50,640 bases of DNA from Candidatus Pelagibacter sp. (GTDB lineage Bacteria > Pseudomonadota > Alphaproteobacteria > Pelagibacterales > Pelagibacteraceae): positions 91,089 through 141,728 of the forward strand of contig NZJW01000015.1 in assembly GCA_002692055.1 (NCBI GenBank), written 5' to 3'. A program made the translations under genes and the position numbers. The notes under the pieces were generated by a model, which was not told the origin of the DNA, searched no databases, and was given only the letters and a program-made list of their open reading frames with translations. Positions 1 to 50,640 of the stretch are shown piece by piece; position 1 is the stretch's first letter, and each line of letters begins with the position of its first letter.

Positions 1-312
1 ATCGCCATACAACACTAAAAATTTATCATTTCTTTCAATTTTTACTTTATTTAAAAATGTGTGAACTGCATTCCCTGTGCCTAATTGTTGAGGTTGAATA
101 ATAAAGTTTTCTTTCGGAAATATTTTTTTAATAAAAGTCATATTTTTATTTATTATTATGAAAATTTTTTTTGGCTTAAGTAATTTGGACTCATCCAATA
201 CATGCGCTAACATCGTCTTGTTATTTAATTCGTTAAGAACTTTGGGTATGTCTGAATTCATTCTTGTACCTTTCCCAGCAGCAAGAATTATAATATTAAG
301 TGGATTTGCCAT
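1..312 (-). CDS. glmU: GlmU-type N-acetylglucosamine-1-phosphate uridyltransferase, N-terminal part (runs off window)
   Basis: Minus-strand translation from cat at 310-312 gives MANPLNIIILAAGKGTRMNSDIPKVLNEL...QQLGTGNAVHTF...VLYGD; the LAAGxGTRM pyrophosphorylase signature and QxxQLGTGxAV are typical of GlmU. Confidence 0.85.
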   Translation of the reverse strand, partial: MANPLNIIILAAGKGTRMNSDIPKVLNELNNKTMLAHVLDESKLLKPKKIFIIINKNMTFIKKIFPKENFIIQPQQLGTGNAVHTFLNKVKIERNDKFLVLYGD

Positions 313-376
313 AATTAGCTGATTAATATACTAATACATATCAGTATTAATTCACAAATTGTTACTTAATAAATTT

Positions 377-1066
377 ATGAAAAATAGTTTAGTATTTGAT
401 CTTGATGGAACCTTAGTTGATACAGCGCCTGATCTAATGTCTGCTCATAATTATGTAATGAAAAAGTATGGATATGAAGAAAAACCATTAGAAAGTATTC
501 GTCATTTAGCTGGTCGTGGTGCTGCTGCAATGCTGATTAAATCAATAGATGCAAAAGGTAATTTGGTTAAAAAAAATCCTATAGATTCAGATACCCACAA
601 ACAGATGACAAGCGATTTTATCTCTTTTTACAGAAAAAATATTTCAGGTCATTCAACAATTAGAAAAAATGTAATCTCATTATTAGATTGGTGTAAAGAA
701 AAGGATGTTGTGTGTGCTGTTTGCACTAATAAAAGAGAGGATTTGGCTGTAAAATTATTAAAAGAAATTAAACTCTATAAATATTTTGATTTTATTGCTG
801 GCGCTGATACTTTTTCATATAGAAAACCCGACCCAAGGCATCTTACTAATATTTTAGATATACTTGAGATAGATAAAAAAAATACTATCATGTTAGGAGA
901 TTCTGAAACAGATGCAAATACTGCAAAAGCTGCAAATATTCATTTTATATTGATAAATGATGGATATACTGAAAAAAACCTAGAAGATATTCATCATGAT
1001 CACTTAATAGAAGATTTTGAGATTGTAAAAAATATAGCCTCAAATTATTTAAAAATTAAAGAATAA
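377..1066 (+). CDS. gph: Phosphoglycolate phosphatase-like HAD hydrolase
   Basis: FDLDGTLVDTAPDL motif I and GDSETDANTAKAA motif; ATG at 377 preferred over the track's TTG at 359. Confidence 0.8.
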   Translation: MKNSLVFDLDGTLVDTAPDLMSAHNYVMKKYGYEEKPLESIRHLAGRGAAAMLIKSIDAKGNLVKKNPIDSDTHKQMTSDFISFYRKNISGHSTIRKNVISLLDWCKEKDVVCAVCTNKREDLAVKLLKEIKLYKYFDFIAGADTFSYRKPDPRHLTNILDILEIDKKNTIMLGDSETDANTAKAANIHFILINDGYTEKNLEDIHHDHLIEDFEIVKNIASNYLKIKE

Positions 1067-1096
1067 AAATTATAATTATTATAGTATAAGACAAAA

Positions 1097-2002
1097 ATGC
1101 ATTTTGTAAAAAAAGATCCTACGCAAAAAAAAGAGGAATTGGTAAAAAAATTAAAGAGTGGAAAATTATTGAGATTCCCAGGTGCATATAATGCTTTAGT
1201 AGCAAAATTAATTGAAAAAATTGGATATGACGGCGTTTATGTTTCAGGCGGTGTCATGGCTAATGACTTGGGCTTTCCAGATATTGGACTTACGACCTTA
1301 AATGATATTGCCAATCGCTCACATCAAATTGCTAGGGTCACAGACCTTCCTACTATTATAGATATTGATACTGGGTTTGGAGAAGCTATGAATGTATCAA
1401 GAACCATTCAAACAATTGAAACCTTGGGAATTTCAGGGTGTCATATAGAAGACCAAACCAATCCAAAAAGATGTGGTCATTTAGACAACAAGGAACTTGT
1501 ATCAACTCAAGAAATGGTAAAAAAAATTAAAGCTGCTGTAGATGCCAGAGTTGATAAAAATTTCTTAATTATAGCAAGATCGGATGCAAATGCTGTTGAG
1601 GGGTTAGAAAAAACTTTACAACGTTGCAAAGCATATATTGATGCAGGTGCAGATATGATTTTTCCTGAAGCTATGAAAGATGAGAAAGAATTTGAAAGAA
1701 TGAGAAAAGAGTTAAAATGCTATCTTTTAGCTAATATGACTGAATTCGGAAAATCTAAGCTTTTAACAAAACAGCAATTAGAAAATCTTGGATATAATAT
1801 AGTTATTTATCCCGTTACATCTCAAAGATTAGCAATGAAAAATGTAGAGGATGGTTTAAACCAAATTTTCAAAGATGGTCATCAAAATAATGTGATTGAT
1901 AATATGCAGACCAGAAAAAGGTTGTATGAAATAGTTGATTATGAGGAATATGGAGAGTTTGATAAATCAATTTTTAATTTTTCTCAAAAAGGTCATGAAT
2001 AA
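1097..2002 (+). CDS. prpB: Methylisocitrate lyase (isocitrate lyase/PEP mutase superfamily)
   Basis: LRFPGAYNALVAKLIEKIGYDGVYVSGGVMAND and HIEDQTNPKRCGHLD motifs; adjacent to prpC. Confidence 0.9.
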   Translation: MHFVKKDPTQKKEELVKKLKSGKLLRFPGAYNALVAKLIEKIGYDGVYVSGGVMANDLGFPDIGLTTLNDIANRSHQIARVTDLPTIIDIDTGFGEAMNVSRTIQTIETLGISGCHIEDQTNPKRCGHLDNKELVSTQEMVKKIKAAVDARVDKNFLIIARSDANAVEGLEKTLQRCKAYIDAGADMIFPEAMKDEKEFERMRKELKCYLLANMTEFGKSKLLTKQQLENLGYNIVIYPVTSQRLAMKNVEDGLNQIFKDGHQNNVIDNMQTRKRLYEIVDYEEYGEFDKSIFNFSQKGHE

Positions 2003-3114
2003 TGAGTTCCGAAATTAAGAAAGGTTTAGTTGGAGTTATCTCAGATGAAACTAAAGTCTCAGAAGTCATGCCTGATATCAACTCCTTAACTTACAGAGGT
2101 TACACAGTCCAAGATTTGTGTGCAAAATGCGACTTTGAAGAAGTTGCTTACCTATTATTACATGATGATCTTCCCAACAAAGATCAGCTTGAGGAATTTA
2201 AAAAAGAGGAGAGACTAAATAGACCTTTATCAGAAAGTTTAAAATCTATAATAAAAAATTATCCAAAAAATTCTCATCCTATGGATACAACCAGAACATC
2301 TGTTAGTCATATGGGTTTGGAAGATCCAGATACAGCTGATAATTCTAAAGACGCCAACATGAGTAAAGCAATGAGACTTCTTGCAAAAATTTCAACTGCA
2401 GTTGCAGCTGATTTCAGAGTAAGAAAAGGAGAGAAAATTATAGATCCAGATCCGAAATTAAATTTTTGTGAAAATTTTTTTAATATGTGTTTTGGTAAAG
2501 TGCCGAGTAAAGAAGTTATAAAAGCATTTGATGTTTCAATGACACTTTATGCTGAACATAGTTTTAACGCATCAACTTTCACATCGAGAGTTATTACAAG
2601 TAGTTTATCTGATATGCATGGGGCAGTTACAGGAGCCATTGCAAGCTTAAAAGGACCGCTACACGGCGGAGCAAATGAGGCTGTGGCTCATATGCTTAAT
2701 CAAGTTGGATCGCCGGATAAAGCTGAACAATTCATACTAAATAAGATAAAAAATAAAGAATTAATAATGGGGTTTGGACACCGTGTTTACAGAAATGGGG
2801 ACTCTAGAGTTCCTACAATGACAGAATATTATCACAAAACTGCTGAGTTTTATCAAAATAAAAAACTTCCTGAAATTTCAAAAATTTTGGAAGAAACAAT
2901 GTTGAGAGAAAAAAAAATTAAACCTAACCTAGATTTTCCAGCAGGCCCCACATATTATCTTATGGGTTTTGATATAGATTTTTTTACCCCAATTTTTATT
3001 GTATCTAGAATTACTGGTTGGGCAGCTCATGTTATGGAACAGTTTGATACTAACAAGCTTATTAGACCACTTTCAAAATATATAGGTGCTCCACATAGAA
3101 AAATTGAAAAATAG
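2002..3114 (+). CDS. prpC: 2-methylcitrate synthase/citrate synthase family
   Basis: GLVGVISDETKVSEVMPDINSLTYRGYTVQDL, GPLHGGANEAV, MGFGHRVY; next to prpB. Confidence 0.88.
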   Translation: MSSEIKKGLVGVISDETKVSEVMPDINSLTYRGYTVQDLCAKCDFEEVAYLLLHDDLPNKDQLEEFKKEERLNRPLSESLKSIIKNYPKNSHPMDTTRTSVSHMGLEDPDTADNSKDANMSKAMRLLAKISTAVAADFRVRKGEKIIDPDPKLNFCENFFNMCFGKVPSKEVIKAFDVSMTLYAEHSFNASTFTSRVITSSLSDMHGAVTGAIASLKGPLHGGANEAVAHMLNQVGSPDKAEQFILNKIKNKELIMGFGHRVYRNGDSRVPTMTEYYHKTAEFYQNKKLPEISKILEETMLREKKIKPNLDFPAGPTYYLMGFDIDFFTPIFIVSRITGWAAHVMEQFDTNKLIRPLSKYIGAPHRKIEK

Positions 3115-3382
3115 ACAATTATATCTTAATAAATATCTTTGGAAAAAAAGGTTACTATTAATTAAGAGTGATCAAGAGAATATATCCCAGATTAAACAAC
3201 AACTTGCTCAAGAAAAAAAAAATATAACTGATTGGAAAATAGAAGTTATTTTTTTTAATGATGAATATGTATACAACGTTATTCTGATTGGACTCGATGG
3301 TCTCATAAAGTTAGAAGAAGATAGTCTTAATCTAAATAAAATATTCAAATTAGTTTCAACAATGCCGATGGCAAATTTTTAG
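3086..3382 (+). CDS. DUF4174-like small protein
   Basis: YLWKKRLLLI...VILIGLDGLIKLEE...LFKLVSTMPM resembles the DUF4174 pattern (W-x-x-R-LLL...GxDGxxK...MPM). Start uncertain (GTG 3086 or TTG 3104), overlapping the prpC 3' end. Confidence 0.6.
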   Translation: MLHIEKLKNRQLYLNKYLWKKRLLLIKSDQENISQIKQQLAQEKKNITDWKIEVIFFNDEYVYNVILIGLDGLIKLEEDSLNLNKIFKLVSTMPMANF

Positions 3383-3401
3383 TATAATTTACTTTTATAA
3401 A

Positions 3402-4124
3402 TTATTTTTTATTTTGATTAAAAAAATTAACTGTTCTTGTGGCAGCATCTTTCCATATTTTTTTATTATAACCTACTCCACCTTTATATTTTCTTGACTC
3501 CCAAGCGTGGCCACCTTTGTCAAAATAATGGACTTCAACTTTAGAACATTTTTTTTCAGCTTTTCTAATTTCAGGTTTTACACGTTCAAATGGCTGAACT
3601 TTATCTTTTTTTGGATGCAAAACTAACAAAGGATTACAATCTTTTTTAATATATTTGGCTGGGTAACCATTTAAACCACCTGTAAAATTCCAAACTCCAT
3701 AATGACTTGATGCAGCATTTACTTTTTTAGATCCTGCAAGATAAGTTGCCCAATAACCACCGTTTGAAAAACCAACAGCAAACACATTTTTTGGATCATT
3801 TTTTGTATCTTTTTTTATGATCTCAATTAGCTCGGATAAGTCATTCTCTATAGGTTTTCTAAAAATTGTCCAAGTTTTTCGTCTAGTTTTTGATGTTATT
3901 CCATGACGCTGGAAAAAATCTGGAACATATATTGCAAAACCTGCATTTAGGTAATCATTACCAATATAGCTCATTAAATAATTTGATTTAAAACCCCCGC
4001 TACTATGTAAAAGAATTGTTACTGGAAAAGGTCCATCACCTGATGGATATTTTTTCTCATGGTAGATGGGTTCTGCAACAACTTTAATTGTTAATAGAAA
4101 GAATACAATTATTATTAATCTCAT
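3402..4124 (-). CDS. Secreted dienelactone hydrolase-like alpha/beta hydrolase
   Basis: N-terminal signal peptide, GFSNGG nucleophile elbow, GGHAWE near the C-terminus. Confidence 0.7.
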   Translation of the reverse strand: MRLIIIVFFLLTIKVVAEPIYHEKKYPSGDGPFPVTILLHSSGGFKSNYLMSYIGNDYLNAGFAIYVPDFFQRHGITSKTRRKTWTIFRKPIENDLSELIEIIKKDTKNDPKNVFAVGFSNGGYWATYLAGSKKVNAASSHYGVWNFTGGLNGYPAKYIKKDCNPLLVLHPKKDKVQPFERVKPEIRKAEKKCSKVEVHYFDKGGHAWESRKYKGGVGYNKKIWKDAATRTVNFFNQNKK

Positions 4125-4153
4125 GAGTGGAGAATATCAGACCTATTATTTTG

Positions 4154-5041
4154 TCAATTTTTTTTGTATAATGGGGAAATCTGTGAATAAATTACAGCAA
4201 GTATAATAAGGAATATACCAAATATCTTTATATTATTTAAAAATTGATCAAGAATAATCCACCCTGCAATAGCTGCGATAGCTCCTTCTAACGAAAAAAT
4301 AATCGCTACTGGCGCTGGACTTAAATTTTGTTGACCAAATATCTGAAGTAAAAAAGCAAAACCACTAGACAAAATACCAACGTATAAAATTTCTCTATAT
4401 TCTAATAAAATATTTGAAAATATTACTTCTTCAAAAATTGATGCTGGTATAAAAGTAAAAATAGATCCTATCAAACATTGTAGTGCTGCAATAGTAATTG
4501 GAAAATTAAAAAATCTTAACAATCTTGAGATAAAAACTATATGAAAAGACCAAAAAAGTGCATTAAATAAAGCGATACTATCTCCTAATCTTACAGTAAC
4601 ATTGTCTAGCTCAGTTAATAGCAATCCACCCAAAAAACATATTATAACCGATGGCCATACAGACCAATGAATATTTTTTGAAAAAAAAAAATATGAAACG
4701 AAAGGAACAAAAACAACATACAATACAGTAAATACTGCTGTATTAGCTACACCGGTGTAGAGTAATGCATATTGTTGAAGTGCATTACCATAAGCAACTA
4801 AAAAACCAATAAACAATAGGTAAGTTAATATTTTTTTAAAATCATAATTGTTTTGTATAATTTTTTTAAAGTCAATTAATATTAAAAATGGCAACAAAGT
4901 TAAAAAGCCTAAAAATAATCTTGCTGATGTAAATGTAAGTGGGCCAATATGATCCATTCCCATATCTTGGGCGACGAAAGCAGTTCCCCAAATAAACGCA
5001 GTCATCAATGCACAAGATAAAGAGAATAGTTTTTTGTTCAT
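4154..5041 (-). CDS. DMT superfamily (EamA) transporter
   Basis: Hydrophobic protein with repeated EamA-like segments (FIWGTAFVAQDMG; SLEGAIAAIAGWIILDQ). Confidence 0.8.
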   Translation of the reverse strand: MNKKLFSLSCALMTAFIWGTAFVAQDMGMDHIGPLTFTSARLFLGFLTLLPFLILIDFKKIIQNNYDFKKILTYLLFIGFLVAYGNALQQYALLYTGVANTAVFTVLYVVFVPFVSYFFFSKNIHWSVWPSVIICFLGGLLLTELDNVTVRLGDSIALFNALFWSFHIVFISRLLRFFNFPITIAALQCLIGSIFTFIPASIFEEVIFSNILLEYREILYVGILSSGFAFLLQIFGQQNLSPAPVAIIFSLEGAIAAIAGWIILDQFLNNIKIFGIFLIILAVIYSQISPLYKKN

Positions 5042-5045
5042 AAAA

Positions 5046-5073
5046 AAAGGGCGGTAGAGTATTACCGCCCTTT
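5046..5073 (-). terminator. Intrinsic terminator downstream of nrdB
   Basis: Perfect 11-bp inverted repeat AAAGGGCGGTA-gagtat-TACCGCCCTTT; on the minus strand it is followed by a T-tract (5042-5048 on + are A). Confidence 0.85.
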
Positions 5074-5090
5074 AATAATTTAAATACTAA

Positions 5091-6119
5091 TTACTTAGTA
5101 AAGTCAAATGCCTCAACCCAAGAACCTTTGGTAGAAGCTTTAGAATATTCTGTAGCTCTACCTTCAAAAAAGTTCATGTGCTCAACACCATTTAACATAG
5201 TATCAATCCACTCTAGAGGATTTTCTTTTACGTCGTAAATCTCTTCCATCTTAAGTTGAAGTAATCTTCTATTTGCAATCCAACGAATGTAATCTTTAAT
5301 TTGTTGTGCAGTTAATCCTTCTATTGGACCCATTTCAAAGGCCAAGTCAATAAAAGCATCTTCATGATCAACAATTGTTCTGCAAGCGTCTGTAATTTCT
5401 TTTTTCAAAGATGCATCTAGTAAACCAGGATTCTCAGCACAAAAAGTATTAAAGATTTTAATCATTGAATTACAATGTAAAGTCTCGTCTCTTACTGACC
5501 AAGTAACAACCTGCCCCATTCCTTTCATCTTATTAAATCTCGGAAAATTTAGCAGAATTGCAAAACTTGCAAATAATTGCAGCCCTTCTGTAAACGCAGA
5601 AAAAACTGCAACAGTTTTCGCGATCTCTCTTTTGTTATTAACATTAAAGTTTTGCATATAATCGTACTTATCTTTCATTTCTTTATACTTTAAAAATGCT
5701 GAATACTCTGACTCTGGCATTCCTATTGTATCAAGCAAATGAGAGTAGGCTGCGACGTGAATTGTTTCCATAGATGCAAAGGCTGTCATCATCATTAAAA
5801 CTTCTGTTGGTTTAAATACAGTTGTGTAATGTCTTAAATAACAATTATTTACTTCAACGTCTGCTTGAGTAAAAAATCTAAAAATTTGAGTCAAAAGATT
5901 TTTCTCATGAGCTGTTAAATTTTTTTGCCAATCTCTAACATCTTCTGCAAGAGGTATTTCCTCTGGCAGCCAATGAATTCTTTGTTGTGTTAACCAGGCA
6001 TCATAACACCACGGATACCTAAATGGTTTGTAAACTGCTTTTTCTTTTAATAATCCCTCGTTATCACAATACCCATCATAATAACCTGACTTCTCCTCAA
6101 TTTTTGGCGCTACTGACAT
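5091..6119 (-). CDS. nrdB: Class Ia ribonucleoside-diphosphate reductase beta subunit
   Basis: FFTQADVEV, METIHVAAYSHLL (E-xx-H-xxx-Y radical site), RDETLHCNSM. Start likely MSVAPK at 6119 (track start 6128). Confidence 0.92.
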   Translation of the reverse strand: MSVAPKIEEKSGYYDGYCDNEGLLKEKAVYKPFRYPWCYDAWLTQQRIHWLPEEIPLAEDVRDWQKNLTAHEKNLLTQIFRFFTQADVEVNNCYLRHYTTVFKPTEVLMMMTAFASMETIHVAAYSHLLDTIGMPESEYSAFLKYKEMKDKYDYMQNFNVNNKREIAKTVAVFSAFTEGLQLFASFAILLNFPRFNKMKGMGQVVTWSVRDETLHCNSMIKIFNTFCAENPGLLDASLKKEITDACRTIVDHEDAFIDLAFEMGPIEGLTAQQIKDYIRWIANRRLLQLKMEEIYDVKENPLEWIDTMLNGVEHMNFFEGRATEYSKASTKGSWVEAFDFTK

Positions 6120-8050
6120 GATAAACACTCCTCATAATCTGTTGTTTGTTGTTTTTCTTGGTTTTTTTGCTTTTTAGTTTTAGCAAAACTATCATTCACG
6201 ACTTCAGCACGTTGGATCGATTTTGATCTGCAGTAATAAAGGCTCTTTAAACCTTTTTTCCATGCTTGATAATGAATCTCGTGTAACTCCTTTTTATGAA
6301 TATCTGCAGGAATAAAAACATTTAAAGATTGTGCCTGAGAAATATATGAAGTTCTGTCTGCTGAATGATCTATTAACCACCTTTGGTCAATTTCAAATGC
6401 AGTTTTAAAAACATCTTTTTCATCTTGAGATAAAAAATCTAAATGATTAATTGAACCTTGGTTAGTCGTAATCGAGGACCAAACTTCATTGGTGTCTTCA
6501 TTATACTTTTGTAAAATTTTTCTAAGATATTTATTTCTAACATTAAAAGAACCCGAAAGAGTTTTGTGTGTGTAACTGTTAGCCGCGATAGGTTCTATAC
6601 CTGGTGATGCCCCTCCGCAAATAATTGAAATTGAAGCCGTTGGTGCTATAGCTGTTTTATTTGAAAATCTCTCGTTAATTCCATAATCAGCTGCGTCAGG
6701 GCACGGGCCTCTTTCATCTGCTAATTTTTTTGATGCTGTATTTACTTCCTTATCAATAAGCTGGAACATCTTTTTATTCCAAACTTTGGCCATCACAGAC
6801 TCGATTGGTATCATATTTTTTTGCATGTAAGAATGAAACCCCATAACACCAAGACCTACACTTCTTTCCCTCATTGCAGAATATTTGGCGTCATCGAAAG
6901 ATTCAGGTGCACGATTAATAAAATCTGTTAGAACATTATCTAAAAATCTCATAATATCTTCGATAAAACCTGGTTCATCTTTCCACTCATTATAATTTTC
7001 TAAATTTAAAGATGATAAACAACATACCGCTGTCCTATCTTTTCCATACTTATCAATCCCAGTTGGGAGAGTTATCTCACTACATAGATTAGAGGTTTTG
7101 ACTGTTAAACCTGCTAGTTTATGGTGCTGTGGGATCATTCTATTTACAGTATCAATAAAAACAATATATGGTTCACCGGTTTCAACTCTGGCCGTTAATA
7201 ATCTGATCCATAAGTTTCTTGCTTTTATTGTAGATTGGATAGTTCCATCATAAGGACTCTTAAGCGCCCAGTCGCCATCTGTTTCAACAGCTCTCATGAA
7301 GGCATCTGTAACCAAAACCCCATGATGCAAATTTAATGCTCTACGATTGGGATCACCGCCTGTAGGTCTTCTCATTTCAATAAATTCCTCTATTTCAGGG
7401 TGATCAATTGGAAGATAACAAGCTGCAGATCCACGTCTTAAAGAACCTTGGCTGATTGCAAGTGTTAGTGAATCCATAACTTTAATAAATGGAATGATTC
7501 CAGATGTTTTTCCAACACGACCAACCTTTTCTCCAATTGATCTTAAATTACCCCAATAACTTCCAATTCCTCCGCCTTTGGCGGCTAACCAAACATTCTC
7601 GCTCCAAAGATTTACAATGCCATCTAATGAGTCGCTGGCTTCATTTAAAAAACATGAGATCGGTAAACCTCTTGTTGTTCCTGCATTTGATAAAACTGGT
7701 GTTGCTGGCATAAACCAAAGTTTAGAGATATAATTATATAATCTTTGTGCGTGAAGATTATCGTCTGCATAAGTTGCGGCAACTCTAGCAAATAAATCTT
7801 GATAGGACTCATTTTCACTTAAATATCTGTCAGTTAATGTAGCTTTTCCAAAATCAGTTAAATTTGAATCTTTAGATCTATCAATTTTAATTGTAATTCC
7901 TTTTTCATTTTGAAACAATTCTGTATCGTTAGACAGGCTAAATAAATCTGGTCTTTTTAAATCAGCATTAATTTTGCTAGATTTTTCAACTATTTTTTCT
8001 TTGTTTTCTTCCAAAGCAGTTTTTATTGCGAGAGCGATATTTTCTTGCAT
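6110..8050 (-). CDS. nrdA: Class Ia ribonucleoside-diphosphate reductase alpha subunit
   Basis: PATPVLSNAGTTRGLPISCFLNE, SNLCSEITLPT, C-terminal CLSCQ redox tail; overlaps nrdB. Confidence 0.93.
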   Translation of the reverse strand: MQENIALAIKTALEENKEKIVEKSSKINADLKRPDLFSLSNDTELFQNEKGITIKIDRSKDSNLTDFGKATLTDRYLSENESYQDLFARVAATYADDNLHAQRLYNYISKLWFMPATPVLSNAGTTRGLPISCFLNEASDSLDGIVNLWSENVWLAAKGGGIGSYWGNLRSIGEKVGRVGKTSGIIPFIKVMDSLTLAISQGSLRRGSAACYLPIDHPEIEEFIEMRRPTGGDPNRRALNLHHGVLVTDAFMRAVETDGDWALKSPYDGTIQSTIKARNLWIRLLTARVETGEPYIVFIDTVNRMIPQHHKLAGLTVKTSNLCSEITLPTGIDKYGKDRTAVCCLSSLNLENYNEWKDEPGFIEDIMRFLDNVLTDFINRAPESFDDAKYSAMRERSVGLGVMGFHSYMQKNMIPIESVMAKVWNKKMFQLIDKEVNTASKKLADERGPCPDAADYGINERFSNKTAIAPTASISIICGGASPGIEPIAANSYTHKTLSGSFNVRNKYLRKILQKYNEDTNEVWSSITTNQGSINHLDFLSQDEKDVFKTAFEIDQRWLIDHSADRTSYISQAQSLNVFIPADIHKKELHEIHYQAWKKGLKSLYYCRSKSIQRAEVVNDSFAKTKKQKNQEKQQTTDYEECLSCQ

Positions 8051-8082
8051 TTTTAGCCTTTTTGTTATTTATTAAGTAAAAA

Positions 8083-8098
8083 CAACTACATGTTGTGT
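8083..8098. promoter_or_regulatory. Candidate NrdR box upstream of nrdA
   Basis: caaCTAcATgTTGTGT matches 12 of 16 positions of the NrdR-box consensus acaCwAtATaTwGtgt by eye; lies about 33-48 bp upstream of the nrdA start codon. Confidence 0.5.
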
Positions 8099-8234
8099 CT
8101 AATAAACTTAAGTATACTAATTGTACAACCTAAGCAAGAGAACATAGTATGAACTTTATAAAAAATCAACAAGAAAAATAAAGCCTGTTAATTATTAGCT
8201 TTAAAATGAATGGCTAATTCATTATTGATTTCTT

Positions 8235-9692
8235 ATGCCTGATTCTTCTGTCCACATTAATCACAATGGATTTAGAGAATATGATGCAAGATGGCTTTAT
8301 CCTAAAGATATAAATTTAGCTGGTATTAAAAATTTGGGACATGGATTAGGCACTCAAATTGTAACCGAAACAAAAAAACAAAACCCAAGAGTAATAGTTG
8401 GTTATGATTACAGGTCTTATAGTGAGGAAATAAAAGATTCTCTAGCTGACGGTTTAATCGCTGCTGGATGCTATGTTGAAGATCTAGGTTTATCATTATC
8501 ACCAATGGCATATTTTGCACAATTTGAATTGGATGCTGATGGTGTGGCCATGGTAACAGCAAGTCATAATGAGAATGGATGGACTGGTGTTAAAATGGGA
8601 ATTAAAAAAGGATTAACACATGCTCCAGACGAAATGGCGGAACTTAAAAAAATTGTATTAAATAAACAGTTTATAAATGGAAAAGGTAAGTTAAAAAAAA
8701 TAGAAAATTTTATCAGCAGATACAAAAAAAATCTTATTGAAAAAAATAAAATAAAGAAAAAAATTAAGGCTGTTGTTGCCTGTGGTAATGGTACAGCAGG
8801 TATTTTTGCTCCAGATATCTTAAAAGGTATTGGGTGTGAAGTTATCGAAATGGATTGTAACCTAGATTTTAATTTTCCTAAATACAATCCAAATCCTGAG
8901 GATTTAAAAATGCTTCACGCAATATCGAAAGTAGTGAAAGATAATAAGGCAGATATAGGTTTTGGATTCGATGGGGACGGCGATCGAGTTGGTGTTATAG
9001 ATAATAATGGACAAGAAATATTTTCTGACAAAATAGGATTGCTAATTTCAAGAAACTTGGCACCTCAATATCCTAATTCAAAATTTATAATTGATGTTAA
9101 ATCAACAGGATTATTTTCACAGGATCAAATATTAAAAGATAATAATTGTGAAACCATATTATGGAAAACGGGTCATTCACATATAAAAAGGAAAGTTCAT
9201 CAAGAAAAAGCATTAGCTGGTTTTGAAAAAAGTGGTCATTTCTTTTTTAACCAACCTTTGGGTCTAGGATATGATGATGGGATTAATTCTGCAATTCAAG
9301 TTTGTCATTTACTAAGTAATAAAAATAAAGAGATGAATGAAATCGTCAAAGAGCTTCCAACAACATATCAAACACCAACTATGGCTCCATATTGTAAAGA
9401 TGAAGAAAAATATAATGTTGTAGACGAGATGATTAATAAATTTAAAAATTTTAGAAATAGTAATACATTGGTTGATGGACAAGAAATAAAAGACATATTA
9501 ACAGTAAATGGAATTAGATTTACATTAAATGATGGATCGTGGGGATTGGTGCGCGCCTCTTCAAATAAACCATCTTTAGTAGTAGTGACAGAAAGCCCAA
9601 CCTCAGAGAAGAGAAAAAAAGCGATCTTCGATTTCATAGATCATCATCTTCAATCAACAGGCAAAATTGGTAAGTATGATCAAAAAATTTAA
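8235..9692 (+). CDS. Phosphomannomutase/phosphoglucomutase
   Basis: FREYDARW, TASHNENGWTGVK, GFGFDGDGDRVGVID; alpha-D-phosphohexomutase family. Confidence 0.88.
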   Translation: MPDSSVHINHNGFREYDARWLYPKDINLAGIKNLGHGLGTQIVTETKKQNPRVIVGYDYRSYSEEIKDSLADGLIAAGCYVEDLGLSLSPMAYFAQFELDADGVAMVTASHNENGWTGVKMGIKKGLTHAPDEMAELKKIVLNKQFINGKGKLKKIENFISRYKKNLIEKNKIKKKIKAVVACGNGTAGIFAPDILKGIGCEVIEMDCNLDFNFPKYNPNPEDLKMLHAISKVVKDNKADIGFGFDGDGDRVGVIDNNGQEIFSDKIGLLISRNLAPQYPNSKFIIDVKSTGLFSQDQILKDNNCETILWKTGHSHIKRKVHQEKALAGFEKSGHFFFNQPLGLGYDDGINSAIQVCHLLSNKNKEMNEIVKELPTTYQTPTMAPYCKDEEKYNVVDEMINKFKNFRNSNTLVDGQEIKDILTVNGIRFTLNDGSWGLVRASSNKPSLVVVTESPTSEKRKKAIFDFIDHHLQSTGKIGKYDQKI

Positions 9693-9699
9693 ATGAAAG

Positions 9700-11943
9700 T
9701 TATTTTTTTAAAACTTTTAAAAATCTTTGAATAAATCTAGGAGTTAAAGTTTTTATTGGATTCACCTCAACCTTTAAATTATCTTTACCTTTAATTTTAA
9801 AACTTGCGCCAAATATACCGTCTCCTTTTTTTCCAGTAAGAATTTTACCAACGACAGGGATCTCTCTAATAATATTATTAATTGTGTTTGCTGGAGCCAA
9901 ACTTCCACTTAAACTTGCAAAATCGTCTTTTCTAATACTTCCATCGAGTACAAATCCGAGTGATGGTCCTGTGCCGTAGCAATCTATTATTCTTAATTCA
10001 TCATTAATTAATACATACTTCAGATAAGCCTCTTTAAAGAATATCCCCTTTCCTTCTAAAATGTCTAATGCTCCAGTTAAGGAAGCAACTGACAATATTT
10101 TTGTTAATACAGACATTTCTTTTAGATAAAAATTCTCAATTTTTACTTCAGTAATTGATGATTTATTTGGCAAATACTCTCTACTTATATCAAGGGTGCC
10201 TTTTTCTATTCCTTTTAAAAATTGATAAGTTACTAAAAATGGTTTTGCTTTTTCGCTATTAATTATAAGTAATTTATTTCCAGATTTATTTTTTATGACT
10301 TTATGTGAAAAAGTAGTTAAATCTTCAAAATTTGCAAAAGAATCTAATTTAATAATATCTCCTTTTTTTATTTGGACAGAATTTCTATAATCTATTAGAA
10401 AATCACCTGGAATAAATATTTTTTTTAAGTCTATCTTTAATCTTCCATCTATTTTTAATTTTAAATCTTTAGATTTTTTGTTCTTCTTTTGACTTAAATA
10501 TTTACTCAAATCTAAGCTTGTGCCTACAATATTATAAATATTATTTTTTTTGTATATTCTAAATTTATTCATTTCACCGAGATAAATATTTACATTTCCT
10601 AAATCTTTAAGAGAAAAATTATTGTCAAAAAGTAAATAGTGAACATTGATTTTGTTATTATTAGATACATAATTAATTTTACTAAATTTAATAAACTTTT
10701 TATTTCTAATAAAACTAAACTCAAAATTTGATTTATCATCTTTTTTCTTTGTATAATTAAATATTGGCAAATCTACTTTGGAATTTTTTAAATCAAATTT
10801 AAATTTTGTATTAAAGTTTTCAACATCATTGAATAAGGTTTCTGATGAATATCTCATACTATTTTTTATAGGTAAAATAATTTCATCAGAAAAAATTTCT
10901 TGTAAATTTACAATACCACTAGTTTTAATTTTAAAAGGCTTTTTATTATTTAAACGAGAAATTTCAAATTTATTTTTTTTATTATTTACTTCAAATTCTC
11001 CTTTTGAAATAATTTTTCCATAATTATTAAAGTTGATAGACGAATTTATATTTGTAAATATAAGTTTTTCAAAATTTTTATAACTGAACTTTAAATTTTT
11101 TGTTATTAAATTAAATGTTGTTTCGTCTTTTTTAATTGTATAATCTTTGTTTAAATTTACTTTTAAATTTGCATCAATTTCGAATTGACCACTGATATTG
11201 TCGAAATTTTCAAAATCAATTGATATTTTTTTTGGTATAACTTTTTTTATATTAATAGATGGGTTTAATCTACCTTTTAAATTTACAGTACCTGCTAAAT
11301 ATCTTTTCTCAAAAAAATAAGATACCTCTCTAGAAATTAAGTCAAATTCTCCAAAATTTCCAGATAGCTCTGAAAATAATACTTTTGCTTTAGAATATTT
11401 AATTTTACCATTTATTTTTTTTACAAAGGGTAAATCATCGTTGATTTTGATAACAACATCACTTAATTCACCATTAAAAACTGTTTTATATTGGTCGTTT
11501 TGTAATTGGTCTATAGTTAAATTACCACTTGCTGTACCATCTATAAATTTCAAATCTCTAATAATTTTAAAATTATTTATGAATGAAATTTCTTTGAGTG
11601 TTGAGACATCATTTTTTGCAAAAGTTATTTTAATTTTTTTTAATAAATACTTTTTATTTATTGATGATTTTAAATCTGTAAAAATTGTGAATGAATTTAA
11701 TTGTATTGGCTGATTATTTATTTTTACTTTGGGTTCGTTAATTTTTACTTTTATTGCAAGTAAAAACAGGTCAAGAGAAATACTTGCATCTTTAAAGTTT
11801 ATTTTTGATTTAGGTACTTTTTGCTCAACTTGAGAGATAATTTTATTATTAAATTTATCAGTTGAAATTCCGTAAGATAAAAGTGCAATTATAATAAAAA
11901 CAATAAAGATTAGTAAGGAGGTTATTTTTAAAATAATTTTCAT
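9700..11943 (-). CDS. AsmA-like/DUF3971 family protein
   Basis: Large protein with one N-terminal TM helix and C-terminal GIFGASFKIKGKDNLKVEVNPIKTLTPRFIQRFLK, typical of AsmA-like C-terminal regions. Confidence 0.7.
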   Translation of the reverse strand: MKIILKITSLLIFIVFIIIALLSYGISTDKFNNKIISQVEQKVPKSKINFKDASISLDLFLLAIKVKINEPKVKINNQPIQLNSFTIFTDLKSSINKKYLLKKIKITFAKNDVSTLKEISFINNFKIIRDLKFIDGTASGNLTIDQLQNDQYKTVFNGELSDVVIKINDDLPFVKKINGKIKYSKAKVLFSELSGNFGEFDLISREVSYFFEKRYLAGTVNLKGRLNPSINIKKVIPKKISIDFENFDNISGQFEIDANLKVNLNKDYTIKKDETTFNLITKNLKFSYKNFEKLIFTNINSSINFNNYGKIISKGEFEVNNKKNKFEISRLNNKKPFKIKTSGIVNLQEIFSDEIILPIKNSMRYSSETLFNDVENFNTKFKFDLKNSKVDLPIFNYTKKKDDKSNFEFSFIRNKKFIKFSKINYVSNNNKINVHYLLFDNNFSLKDLGNVNIYLGEMNKFRIYKKNNIYNIVGTSLDLSKYLSQKKNKKSKDLKLKIDGRLKIDLKKIFIPGDFLIDYRNSVQIKKGDIIKLDSFANFEDLTTFSHKVIKNKSGNKLLIINSEKAKPFLVTYQFLKGIEKGTLDISREYLPNKSSITEVKIENFYLKEMSVLTKILSVASLTGALDILEGKGIFFKEAYLKYVLINDELRIIDCYGTGPSLGFVLDGSIRKDDFASLSGSLAPANTINNIIREIPVVGKILTGKKGDGIFGASFKIKGKDNLKVEVNPIKTLTPRFIQRFLKVLKK

Positions 11944-13035
11944 TAATTTAATTTAATTAAAGCAGACTCCAAAAATTCATTTATTTCACCATCTAAAACA
12001 TTTTGAGGATCTGTATTCTCTACACTTGTTCTGTTATCTTTAACGAGTTGATATGGTTGTAAAACATAAGATCGTATTTGATGACCCCAACCTATATCTG
12101 TTTTGTTATCTTCTTTTGACTTGTCGCTCTCTTTTCTTTTGCTTAACTCTAATTCATATAATCTTGATTTTAACATTTTTAATGCTGTATCTTTATTTTT
12201 ATGCTGCGATCTTTCATTTTGGCATTGGACCACAATCTTAGTTGGTAAATGTGTTATTCTAACGGCGCTGTCAGTGGTATTAACATGTTGTCCTCCGGCG
12301 CCACTTGATCGATAAGTATCTATTCTTAAGTCTTTGTCTTTAATATCAATTTCAATCTTGTCATCAACTACAGGATAAACCCATACGCTTGCGAAACTAG
12401 TATGTCTTCTCTGATTAGAGTCGAATGGTGATATTCGTACTAACCTGTGTACCCCGCTTTCGTACTTAAGATAACCAAAAGAATTTATACCAGATATTTT
12501 AATTGTTGAAGATTTAATACCTGCCTCCTCTCCTTTGCTTTCGCTCATCAAAATACAAGATCGACCACTTTTTTCTGACCATTTTAAATACATTCGTCTA
12601 ATCATGTTGGCCCAATCCTGACTTTCAGTACCGCCAGCACCTGCATGAACCTCGAGAAAACAATCAAATTTATCGCTGTCATTTGATAAATAACAATTTG
12701 TTTCAAGTGATTTAATTTTTTTTTTAAGTGATTTTAAGCTACTCTTTAATTCTATATAAAGATCTTCATCATACTCTTTTTCTAAAGAATTCACAAAATC
12801 ATTTAAATCATTGCAGATACTATTTAACTTAAAATGCTCATTAATGATTTTTTCAACAAAATTTTTTTCTTTTAAAACACCTTGGGCTTTTTGATTATCA
12901 TCCCAAAAATTATCTTTAGATATTAAGTTTTCTAATTCTTTTAATTTATCTTTGAATGAGTATTGGTCAAAGATAACTCCTAATATTTTTCAAGTCACTA
13001 AACAATTTTTCAAGGATATTTTTTTCTTCTATCAT
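11943..13035 (-). CDS. prfB: Peptide chain release factor 2, with programmed +1 frameshift
   Basis: SGAGGQHVNTTDSAVRI (GGQ) and RISPFDSNQRR (SPF). ORF1 (13035-12967) MIEEKNILEKLFSDLKNIRSYL ends at CTT-TGA; +1 shift gives DQYSFKDKLKELENLISKDNFWDD..., which joins the 11943-12794 ORF. Predicted 363 aa. Confidence 0.93.
12966..12981 (-). promoter_or_regulatory. prfB programmed frameshift site (internal SD-like AGGAG + CTTTGAC)
   Basis: Minus strand reads AGGAGTTATCTTTGAC; compare the canonical E. coli AGGGGGTATCTTTGAC. Confidence 0.92.
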
Positions 13036-15374
13036 TAGTATTCTTTCATAATTTGATCAGAATTATAGCCATCTATAATCGTATTTAATTTAAAGCTTTC
13101 ATTAATAGTATTTTTATCACTAAAAGTCTTTCTGCCTGTTCTTGCATTAATTTTTGCAAATTTTACAGTCTCAGTAGATTTAAAAAAAGGAACAAAGTTA
13201 TTTGGCTTTAATTGTTGCATTATGTCAGCAAAAACTGGTAATGCAGCTTTTGAGCCAGTTTCTTTTTTACCTAAAGTTGATGGTTCATCAAATCCTATAA
13301 AAACACCTATTAATAATTCAGGTGTAAAACCAATGAACCACGCGTCTAAATTTTCATTTGTAGTTCCAGTTTTACCAGCAAGCTCAAATTTTAATTTTTT
13401 TAATTTTTTCCCTGTTCCTCTTTGAACCACACCTTTAAGAATATTTACCATCTGATATGAAACATCTTCATTAAAAACTCTTATATATCTATCTTCGACT
13501 ACTGGAGGGTTGCTGGCATTAAATTCATCTCTACAACCAAGACAAAATAATTTATCATTTTTATAAATTGTATTACCATTTCTATCTTGAATTAAATCGA
13601 TTAAAGTGGGATTAATTTTTTTCCCCCCGTTGACAAAGGAACCATATGCAGAGGTAATTTTTATTAATGTAGTCTCACCAGATCCCAGAGAAGAAGACAA
13701 GATATTAGCTGTATTTTTATAAATATCCAACTCTTTAGCTTTTTTATTTATCTTTGATAACCCAACATCATTGGCTATTCGAACTGTCATAAGATTATTA
13801 GATTTTTCTATTCCATATCTAAAAAGTTGCTTACCATAAAAACGACCAGTATAATTTTTTGGTTTCCATTTATACTCATTTTTATTTTGATAAATAACAA
13901 AAGGTGCATCTAATACTATAGAATTTGGCTTATAATTATTCTCCAGAGCAGTGGCATAAACAAAAGGTTTGAAAGCTGAACCTGGTTGTCTTTCAGCTTG
14001 AGTTGCTCTATTAAATTGATTAATTGTAAAATCAAAACCACCAGACAAAGCTAAAACTCTTCCACTCCATGGGTTCATCACAACAACGGCCCCATTTACA
14101 ATGGGAACTTGCTCAAGTGACCAATGATCTAATTTATTTATTTTTTTTACATATATGACGTCTCCCTCATTAAACACATCTGACATTTTTTTGGGGTAAC
14201 CCTTATGTAAATCTTGTGTGATTCTTTTCTTTGCCCATTTAACATTTTTAAATAGAATAAATCCATTCTCTTTTTTTTCGGTTAAAATCTTTACTCTATT
14301 ATCTGAAATTTTTTTTACTAAAGCTAACTTGTATTTATTAGACTTCATTGTCTTTTTTCTTACTAATTCTATAAATTTGTCATTAGAGTAACCTTTATAT
14401 AAAGGCCCTACCCAACCATGTCTTTTAGAATATTTGATTAAATTTTTATTTAAAGAATCTGTTGCCACTCGTTGTATTTTTTTATTTAGAGAAGTTTTGA
14501 TATAAAGGCCCTGTTTATATATTTTTTTTTCACCATACTTTTCAATTAAATTTTTTCTTATTTCTTCAACAAAATATGCCGGTGACATATCTATATTTAA
14601 AATTCTTTTTTTTAACTTAATGTTATAATTTAATGATTGTTCAAATTGTTTTTTTGTTATGAAATTGTTTTCATACATTCTGTTTAAAACCCAGTTTTTT
14701 CTTTTTTCTACAGTATTATAATTTCTATAAGGATTGTATTTACTTGGTGCTTTTGGCAATGCGGCTAACAAAGCTGCTTCTGAAAAATTTATATCTTTGA
14801 TTGATTTATTAAAATAAGTCATACTGGCAGAAGCAATTCCATAAGACCTTTCTCCTAAATAGATTTCATTAAGATATAGCTCTAAAATTCTTTTTTTGGA
14901 TAAAGATTTTTCTAATCTGAAAGCAAGAATAGCTTCTTTAACTTTTCTTGCGAGAGATACATCGGAGTTTAATAGGAAGTTTTTTGCGACTTGTTGTGTA
15001 ATAGTTGAGGCTCCTTCTAATCTTTTACCAGATATAATATTTTTGATGTTTTTAAAAACAGCTCTAGTAATACCAATCGCATCAATGCCTGGATGTTTAT
15101 AAAAGTTTTTATCTTCCGCGGATAAAAAAGCACTTATTACCTTTTTCGGTACTTGGTCTATATTTATAAAGGACCTCTTTTCTCTTGAAAAATCAGCGAT
15201 TACATCGCCGTTGATATCGTATACTTTTGTTGACACTGCTGGCTTATAAGTTTTTAAAAATGCAAAATCTGGTAAATCACTAGAAAAATACCAAAAAAGA
15301 GAAAAAAGTAAAAATAAAGCAAAAAAAGACATTATTAGTATTAAGCTTAATATTCTGTTAAAATTTATAATCAT
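13035..15374 (-). CDS. mrcA: Penicillin-binding protein 1A
   Basis: EDKNFYKHPGID...EGASTITQQVAKNFLL (GT51) and QPGSAFKPF, SNNLM, AGKTGTT (transpeptidase). Confidence 0.93.
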   Translation of the reverse strand: MIINFNRILSLILIMSFFALFLLFSLFWYFSSDLPDFAFLKTYKPAVSTKVYDINGDVIADFSREKRSFINIDQVPKKVISAFLSAEDKNFYKHPGIDAIGITRAVFKNIKNIISGKRLEGASTITQQVAKNFLLNSDVSLARKVKEAILAFRLEKSLSKKRILELYLNEIYLGERSYGIASASMTYFNKSIKDINFSEAALLAALPKAPSKYNPYRNYNTVEKRKNWVLNRMYENNFITKKQFEQSLNYNIKLKKRILNIDMSPAYFVEEIRKNLIEKYGEKKIYKQGLYIKTSLNKKIQRVATDSLNKNLIKYSKRHGWVGPLYKGYSNDKFIELVRKKTMKSNKYKLALVKKISDNRVKILTEKKENGFILFKNVKWAKKRITQDLHKGYPKKMSDVFNEGDVIYVKKINKLDHWSLEQVPIVNGAVVVMNPWSGRVLALSGGFDFTINQFNRATQAERQPGSAFKPFVYATALENNYKPNSIVLDAPFVIYQNKNEYKWKPKNYTGRFYGKQLFRYGIEKSNNLMTVRIANDVGLSKINKKAKELDIYKNTANILSSSLGSGETTLIKITSAYGSFVNGGKKINPTLIDLIQDRNGNTIYKNDKLFCLGCRDEFNASNPPVVEDRYIRVFNEDVSYQMVNILKGVVQRGTGKKLKKLKFELAGKTGTTNENLDAWFIGFTPELLIGVFIGFDEPSTLGKKETGSKAALPVFADIMQQLKPNNFVPFFKSTETVKFAKINARTGRKTFSDKNTINESFKLNTIIDGYNSDQIMKEY

Positions 15375-15480
15375 AAAATATCTTTAAATATACTTTAAAT
15401 AATATAAATATGGCAATTATGTCTATAAATAATTTTTATTTCAAAATTAAAACAAATTATAAAATTAAGAGAGATTTATT

Positions 15481-17265
15481 ATGGAGAAGAAAATTCTTAT
15501 TGATGCTTCACAAGCAAAACAAACTCGGATTGCAATCACAAATAACGGAAATGTTGATGGATATGAATTTGAAAATATCAATAAAAAGCAATTAAAAGGT
15601 AATATATATTTAGGAAAAGTAAGTAGAGTTGAACCGTCTTTGCAAGCAGCTTTTGTTGACTTTGGAAACGAACGTCACGGATTCTTGGCTTTTAATGATA
15701 TACAATCCGATTATTATCATTTACCACAAGTAGACAAAAATGCCTTAAAACAGGAAGAGGAAGAAATTAGAGAAGAGCTAAATAAGGTTACAGAAAATAT
15801 TGACGCTAATGAAAATAAACAAAATAATGAAATATTAAACGTTCCTATCTCGGAAAGTGAAAATATTGAAAGCACCCTAGAAAACGGGATCAGTGATAAC
15901 GAAAATCATTTAGATAAAAAAATTGAAAAAATAAAAGAAAAGAGGAAAAAAAGATATAGAATTCAAGAAGTTATAAAACCTGGACAAGTTATATTAATTC
16001 AGATTGTTAAGGAAGAAAGGGGTAAGAAAGGTGCTGCCTTAACTACCTATATTTCTCTCGCAGGCAAATACATCGTTCTTATGCCAAACACAGCTAAAGG
16101 TGGTGGAATATCCAGAAAAATTTTCAATACTCAGGACAGACGACACATAAGAGAAATCATAAATAAGTTAAGCATACCCAATACGATGGGTCTTATTGTG
16201 AGAACTGCAGGTGCTAAAAAAACACAAAATGATATTACAAATGATTTGGGTGTATTAATAGGGATGTGGGAAAAAATAAAACACAAAACATTAAATTCAA
16301 ATGCTCCAAGTTTAATTCATGAAGAAGGAGATTTAATTTATAGAGCCATAAGGGATTTTTTAACTAATGATATAAAAGAAATTATTATTGACGGTAAAAG
16401 TTCTTATGAAAAAGCTTTAAGTTATGCTGAAACAATTGCTGGTGATTATGTAAAAAAAATCAAAAGATATAAAAATAAAATACCCCTTTTTCATTCATCC
16501 GGTATAGAAAAATATTTAAATATAATTTTTGAGTCAAAAATTACACTTAAATCTGGGGGCTATCTCATAATAAATCCTACCGAAGCTTTGGTTGCAATTG
16601 ATGTAAATTCTGGAAAATCTACAAAAGAAAGAAATATAGAAAAAACAGCTCTAGCTACTAATATCGAAGCTGCAGAAGAAATAGCAAGACAAGCAAAGCT
16701 TAGAGATCTCGCAGGACTAATAGTAGTAGATTTTATAGATATGGAAAACTTTTCTAACCGAAGATTAGTTGAGAGAAAAATGAAAGAGTCATTGAGAACA
16801 GATAAAGCCAGAACTCAAGTTGGCAGAATAAGTCATTTCGGTTTACTTGAAATGACAAGACAGAGATTGAGGGAGAGTTATATTAAATGGGAAACTGTTC
16901 TTTCAAAAGAATCGTTTTGTGAAAAACTTTTAAGAAAAGTTGAAGAAAAAATATTTGATATACCTAAAGTAAAAAAAGTTTCTATTGAAATTTCTCCAAA
17001 AACTATTTTGTTTATGAAGGAAAATATGAAAGAAGAAATAAATTTTTTTGAGAAAAAATTTAAATTTAAATCATTATTTTTAAAAAATGAAAATTTATTA
17101 TCAAACGAGTTTAAAGTAAATTTTTTAAATAGTAAAAATAAATTATTAGATACATATTCTGAAATATCGATTCAAATTGAAGAGACTAAAAAAAATAAGA
17201 GTATAAAATCAGATGGAAAGAAAAAAACACAAAAAAAATTCAAAAAGAAAAAAGTTAAAAAATAA
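15481..17265 (+). CDS. rne: Ribonuclease E/G family
   Basis: GNIYLGKVSRVEPSLQAAFVDFGNERHGFL (S1), EALVAIDVNSGKST, LAGLIVVDFIDM, FGLLEMTRQRLR. Confidence 0.92.
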   Translation: MEKKILIDASQAKQTRIAITNNGNVDGYEFENINKKQLKGNIYLGKVSRVEPSLQAAFVDFGNERHGFLAFNDIQSDYYHLPQVDKNALKQEEEEIREELNKVTENIDANENKQNNEILNVPISESENIESTLENGISDNENHLDKKIEKIKEKRKKRYRIQEVIKPGQVILIQIVKEERGKKGAALTTYISLAGKYIVLMPNTAKGGGISRKIFNTQDRRHIREIINKLSIPNTMGLIVRTAGAKKTQNDITNDLGVLIGMWEKIKHKTLNSNAPSLIHEEGDLIYRAIRDFLTNDIKEIIIDGKSSYEKALSYAETIAGDYVKKIKRYKNKIPLFHSSGIEKYLNIIFESKITLKSGGYLIINPTEALVAIDVNSGKSTKERNIEKTALATNIEAAEEIARQAKLRDLAGLIVVDFIDMENFSNRRLVERKMKESLRTDKARTQVGRISHFGLLEMTRQRLRESYIKWETVLSKESFCEKLLRKVEEKIFDIPKVKKVSIEISPKTILFMKENMKEEINFFEKKFKFKSLFLKNENLLSNEFKVNFLNSKNKLLDTYSEISIQIEETKKNKSIKSDGKKKTQKKFKKKKVKK

Positions 17266-17274
17266 TAATATAAT

Positions 17275-18048
17275 TTACTTAATTTTTCTTTGATGTGTTG
17301 TCGAATTCTTCGCTAGATTAGATTTTTGCATCATTCCAGATAAATAGGATTTCCGTCCAGCTTGGACTGACAATTTCATCGCCTCGGCCATCAATATAGG
17401 CTTAAGAGCTTTTGCAATTGCAGTATTTACCAAAACTCCATCACACCCTAATTCCATTGCAATAGTGGCATCCGAAGCACATCGAATACCCGCATCAACA
17501 ATTACAGGAATGTTTGAACGGCTTTTAATAAGTTTAATAGTATTTTTATTTTGGATACCATGACCAGATCCAATTAAAGAACCTAATGGCATCACTGCTA
17601 CAGCGCCTAAATCCTCAAGTTGTTTACAGGCTATTGGGTCATCTGAACAATAAACCATAACTTCAAATTTTTCTTTAACTAAAATTTCTGTACATTTTAA
17701 TGTTTCTTTCATGTTTGGATATAGTGTTTCTTTGTCTCCTAAAACTTCAAGTTTAACTAAGTTCCATCCTCCGCTGTCCCTCGCAAGTCTTAGTACTCTC
17801 AGGGCATCCTCTGAATTAAAACAACCTGCTGTATTTGGTAAATATCTAATTTTTTTTGGATTAATATAATCCATAAGTAGTGGTTCTTTTTTATCAGTAA
17901 TATTCACTCTTCTAACAGCAACAGTTACAATATCTGCACCAGATGCTTCAACTGCTTTTGCTGTTTCTGTGAAATTTTTATATTTTCCAGTTCCAACAAT
18001 AAGTCGTGATTTAAATTTAAGTTTTCCTAAACTAAATATGTCTTTCAC
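17275..18048 (-). CDS. thiG: Thiazole synthase
   Basis: [39 protein letters not shown] start. Confidence 0.95.
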
Positions 18049-18248
18049 TAGCCCCCGCCAATAAACGTTACGATTTCAACTCTATCTTTTTCACTTAATT
18101 TAAAATTCCTATATTTTTCTCTTGGAATAACAACTTTATTTACCTCAATAGCAACTTTTGATGACTTAATATCAAATTTCTTTAAAAGATGATGAATCGT
18201 ATCTTTTTTATGTATTTCAAACTTTTTGCCATTTAAAACAATATACAT
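18048..18248 (-). CDS. thiS: Sulfur carrier protein ThiS
   Basis: 66 aa, C-terminal IVTFIGGG. Confidence 0.92.
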
Positions 18249-18279
18249 TATTAAGACTTAATATTTTTCAATTAACAAA

Positions 18280-18720
18280 ATGTCAAAAAAAATAGAAATT
18301 ATAAATGGACCAAATATTAACCTTTTAGGAAAAAGAGAACCTGATATTTATGGTAATTTAACATTAAAAAGTATTAACAAAGAAATTGCAGACTATGGGA
18401 AAGAAATTGGTTTAGAAACATCATTTTTTCAGTCAAATATAGAGGGTGAGATTGTTAATAAAATTCAAATATCAGATAAAAGCGAAGGAATAATTATAAA
18501 TGCTGCTGCATTTACTCATACATCCATAGCAATTCATGATGCACTCAAAAGTTTAGATTTGCCTAAAATAGAAGTTCATATATCGAATATTTACAAACGT
18601 GAGGAGTTCAGGCATAAATCATTAATAAGCAATGTAGTGAATGGTGTAATTTGTGGTTTAGGCATTAACAGTTATAAATTAGCCTTGAAAGGAATTAAAA
18701 ATATTTTAGATGGAAATTAA
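18280..18720 (+). CDS. aroQ: 3-dehydroquinate dehydratase type II
   Basis: INGPNINLLGKREPDIYG, INAAAFTHTSIAIHDAL, EVHISNIYKREEFRH. Confidence 0.95.
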   Translation: MSKKIEIINGPNINLLGKREPDIYGNLTLKSINKEIADYGKEIGLETSFFQSNIEGEIVNKIQISDKSEGIIINAAAFTHTSIAIHDALKSLDLPKIEVHISNIYKREEFRHKSLISNVVNGVICGLGINSYKLALKGIKNILDGN

Positions 18721-19126
18721 AAAAGAAAAAATTAAAGAGTTGGTAAAAATTTTAGATGAATTGAATTTAACAGAACTCAGTTATTCTGACGGTAAGACAA
18801 GTATAAAAGTTGGCAAAAGCTCAAAAATTTCTCCGAGTGTAATTCAAAAAAATATCACATCTCAATCTTCGCCAGTTAAACAATCAGTCAAATTTGTTGG
18901 TGTCAAGAGCCCAATGGTTGGAACTGCTTATTTAGCGGCAGAACCTGGAGCTAAACCATTTGTTACAAATGGTTCAAAAGTTAAAAAGGGTGATACCGTT
19001 TTGATTATTGAGGCGATGAAAACAATGAATCATATTGTATCGACACAAGATGGCGAGGTTGAGGAAATTCTTGTAAAGGATGGAGAGTCTGTAGAGTTTG
19101 ACCAAGAATTAATCAAAATCAAATGA
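18710..19126 (+). CDS. accB: Acetyl-CoA carboxylase biotin carboxyl carrier protein
   Basis: Biotinylation motif EAMKTMN; upstream of accC. Confidence 0.93.
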   Translation: MEIKKEKIKELVKILDELNLTELSYSDGKTSIKVGKSSKISPSVIQKNITSQSSPVKQSVKFVGVKSPMVGTAYLAAEPGAKPFVTNGSKVKKGDTVLIIEAMKTMNHIVSTQDGEVEEILVKDGESVEFDQELIKIK

Positions 19127-20463
19127 TAAAAAAGATACTCATCGCAAATCGTGGTGAAATCGCTGTAAGAGTTATTAGAGCATGTAAAGAATTAAATATT
19201 AAAAGTGTTGCTGTATATTCTTCTGCCGATAAAGATGCAATGCATGTTCAGCTTGCTGACGAGAGTATTTGTATTGGACCTTCCAAAGCAACAGATAGTT
19301 ATCTTAACATACCGAGCTTACTATCTGCTTATGAATTAACCGGCGCAGATTCCATTCATCCTGGTTATGGATTTTTATCTGAAAATTACGAGTTTGCGAA
19401 AATTTTAGAAGATCACAAAATAAATTTTATTGGACCATCAGCAAATTTGATAAAAAAAATGGGTGATAAAATTGAGGCAAAAAAAATCGCAAAAGATCTT
19501 GGTCTTCCTACTATTAAAGGATCAGACAAAGGTATAATAGATATAAAAGAGGCGGAAGCAATTGCGGAAAAAATTGGTTACCCAGTTTTAATTAAAGCTT
19601 CAGGTGGTGGTGGTGGAAAAGGCATGAAAATTGTGTTTGAAAGTAAAGATTTAGAAAAAAATGTAATTGAAGCCAGAAGTGAAGCTAAAAAATTTTTTAA
19701 CAATGATGAAGTTTTTATTGAAAAATTTTTTCAAAATCCCAGACATATAGAAGTTCAAATATTATCAGATGGGAAAAAAGTAATTCATCTTGGAGAGAGA
19801 GATTGTACAGTTCAAAGAAGATATCAAAAATTGATAGAGGAGAGTCCAAGCCCTGTTTTATCAGACAAAGAAAGAGAGGGACTTTTGGAAACTTCAGTTA
19901 ATAGCATATCAAAACTTGGATATAAGGGAGCAGGAACACTTGAATTTATTTATGAAAATGGTGAATTTTACTTTTTGGAAATGAATACTAGATTGCAAGT
20001 TGAGCATCCAGTTTCAGAGGCAGTCTCAGGGGTAGATCTTGTCAAAAGGCAAATTGAGATTGCATCCTCTAACAATTTAGATTTAGAACAATCAAGCATA
20101 AATTTTAATGGACACGCTATAGAATGTAGGATTAATGCTGAAAATTTTAAAAAGAATTTTCAGCCTAGCGCCGGTACAATCTCTTCTTGTCATATTCCAT
20201 CAGGGCCTGGCACTAGAGTCGACTCAGCTATTTATCAAGGTTGTAAAGTTCAACCGTTTTATGACAGCATGATTGCAAAGCTTATTTCTCATGGAAGAGA
20301 TAGAAAGTCTGCTATATCGCGGTCTCTAAGAGCTTTAGATGAATTTGTAATTTCTGGGATAAATACTACTATTGATTTACATCAAGAGATTTTAAGACAT
20401 AAAGATTTTTTAACATTAAATTATAATGTCAACTGGCTTACTAAATCTGATATATTAAAATAG
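19123..20463 (+). CDS. accC: Acetyl-CoA carboxylase biotin carboxylase subunit
   Basis: KILIANRGEIAVRVIRACKEL, KASGGGGGKGMK, FLEMNTRLQVEHPVSE. Confidence 0.96.
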   Translation: MIKKILIANRGEIAVRVIRACKELNIKSVAVYSSADKDAMHVQLADESICIGPSKATDSYLNIPSLLSAYELTGADSIHPGYGFLSENYEFAKILEDHKINFIGPSANLIKKMGDKIEAKKIAKDLGLPTIKGSDKGIIDIKEAEAIAEKIGYPVLIKASGGGGGKGMKIVFESKDLEKNVIEARSEAKKFFNNDEVFIEKFFQNPRHIEVQILSDGKKVIHLGERDCTVQRRYQKLIEESPSPVLSDKEREGLLETSVNSISKLGYKGAGTLEFIYENGEFYFLEMNTRLQVEHPVSEAVSGVDLVKRQIEIASSNNLDLEQSSINFNGHAIECRINAENFKKNFQPSAGTISSCHIPSGPGTRVDSAIYQGCKVQPFYDSMIAKLISHGRDRKSAISRSLRALDEFVISGINTTIDLHQEILRHKDFLTLNYNVNWLTKSDILK

Positions 20464-20847
20464 TCAAATACATCTTTTTAACCATATATCGTAGTTTGGG
20501 TGCTCAATTTCATTTATCGTTGAATTTGAAACAAACATCCAATTATTAAATAAAAAAACACTATCTTTTGACTTATCTTTTTTATCTTTAATTTGAATTA
20601 AAGCTGACGTTTCTAAAAACCCTTTTCTTTTATCTAAAATACATTTATCAACAAAAATTTCAAAATCTTTGACATTATTTAAAGTTTTTATTTTTAATTT
20701 TCTCACTGTAAGTCTTGAGGTAATTTTATCTATTATTTTTAATTCAACATAATTGCTCTCCTGATCCAAAACTTTTATTAGTTCATTAGCCATTGATTTA
20801 AAATTGTAAAATACTAAAAAAAGAAATAAAATTATTTTGGCTGCCAT
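20464..20847 (-). CDS. DUF2155 domain protein
   Basis: LKIIDKITSRLTVRKLKI...FVDKCILDK...FNNWMFVSNSTINEIEHPNYDIWLKRC matches the DUF2155 pattern. Confidence 0.7.
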   Translation of the reverse strand: MAAKIILFLFLVFYNFKSMANELIKVLDQESNYVELKIIDKITSRLTVRKLKIKTLNNVKDFEIFVDKCILDKRKGFLETSALIQIKDKKDKSKDSVFLFNNWMFVSNSTINEIEHPNYDIWLKRCI

Positions 20848-21191
20848 CTTTTATATGGTAATGTTTTTTTATGTTCAGGCTTATAAGCTTTATCTGTTCC
20901 TGTGAAATTTTTTTTGTGTTTTTTTTGCCAATAAAAATTATTAAATTTTACCTGATCAGGTGTTGTCTTAATTATTTTGTGTAACCATGAATGCCATTCC
21001 GGTGGAATCGTCGATGCATCCACCGTGCCATTATAAATAACCCATCTTTTTGTATCATTTTTGTTTTGATAATACTTATTTCCGAATTGATCTTCACCAA
21101 CAACACTACCATAAATTAAAGTTTGCAAAAAAGTTCCAAATGTTTGGCCATTCCACCAAGAAAAAATTATTGCAAAAAATTTCATTAACAC
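20832..21191 (-). CDS. NDUFA12-family NADH:ubiquinone oxidoreductase accessory subunit
   Basis: GSVVGEDQFGNKYYQNKNDTKRWVIYNGTVDASTIPPEWHSWLHK. Confidence 0.87.
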   Translation of the reverse strand: MLMKFFAIIFSWWNGQTFGTFLQTLIYGSVVGEDQFGNKYYQNKNDTKRWVIYNGTVDASTIPPEWHSWLHKIIKTTPDQVKFNNFYWQKKHKKNFTGTDKAYKPEHKKTLPYKRWQPK

Positions 21192-21277
21192 AATTAATAG
21201 TTGTTTTTTTTTAAATAGACTTATAACAAAGAGTCACTTAGATAACTAACTAATATTAACGATTCTAAGGAAAAATT

Positions 21278-22102
21278 ATGAGTAAATTTGTAGCTGAGAG
21301 TTTTTACACCTGTCTTTTTAAGATAAGTCATAAACTCAATGAGGTAAGTAATGAATCGCTTAAAGAATTGGATAAGCGAGAAGATGGAAAATTTGAAATC
21401 ATAGACATTAAGTTTAATAAAAGAAAAACGAAACCAGTTGGTGAAATTAAAAAAGAAACATCTGATCAACAAAGTGAAGATCTAAAAAGTTTAATACAAA
21501 ACAGTGTCAGTGACACTCCAAAGACAATTAAGATAGAAAATAATAGTAATTTAAAAGATAAGAATTTTAATTTTAGAAAAAGAATGCCTGATAGACGTAA
21601 AGCTTATATTCAAAAAGCTACAATCGGAGCAAATAAAGTATATTTACATATTGGTGAATACGAGGACGGCAAAATTGGTGAAATATTTATCGATACGAAT
21701 AAAGAGGGAGAATTAGTAAAGTCAATGATGAATAACTTTGCTATAGCTATTTCTCTTGGATTACAATACGGAGTCCCATTAGAAGAATATGTCGATGCAT
21801 TTATTGATACTAAATTTGAACCATCAGGAAAAGTTAATGGGAATGATAGAATTTTAAGTGCCACTTCAGTTTTAGACTATATATTTAGAGAACTTGCCAT
21901 TTCGTATCTTGGTCGAGAAGACCTGGCTCACACACCCTCAATTAAAAGAGCTGAAACAACTGAAATTTCAAGTCCTGAGGAAGTAAAATTTTTAGACGTG
22001 CTTAAAAATGTAACAAGCAAAGGTTTTGTAAGAAACCAATATAAAGAAAAACTTGTCGATTTGACTAATGTTAGGCTGAATATTAAAAGTAAAAAAGTTT
22101 AA
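21278..22102 (+). CDS. Standalone protein homologous to the C-terminal domain of class II (NrdJ) ribonucleotide reductase
   Basis: [119 protein letters not shown] closely resembles NrdJ C-termini; no catalytic barrel present. Confidence 0.8.
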
Positions 22103-23886
22103 TCTTTTTTTAAAACTTTAATATTTAAATCTCTAAGTTGACCATTCTTAACTTCAGATGGAGCATTCATCATTAAATCTTGAGCATTTTGATTCATTGG
22201 AAACATCGTCACCTCCCTTATATTTCTCTCGTTTGCTAATAACATTATTATTCTGTCTATTCCTGGCGCTATTCCTCCGTGTGGAGGGGCTCCGTAACTT
22301 AATGCGTTTATCATTCCTGAAAATTGGTTATCTGTGTCAGTTTTTGAATAACCAGCAATTGAAAATAATTTATACATTAAATCTGGAATGTGATTTCTTA
22401 TTGCTCCAGAGGAAAGCTCAACACCATTACAAACTATATCATACTGATATGCCTTAATATTTAAAGGATTATCAAAATCTAACTTTTTCAAATCACCTTG
22501 GGGCATTGAAAAAGGATTATGACTAAAGACAATTTTTTTTGTTTTTTCATCAAATTCATACATTGGGTAATCAACTATCCAACAAAATGCAAATTTATTT
22601 TTATTGATCAAATCTAACTCTTCAGCTATCTTTTTCCTTGCTGAAGATAATATTTTTTCAACCTCGGTTTTTGATCCACATGCAAAAAAAATACTATCAC
22701 CAATTTCTGCTTTTGTAATTTTAATTATTTCTTTTAATGCATTTTGGGAGAATAATTTTCCAACTGTACCTTTTCCAAAAATTTGACCATTCATTTCTTC
22801 AAATGAAAAGTAAGCTAATCCTGCAGCACCTTCGCTTCTGGCCCATTTATCAAGACCATCGAAAAAACTTCTTGGTTTTTCAATTGTATTCTTAGTTACA
22901 ATAGCTCTTACTATATTTCCTTTAGAAACTAATTTTTTAAAGATTTCAAACTTTACATCTTTCCTATTAAAGATATCGCTCACATCAAATATTAATAAAG
23001 GATTTCTTAAATCCGGTTTATCAGAACCATACTTAAGTAATGCTTCTTCATAGGATATTCTTGGAAATTTTTTACTGATAATTTCATTTTTTGAAAATTT
23101 GTCAAAGACTTTAATAAACAGTTTTTCTATAATATCAAAAATATCATCTTGATTTACAAAAGACATCTCAATATCAAGTTGGTAAAACTCCCCCGGACTT
23201 CTATCTGCACGTGCGTCCTCATCCCTAAAGCAAGGTGCAATTTGAAAATACTTATCAAAACCAGCAACCATAATTAATTGTTTAAATTGTTGAGGTGCCT
23301 GTGGTAAAGCATAAAACTTTCCAGGATTAAGCCTGCTCGGAACAAGAAAATCTCTTGCACCCTCTGGGCTTGATGAAGTAAGAATTGGCGTTTGAAATTC
23401 TAAAAAACCGAGTTTCTTCATTTCCTCTCTGATAAAAGAAATTACATTAGATCTTAGAATTATATTTTCATGAATTCTTTTTCTTCTTAAATCTAAAAAT
23501 CTATATTTTAATCTAATATCTTCTGAGTAATCTTCATCTAAAAAAACCGGCAACGGAAGATCTTTAGTCTCGCCTAATATTAAAAAATTATTGATTGAAA
23601 TTTCAATATCGCCAGTTTTTAAATCAGAATTTATTGTATCCGATGATCGCTCTAAGACTTTACCATCTATTTTTATTACGGTTTCTAATGAAATTTTTTC
23701 TAAGTCATAAAAGTTCTTATGTCCTTTTTCGATAACGCATTGGCTAATCCCGTAATTGTCTCTTAAATCTATGAAAAGAAGATTTCCATGATCTCTTTTT
23801 TTGTGTACCCATCCTGATAAAGATACAGCCTGATTCTTATGGTCTTTATTTAATTCTCCACATGTATGAGTTCTATAAGTTATCAT
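22099..23886 (-). CDS. aspS: Aspartyl-tRNA synthetase
   Basis: [56 protein letters not shown]-type class II motif, [15 protein letters not shown]. Confidence 0.96.
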
Positions 23887-23936
23887 TTAAAATAATTGCT
23901 AGTATATATAAAAAAACTAAAAAACAAGACAATATA

Positions 23937-25007
23937 ATGATCATAAATAATCAAAAAAAAATAGATTTATTTAAAAAATATTTTGTTAAAAAAAATTTTG
24001 TATGCGTGGATACTGAATTTGAAAGAAAAAAAACTTATTATTCACAGTTATCTATTATTACTATCTCTGATGGCAGAAAATTTTTTATTTTTGATATTTT
24101 GCAATATCCCTCACACATAAAAATTGTTAAGGATTTGCTAAAATCTAAGAAAAAACTAAAAATTGTACATGGTGGAAGTCAAGATATTGAAATTTTCATC
24201 AATCACAAAATAAATATAGAACCCTTTTTTGATACTCAAATCGCTGCGGGATTTTTAGGATTAGATAAAAATATTTCATATGCAAATACTGTAAATAAAT
24301 TTTGTAAAAAAAAAATAGATAAATCACATCAAAATACGAATTGGTTGAAAAGACCAATTACAAAATCACAAATCAATTATTTAAAAAAGGATGTTCTATA
24401 TCTTAAAAAAATACATACTTTACAAATTAAAACTTTAAAAAAATTTAAAAAGCTAGATTTCGTAAAAGAGGAATTTAATTTATTTCTTAAAAATATAAAA
24501 AAAAACAAAGGTATAAATGCTAAGTTTAAAAAAAAACTCGGATTTCAGATATATAAAAAGAAAGAATTTACTAATTTTTTAAAAATAAGAGACAACAAAA
24601 GTAAAATTAAAAATTTACCGAAAAATTGGATTTTAAAAGATGATGATATTATATTGATGATTAAGAAAAAAAAATTTGACTTTATAAAAAAAAATAAATT
24701 TTTTTCCGGTGAAGAAAAAAAAGACTTAATTAAATTTTTAAAGAAAATTTCTAAAACGAAATTAAGTAAAAATTATAATGAAATTGAAATCAAATGTTTA
24801 GAATTTTTTCGATATTTAGTATCAAAAAAATATTCTATTGATGCAAATTTAATAGCATCAAGATATGATTTTCAAAATTATAAAAATATAAAAAAAAACT
24901 CAAAATGGAGATACAAAATATATTATAGTTTATATGAGAAAATAATCAAAGGGAAAAAAAAGTTTATTTTAGAAAATTTTAAACCATTGAGTCAAATACC
25001 TGATTAA
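23937..25007 (+). CDS. rnd: Ribonuclease D
   Basis: FVCVDTEFERKKTYYSQLSII, IVHGGSQDIEIF, DTQIAAGFLG, YLKKDVLYL (DEDDy exonuclease); ATG at 23937 preferred. Confidence 0.87.
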   Translation: MIINNQKKIDLFKKYFVKKNFVCVDTEFERKKTYYSQLSIITISDGRKFFIFDILQYPSHIKIVKDLLKSKKKLKIVHGGSQDIEIFINHKINIEPFFDTQIAAGFLGLDKNISYANTVNKFCKKKIDKSHQNTNWLKRPITKSQINYLKKDVLYLKKIHTLQIKTLKKFKKLDFVKEEFNLFLKNIKKNKGINAKFKKKLGFQIYKKKEFTNFLKIRDNKSKIKNLPKNWILKDDDIILMIKKKKFDFIKKNKFFSGEEKKDLIKFLKKISKTKLSKNYNEIEIKCLEFFRYLVSKKYSIDANLIASRYDFQNYKNIKKNSKWRYKIYYSLYEKIIKGKKKFILENFKPLSQIPD

Positions 25008-25635
25008 TTAATTTGTAATCTATTTTTTTTTTTTTAACTATACTTAAATTATTTAATTTAGACAAAAAAGTATTTATCCTAGGATAAGACCTGTCAATTT
25101 TTTTTACTATATTTTGTATTAGTTCTTTACGAATATTGACCTGATTATCTGAAAAGTATTTAAGTATTAAAGAATAGACAAGGTTATCACTGGGGTTCTT
25201 AATTTCAAGTAAGTGAAATTGACTTAGTCTTGACTTCAAATCTTTTAACATAATAATACGCGATGTAAGTGGTATAGTTGATGATATAACTAAATATTTA
25301 TTGTGTTGTATAAAATGATTAATTAATGAGAATAATTTATTTTCGCTTATTGAAATATTATCAACAATTAATTTTTTTTTAAGAAACAGCTCTTCAAAAT
25401 TTTTTTCAAAAGCTTCTATATCATTTAAATAAAAAAAATTTTTTTTATTTTTCAAAATATGTAATAAAAAAGTTTTGCCAGATTTTTTAACACCAAATAA
25501 ATTTATTAATTTATTTTCCCAATTTGGAAATTTTAAAAAATAATCTAATATTTCTATATTTGACGAATCTTTAATAAAATTATCTTCTAAATATGTTGTA
25601 TTTGTATCAAAGTTAAAAATCTGCTGTTCAGTCAT
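24979..25635 (-). CDS. hda: Hda/HdaA-like DnaA-family ATPase
   Basis: N-terminal clamp-binding-like QQIFNF, Walker A GVKKSGKT; 218 aa; position next to DUF2066 and purM. Confidence 0.7.
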   Translation of the reverse strand: MTEQQIFNFDTNTTYLEDNFIKDSSNIEILDYFLKFPNWENKLINLFGVKKSGKTFLLHILKNKKNFFYLNDIEAFEKNFEELFLKKKLIVDNISISENKLFSLINHFIQHNKYLVISSTIPLTSRIIMLKDLKSRLSQFHLLEIKNPSDNLVYSLILKYFSDNQVNIRKELIQNIVKKIDRSYPRINTFLSKLNNLSIVKKKKIDYKLINQVFDSMV

Positions 25636-26666
25636 TTTTTTGATAAGTAAAATCTACTTCCATTTCTACTATAAACAAAACCTTCGTCATAAAAAAATTC
25701 TTTTAATTGCTCTAAAGTTCCAGAATAAATGATCTTTCCAGAATATAACTGATTAGTAATTTCAATATCTCTAATTGTATCAATATTTTTATTTTTTTTA
25801 AAAATACCTTTAATAAAACTATAATCAGATAATTTATTTAATTTATAATCAAATAATAAAGTCGTTACTTTAGCAGGTGCTAAAATCTGTATTTCCTTCC
25901 AAGAATTGTTTAAATCATATGAAACTTTTTCAAAAAAAAGATTTAGGTTGATTTGATTAAAATCAGCGAGATCATACTTCTTTGATGTTTTTAATTCATT
26001 AAATTGAGACTTAACAAAAACATTTTCTTTTTTATTTAAACTATCTGAATCAAATAAAATAAAAATATAATCTCTAACACCGTAATTACTTGCTATTTTA
26101 TCAAGTCTTGCAATCTGGTATGATCTTATATTTATATTATTTAATAATTTTATGTCTGTAAGATCTCCATTGGGTGGAAAAATATTTAATAAATTATTTG
26201 AAACTTTTCCCCAATAAAGATCAAATTTTTCTGAAGGCCAAATATCTAATTTATCATTTTTTTTATTAAGTATAATCGCTAAAATTGGATTACTTTTAAA
26301 ACCTATGTACTTAATATTTTTTTTTTTAAAAAAGGATTCAATTTTTATTTTGTCAAATTCTATTTTGCATAATAATTCATATTTATTATTTTTTTTATAT
26401 TCATTTTTAACAATAAATAATTTAAAATATTCTTGGTAGTTTTTAATTTTTCCTAAAGATTTAAAATCACTTTTAATAGTAATCGATTTTAAGAAATCAT
26501 TAAGTGATTTCTGCTTTATTTCTTTTATTACAAAATCGCGATTTTTTTTTATTTTTTCTATTGACGATATAAATACATAATTATCAACAATATAAATACT
26601 AGCGTTTGCCTTGGTAAAAAATAAGAATACAGTAAATATTAAAATTAATTTTTTAAACAAATGCAT
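25632..26666 (-). CDS. DUF2066-like exported protein
   Basis: Signal peptide; sequence layout and conserved neighbourhood hda/DUF2066/purM. Confidence 0.55.
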   Translation of the reverse strand: MHLFKKLILIFTVFLFFTKANASIYIVDNYVFISSIEKIKKNRDFVIKEIKQKSLNDFLKSITIKSDFKSLGKIKNYQEYFKLFIVKNEYKKNNKYELLCKIEFDKIKIESFFKKKNIKYIGFKSNPILAIILNKKNDKLDIWPSEKFDLYWGKVSNNLLNIFPPNGDLTDIKLLNNINIRSYQIARLDKIASNYGVRDYIFILFDSDSLNKKENVFVKSQFNELKTSKKYDLADFNQINLNLFFEKVSYDLNNSWKEIQILAPAKVTTLLFDYKLNKLSDYSFIKGIFKKNKNIDTIRDIEITNQLYSGKIIYSGTLEQLKEFFYDEGFVYSRNGSRFYLSKK

Positions 26667-27695
26667 AAAAAAAAGTTAACATATAAAAATAGTGGAGTTG
26701 ACACATCTAATACAAATAAATTGATAAAGTATATATCAAACCTGTCAAATAAAACAAAAATTAAAGGATCAAGTATACCAGGATTTAAAAATATAGGTGG
26801 TTTTGGCTCTTTGTTTGATATAAATCCATATAACTTTAAAAGTCCAATCTTGGTATCTGCAACTGATGGCGTTGGTACAAAATTAGAAATAGCAAATAAA
26901 TTAAAAAAATTTGATACTATTGGTATCGATTTAGTCGCAATGTGTGTCAATGATCTAATTGTTCAAGGTGCTAAGCCATTATTTTTTTTAGATTATATCG
27001 CCATTAGTAAAGTTAATAAAAATAAATATAAAAATATATTAAAAGGTATTTATAAAGGCTGTAAAATTTCAAATTGCTATTTATCTGGAGGAGAAACAGC
27101 TGAAATGCCAGGTATTTATCATCAAGATAAATTTGATCTTGCTGGGTTTTCAGTAGGTATAGTTGATAAAGAAAAAATATTAGATGGTAAAAAAATTAAA
27201 AATGACAATTTGCTGTTGGCGATACCTTCTTCAGGTTTGCACTCAAACGGCTTCTCTTTAGTAAGATATATTTTAAAATTGAAAAAATTTAATAATAAAA
27301 AATTGTTAAAAAAACTGTTAATACCTACAAAAATTTATGTAAATGAAATTTTGAAACTACATGAAAAAGGATTGTTAAATGGTTGTTGTAATATAACTGG
27401 CGGGGGTATTATTGAAAATCTTCCCAGAGTTTTACCAAAAAGTAAAGCTGTTGAAATTGATTTAGATAAAATAAAGACTTTAAAAATATTTAAGTTTTTA
27501 AAAAATCATAATATTTCAGATGTCGAAATGTTAAAAACTTTTAACTGTGGTGTAGGATTCTGTTTAATTATCAATAAAAATAACTTAAATAAAATTAAAA
27601 ATGTCTTTCCGCAAAAATTTAAGCCATATGTAATTGGAAAAATAATTAGCTTCAAATCAAAAAAAGTTACTCTAAATGGAAAGATTAAATTCTAA
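26661..27695 (+). CDS. purM: Phosphoribosylformylglycinamidine cyclo-ligase
   Basis: IGGFGSLFDI, SATDGVGTKLEIA, GGETAEMPGIY, NITGGGIIENLPRVLP. Confidence 0.95.
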   Translation: MHKKKLTYKNSGVDTSNTNKLIKYISNLSNKTKIKGSSIPGFKNIGGFGSLFDINPYNFKSPILVSATDGVGTKLEIANKLKKFDTIGIDLVAMCVNDLIVQGAKPLFFLDYIAISKVNKNKYKNILKGIYKGCKISNCYLSGGETAEMPGIYHQDKFDLAGFSVGIVDKEKILDGKKIKNDNLLLAIPSSGLHSNGFSLVRYILKLKKFNNKKLLKKLLIPTKIYVNEILKLHEKGLLNGCCNITGGGIIENLPRVLPKSKAVEIDLDKIKTLKIFKFLKNHNISDVEMLKTFNCGVGFCLIINKNNLNKIKNVFPQKFKPYVIGKIISFKSKKVTLNGKIKF

Positions 27696-28242
27696 AAAAA
27701 AAATTGCAGTCTTTATCTCAGGAAAAGGTTCAAATTTAAACAACCTAATAAAATATTCACAATTAAATAAAAGTTTATTTAAAATTGAACTTGTATTATC
27801 AAATAAAGCTAATGCAGGTGGTTTAAAATTTGCTGAATTGAATAAAATTAAAAATTATATTTTTGACAAAGAAATACAGCTATTTGAAAAAGGAGCTATA
27901 AAATTAATTTCAAAATTTAAGATTGATATTATTTGTCTTGCAGGATTTATGAGAATACTTTCTCCGTATTTTTTAAAAGAAGTAAAAATACCTATATTAA
28001 ATATTCACCCTTCGCTTCTACCAAAATTAAAAGGACTCAATACTCACGAAAGGGCTATAAAAGCAAAATATAAATATTCAGGATGCACAGTACACTTTGT
28101 AAACAATGAACTAGATTCTGGAAAAAAAATTGTTCAAAAAAAAATTAAAATACTAAAGAAGGACACTCCCAGATCTTTAGCTAAAAGAATACTTAAGTTA
28201 GAACACAAAGCCTATATCGAAGCTATAGAGAAAATTATTTAA
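27676..28242 (+). CDS. purN: Phosphoribosylglycinamide formyltransferase
   Basis: VFISGKGSNL, LAGFMRILSPYFL, NIHPSLLPKLKGLNTHERAI, GCTVHFV. Confidence 0.95.
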   Translation: MERLNSKKKIAVFISGKGSNLNNLIKYSQLNKSLFKIELVLSNKANAGGLKFAELNKIKNYIFDKEIQLFEKGAIKLISKFKIDIICLAGFMRILSPYFLKEVKIPILNIHPSLLPKLKGLNTHERAIKAKYKYSGCTVHFVNNELDSGKKIVQKKIKILKKDTPRSLAKRILKLEHKAYIEAIEKII

Positions 28243-28642
28243 TATTAAAAAATAGATCAATTTCAATTTGAGCGTTTTGATGGGAATCTGATCCGTGAAC
28301 TGAATTTTTATCTATTGATAACGCGTACAGATTTCGAATAGTCCCAGATTTTGCCTCTTTTGGGTTAGTCGACCCCATTAAATCTCTATTTATTTGTATT
28401 GCGTTATCACCTCTAAGAACTAAGGCTACTAATGGTCCTGAACATATATAATTACAAAGATCATTATAAAAAGGTTTTTTAGAATGAGTTGAATAAAAAT
28501 TTTTTGCAAATTCAAGATCTATATGAACTTTTTTCATTTCTTCCACAACCAAACCATTATCCTCAAATATCTGAATAATTTTACCTATTAAGTTTCTTTC
28601 GACTGCATCAGGCTTTATAAGTGACAAAGTTTTTTCACTCAT
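28235..28642 (-). CDS. ndk: Nucleoside diphosphate kinase
   Basis: EKTLSLIKPDAVERNLIG, GSTNPKEAKSGTIRNLYA, NSVHGSDS. Confidence 0.95.
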   Translation of the reverse strand: MSEKTLSLIKPDAVERNLIGKIIQIFEDNGLVVEEMKKVHIDLEFAKNFYSTHSKKPFYNDLCNYICSGPLVALVLRGDNAIQINRDLMGSTNPKEAKSGTIRNLYALSIDKNSVHGSDSHQNAQIEIDLFFNIK

Positions 28643-30095
28643 AATATTCTTCTACCAATCTATTTAAAAGTTTTACTCCGTAACCAGTTGCACCGGCAGG
28701 GATAGTTTTGGTTACTTTTTTATTCCAAGCCATACCTGCAATATCTAGATGAGCCCAAGGTGTTTTGTTTAAAATAAATCTTTGTAAAAATTGGGCTGCA
28801 GTAATTGAACCCGCCCCACCAGAGTAATTAATGTTTTGAACATCTGCAATCTGAGAATCAATTAATTTATCAAAATTTTTGTTAAGAGGTAATCTCCATG
28901 CTTTCTCATTATCTTTGTAACTTACTTTATTTATCCTATTAGCTAACTGATCATTATTGGAGAATAATCCTGCAAATTCATTACCCAATGCAATTATTAT
29001 AGCTCCAGTTAAAGTTGCTAAATTTATCATAAACTTTGGTTTAAATCTTTTTTCAGCGTAAGACAGTAAATCAGCCAAAACTAATCTTCCCTCAGCATCT
29101 GTATTGAAAATTTCAATTGATTTTCCACTATAGGATTTTACTACATCACCGGGTCTTTGCGCATTCCCATCTGGCATATTCTCAACTAATCCTATTATGC
29201 CAAACGCATTTACTTTTGCTTTTCTACTTGCCAGAGTTTTCATTAAACCGGTGACGGTACCTGCACCTGCCATATCATATTTCATCTCTTCCATAAAACG
29301 TGCAGGTTTTAATGATATTCCTCCAGTATCAAAGCATACACCTTTACCTACAAATCCTAATGGTCTAGAATTTTTCATAGCTCCATTCCATTGCATTATA
29401 GCAACATAACTTTTATTTGAACTTCCTTGACCAACACCCAAAAGTGCACGCATACCAAGTTTTTCTAATTTTTTCTCATCAAGAATTTCAATTTTTAAAC
29501 CAACTTTTTTCAATTTTTTAACCTGGTTGACAAAATTATTTGGATTTAAAATATTGGGTGGAGTTGTTACTAAATTTCTTGTTTCAGTAACTCCCGCATC
29601 AATACTTTTAGCATAGTTAAGCGCATATTTAATAAAATTTTTATTAGAGCACACTAATGTAATAGTTTTTATTTTTTTTGATTTATCTTTTTGTTTATAA
29701 TTATTAAAAGAATAATTTTTTGACATAATACCTATTAGAATATTTTGAATTATTTTTTTATTATTTTTCAAATTTTGTGGAAGAGTATCAAATAAAACTT
29801 CTATTTTATTTTTTTTAAGTGATAACGCCTCTGAAACTATAAGACCACCTAAATCTTGGTATTCATAATCAATCATTTTTTCATTTATGTTAAAAAAATA
29901 AAAGTTTTTAAATTTTGAATTATTGATTTGTGAAATAAAAGTGTAGCCTCTTTTATTTTGTGATGCTTTATTTTTAAGATCGTTAGCAGATTTGACATCA
30001 ATAAAGGATCTTAAACTCCCCAAATTAGAGTTCTTAGATACTAATATTGCTCTAAAATCAAAATTTTTACTGTATTTTGTTGAAATATTAAACAT
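28635..30095 (-). CDS. pepA: Leucyl aminopeptidase
   Basis: GFVGKGVCFDTGGISLKPA, NTDAEGRLVLADLLSYA. Confidence 0.93.
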   Translation of the reverse strand: MFNISTKYSKNFDFRAILVSKNSNLGSLRSFIDVKSANDLKNKASQNKRGYTFISQINNSKFKNFYFFNINEKMIDYEYQDLGGLIVSEALSLKKNKIEVLFDTLPQNLKNNKKIIQNILIGIMSKNYSFNNYKQKDKSKKIKTITLVCSNKNFIKYALNYAKSIDAGVTETRNLVTTPPNILNPNNFVNQVKKLKKVGLKIEILDEKKLEKLGMRALLGVGQGSSNKSYVAIMQWNGAMKNSRPLGFVGKGVCFDTGGISLKPARFMEEMKYDMAGAGTVTGLMKTLASRKAKVNAFGIIGLVENMPDGNAQRPGDVVKSYSGKSIEIFNTDAEGRLVLADLLSYAEKRFKPKFMINLATLTGAIIIALGNEFAGLFSNNDQLANRINKVSYKDNEKAWRLPLNKNFDKLIDSQIADVQNINYSGGAGSITAAQFLQRFILNKTPWAHLDIAGMAWNKKVTKTIPAGATGYGVKLLNRLVEEYYE

Positions 30096-30126
30096 TTAAA
30101 TTATGAAAAAGGTTAATACACTTTAA

Positions 30127-31206
30127 ATGCTTAAAAACAAGATATTCCAATACTTTTTTTTAGAATTTTTTAAAATATTTTTACTAATATCTTTATCTTT
30201 TTCTTTGCTAATTTGGTTTACGCAAGCGGCAAGGCTTTTGGAGTTAATTACCGAATTTGGAAATCCTGTAAATGTATACTTTAAATATTTATTATTCAGT
30301 TACCCCAAAATATTAAAAAATTTATTTTTATTAAATTTTATAATTTCAATGTTTTTTTTATTTGCAAAATTAAATGATGCAAAGGAATTTGGTATTTACT
30401 GGCTTTCAGGAATAAGTAAATTTCAGATTTACTCATTATGTATGTCGATTGGTATTGTTGTACTCTTAATGCATTTAATCTTGTCAATATTTATAGCGCC
30501 ATGGAGTTCGCATCAGGGAAGACTAGTACTTGGAGAGTCTAAATTTACTCTTATTAATGCATTAGTAAAAGAAAAAAATTTTAATTCGCCATTAAGAGGT
30601 TTGACAATTTATGTTGAAAATAATGACAAAAAAGGAAATTTAAATGGAATTTTTATATACGAAAAATCTAGAATAATTACTGCTCAAAAAGGTAGGGTGC
30701 TAACAGATGGAGAAAATTCCTATCTTGAATTATTTAATGGTACTACTCAAGAAAAAAATAATAATAAAATAAATTTTATAAATTTTAATAGTACAATTTT
30801 TGATTTTTCTAAATATCAACTTAAAAATATAAAAACTCCGAAATTCTCTGAGAGGCAAATTGGTTGGTTGTACAAAAGATTAGAAGATAAACAATTGTCT
30901 ACTGTAAAAAGAATTGATTTAAGAGTAGAAATTAATTCAAGGTTGATTAAACCTTTTTTGATTTTAATCATATCAACGTTGATATGTTTTCTACTTTTTA
31001 CAAATGAAGATAAAATAAACCAAAAAAAACTTAGAATTGTTATTTATATGCTCTCTGTTGCTCTGCTAATAATTAATCAAATAATTTTAAATTTAAGTGG
31101 AAAAAATATTAATTACACTTTTTTTTACGTATACTCATTAATTTTTTTCTTTATTTTTACCAATTATATCCTTTATAAATTTATTAAGAGTGAGTCAAAA
31201 TTGTGA
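30127..31206 (+). CDS. lptF: LPS export permease LptF
   Basis: YjgP/YjgQ-type layout with SGISKFQIY and long periplasmic loop; followed by a paralogous permease and lptD. Confidence 0.83.
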   Translation: MLKNKIFQYFFLEFFKIFLLISLSFSLLIWFTQAARLLELITEFGNPVNVYFKYLLFSYPKILKNLFLLNFIISMFFLFAKLNDAKEFGIYWLSGISKFQIYSLCMSIGIVVLLMHLILSIFIAPWSSHQGRLVLGESKFTLINALVKEKNFNSPLRGLTIYVENNDKKGNLNGIFIYEKSRIITAQKGRVLTDGENSYLELFNGTTQEKNNNKINFINFNSTIFDFSKYQLKNIKTPKFSERQIGWLYKRLEDKQLSTVKRIDLRVEINSRLIKPFLILIISTLICFLLFTNEDKINQKKLRIVIYMLSVALLIINQIILNLSGKNINYTFFYVYSLIFFFIFTNYILYKFIKSESKL

Positions 31207-32300
31207 AGAGATATACTCCTAACTTGCTAATCAAGTATTTAATAAAAGAATTTTCTTTTTCATTATTAATATTTACAATTATGTTTTCATCTTTAATTAT
31301 TCTTATTACGTACATTGATGAAATTTTATTTTTTAAAGATAAAGACATATCTGATAATTTTTTTTTTAAAACTTTAGTATTAAGTTTAATTAAATCTCCT
31401 ACTTTAATTTTAAATCTATCGCCTTTTATTTTTCTATTTTCAGGAATTTTTTTTTACGTTAAATTTTTAAGAAACAATGAAATTACACCAATGAGTTTGT
31501 CTGGTTTTTCAAAAAATTTTATTACACTTGTTCCAGGAATTTTTTCGTTAATTATAGGTATTTTTATTGTATTAATTTTATCTCCAATTTCATCTGAATT
31601 GTCAAAGTATTATGAAACTGTTAAGACCAAATATTCGTATAATGAAAATCTAATCATCATGAGTGATACTGGTATATGGATTAAAGAAAATAAAAATAAT
31701 AACACAAACATAATAAGAGCAGATTTAGTAAAAGATGAAAATTTTAATAATTTAAAAAATATGTCAATATTTATATTTAAAGATAATAAATTTGAATCAA
31801 GGATAGATGGACAGAATGTAAATATAATGGACAAAGTTTGGAGAATCGATAATGCTAATCAAAGTTTTTTTAACGAAAACAAAACAATAAAAAACTATAA
31901 ATATTTTAGTCAAATAGATTTTGAAAAATTAAAAAATTTTTTTAATAATTCAGACGTTTTTTCTATTTGGAATATTTTTTATGAATTGCAACAATTAAGG
32001 CAAAGGGGCTATTATGGTCAAGAATTAGTTATAAAATTAAATAAATATCTGTCTCTTCCTTTGTTACTGTTTTCAATGATAATACTTTCAACGGTCTTTA
32101 CAATTAAGGCAAATTATAGATTCAATAACTTTCTTTATGCTTTTTTTGGAATTTTGACAGGTATTATCGTTTATTTTCTAGCAGACCTGTCTATTGCTTT
32201 TGGAAAAAGTGGCAAAATTCCTTTAGTTTTGTCAGTTTGGATGCCTGTTATATTGATTATGACATTTTCAACCTATAGTTTATTAAGGAGTGATGAATAA
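31203..32300 (+). CDS. lptG: LPS export permease LptG
   Basis: YjgP/YjgQ family, second of the pair upstream of lptD. Confidence 0.83.
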   Translation: MKRYTPNLLIKYLIKEFSFSLLIFTIMFSSLIILITYIDEILFFKDKDISDNFFFKTLVLSLIKSPTLILNLSPFIFLFSGIFFYVKFLRNNEITPMSLSGFSKNFITLVPGIFSLIIGIFIVLILSPISSELSKYYETVKTKYSYNENLIIMSDTGIWIKENKNNNTNIIRADLVKDENFNNLKNMSIFIFKDNKFESRIDGQNVNIMDKVWRIDNANQSFFNENKTIKNYKYFSQIDFEKLKNFFNNSDVFSIWNIFYELQQLRQRGYYGQELVIKLNKYLSLPLLLFSMIILSTVFTIKANYRFNNFLYAFFGILTGIIVYFLADLSIAFGKSGKIPLVLSVWMPVILIMTFSTYSLLRSDE

Positions 32301-34623
32301 TTTTGTGAATAAAAAGTTAAACAAATTTTTTTTTGTATTTTTTTTAATCTTTGTTTGCAGCAAAGCTTTATCTAATGAATTTGAAATTAAAGCTGAAAAA
32401 GTTAATTACTTAAATACAGAGGATAAAATAATAGCAGAGGGTAATGCGTCTGCTACAAATGCAGATGGAAAAAAAATATTCGCGGATAGAATTATTTATT
32501 TTAAAAACAAAGGAATAATCGAGACTATAGGTAATTCAAAATTTTTAGATAGTGATAAAAATTTAACTGCAGAAGAGTTTTCTTATAATATTAAATCAAA
32601 AATTATTAATGCCAGAGGTAATGTAATTTTTACTGATGAAGAAAAAAATAAGTTTTTTTTTAAAAGATTTACTTATAACGAAATTACTGAAAAAGGTAGC
32701 GGAACTTATATTAAAGCTAAAACATCCGACGGTTCATATTTACAATCAAAAAGAGGAAAAATCGATAATAAAAATAAAATAACGAAATTAGATGACGGTG
32801 AATTTACTTCATGTTCAAAAATAAAAAACGATAAAGGAGAATTTTGTCCTTCATGGTCATTAAAGAGTAAGAAAATTATTCACGATAATAAAAGAAAAAC
32901 AATCACTCATAAACACGCCTTTTTTAAATTAAGGAAATTACCAATTTTGTATACACCATATATAACTCATCCGGATCCATCCGTTAAAAGACGTAGTGGT
33001 TTTTTACCGCCTGTAATAAAAACTATTGAAAATTTAGGTAGAACTATAAAGGCACCATACTTCATAGCAATATCAAAAGATAAAGACTTAACAGTTACTC
33101 CAATATATTATTTTGATGAAAATCATATATTTAACACAAGTTATAGACAAGCATTTAAAAATGGTTTTTTAAATGTAGAAACCAGTTACTCAGAAGGATA
33201 CAAAAGACTAGATAAGCAAGGAAGAACTGAAGGATCTAGAAGTTATTTTTTTTTAGACTATTCTGGTCAGAAAAAAAATATAATATTTAAAAATAACGAA
33301 ATCAATTTCAAACTTCAAAGAGTATCTCAGGAAAATTATCTTAAAATTAATAAATTAAATACAATATTATTTAGAGAAAATATCCGTACTTTAGAGAATA
33401 TTGTAAGAATACAATCTTATGATGAAAATAAAAGAATAGATCTAAAAACTGGAGTATATGAAAATTTAGATATTACAGATAACTCAAAATATACTTATTT
33501 TTTACCGGACGGAGTTTTTTCATTTAACTCAAAAAAAAATAAATATTATAACTCAAATTTTAATAGTTATTTTCAAGGAAAAAAATTTGAGAAAGATCAA
33601 AAACAATTAAACATTAAAAATAATTTATCTTTATCAGGGCGGCAATATGTATTTAAAAATTCTGGAATAGGATCCTCGATAAAATTTTCATTTTTTAACA
33701 AAAATATATATAGTGATAATGTCACTGGTTTGGATAATAATATTAATATTAATAGTAATGTTACAATTGGAGCTGATAATGAGTGGCCCCTGGTTAAAAT
33801 AGACAAAACTTCATTTCAATCAATTACCCCTAGATTATTTATAAAATATACAACTGGTACAATGCAAAACGCCAGAAATCAGGATAAAATTTTAGATTAC
33901 TCAGATGTATTTTCCATGAATAGAACCAATAATACCGATGCAATTGAAACCGGTGGTAGTGGTGGGTATGGTTTTGAGTATAAGATTAATAAAAATAAAT
34001 TCAATTCTATAGAAAAACTATATTCATCAAAATTTAGTTTTGGTCAAGTTGTTCGAAAAAATCGTAAAGATAATTTGCCACACAAATCGTCATTAAACAA
34101 TAAAACATCCGATTTTGTTGGAGATTTTGATTTCAATATATTTGGAAGAAAAATTGAAAAATATAAGACTGATAATATTAATAAATTAAATTTTTTAGAT
34201 AACTTTAATCAGAATATGCTTAGTATTAATTATAAGTACAATCTAAATAATGACTTTTCTGACATTTTTAGAAATAATATTACCTTAAAAGGTGTTTATA
34301 ATGGATTTTTAGCTAATTTTACATTTGATGAAAAAAATGAACATATCGGTAATGAAAAATATGGAACACTTGAATTATCGAAAATATTTTCAAAAAATTA
34401 TTATTTAAAGTTTAATAATAAAAGAAATTTAATGACAGATTCTACTGAATATAACCGATTTTCATTTAATTATGAAAACGACTGTATAACTAGTTCTTTA
34501 ATTTACTCAAAAGATTTTTACTCTGATAAAGACCTGCAAAATACAAAAACATTAATATTTGGAATTACTATAAAACCCTTCGCGGATAGTTTGGGGCCTG
34601 ATCTTACAGAATTCATTAATTAA
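32290..34623 (+). CDS. lptD: LPS-assembly protein LptD
   Basis: OstA-like N-terminus (EFEIKAEKVNYLNTEDKIIAEGNA), LPILYTPYITHPDPSVKRRSGFLPP, beta-barrel C-terminus. Confidence 0.9.
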   Translation: MMNNFVNKKLNKFFFVFFLIFVCSKALSNEFEIKAEKVNYLNTEDKIIAEGNASATNADGKKIFADRIIYFKNKGIIETIGNSKFLDSDKNLTAEEFSYNIKSKIINARGNVIFTDEEKNKFFFKRFTYNEITEKGSGTYIKAKTSDGSYLQSKRGKIDNKNKITKLDDGEFTSCSKIKNDKGEFCPSWSLKSKKIIHDNKRKTITHKHAFFKLRKLPILYTPYITHPDPSVKRRSGFLPPVIKTIENLGRTIKAPYFIAISKDKDLTVTPIYYFDENHIFNTSYRQAFKNGFLNVETSYSEGYKRLDKQGRTEGSRSYFFLDYSGQKKNIIFKNNEINFKLQRVSQENYLKINKLNTILFRENIRTLENIVRIQSYDENKRIDLKTGVYENLDITDNSKYTYFLPDGVFSFNSKKNKYYNSNFNSYFQGKKFEKDQKQLNIKNNLSLSGRQYVFKNSGIGSSIKFSFFNKNIYSDNVTGLDNNININSNVTIGADNEWPLVKIDKTSFQSITPRLFIKYTTGTMQNARNQDKILDYSDVFSMNRTNNTDAIETGGSGGYGFEYKINKNKFNSIEKLYSSKFSFGQVVRKNRKDNLPHKSSLNNKTSDFVGDFDFNIFGRKIEKYKTDNINKLNFLDNFNQNMLSINYKYNLNNDFSDIFRNNITLKGVYNGFLANFTFDEKNEHIGNEKYGTLELSKIFSKNYYLKFNNKRNLMTDSTEYNRFSFNYENDCITSSLIYSKDFYSDKDLQNTKTLIFGITIKPFADSLGPDLTEFIN

Positions 34624-34624
34624 C

Positions 34625-35182
34625 ATGAAAATAGTTTTAATTTTATTTTTATTTTTTTTTTTTGATCACTTAAAAGCTAATGAAATTAGATCGATTGTCA
34701 AAGTAAATAATTATTCAATTACAAATATTGATTTAATAAAAGAAATAACAATCAATGAAATTTTGAAAAAACGAAAATTAGCTGATTCTGAAAAAAAAAT
34801 TTTACTTAACAATCTGATAGAAGAGAAAATAAAAAAAATTGAAACAAATAAAATTAAAATCGATGCATCATCTGTGAATGTTCGTGTATCTCAAATAATT
34901 AAAAATTATAATTTAAATGAGGACGATCACAAAAAAATCCGAGAATATCTATTCAACAAAGTTGAAATTTTAATGAAGTGGAATAAGCTAATTGCAATAT
35001 TATTTTCTAAAAAGCTTGAAATTAATATGAATGAAATAGAAGAAAACATGAAAATTAAGAAAATAGATTTAGAGAAAAAAGAGGAGATGATCGAGATGGA
35101 AAAAACTAAAAAAATAAATATTCTTTCAAATACGTTTTATAATGAAGTGAAGAGAAAGTATTTAATAAAAAATATAAAATGA
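34625..35182 (+). CDS. SurA-like periplasmic chaperone lacking PPIase domains
   Basis: Signal peptide, IRSIVKVNNYSITNIDLIKEI (SurA N-domain-like) and C-terminal SNTFYNEVKRKYLIKNIK; position lptD-[surA]-pdxA-rsmA. Confidence 0.7.
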   Translation: MKIVLILFLFFFFDHLKANEIRSIVKVNNYSITNIDLIKEITINEILKKRKLADSEKKILLNNLIEEKIKKIETNKIKIDASSVNVRVSQIIKNYNLNEDDHKKIREYLFNKVEILMKWNKLIAILFSKKLEINMNEIEENMKIKKIDLEKKEEMIEMEKTKKINILSNTFYNEVKRKYLIKNIK

Positions 35183-36078
35183 ATTCAATCTGTATTTTGC
35201 TAACCGACTCAGAAAGTATAAATGAAAAAATAATATTAAAATCTTATAATTATTTATTAAAAGTTAAGATTAAAAAAATATTTTTTATAGGATCTAAAAA
35301 AAAGTTCATTAAAATTTACAATAAGTTTAGTAAAAATCAGAAATTTAGATTTATAAATATAGTTTTTAAAAAAAATAAACAAATTGATTATCTCACAAAT
35401 ATCACAAATAAAGCAATTACAACATGCAAAGCAAATAAAAGGTGGTTAATTTTAAACATGCCATTAAATAAAAAAAAATTTCTTAGTAGTAAGTACCCAG
35501 GATATACAGAGTTTTTTTCATATTATTTAGATAAAAAGAAAAATGAAAATATGTTGTTATATAATGAAAAAAACTTTTCAGTGTGCCCTCTTACTACACA
35601 CATTCAATTGAAAGATGTAGAAAAGAAAATTACGGAAAAAAAAATAAGGAACTGCATCTTAAATATTGTGAATTTTTATAAAAAAATGAATAAAAAAATA
35701 AGAATATGTATTCTTGGCTTGAACCCTCATGCAGGTAAAGACTTTAATAAAAAAAACAAAGATATAGATGTGATTTATAAAACTGTAAAAAAAATAAAAA
35801 AATTGGGTATTGATATCGAAGGTCCAATTTCAGCAGATACAGCCTTTATGAATGATTTAAATCATAAAGTTTTTATAGGAATGTATCACGACCAGGTCTT
35901 GATACCTTTTAAAACTATAAATAAATTTGATGGTATAAATATAACTATTGGAAAAAAAATTTTAAGATTATCACCAGATCATGGGCCAGCACAAGATTTG
36001 AAAAACAAAAATAATAGAGTCAATAATGAAAGTTTTTTAAGATGCCTTGATTTTTGCTCAAAAAAAATAAATGTATAA
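35179..36078 (+). CDS. pdxA: Divergent PdxA-like (4-hydroxythreonine-4-phosphate dehydrogenase family) protein
   Basis: YPGYTEF, LTTHIQLKDV, GLNPHAGKD, GPISADTAF, MYHDQVLIPFK, RLSPDHGPAQDL. Confidence 0.78.
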   Translation: MNSICILLTDSESINEKIILKSYNYLLKVKIKKIFFIGSKKKFIKIYNKFSKNQKFRFINIVFKKNKQIDYLTNITNKAITTCKANKRWLILNMPLNKKKFLSSKYPGYTEFFSYYLDKKKNENMLLYNEKNFSVCPLTTHIQLKDVEKKITEKKIRNCILNIVNFYKKMNKKIRICILGLNPHAGKDFNKKNKDIDVIYKTVKKIKKLGIDIEGPISADTAFMNDLNHKVFIGMYHDQVLIPFKTINKFDGINITIGKKILRLSPDHGPAQDLKNKNNRVNNESFLRCLDFCSKKINV

Positions 36079-36838
36079 AAAACGATATGGTCAAAACTTT
36101 CTAATAAATAACGGTATTGCTAAAAAAATTTTACTAAATGAAAAAATAAAAAATCAAAATATTTTAGAAATAGGAACTGGGAATTTAGCTTTAACTAATT
36201 TAATTATTTGCGATAATCCAAAAAAGTTTATCGGCATAGAAGTGGATAAAGATTTAAAAAAAAATTATGTACAGAAAAAAATTTTAGATAAAATTATTTT
36301 TGAAGACGCCTTAAAAATCAATGAAAGAAAGCTCTTTCAAAACGAAAATTTTTCTATAGTTTCTAATCTACCATTTAATATATCTTCTGAACTTGTGATA
36401 AAATGGTGCGAAATTCAAAATTCTTATAATTGTATCAATAATATGATTCTTATGTTTCAGAAAGAATTGGGAGAAAAAATAATTGCAAATCTAAATACAA
36501 AAAAATACGGCAGATTATCAATTTTATGTAGGGCTTTTTTTTCTATAGAAAAGAAAATCATAGTAACAAAAAATAATTTCTTTCCTAGCCCTAAAGTAGA
36601 TACAATAGTTTTGAAATTCATACCTCATAAAATAAATAAAATTAAAAGGAATAGTTTTAAAAAATTAGAAAAAATTACACAAATTTTTTTTAATGAAAGA
36701 AGAAAAATAAATAAAAAGAAAATAATACAAAATTTTTCAATTAAACAAATTGAAAAATTTAATTTACATAAACTCTATAACCTTAGGGCGGAAAATATTG
36801 ATGACGAAGTTTTTTTTAAATTATGTAATGTTATATAA
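36071..36838 (+). CDS. rsmA: 16S rRNA (adenine1518/1519-N6) dimethyltransferase
   Basis: YGQNFLIN, ILEIGTGNLALT, IVSNLPFNISSELV, FFPSPKVDTIVLKF. Confidence 0.9.
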   Translation: MYKKRYGQNFLINNGIAKKILLNEKIKNQNILEIGTGNLALTNLIICDNPKKFIGIEVDKDLKKNYVQKKILDKIIFEDALKINERKLFQNENFSIVSNLPFNISSELVIKWCEIQNSYNCINNMILMFQKELGEKIIANLNTKKYGRLSILCRAFFSIEKKIIVTKNNFFPSPKVDTIVLKFIPHKINKIKRNSFKKLEKITQIFFNERRKINKKKIIQNFSIKQIEKFNLHKLYNLRAENIDDEVFFKLCNVI

Positions 36839-37453
36839 CTATAATTTTTTTACGATTTGTTTAAAGCTCTTTCGTTTATCTTTTTCAATAATAAGATCTT
36901 TAATTTTTTTTGAAATTTCATTTACGCAGGTATTTAATTTGTCATTAATATAAATAAAATCATATTCATCCCAGTATTTTAAATCTTTTCTAGCGGACAA
37001 CAATCTAGAAAAAGCTAATCTTGTATTATCTGAGTGTCTTTTAATAAGTCTTTTTTTTAAAATTGATAAACTTGGTGGTAGTAAAAAAAAAGAATAACAA
37101 TTGTCTTTAATTTTTTTTCTTATATTTCTTGCACCCTGCCAATCTATATCTAAAAAAACAACTTTGCTTTTTTTATAATTTTTCTTTAATTCACTTTTAA
37201 AAGTTCCATAAAAATTATTATGTACTTTTGCTGTTTCAATAAATTTTTTTTGTTTTTTGTATTTTAAAAATTTTTCTTTAGATACAAAAAAATAATCTTT
37301 TTTATTACGCTCATTTTTCCTTGGACTTCTTGTCGTGCAAGAAATCGATAAGTAAGATTTATTGATTTTTCTTTTCAGTCTTTTAGTAATAGTTGTCTTT
37401 CCAACACCTGATGGTGATGAAATTATTATTATTAAACAATTATCTAAAACCAA
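36839..37453 (-). CDS. gmk: Guanylate kinase
   Basis: SSPSGVGKTTI, SCTTRSPRKNE, DIDWQGARNI. Confidence 0.93.
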   Translation of the reverse strand: MVLDNCLIIIISSPSGVGKTTITKRLKRKINKSYLSISCTTRSPRKNERNKKDYFFVSKEKFLKYKKQKKFIETAKVHNNFYGTFKSELKKNYKKSKVVFLDIDWQGARNIRKKIKDNCYSFFLLPPSLSILKKRLIKRHSDNTRLAFSRLLSARKDLKYWDEYDFIYINDKLNTCVNEISKKIKDLIIEKDKRKSFKQIVKKL

Positions 37454-37465
37454 AACCTAAATAAA

Positions 37466-37702
37466 CTACTTTGAATTACTCTCAATAAACTTTACTGCAT
37501 CTCCGACTGTCAGAATTTTTTCTGCTTCACTATCTGAAATTTCAGACCCAAATTCTTCTTCGAATGCCATTACTAATTCAACTGTATCTAAACTGTCTGC
37601 TCCTAAATCATCAATAAAACTAGCCTCGTCAGTTACTTTGGCTGCATCAACACCAAGATGATCAACGATTATTTTTTTTACTTTTTCTTTTACTTCACTC
37701 AT
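37466..37702 (-). CDS. acpP: Acyl carrier protein
   Basis: [19 protein letters not shown] phosphopantetheine site. Confidence 0.97.
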
Positions 37703-37752
37703 AAATTCTCCTTTAGTTTATATAATTCCTTTAAATGATAACTTTAACTTAA

Positions 37753-38486
37753 TCAAGCCATATACATACCACCATTAACATGTATTGTTTCGCCAGTAAT
37801 GTATGACGATGCGTCTGACGCTAGAAATATAACAGCATTAGCAACATCTTTCCCACTCCCTAGCCTATTTATTGGAATATTTTTTAAAAGTTCGTTCTGA
37901 TACTCCTCCTTAAGATTTTTTGTCATATCTGTGATTATAAACCCTGGTGAAACGCAATTTAGCCTTATGTTTTTTTTTGAGTACTCCCTCGCCAATGACT
38001 TTGTCATTGCAACAATGCCTGCTTTCGATGCAGTGTAATTGGCTTGGCCAGCATTACCAGTATGGCCAACTACTGATGTAATATTAACAATACTGCCTGT
38101 TTTTTTTTTATCATAACTTTGATTGCAAATTGGCACATAAAAAATACAGAATTTAAGTTAACATCAATTACGTCTTTCCATTCTTCCTCTTTCATCCTTA
38201 AAGTTAAATTATCTTTTGTAATGCCTGCATTATTTATTAAAATATCAATTCCACCTAATTCGTCGATAAATTTTGGAAAATTTTCTTTAAGGTTTTCATA
38301 ATTTTTTAGATCCAATTGTTTTATATTAATTTTAGGAAAATCTTTTTTAACTTTTTCTAAATTAATCATATTCGAACCAATTGTAAGAATTTCAGAATTA
38401 TTCAAATAAAATTCTTTCAAAATAGCATACCCAATACCTCTTGATCCACCAGTTATTAGAACTTTTTTATTTTTTAAATTATACAT
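37753..38486 (-). pseudogene. fabG: 3-oxoacyl-ACP reductase FabG, frameshifted in the window sequence at poly-A (38100-38109)
   Basis: Two overlapping ORFs in different frames (38070-38504, 37753-38136) together make FabG: KKVLITGGSRGIGYAI...NNAGITKDN...FAIKVMIKKK / TGSIVNITSVVGHTGNAGQANYTASKAG...VNGGMYMA. One extra A in the A10 run restores a 244-aa ORF. Confidence 0.9.
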
Positions 38487-39405
38487 AATTTTTAATATCC
38501 TCAATATTATCTATTTTTATACACCTAATATTAAATTCAAATCTTCTAAACATGTTTGTTAAAGCTTTTCCAGGTCCACATTCTATACACTCTATAATGT
38601 TGTTATTATAAAAAAACTCAATTATTTCTCTCCAACGCACTCTATTATAGACACAATCAATTAATAATTTCTTTATTTCAGTATTTAATTTCTCTGGCAA
38701 TACACTTACATTAGAAACAATTGGAATAATTGGGTCATTAATCTCAAAATTTCTTAAAAAATTTTGTAACTCTTCTGCAGCAGGCTTCATCATTTTACAA
38801 TGAAACGGGGCACTTACTGGTAAAGAAATTGCTTTTTTTTTTAATTCATTCTTTAATAAAATAGTTAAACCATTTATCTCTTGTTTTTTACCACTTACCA
38901 CACATTGTCCGGGGCAGTTATCGTTGGAAATTTCAATTGTAGAAAAATTATTTTTATTAATAAAATTTTCCAAATCTTTAACCTGAATATTTAAAATTGC
39001 TGCCATTGCGCCTTGACCTAATGGAACTGCATTTTGCATTGCCTGGCCTCTTTTTTTAAGTATTTTTGCTGCATCTGATAATTTAATTGACTTTGCAGCA
39101 ACCAAAGCAGAATATTCACCTAAAGAATGCCCGGCACAATAATTAAAGTCATCGATTACAATTCCCCTATCCTTTTTTAATGCTTCTAAAGTAGCAATAC
39201 TACCAGCCATAATTGCAGGCTGAGTATTTTCGGTAAAATTTAATTCATTCTGATTATCACCAAAAATAATTTTAGTCAGTTTTGTATTTAAGGCGTCGTC
39301 AACTTCATCAAAAATATGTTTTGATACGCTAAAATTGTCATACAAATACTTACCCATACCTAGATATTGTGATCCTTGACCTGGAAAAACTATACATTTC
39401 TTCAT
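38479..39405 (-). CDS. fabD: Malonyl-CoA ACP transacylase
   Basis: VFPGQGSQYLGMG, CAGHSLGEYSALVAA, SAPFHCKMM. Confidence 0.95.
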   Translation of the reverse strand: MKKCIVFPGQGSQYLGMGKYLYDNFSVSKHIFDEVDDALNTKLTKIIFGDNQNELNFTENTQPAIMAGSIATLEALKKDRGIVIDDFNYCAGHSLGEYSALVAAKSIKLSDAAKILKKRGQAMQNAVPLGQGAMAAILNIQVKDLENFINKNNFSTIEISNDNCPGQCVVSGKKQEINGLTILLKNELKKKAISLPVSAPFHCKMMKPAAEELQNFLRNFEINDPIIPIVSNVSVLPEKLNTEIKKLLIDCVYNRVRWREIIEFFYNNNIIECIECGPGKALTNMFRRFEFNIRCIKIDNIEDIKNYV

Positions 39406-39483
39406 TTTTAATAAAATATATCTATTGAATAAAAATTAATACTCTTATATTTAACCATTTTTTTAAACTATAAAACAAAATTT

Positions 39484-39810
39484 GTGAACATTTACGAACA
39501 TACATATATCGCCGCTCCAGAGGCTAATAAAAAAGACATCGAAAATATTGAAAAGAAAATAGAAGATATTCTAAATAAATCTTCTGGTAAAATTCATAAA
39601 ACTGAAGACTGGGGATTAAGAAATCTTGCGTATCAAGTTAAAAAGAACAATAAAGGTTATTACAGAAATTTATATTTAGAGGGAAGTAAAGATTCCATAA
39701 AAGAGATTGAGAAATATGAAAAATTTGATGAAAAAATAATCAAATTTTTGTCTATTAAACTTAAGAGTCTGCCAAAAGAAGATTCGGAACTATCAATAGA
39801 AAAAAATTAA
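39484..39810 (+). CDS. rpsF: 30S ribosomal protein S6
   Basis: YEHTYIAAPEA...DWGLRNLAYQVKKNNKGYYRNLYLEG; GTG start. Confidence 0.92.
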   Translation: MNIYEHTYIAAPEANKKDIENIEKKIEDILNKSSGKIHKTEDWGLRNLAYQVKKNNKGYYRNLYLEGSKDSIKEIEKYEKFDEKIIKFLSIKLKSLPKEDSELSIEKN

Positions 39811-39811
39811 A

Positions 39812-40078
39812 ATGAAAAGAAAACAAACAAAGAAAAAAAGTAGTTTTGGGTTAGGTTCTAAAATATCTCAATTTGGTAAAAAAAGTTGCCCCTTGGCAAA
39901 AAAAAGTATTGAAGAATTAAATTATAAAAATATTAAATTATTAAAAAAATATATTTCAGATTCTGCTAAAATACTTCCAACAAGAATTACAAATGTGTCT
40001 CATTCTAAACAAAAGATATTGGTTAGAGAAATAAAAAAAGCTAGAGCTTTAGCTTTATTACCTTACGTAACGAATTAA
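39812..40078 (+). CDS. rpsR: 30S ribosomal protein S18
   Basis: LLKKYISDSAKILPTRITNVSHSKQKILVREIKKARALALLPYV. Confidence 0.95.
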   Translation: MKRKQTKKKSSFGLGSKISQFGKKSCPLAKKSIEELNYKNIKLLKKYISDSAKILPTRITNVSHSKQKILVREIKKARALALLPYVTN

Positions 40079-40080
40079 TT

Positions 40081-40530
40081 ATGAAAGTTATACTTCTAGA
40101 AAATATTAAAAAACTTGGAACCATTGGTCAAAAGGTAAATGTTAAGGATGGTTTCGGAAGAAACTTTTTACTAAAAAATGGAAAAGCTATATTGCCAACA
40201 AAAGAAAATATCGCCCATTTTGAAAATAAAAAAGCAGAAATTATTAAAAAAAATGAAATTGAAAAAAAGAATGCAATACAATATGCAGAAAAGTTAAAGG
40301 GATGCAAAATCAAAATTTATAAAGAGGTTATGGAAAACGGTAACTTATATGGTTCAATAACAATAAAAGAAATTTGTAACGAGTTAATTGATTCTTCAAA
40401 TATAGAAATAAAAGCAGAGCAAATTGAACTACCTTCGAGTATTAAGTCAAAAGGTGAATTTAAATTTAAGGTAAATCTTCATGCAGATGTTCAATCAGAA
40501 GTTTCAATAGAAGTTCTTGCAAAAGAATAA
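40081..40530 (+). CDS. rplI: 50S ribosomal protein L9
   Basis: MKVILLENIKKLGTIGQKVNVKDGFGRNFLLKNGKAILPT. Confidence 0.96.
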   Translation: MKVILLENIKKLGTIGQKVNVKDGFGRNFLLKNGKAILPTKENIAHFENKKAEIIKKNEIEKKNAIQYAEKLKGCKIKIYKEVMENGNLYGSITIKEICNELIDSSNIEIKAEQIELPSSIKSKGEFKFKVNLHADVQSEVSIEVLAKE

Positions 40531-40602
40531 TTGTTAACTTTTCCACACATATAAATTAATTTTTAAAAATGCAAAATTTAAAAATGAGTATATTAAATTC
40601 CA

Positions 40603-42027
40603 ATGAGTTCAAGTTTAGTAAATTTAGATATTTCAAAAGATAGTCAAATTCCAAAAAATGTTGAAGCTGAACAAACTATCTTGGGATCTTTATTAGCTAA
40701 TAATGAAATATTTGATGAAATAACAGATCAGTTAGATGAAAATTATTTTTTTGATCCAATTCATCAAAAAATATTTAAAATTATTTCAAATTTAATATCT
40801 AAAGGATTGTTAGCTAATCCAGTAACTATTAAAAATTTTTTTAACTCAAAAGATGAATTGATAGAAATCGGAGGCGTTGATTATCTTATTAAACTAACGA
40901 AAGTGTCTACAACTAAAAACCAAATAAAATATTATTCTCAACTTTTATCTGATTTATATATCAGAAGACAATTAATAAATATCAGTGAAGAAACCCTAGA
41001 AGAGAGTAAGAATAAAGATTTGGAAATTTCAGGAACAAATATTTTGGAAAACACTGAAAGGAAACTATTTGAAATAGCAGAAAGAGGTGAGTTCCAAAGA
41101 AGTTTTATGACATTCAAAGATGCTTTGAAAGAAACAATAGACATGGCAACCGCAGCTTATAAAAATGATCAAGGAATTGTAGGTGTTCCATCAGGATTGA
41201 CTGACCTTGATGACAGACTTGGAGGTTTACATAAACAAGATTTAGTAATTATAGCAGGGCGGCCATCAATGGGGAAAACTGCTCTGGCTACCAATATTGC
41301 TTTTAATGCTTCATTAAATTTACAAAAAAATGATTTAAAAGCGTCTGTAGCTTTTTTTTCCTTAGAAATGTCCTCAGAACAATTATCTACTAGAATTCTC
41401 GCTGAACAATCTAGAATAAAGTCTAATGACATAAGAAGGGGTAAAATTAATCAAGATGATTTCGAAAGATTTATTGAAGCATCTAAGAATTTAGAGATGC
41501 TTCCACTTCATATTGACGATACACCCGCTATAACAATCTCAGCACTAAGTAACAGAGCTAGAAGACTTAAAAGAAAAGAAGGTTTAGATTTAATTGTTGT
41601 AGATTACATTCAGCTTATGAAATCCTCAGGGTATAGAAATGAGGGCAGAGTTTTAGAAATTGCTGAAATTACTCAAGGTTTAAAAGCTTTAGCTAAGGAA
41701 TTAGATGTTCCTGTAATAGCTTTATCTCAATTATCAAGACAAGTCGAACAACGAGAAGATAAAAAACCACAACTTTCAGATCTCAGAGAATCAGGATCTA
41801 TAGAACAAGACGCGGATGTTGTTATGTTTGTATTCAGAGAACAATATTATTTGGAAAAACAAGAACCAAAACCAGGAACTGCTGAGCATGTAGAATGGCA
41901 AGAAAAGATGAGTCTAATTCATAATCAGGCTGAAATTATAATTGGAAAACAGAGACACGGTCCTACAGGAGTGATCAAACTTGAATTTGAGAGTGCATTT
42001 ACTAAATTTAAGGATGCAACTAATTAA
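40603..42027 (+). CDS. dnaB: Replicative DNA helicase DnaB
   Basis: PKNVEAEQTILGSLL, IIAGRPSMGKTALATNIAFNA, DLRESGSIEQDADVVMFVFRE; no intein. Confidence 0.96.
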   Translation: MSSSLVNLDISKDSQIPKNVEAEQTILGSLLANNEIFDEITDQLDENYFFDPIHQKIFKIISNLISKGLLANPVTIKNFFNSKDELIEIGGVDYLIKLTKVSTTKNQIKYYSQLLSDLYIRRQLINISEETLEESKNKDLEISGTNILENTERKLFEIAERGEFQRSFMTFKDALKETIDMATAAYKNDQGIVGVPSGLTDLDDRLGGLHKQDLVIIAGRPSMGKTALATNIAFNASLNLQKNDLKASVAFFSLEMSSEQLSTRILAEQSRIKSNDIRRGKINQDDFERFIEASKNLEMLPLHIDDTPAITISALSNRARRLKRKEGLDLIVVDYIQLMKSSGYRNEGRVLEIAEITQGLKALAKELDVPVIALSQLSRQVEQREDKKPQLSDLRESGSIEQDADVVMFVFREQYYLEKQEPKPGTAEHVEWQEKMSLIHNQAEIIIGKQRHGPTGVIKLEFESAFTKFKDATN

Positions 42028-42077
42028 AAATAGTTACTTTTTCAAAATTTAATTATATACAAATCATTTAATTTAAA

Positions 42078-43151
42078 ATGAAACATTCGACTCCGTCATT
42101 GGATATTAACCTTAATGCTGTAAAGCATAATTATAATATAATTAAAAAATTCTGTAATAAATCAGAGGTCTGTGGGACAGTTAAAGCGTCTAGCTACGGA
42201 CTTGGTGGACATAATAAAATTGTAAATATATTAAAAAAATCAGGATGTAAAAGGTTTTTTGTGGCAAATATTAACGAGGGGATATTTATAAGAAATAATT
42301 TTAAATCAATTATTATAAATGTTTTAAATGGACTAAATAAAAATGAAGAAAAAATTTTTAAAAAGTATAATTTGGTTCCAGTCATCAATACTATATCTCA
42401 ATTAAAAAAATGGCTTAAATTTGATAAAGATAAAAAACGTCTCGTGATTCATTTTGATACTGGAATGTGCAGATTAGGAATTCAAGAAGATAACATTAAT
42501 GAAGTCATAGAACTAAAAAAAAAAATTAATGAATATAAAGAAGTGATACTGATGAGCCACTTAGCATGCTCAGGTGACAAAAAAGATAAATATAATGAAA
42601 TTCAACGATTAAGATTTGAAAAAATTAAAAAAAAATTACCAGGATATAAATATAGTTTAGCTGCATCTGGTGGTATATTTTTAGGGAAAAAATACCACTA
42701 TGATTTAGTTCGTCCAGGTATTAACCTTTATGGTGGAAATCAAAATTTTAATAAAAAAATTACACACGTTGTAAGCCTTAAATCTCCTATAATTCAAATT
42801 AATAAATTAAAAAAGGGTGAAACAGTCGGTTATTCAAGAACTTTTAAAGCTAAACAAAATACTGTAACTGCCACAATACCAATGGGTTATGCAGATGGTA
42901 TAGGTATACGTTTATCTAACAAGGGTTACGTTCACTTTAAAGGAAAAAAGCTTCCAATGATTGGGAGGGTTTCAATGGACTTAATAATAATAGATATCAC
43001 GAAATTAAAAAATAAGATTAAAGAGGGGGATTTTGTGAGTATTTATGACAAAAATTTCACTATCGATAATTTTGCAAATTTGACTAGAACAATTCCCTAC
43101 AGAATTATAACATGTATTTCGAAAAGATATTTAAGAAATTATAAGAATTGA
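42078..43151 (+). CDS. alr: Alanine racemase
   Basis: TVKASSYGLG, FDTGMCRLG, RPGINLYGG, VGYSRTF, IPMGYADG, GRVSMDLIIIDI. Confidence 0.92.
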   Translation: MKHSTPSLDINLNAVKHNYNIIKKFCNKSEVCGTVKASSYGLGGHNKIVNILKKSGCKRFFVANINEGIFIRNNFKSIIINVLNGLNKNEEKIFKKYNLVPVINTISQLKKWLKFDKDKKRLVIHFDTGMCRLGIQEDNINEVIELKKKINEYKEVILMSHLACSGDKKDKYNEIQRLRFEKIKKKLPGYKYSLAASGGIFLGKKYHYDLVRPGINLYGGNQNFNKKITHVVSLKSPIIQINKLKKGETVGYSRTFKAKQNTVTATIPMGYADGIGIRLSNKGYVHFKGKKLPMIGRVSMDLIIIDITKLKNKIKEGDFVSIYDKNFTIDNFANLTRTIPYRIITCISKRYLRNYKN

Positions 43152-45601
43152 TGTTAAAAAAAATTTACAATAATTTATTACAATATCCAATAACAATACT
43201 TTTTTTTTTCTTTTTTTTATGTGCAATCTCAATATATCAATCAAAGAATTTTGAATTAGATGCCTCGGCTGACACATTACTGATTGAAAATGATCCAGAT
43301 CTAATCTACTTAAGAAAATTAAACAAAAAATATAAATCTGAAGAATTTTTTATAGTTACTTTTTCACCAAAAGGATTATCGAAAGAAAACTCAATCAAAG
43401 AGTTACAAAATCTAGTTAAACAAATTAATAATTTTTCGTGGATTAGTAAAACTGTGTCAGTAATTAACGCTCCATTGCTACAATCAACTAATGAACCATT
43501 AATGGAAAGAATTAAGAATTTAAAATATATCACTAATGCTGAAGTAAATATAAATAAAGCCTTAAATGAGCTGACCTCCAGCCCAGTCTATAAAGATTTA
43601 ATAATTAGTGCAGATGCTAAAACTTATGGAATCGTTGCATATTTAAAAGATAATAAACAATATTTAAATGCTTTAGAGAAAAAAACTAAATTATTAAATA
43701 AACAAAAAATTAACAATAATGATTTAAATTTATTGAATAATGAAATAAAAAAACTTCAAAAACAGCAATCAAATAATATTAAAAATTATAATAGTTCAAT
43801 TAAAAAACTTTTATCAAATTACAATGTTAATTCTGAGATTAGATTAAGTGGAATACCCATGATCACGAATGATATGATATCTTTTATAAAAAAAGATATT
43901 CTTGTTTTTGGTTTCGGAGTTTTTGTATTTATTATCTTTACATTATGGTTAGTATTTAAAAACATTAGCTGGGTTTTTTTTCCTTTGTTAACTTGTGCTG
44001 TTGCAATTACATTAATGATTGGTTTTCTCAGTACAATTGGTTGGAAAGTTACAGTTATATCTTCAAATTTTATTGCTTTAATGTTGATACTGACTATGTC
44101 AATGAATATCCATTACCTTGTGAGATATATGCAAATTGACAATATTGATACCTTGAATGATACAACATTAAGAATAAGCAAAACTTCTGAAACAATTTTT
44201 TTCCCAATTTTTTATGCTGTACTAACAACGATTTGTGCATTTTTATCGCTAGTGTTTAGTGAAATTAAACCAGTTATTGATTTTGGTTGGATGATGACAA
44301 TAGGATTGATTTTTTCATTAATATCGACATTTTTATTTCTGCCGTCATTGATAAAAATATTTAATCCACCAATAGCTAATAATTTAAAGTCCTCAAATTC
44401 TAAAATTGCTGAAATATTTTTGGATATCTCAAATAAAAATTTTTTGATTTATTTCACTACTTTAACTTTAATTATTTCTTCAGTTATAGGCATATCAAGG
44501 TTAAAAGTTGAAAATAGTTTTATAAATTATTTCGATAAAGATACTGAAATTTATAAAGGCATGAAAAATATTGATGAAAAATTAGGTGGAACAACGCCAC
44601 TAGAAATAATTATTAAATTTAAAAATAAAAAAAATTTAAAGAATAATAATGATAATTTTTTAGGTACATCCGAACAGGAAGATAGCTTTCTCGGGAAAGA
44701 TACTTCAGAAGATGATAACTCTAAATATTGGTTTACACGTAACAAAATTGATAAGATAGTTGAAATCCATAAGTATCTTGAGGAACAGCCTGAAATTGGT
44801 AAAGTTTTATCCTTTTCATCTATTTTAAGTATCGCAGAAAAATTAAATAATAATAAAAAATTAGGTAGTTTAGAAATGGGTGTACTTTATCAAAAGCTTC
44901 CACAAAATATAAAAGAACAAATTATTAAGCCATATATATCTATTGATGATAACGAAGCAAGAATTTCAATGAGAATTATAGATTCTAAAAAAGATCTTAG
45001 GCGAAAAGAACTTATTGATAAGATTGAATACGACTTACAAAACAAATTTAATTTAAAAAATGATGAGTTTAAATTAGCTGGTGTATTAATTATTTTTAAC
45101 AATCTCCTTCAAAGTTTATTTGACTCACAAATAAAAACTTTAGGAATAGTTATGCTTGGTATATTTGCAATGTTTATTATTTTATTTAAATCTATAAAAC
45201 TATCTTTAATTGGAATAATACCTAATTTTATTGCAGCATCATTCGTATTAGGGTTTATCGGCTTATTAAATATACCGCTTGATATGATGACAATTACGAT
45301 TGCTGCAATTACTATTGGGATTGCTGTTGATAATAGTATTCACTATATTTACAGATTTAGATTTGAAAAAGAAAAGTTAAATTTAGATAAACAAGAAATT
45401 GCCAAAAATTGTCATCAATCTGTTGGTAGGGCTATAATTAGCACTTCTTTCACCATAATATTCGGTTTCTCAATTTTAGTTTTATCTAATTTTATTCCAA
45501 CTATTTATTTTGGTGTATTTACTGGATTGGCTATGTTTACTGCTTTATTTTTAGTACTAACACTTTTACCAAATTTGTTAAATATTTTTTATAACAAATA
45601 A
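43148..45601 (+). CDS. RND superfamily (MMPL-type) exporter
   Basis: Two SSD-like TM clusters, ITIAAITIGIAVDNSIHYIYRFR, large periplasmic loops. Confidence 0.82.
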   Translation: MMLKKIYNNLLQYPITILFFFFFLCAISIYQSKNFELDASADTLLIENDPDLIYLRKLNKKYKSEEFFIVTFSPKGLSKENSIKELQNLVKQINNFSWISKTVSVINAPLLQSTNEPLMERIKNLKYITNAEVNINKALNELTSSPVYKDLIISADAKTYGIVAYLKDNKQYLNALEKKTKLLNKQKINNNDLNLLNNEIKKLQKQQSNNIKNYNSSIKKLLSNYNVNSEIRLSGIPMITNDMISFIKKDILVFGFGVFVFIIFTLWLVFKNISWVFFPLLTCAVAITLMIGFLSTIGWKVTVISSNFIALMLILTMSMNIHYLVRYMQIDNIDTLNDTTLRISKTSETIFFPIFYAVLTTICAFLSLVFSEIKPVIDFGWMMTIGLIFSLISTFLFLPSLIKIFNPPIANNLKSSNSKIAEIFLDISNKNFLIYFTTLTLIISSVIGISRLKVENSFINYFDKDTEIYKGMKNIDEKLGGTTPLEIIIKFKNKKNLKNNNDNFLGTSEQEDSFLGKDTSEDDNSKYWFTRNKIDKIVEIHKYLEEQPEIGKVLSFSSILSIAEKLNNNKKLGSLEMGVLYQKLPQNIKEQIIKPYISIDDNEARISMRIIDSKKDLRRKELIDKIEYDLQNKFNLKNDEFKLAGVLIIFNNLLQSLFDSQIKTLGIVMLGIFAMFIILFKSIKLSLIGIIPNFIAASFVLGFIGLLNIPLDMMTITIAAITIGIAVDNSIHYIYRFRFEKEKLNLDKQEIAKNCHQSVGRAIISTSFTIIFGFSILVLSNFIPTIYFGVFTGLAMFTALFLVLTLLPNLLNIFYNK

Positions 45602-46152
45602 TGGAGAATTTTTTTCATTTTTTCAAAGAAAATATTACGATTATTGATTTAATTTTTATTTTTTTCATCTTTTACAATTTAATTTCCGGAATTAAGAATG
45701 GTCTAATTGCGAGTTTAATATCTTTTTCAAAATGGATAATAGCATTTTTAACAGTTAAATATTTGCTTCCAATCCTAAGACCTTACGTAAATGGAATGAT
45801 TTCATCAGCATTTATTACGGATATCATTATTGGATCTTTAATTTTTTTTTTTACTATATATTTAGTTTTATTGATTAATAAGGGTCTCAAAAAAACAGGA
45901 AATTGGTCCGGGTTAGGTTCGATAGATACTTTGTTCGGCTGCATATTCGGTATTGTTAAAGGTTATGTTTATTTTATTGCAATATTTGCAATAATTAATT
46001 TTGCTCATCCATATGAAAGGTGGAATGATTCATTCAATCAAGGTATTACTTTTGATATTATCATTTGGGGTAATGAACTGGTAGTTGAAACTTTTCCTAA
46101 AAGATATGAATATATTGATAAAAGTAAAGAAAAGTTAGAGAATTTGAAGTAG
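45601..46152 (+). CDS. cvpA: CvpA family protein
   Basis: Four-TM protein; NGLIASLISFSKWIIAF and LGSIDTLFGCIFGIVKGYV; immediately upstream of purF. Confidence 0.85.
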   Translation: MENFFHFFKENITIIDLIFIFFIFYNLISGIKNGLIASLISFSKWIIAFLTVKYLLPILRPYVNGMISSAFITDIIIGSLIFFFTIYLVLLINKGLKKTGNWSGLGSIDTLFGCIFGIVKGYVYFIAIFAIINFAHPYERWNDSFNQGITFDIIIWGNELVVETFPKRYEYIDKSKEKLENLK

Positions 46153-46203
46153 AGGAAATATTGTAAAAATGACAAAAATTAAATTTTAATATATTAGGTT
46201 CAA

Positions 46204-47643
46204 GTGGAAGATCGATTAAAAGAAGAATGCGGTATATTTGGTGTCTACAACCACCCTGAGGCCTCTGCATTAGTGGCCCTGGGTTTGCACGCCCTACAAC
46301 ATAGAGGACAGGAAGCATGTGGGATTAATTCTTTTGACGGGAAAAATTTTTACTTAGTTAAAAGAAGAGGTCTTGTAGGAGATAATTTTACTGATCCTAA
46401 AATAATAGAACAATTAAAAGGTCATACCGCAATTGGTCATAATAGATACTCTACAACAGGAGCCCCTTTAATAAGAAATATACAGCCTTTTTTTGCGGAT
46501 TTACATACTGGAGGGCTAGGTATAGCTCATAATGGAAATTTAACCAACGCTATTAGCATACGTGAGAAAATGGTTAAAGATGGCGCGATTTTTCAAACAA
46601 CTTCTGATACAGAAACTCTTGTACAACTTATAGCAAAATCAAAAAGGATAAAAACAATAGATAAGATTATTGACGCAATATTTCAAGTACATGGTGGATA
46701 TGCATTAGCAATCATGACTAACAAAAAGCTTGTAGGAGTAAGGGATCCTTATGGTATAAGACCCTTAATATTAGGTAAGCTTAAAAATTCATTTATTTTA
46801 TCGTCTGAAACTTGCGCTCTAGATATTATCGGTGCTGAATTTGTTAGAGAAATTGAGAACGGTGAAATGATAGTAATCGATAAAAACGGAATTGAAAGCA
46901 TTAAACCATTTCCAAAAGTTAAACAAAGGCCTTGTGTTTTTGAATATGTTTATTTTTCAAGACCAGATAGTATTGTCGGTGGAAAAGCTGTTCACGAATA
47001 TAGAAAAAGGTTGGGCGAACAGCTTGCTAAAGAAATTAAAATTGACGCTGATATGGTTTCTGCAGTACCGGATTCTGGCATTCCGGCTGCAATTGGGTAC
47101 TCAAATGAAGCTGGCATACCTTTTGACATGGGTATAATACGAAATCATTATGTTGGACGTACTTTTATAGAACCTACGCAACAAATTAGGCAACTAGGTG
47201 TAAAACTTAAACATAATCCAAATAAAGAAATTATAAAAAATAAAAAACTCATTTTAGTTGATGACTCGATAGTTCGTGGAACAACCTCAAAAAAAATAGT
47301 CGATATGCTTTACAATGCAGGAGCAAAAGAAATTCATTTATGCATTTCTAGTCCGCCAATTAAATATCCAGATTATTATGGTATTGACACACCAAATGTT
47401 AAGGATTTAATTGCTGCAAATCATTCTATTGAAGAGATAAAAAAAATTATTGGGGTAGATACACTTCAATTTTTAAGTATTGATGGATTATATAGAGCAT
47501 TAGGATTTGGAAAAAGAGATAATCAAAATCCACAATTTACAGATCACTGTTTTACTGGTGATTATCCTGTTCGACCGGTAGATCAATTAAATCAATTTGA
47601 AAAAAATAATCAATTATCTTTACTAAGCAATGTTAGATTATAA
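46204..47643 (+). CDS. purF: Amidophosphoribosyltransferase
   Basis: EECGIFGVYNHPEA, LHALQHRGQEACGI, LVDDSIVRGTTSKKIV; GTG start with a short propeptide before the catalytic Cys. Confidence 0.96.
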   Translation: MEDRLKEECGIFGVYNHPEASALVALGLHALQHRGQEACGINSFDGKNFYLVKRRGLVGDNFTDPKIIEQLKGHTAIGHNRYSTTGAPLIRNIQPFFADLHTGGLGIAHNGNLTNAISIREKMVKDGAIFQTTSDTETLVQLIAKSKRIKTIDKIIDAIFQVHGGYALAIMTNKKLVGVRDPYGIRPLILGKLKNSFILSSETCALDIIGAEFVREIENGEMIVIDKNGIESIKPFPKVKQRPCVFEYVYFSRPDSIVGGKAVHEYRKRLGEQLAKEIKIDADMVSAVPDSGIPAAIGYSNEAGIPFDMGIIRNHYVGRTFIEPTQQIRQLGVKLKHNPNKEIIKNKKLILVDDSIVRGTTSKKIVDMLYNAGAKEIHLCISSPPIKYPDYYGIDTPNVKDLIAANHSIEEIKKIIGVDTLQFLSIDGLYRALGFGKRDNQNPQFTDHCFTGDYPVRPVDQLNQFEKNNQLSLLSNVRL

Positions 47644-47645
47644 TT

Positions 47646-48455
47646 TTATGAATAAGGGTTTTTATTATTTATAAATTTTATGATACTAATTTGATTATAT
47701 ATTTTTAATTGTATTAAAACTTGTTTAACAAAAAAATTTTTATAATCTTTACTAAGTGAAGTAAGTCTATTTCCAAAAGCCTTAAATATTATTGGTTTAG
47801 AGTTTACTTGACGTAAAAATTTTATTGTAGGTCTACTTCTTTTATTAAATACCGGTTGATGTTTGGAAATAATATTTTTTAAAACAAGATTAGTGTCCTT
47901 ATTTTTAATTAATTTTTTCGAATTTATATAAATATCATATAACTTTTTTAATAAAAAATCTCTTTTGATATTTTTTAAAGCTGAAATAAAGATAGGTTTT
48001 AAAAGTATATTCGGAAAATTTTTTTCAAAAAAAAATTTAAAATACTCTTCTTTTTTTTTTAAATTTTCTTTTATTAAATCAGTTTTGTTTACAATAACAA
48101 TTATATTTTTAAGTTTATTTAATATTAACCTAAATAACTGCTTATCATTTTTTGTAATCTCATCACTACCATCTAAAATAAAAAGAACTACATCGGATAT
48201 ATTTAGTTTTTTTAATGTTTCTATATTTATTAATTTTTGTTTATATTTATAAGATTTAGATTTTTTTTTTAATCCCCCTAAATCTATTAGATTAATTTTA
48301 AGATCTTTAAATTCTTTAGATAATTCTATTGGGTAAATTGTTGTACCTGAAATTTCACTTACTTTGGAAATACTGCAGTCTGTAATTTTGTTAAAAATTG
48401 TAGATTTCCCAACGTTAGGTTTACCAATGATGCATACGTTTAAATTAGCTATCAT
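47646..48455 (-). CDS. der: Der/EngA-like GTPase with a single G domain plus KH-like domain
   Basis: GKPNVGKSTIFNK, SGTTIYPIE, IDLGGLKKK, NKTDL, then C-terminal KH-like RPTIKFLRQVNSKPIIFKAFGNRLTSLSKDYKNFFVKQV...INNKNPYS; 269 aa; next to bamB. Confidence 0.83.
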   Translation of the reverse strand: MIANLNVCIIGKPNVGKSTIFNKITDCSISKVSEISGTTIYPIELSKEFKDLKINLIDLGGLKKKSKSYKYKQKLINIETLKKLNISDVVLFILDGSDEITKNDKQLFRLILNKLKNIIVIVNKTDLIKENLKKKEEYFKFFFEKNFPNILLKPIFISALKNIKRDFLLKKLYDIYINSKKLIKNKDTNLVLKNIISKHQPVFNKRSRPTIKFLRQVNSKPIIFKAFGNRLTSLSKDYKNFFVKQVLIQLKIYNQISIIKFINNKNPYS

Positions 48456-49712
48456 TAAAATTTAAGAATAGAGTTTTTTGTATTTATAAACAGGTTATTA
48501 TTATAAATAATCAAACTTTCATAGTTTTTTGAAACTCTCGTTTTAGAATATTTACTTAAATTGCTTTTATCTAATGAGAATTTAAAGCCCTTATTATCAA
48601 AAAGATAAATCCATTTATTTCCAATTATTAATTCTTTGAAAAAATTTTTACTATTTTTTTTATCAATAATTTCTAGTTTTTTATTTAACAATAATTTACC
48701 ATCAGATTTGTTCATGATGAAAACTCTGTTTTTCCACGTGTTAACAAGATATTTTCCAGTAATTGCAAACCTGTTCGTTGAATAAATGGGTACTGACCAT
48801 TTTATAAATCCTGATTTAATATCAATGGCATATGTATGACCGTAATTTGTTGATACAAAAATATTACCTTTTCTGTCAACTGTTATTGGACTAGACTTAA
48901 ACAAAAGAGGTGTATTTTCAAAATTACTAGTTTTAAAAATTAGTGACCATTTAATGTTATTTTTTTTAAATCTAAACAGTAAATTTCTGCATTATCGTTG
49001 GTAAACACTAGGTTATTATTGTATATCGCAATCTGGTAGGACTTGCTGTCCTTTAAGTCTTTAGAGGCAGTTTCAAAACTCCAATTCAAATTACCGTTCT
49101 TAGTACTGATGGAGTAAATTTTACTATTACTATTGATTAAAAATAAATTATTACTGTAAATTTTTAAATTAGATTTGAAGGGAACGCCAAAGTTTTTTTT
49201 CCATAATAAATTTAGATTTTCAATGTTAAAACAATGAATATTGCCGAGGTTATCAGAAATAAAAATATTATTTTTATAAGCAATTATTTCAAAATTAACG
49301 TTATAATTTTTATAGATTTTTCTTTTATATATTTTTTTATATTTTAAGGTTTTAAAATTTAAATCTAAAATAGTTACTTTTGATTTATTGTTTATAGTGA
49401 TAATTTTATTATTATAAATTATAAACTTATCAATACTTTTGGATATTGATTTTTTTTTTTGTATAAAGTAATCCCTGTAGGGTATATTAGGTTATTTTTG
49501 TTTTGATTACTTTGTGTCCAATCTTTATATGAATAATACTTGTTTTTACTTAATTTATTAATTTTATTAATATCTTTATTATTTAAATTTTTTTGTTGAA
49601 TTAATATTATTTTTTTTCCTTGATCGGTAAATGACTTAAGGTCAATTAAATTTTCTTTTTTTCCTCCGCATGCAATTAAAAATAAAAAAAAAATACTTAA
49701 AAATTTTTTCAT
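48455..49712 (-). pseudogene. bamB: BamB-like PQQ/beta-propeller lipoprotein, two -1 frameshifts in poly-A tracts
   Basis: N-terminal lipobox MKKFLSIFFLFLIACGG; middle frame (49449-48906) ...NNKIITINNKSKVTILDLNFK...ISDNLGNIHCFNIENLNLLWKKNFGVPFKSNLKIYSNNLFLINSNSKIYSISTKNGNLNWSFETAS...NAEIYCLDLKK; C-terminal IKWSLIFKTSNFENTPLLFKSSPITVDRKGNIFVSTNYGHTYAIDIKSGFIKWS. Adding one A at 49450-49460 and one at 48960-48967 gives one 419-aa ORF. Confidence 0.85.
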
Positions 49713-50278
49713 TTAAAATTTCTTTGAACCTGTTTTGCTTTTTCAAATTGTTTTGATTTGATATAATAATCATATAGTAGTTTAGTTTTAATCAATTTAA
49801 ATTTTTCATTAGTTTTTCCTTTTCTAGAGAAGCTTAAAATCTCATTTTCTTTTATATTATCGAAATTCATAATCATGAATTTTATCTCTATCAATTCTTT
49901 AAACATATTGTTATCGAAATTTTGAGCGTCACTCAAAATTTTTAAAGCTTTTTCTTTATTGTTACTATTGAGATAATATTCAGCCAATTTATTTACCGCT
50001 AATAATCTTGCCGTATCATTACCTTTGTCTTTTAATAAATTTAAAATTTGAATACCTCTAATATCTTTATTGTTTAATAAAATATCTGCTTCAATATATT
50101 TTGAAATAAAATGTTCTTGTTTTTTATTTTGATAGAGAAAAAAAACTTGCAAAGATATTGGTAGTATTATGAGTATAAATATTATCAAAGAGAATATAAT
50201 TTTATTTTTTTTTAAAAAATTAAAAATCTTATCTTTTAACAATTCGTCATTTATTTGTGTTTCTAATTCATTTGACAT
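49709..50278 (-). CDS. YfgM-like tetratricopeptide membrane protein
   Basis: N-terminal cytoplasmic segment, single TM helix, helical repeats; upstream of bamB-der as in other proteobacteria. Confidence 0.65.
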   Translation of the reverse strand: MSNELETQINDELLKDKIFNFLKKNKIIFSLIIFILIILPISLQVFFLYQNKKQEHFISKYIEADILLNNKDIRGIQILNLLKDKGNDTARLLAVNKLAEYYLNSNNKEKALKILSDAQNFDNNMFKELIEIKFMIMNFDNIKENEILSFSRKGKTNEKFKLIKTKLLYDYYIKSKQFEKAKQVQRNFK

Positions 50279-50640
50279 TTAATTATAAATATTTTTTTTT
50301 TCTGGAAATTTTTTATTTCTTACATCCATAGAATACCGTTTTACAGCTTTTTTTATACAACTCCTTAAATTTGAATATTTTTTTACAAATTTTGGTACTT
50401 TTTTAAACATTCCAAGCATGTCCTCTAATACTAAAATTTGGCCATCACACTCATCAGATGCCCCAATACCAATGATGGGTATTTTAGCGTACTTCATGAC
50501 TTCTTTTGCAGTTTGGTATTTAACAGCCTCAAGAACAATTGAAAAAACACCACTTTCCTGAATACTTTTTAAATCATTAATAATTTTATTTTTTTCAAAT
50601 AAGTTTTTTCCCTTAATTTTGTAATCCTTTTTTTGCCTAA
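50279..50640 (-). CDS. panB: 3-methyl-2-oxobutanoate hydroxymethyltransferase, C-terminal part (runs off window)
   Basis: VFSIVLEAVKYQTAKEVMKYAKIPIIGIGASDECDGQILVLEDMLGMF...PKFVKKYSNLR...YSMDVRNKKFPEKK. Confidence 0.9.
   Translation of the reverse strand, partial: RQKKDYKIKGKNLFEKNKIINDLKSIQESGVFSIVLEAVKYQTAKEVMKYAKIPIIGIGASDECDGQILVLEDMLGMFKKVPKFVKKYSNLRSCIKKAVKRYSMDVRNKKFPEKKNIYN

Follow-up and report, generated by a model that had tools for sequence, protein, structure and literature searches.

The window, a 50,640-nucleotide stretch of DNA from Candidatus Pelagibacter sp., carries close to one end a gene for a GTPase that resembles Der (also EngA or YphC) but is about half its size. The genes of the locus and the motifs of the half-size protein are as follows, with invariance counted over 21 half-size sequences.

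46204 to 47643, plus strand: purF, the convergent neighbour of half-size der
47646 to 48455, minus strand: half-size der, single G domain plus EngA KH domain, 269 aa, seen as an ORF and by profiles, one of 30 intact ORFs of 267-281 aa
47649 to 47903, minus strand: EngA-type KH domain, aa 185-269 (PF14714; high-confidence model)
48078 to 48089, minus strand: G4, NKTD, aa 123-126; K124 and D126 invariant, N123 nearly so (n=21)
48273 to 48284, minus strand: G3, DLGG, aa 58-61; D58 and G61 invariant (n=21)
48339 to 48347, minus strand: G2, GTT, aa 37-39; G37 and T39 invariant (n=21), GLT in the second family
48399 to 48425, minus strand: G1 (P-loop), GKPNVGKST, aa 11-19; G11, K12, P13, N14, G16, K17, S18 and T19 invariant (n=21)
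48455 to 49712, minus strand: bamB, immediately upstream of half-size der, in several frames through small indels; BamB is intact in relatives
49709 to 50278, minus strand: YfgM-like gene, the first of the usual yfgM-bamB-der order, named from position and length, with a weak TPR match only
50279 to 50640, minus strand: 3' part of panB, at the window edge

The half-size ORF lies exactly where an earlier note on this DNA had placed it; it starts with ATG (MIANLNVCIIGKPNVGKST) and ends in NKNPYS, and P-loop, DxxG and NKTD are each present in the single copy that the note had read from the letters. The P-loop Asn coordinates K+ in this class of GTPases. A hydrophobic residue directly follows DLGG, as in Era-like GTPases. 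In one relative (L033) TKFD takes the place of NKxD, the single exception. The G domain is recognized by PF01926 (aa 6-124, 79.4 bits) and the EngA-specific KH domain by PF14714 (aa 185-247, 36.3 bits against a cut-off of 27.3), the latter in all 21 half-size sequences. The Der model TIGR03594 aligns aa 5-253 with its positions 176-423 of 432, which covers the second G domain (GD2) and the KH domain and none of the first G domain (GD1). The score stays under the model's cut-off (169.9 versus 306.7 bits), and the best half-size relative reaches 220 bits.

Half-size der and bamB overlap by one base. In nearly all relatives bamB is intact, and its end falls in the span from 29 nt inside the half-size der start codon to 7 nt ahead of it; the two exceptions are the window genome and L022, in which bamB is broken in frame. 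Since bamB is intact in the relatives and ends at the same start codon, no GD1 is concealed upstream, as the earlier note had already read from the adjacent bamB. The era gene of the window draft (G000:C15:9811-10610) lies in two frames and, like bamB, shows the small indels of this assembly. The arrangement in which bamB and der face a convergent purF is kept in LSUCC0530 and in two other closed genomes, which we take to be IMCC9063 and HIMB59 (G085), with one extra ORF in HIMB59. A few kilobases from the der locus, or from its empty site, lies rlmE/rrmJ (L195:1110-1694, L194:10306-10902), which is retained where Der is lost. Deletion of rlmE in E. coli is suppressed by overexpression of Der.

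Half-size genes occur throughout the genus of the window and in other genera, in two families of one order. The 30 intact genes, all of 267-281 aa and all in the same place behind bamB, answer the earlier call for a survey of Der length. Closed chromosomes are among the carriers (G005, G006, G436 and G012, which is LSUCC0530), as are isolate genomes; CP.31 (Pelagibacteraceae) and SCGC AAA028-D10 also have the gene. The genome of LSUCC0530, Ca. Fonsibacter ubiquis, has 1,160,202 bp (PMC6018831). The named carriers, the panB-yfgM-bamB-der synteny and the sequence composition identify the order as SAR11 (Pelagibacterales). The earlier note had named two findings that would count against it, a full Der elsewhere in the genome and a full-length Der in close relatives. 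Profile searches found no full Der in the window genome (871 kb in 21 contigs, 86% complete) and none in the 61 genomes of the order, closed genomes included, so that all 60 relatives lack one. The Der model has eight matches in the closed genome G436. NCBIfam identifies six of them as half-size Der, MnmE, Era, Obg, IF-2 and YchF, and the other two read as LepA and TypA from their sequence and length. Since all eight are known GTPases, this genome has no separate GD1, which answers for G436 the genome-wide search that had been proposed. A split gene, with GD1 encoded apart, was accordingly rejected, there being none upstream and none elsewhere in G436.

The domain that was kept is GD2-like. 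Whole-domain profile scores favour GD2 over GD1 in all 14 half-size G domains compared, by 8.7-60.6 bits. Downstream of NKxD every one of the 14 is GD2-like, with +24 to +49 bits in the window's family. Before DxxG, the second family leans towards GD2 (+12 to +32 bits in six of seven), while the window's family is near neutral (-19 to +23 bits). The second family can be assigned to GD2 clearly, as can the C-terminal half throughout; in the window's own family the signal of the N-terminal half is weak. The resemblance to GD2 proposed in the earlier note thus holds for the domain as a whole and loses force in that one segment. A tree of G domains, with long branches and low-GC composition, rejects neither grouping (p-AU 0.19 with GD2, 0.54 with GD1), and because it could not place the domain, the assignment rests on the profile scores, the continuity with the KH domain and the fold. 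The near-equal scores before DxxG in the window's family, joined to a GD2-like part after NKxD, are what would be expected of a recombination hybrid with a GD1 N-terminal and a GD2 C-terminal part. Such an origin is improbable, since the N-terminal part of the second family leans to GD2 in six of seven cases, the whole domain scores higher for GD2 in all 14, and drift at low GC alone could blur the signal. It concerns the origin of the domain and is compatible with the explanation preferred below.

The AlphaFold model of the half-size protein (pLDDT 88, pTM 0.85) has its best PDB matches in EngA, first of all the ribosome-bound B. subtilis chains 9bsl_W (TMq 0.85, 2.6 Å over 265 columns) and 9bs0_W. 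The comparison by HMM and structure that had been suggested therefore gives a Der GD2 and KH profile match together with the EngA GD2-KH fold. Profile, synteny, structure and the order-wide survey all support the earlier reading of a half-size Der composed of GD2 and KH, with no GD1 elsewhere.

Selection has preserved this protein. In 13 of 14 pairs dN/dS of half-size der is 0.035-0.13; the remaining pair, which is very close, has 0.20. Several of the synonymous distances behind these values are large and hence rough. Over the 21 sequences the GTP-binding motifs are invariant or nearly so, despite an identity of only 25-29% between the second family and the window protein. Since dN/dS is low and these motifs are held across two families, half-size Der has been kept for use in its lineages. 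Purifying selection of this kind, read from coding sequence, shows a gene in use and is neutral as to its mode of use.

The wider distribution in SAR11 adds a further stage. The half-size Der profile is found in 26 of 248 genomes of the order, from three genera in the window's family and three in the second. Era, too, is found in 26 of these 248. The carriers are the same but for the window genome, in which Era is in two frames, and the draft G044, with Era and no Der found. Both are absent from the remaining genomes of the 248, which belong mostly to genus g4, presumably Pelagibacter. Genomes of f1 genera that lack both are G010, G023, G031, G346, G352, G008, G009, G011, G016 and G024, with several closed chromosomes among them. 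The Der-less G008 has an intact panB-yfgM-bamB, with the end of bamB one base away from the convergent purF; this junction is the der site of LSUCC0530 and IMCC9063. The Der-less genomes form one clade in the PurF tree (100/99), so one loss episode suffices and the correlation of Der with Era amounts to a single event. EngB (YihA), which is likewise a GTPase of 50S assembly, was found in none of 19 SAR11 genomes tested and is present in HIMB59.

HIMB59 itself was taken up as a second half-size case on the strength of an E-value, and was rejected as such, since its Der has two domains with a decayed GD1. The protein has 417 aa and scores 182 bits over positions 5-431; its GD1 has GKVNEGKS and DTPG and no NKxD. 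Like the half-size carriers, HIMB59 (G085, L151, L194) has a small low-GC alphaproteobacterial genome and a bamB-der-purF neighbourhood; unlike them, it retains a GD1. This looks like a parallel and less advanced decay. Two further proteins, L150 (G274) and L152 (G342), also have two domains and a degenerate GD1 without NKxD. Era was not found in HIMB59 or in G274.

The history of Der in SAR11 is one of reductive evolution, from two switches to one and then to none. The earlier note caught the middle stage only, after which the order loses Der wholly, together with Era, in one clade. We lean towards a stepwise dismantling of the GTPase checkpoints of ribosome assembly, in which EngB went early, Der was reduced to a functioning enzyme with one switch in the common ancestor, and Der and Era were lost in Pelagibacter. 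From the same facts the half-size gene could be taken for a remnant that now does little and is being lost, with its absence in Pelagibacter as the end point: Der was found in none of the Pelagibacter-clade genomes sampled, one of which has bamB and purF directly side by side, and GD1 has decayed in HIMB59. That reading is unlikely in the face of dN/dS values mostly of 0.04-0.13 and of GTP-binding motifs that are invariant over two families.

The near-perfect co-occurrence of half-size Der and Era over 248 genomes could also mean that the protein has taken on a different role, such as one in 30S assembly in step with Era. This is less likely still, since one loss on one branch explains the whole pattern, which is then one independent datum, and no other sign of a new role was seen. 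Half-size Der may nonetheless moonlight in 30S assembly.

That the protein is itself Era, or another Era-family GTPase, is very improbable. Era likewise consists of one G domain and one KH domain, and the sizes agree. Its KH domain belongs to another family, however, it acts on the 30S and not the 50S subunit, and it is encoded by a separate gene in the same genomes. The Der model gives 170 bits and the Era models 57-76 bits, the latter on the G domain only and under their cut-offs (TIGR00436, 57.2 versus 116.25; NF000908, 75.9 versus 237). The EngA-specific KH domain is found in 21 of 21, and an Era-type KH is absent from the Pfam matches of half-size Der. Era matches the predicted structure at only 0.56, against 0.85 for EngA. 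The Der profile, the EngA KH domain, the separate Era, the fold and the der locus together refute an Era identity for the family. Models for EngB/YihA, MnmE, Obg, HydF and FeoB score 46.3, 61.3, 36.7, 66.3 and 33.8 bits, far below their cut-offs. An assembly artefact or pseudogene, with the first half of der missing from this draft only, has next to no chance of being true: small indels do occur in the draft (several frames in bamB, two in era), but the half-size gene is intact in 30 separate genomes, has low dN/dS and is abutted or overlapped at its start codon by bamB in relatives, and its presence on closed chromosomes refutes the idea.

Half-size Der is thus a der by descent and by locus that falls outside the family definition. 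The name Der refers to a double GTPase, and members of Der/EngA/YphC, such as E. coli Der and B. subtilis YphC, have about 430-510 aa and two tandem G domains, whereas half-size Der has about 270 aa, one P-loop, one DxxG and one NKxD, no GD1, and 170 bits where 306.7 are required. It shares with them the PF14714 KH domain, GD2 with intact GD2-type G1 to G4 motifs, the place behind bamB and the GD2-KH fold of ribosome-bound EngA. It is best filed as a one-G-domain variant derived from Der that probably works like GD2-KH. Its domain content is also that of the laboratory GD2-KH forms of EngA from B. subtilis and T. maritima and of chloroplast DER deleted for GD1; those are artificial truncations, whereas half-size Der is natural and has been kept over an order.

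Within the class and the phylum this is unusual. Der over the cut-off is found in 275 of 289 alphaproteobacterial genomes and in 394 of 398 Pseudomonadota genomes of at least 95% completeness; it is missing from SAR11, from HIMB59 and from a few others. At the 40 loci inspected from a scan of genome contigs, proteins from outside SAR11 nearly all have two-domain length. The exceptions are L058, a 310-aa frame on a 4-kb contig, and L077, the half-size Der of 'Flavobacteriales' RS431 (PBVH01000004.1), which was rejected as a case outside the order since its contig has the SAR11-type order panB-yfgM-bamB-half-size der and is mislabelled or mis-binned. Two alphaproteobacterial drafts, G209 (f124, 1.2 Mb, 100% complete) and G169 (f111), have only an Era-like Der match and are possible independent losses of Der. 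The freely accessible literature searched describes neither a natural single-G-domain Der nor the loss of Der and Era in SAR11.

The half-size gene is, in all likelihood, the true der of SAR11 after the loss of GD1, with GD2-KH most likely still serving as a one-switch factor of late 50S assembly. On the ribosome, GD1 of EngA lies near the L1 stalk, GD2 in the space of the P-site and KH towards the peptidyl transferase centre (PTC), according to Zhang 2014 as cited in PMC13278734. In the closed state GD1 closes over the KH domain and touches it (PMC8696166). On the simplest view, der would have lost GD1 in an ancestor of the order. With GTP and K+ bound, GD2 would then dock in the P-site space and bring KH towards the PTC, and hydrolysis of GTP would release the protein. 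Without GD1 the protein would lack both the contact close to the L1 stalk and the closed conformation, in which GD1 holds on to KH. We infer from this scheme that half-size Der binds the 50S subunit, acts as a GTPase and runs a one-switch cycle.

Published work on EngA bears on this model from both sides. Isolated B. subtilis GD2-KH binds nucleotide normally and its GTP hydrolysis is stimulated by K+, being about 150 times slower than that of GD1 without K+ (PMC3466195), and the work of B. subtilis YphC in rRNA maturation and folding needs no hydrolysis (PMC12560758). Since GD2-KH binds nucleotide and hydrolysis is dispensable in YphC, GD2-KH could handle the PTC work by itself. In E. coli, deletion of der is not rescued by P-loop mutants of either domain (Bharat 2006, as cited in PMC3883289), and chloroplast DER without GD1 co-fractionates partly with the 30S instead of the 50S subunit and associates loosely with the ribosome (PMC3883289). 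The need for both P-loops and the behaviour of the truncated DER speak against the one-switch model. SAR11 must either have adapted or have an assembly pathway which no longer needs the task of GD1; that one clade went on to lose der altogether speaks for the second. Loss of the second switch would have been tolerated because the pathway was already simplified.

A step thought to need two switches can evidently proceed with one or none, and half-size Der would alter the two-switch view of 50S assembly. A natural and selected one-G-domain Der beside Der-less sister lineages provides a ready comparison for the role of GD1, offering small one-switch enzymes whose hosts, LSUCC0530 and strains of subclade IIIa, are in culture, with Pelagibacter as a source of ribosomes built without Der or Era. 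If the stepwise reading is true, half-size Der would be a surviving intermediate in which 50S maturation proceeds on GD2-KH alone, and the most abundant bacteria of the ocean would build their ribosomes while lacking two factors regarded as essential. The case also shows that free-living bacteria whose genomes are being streamlined can lose factors that are treated as universal and essential.
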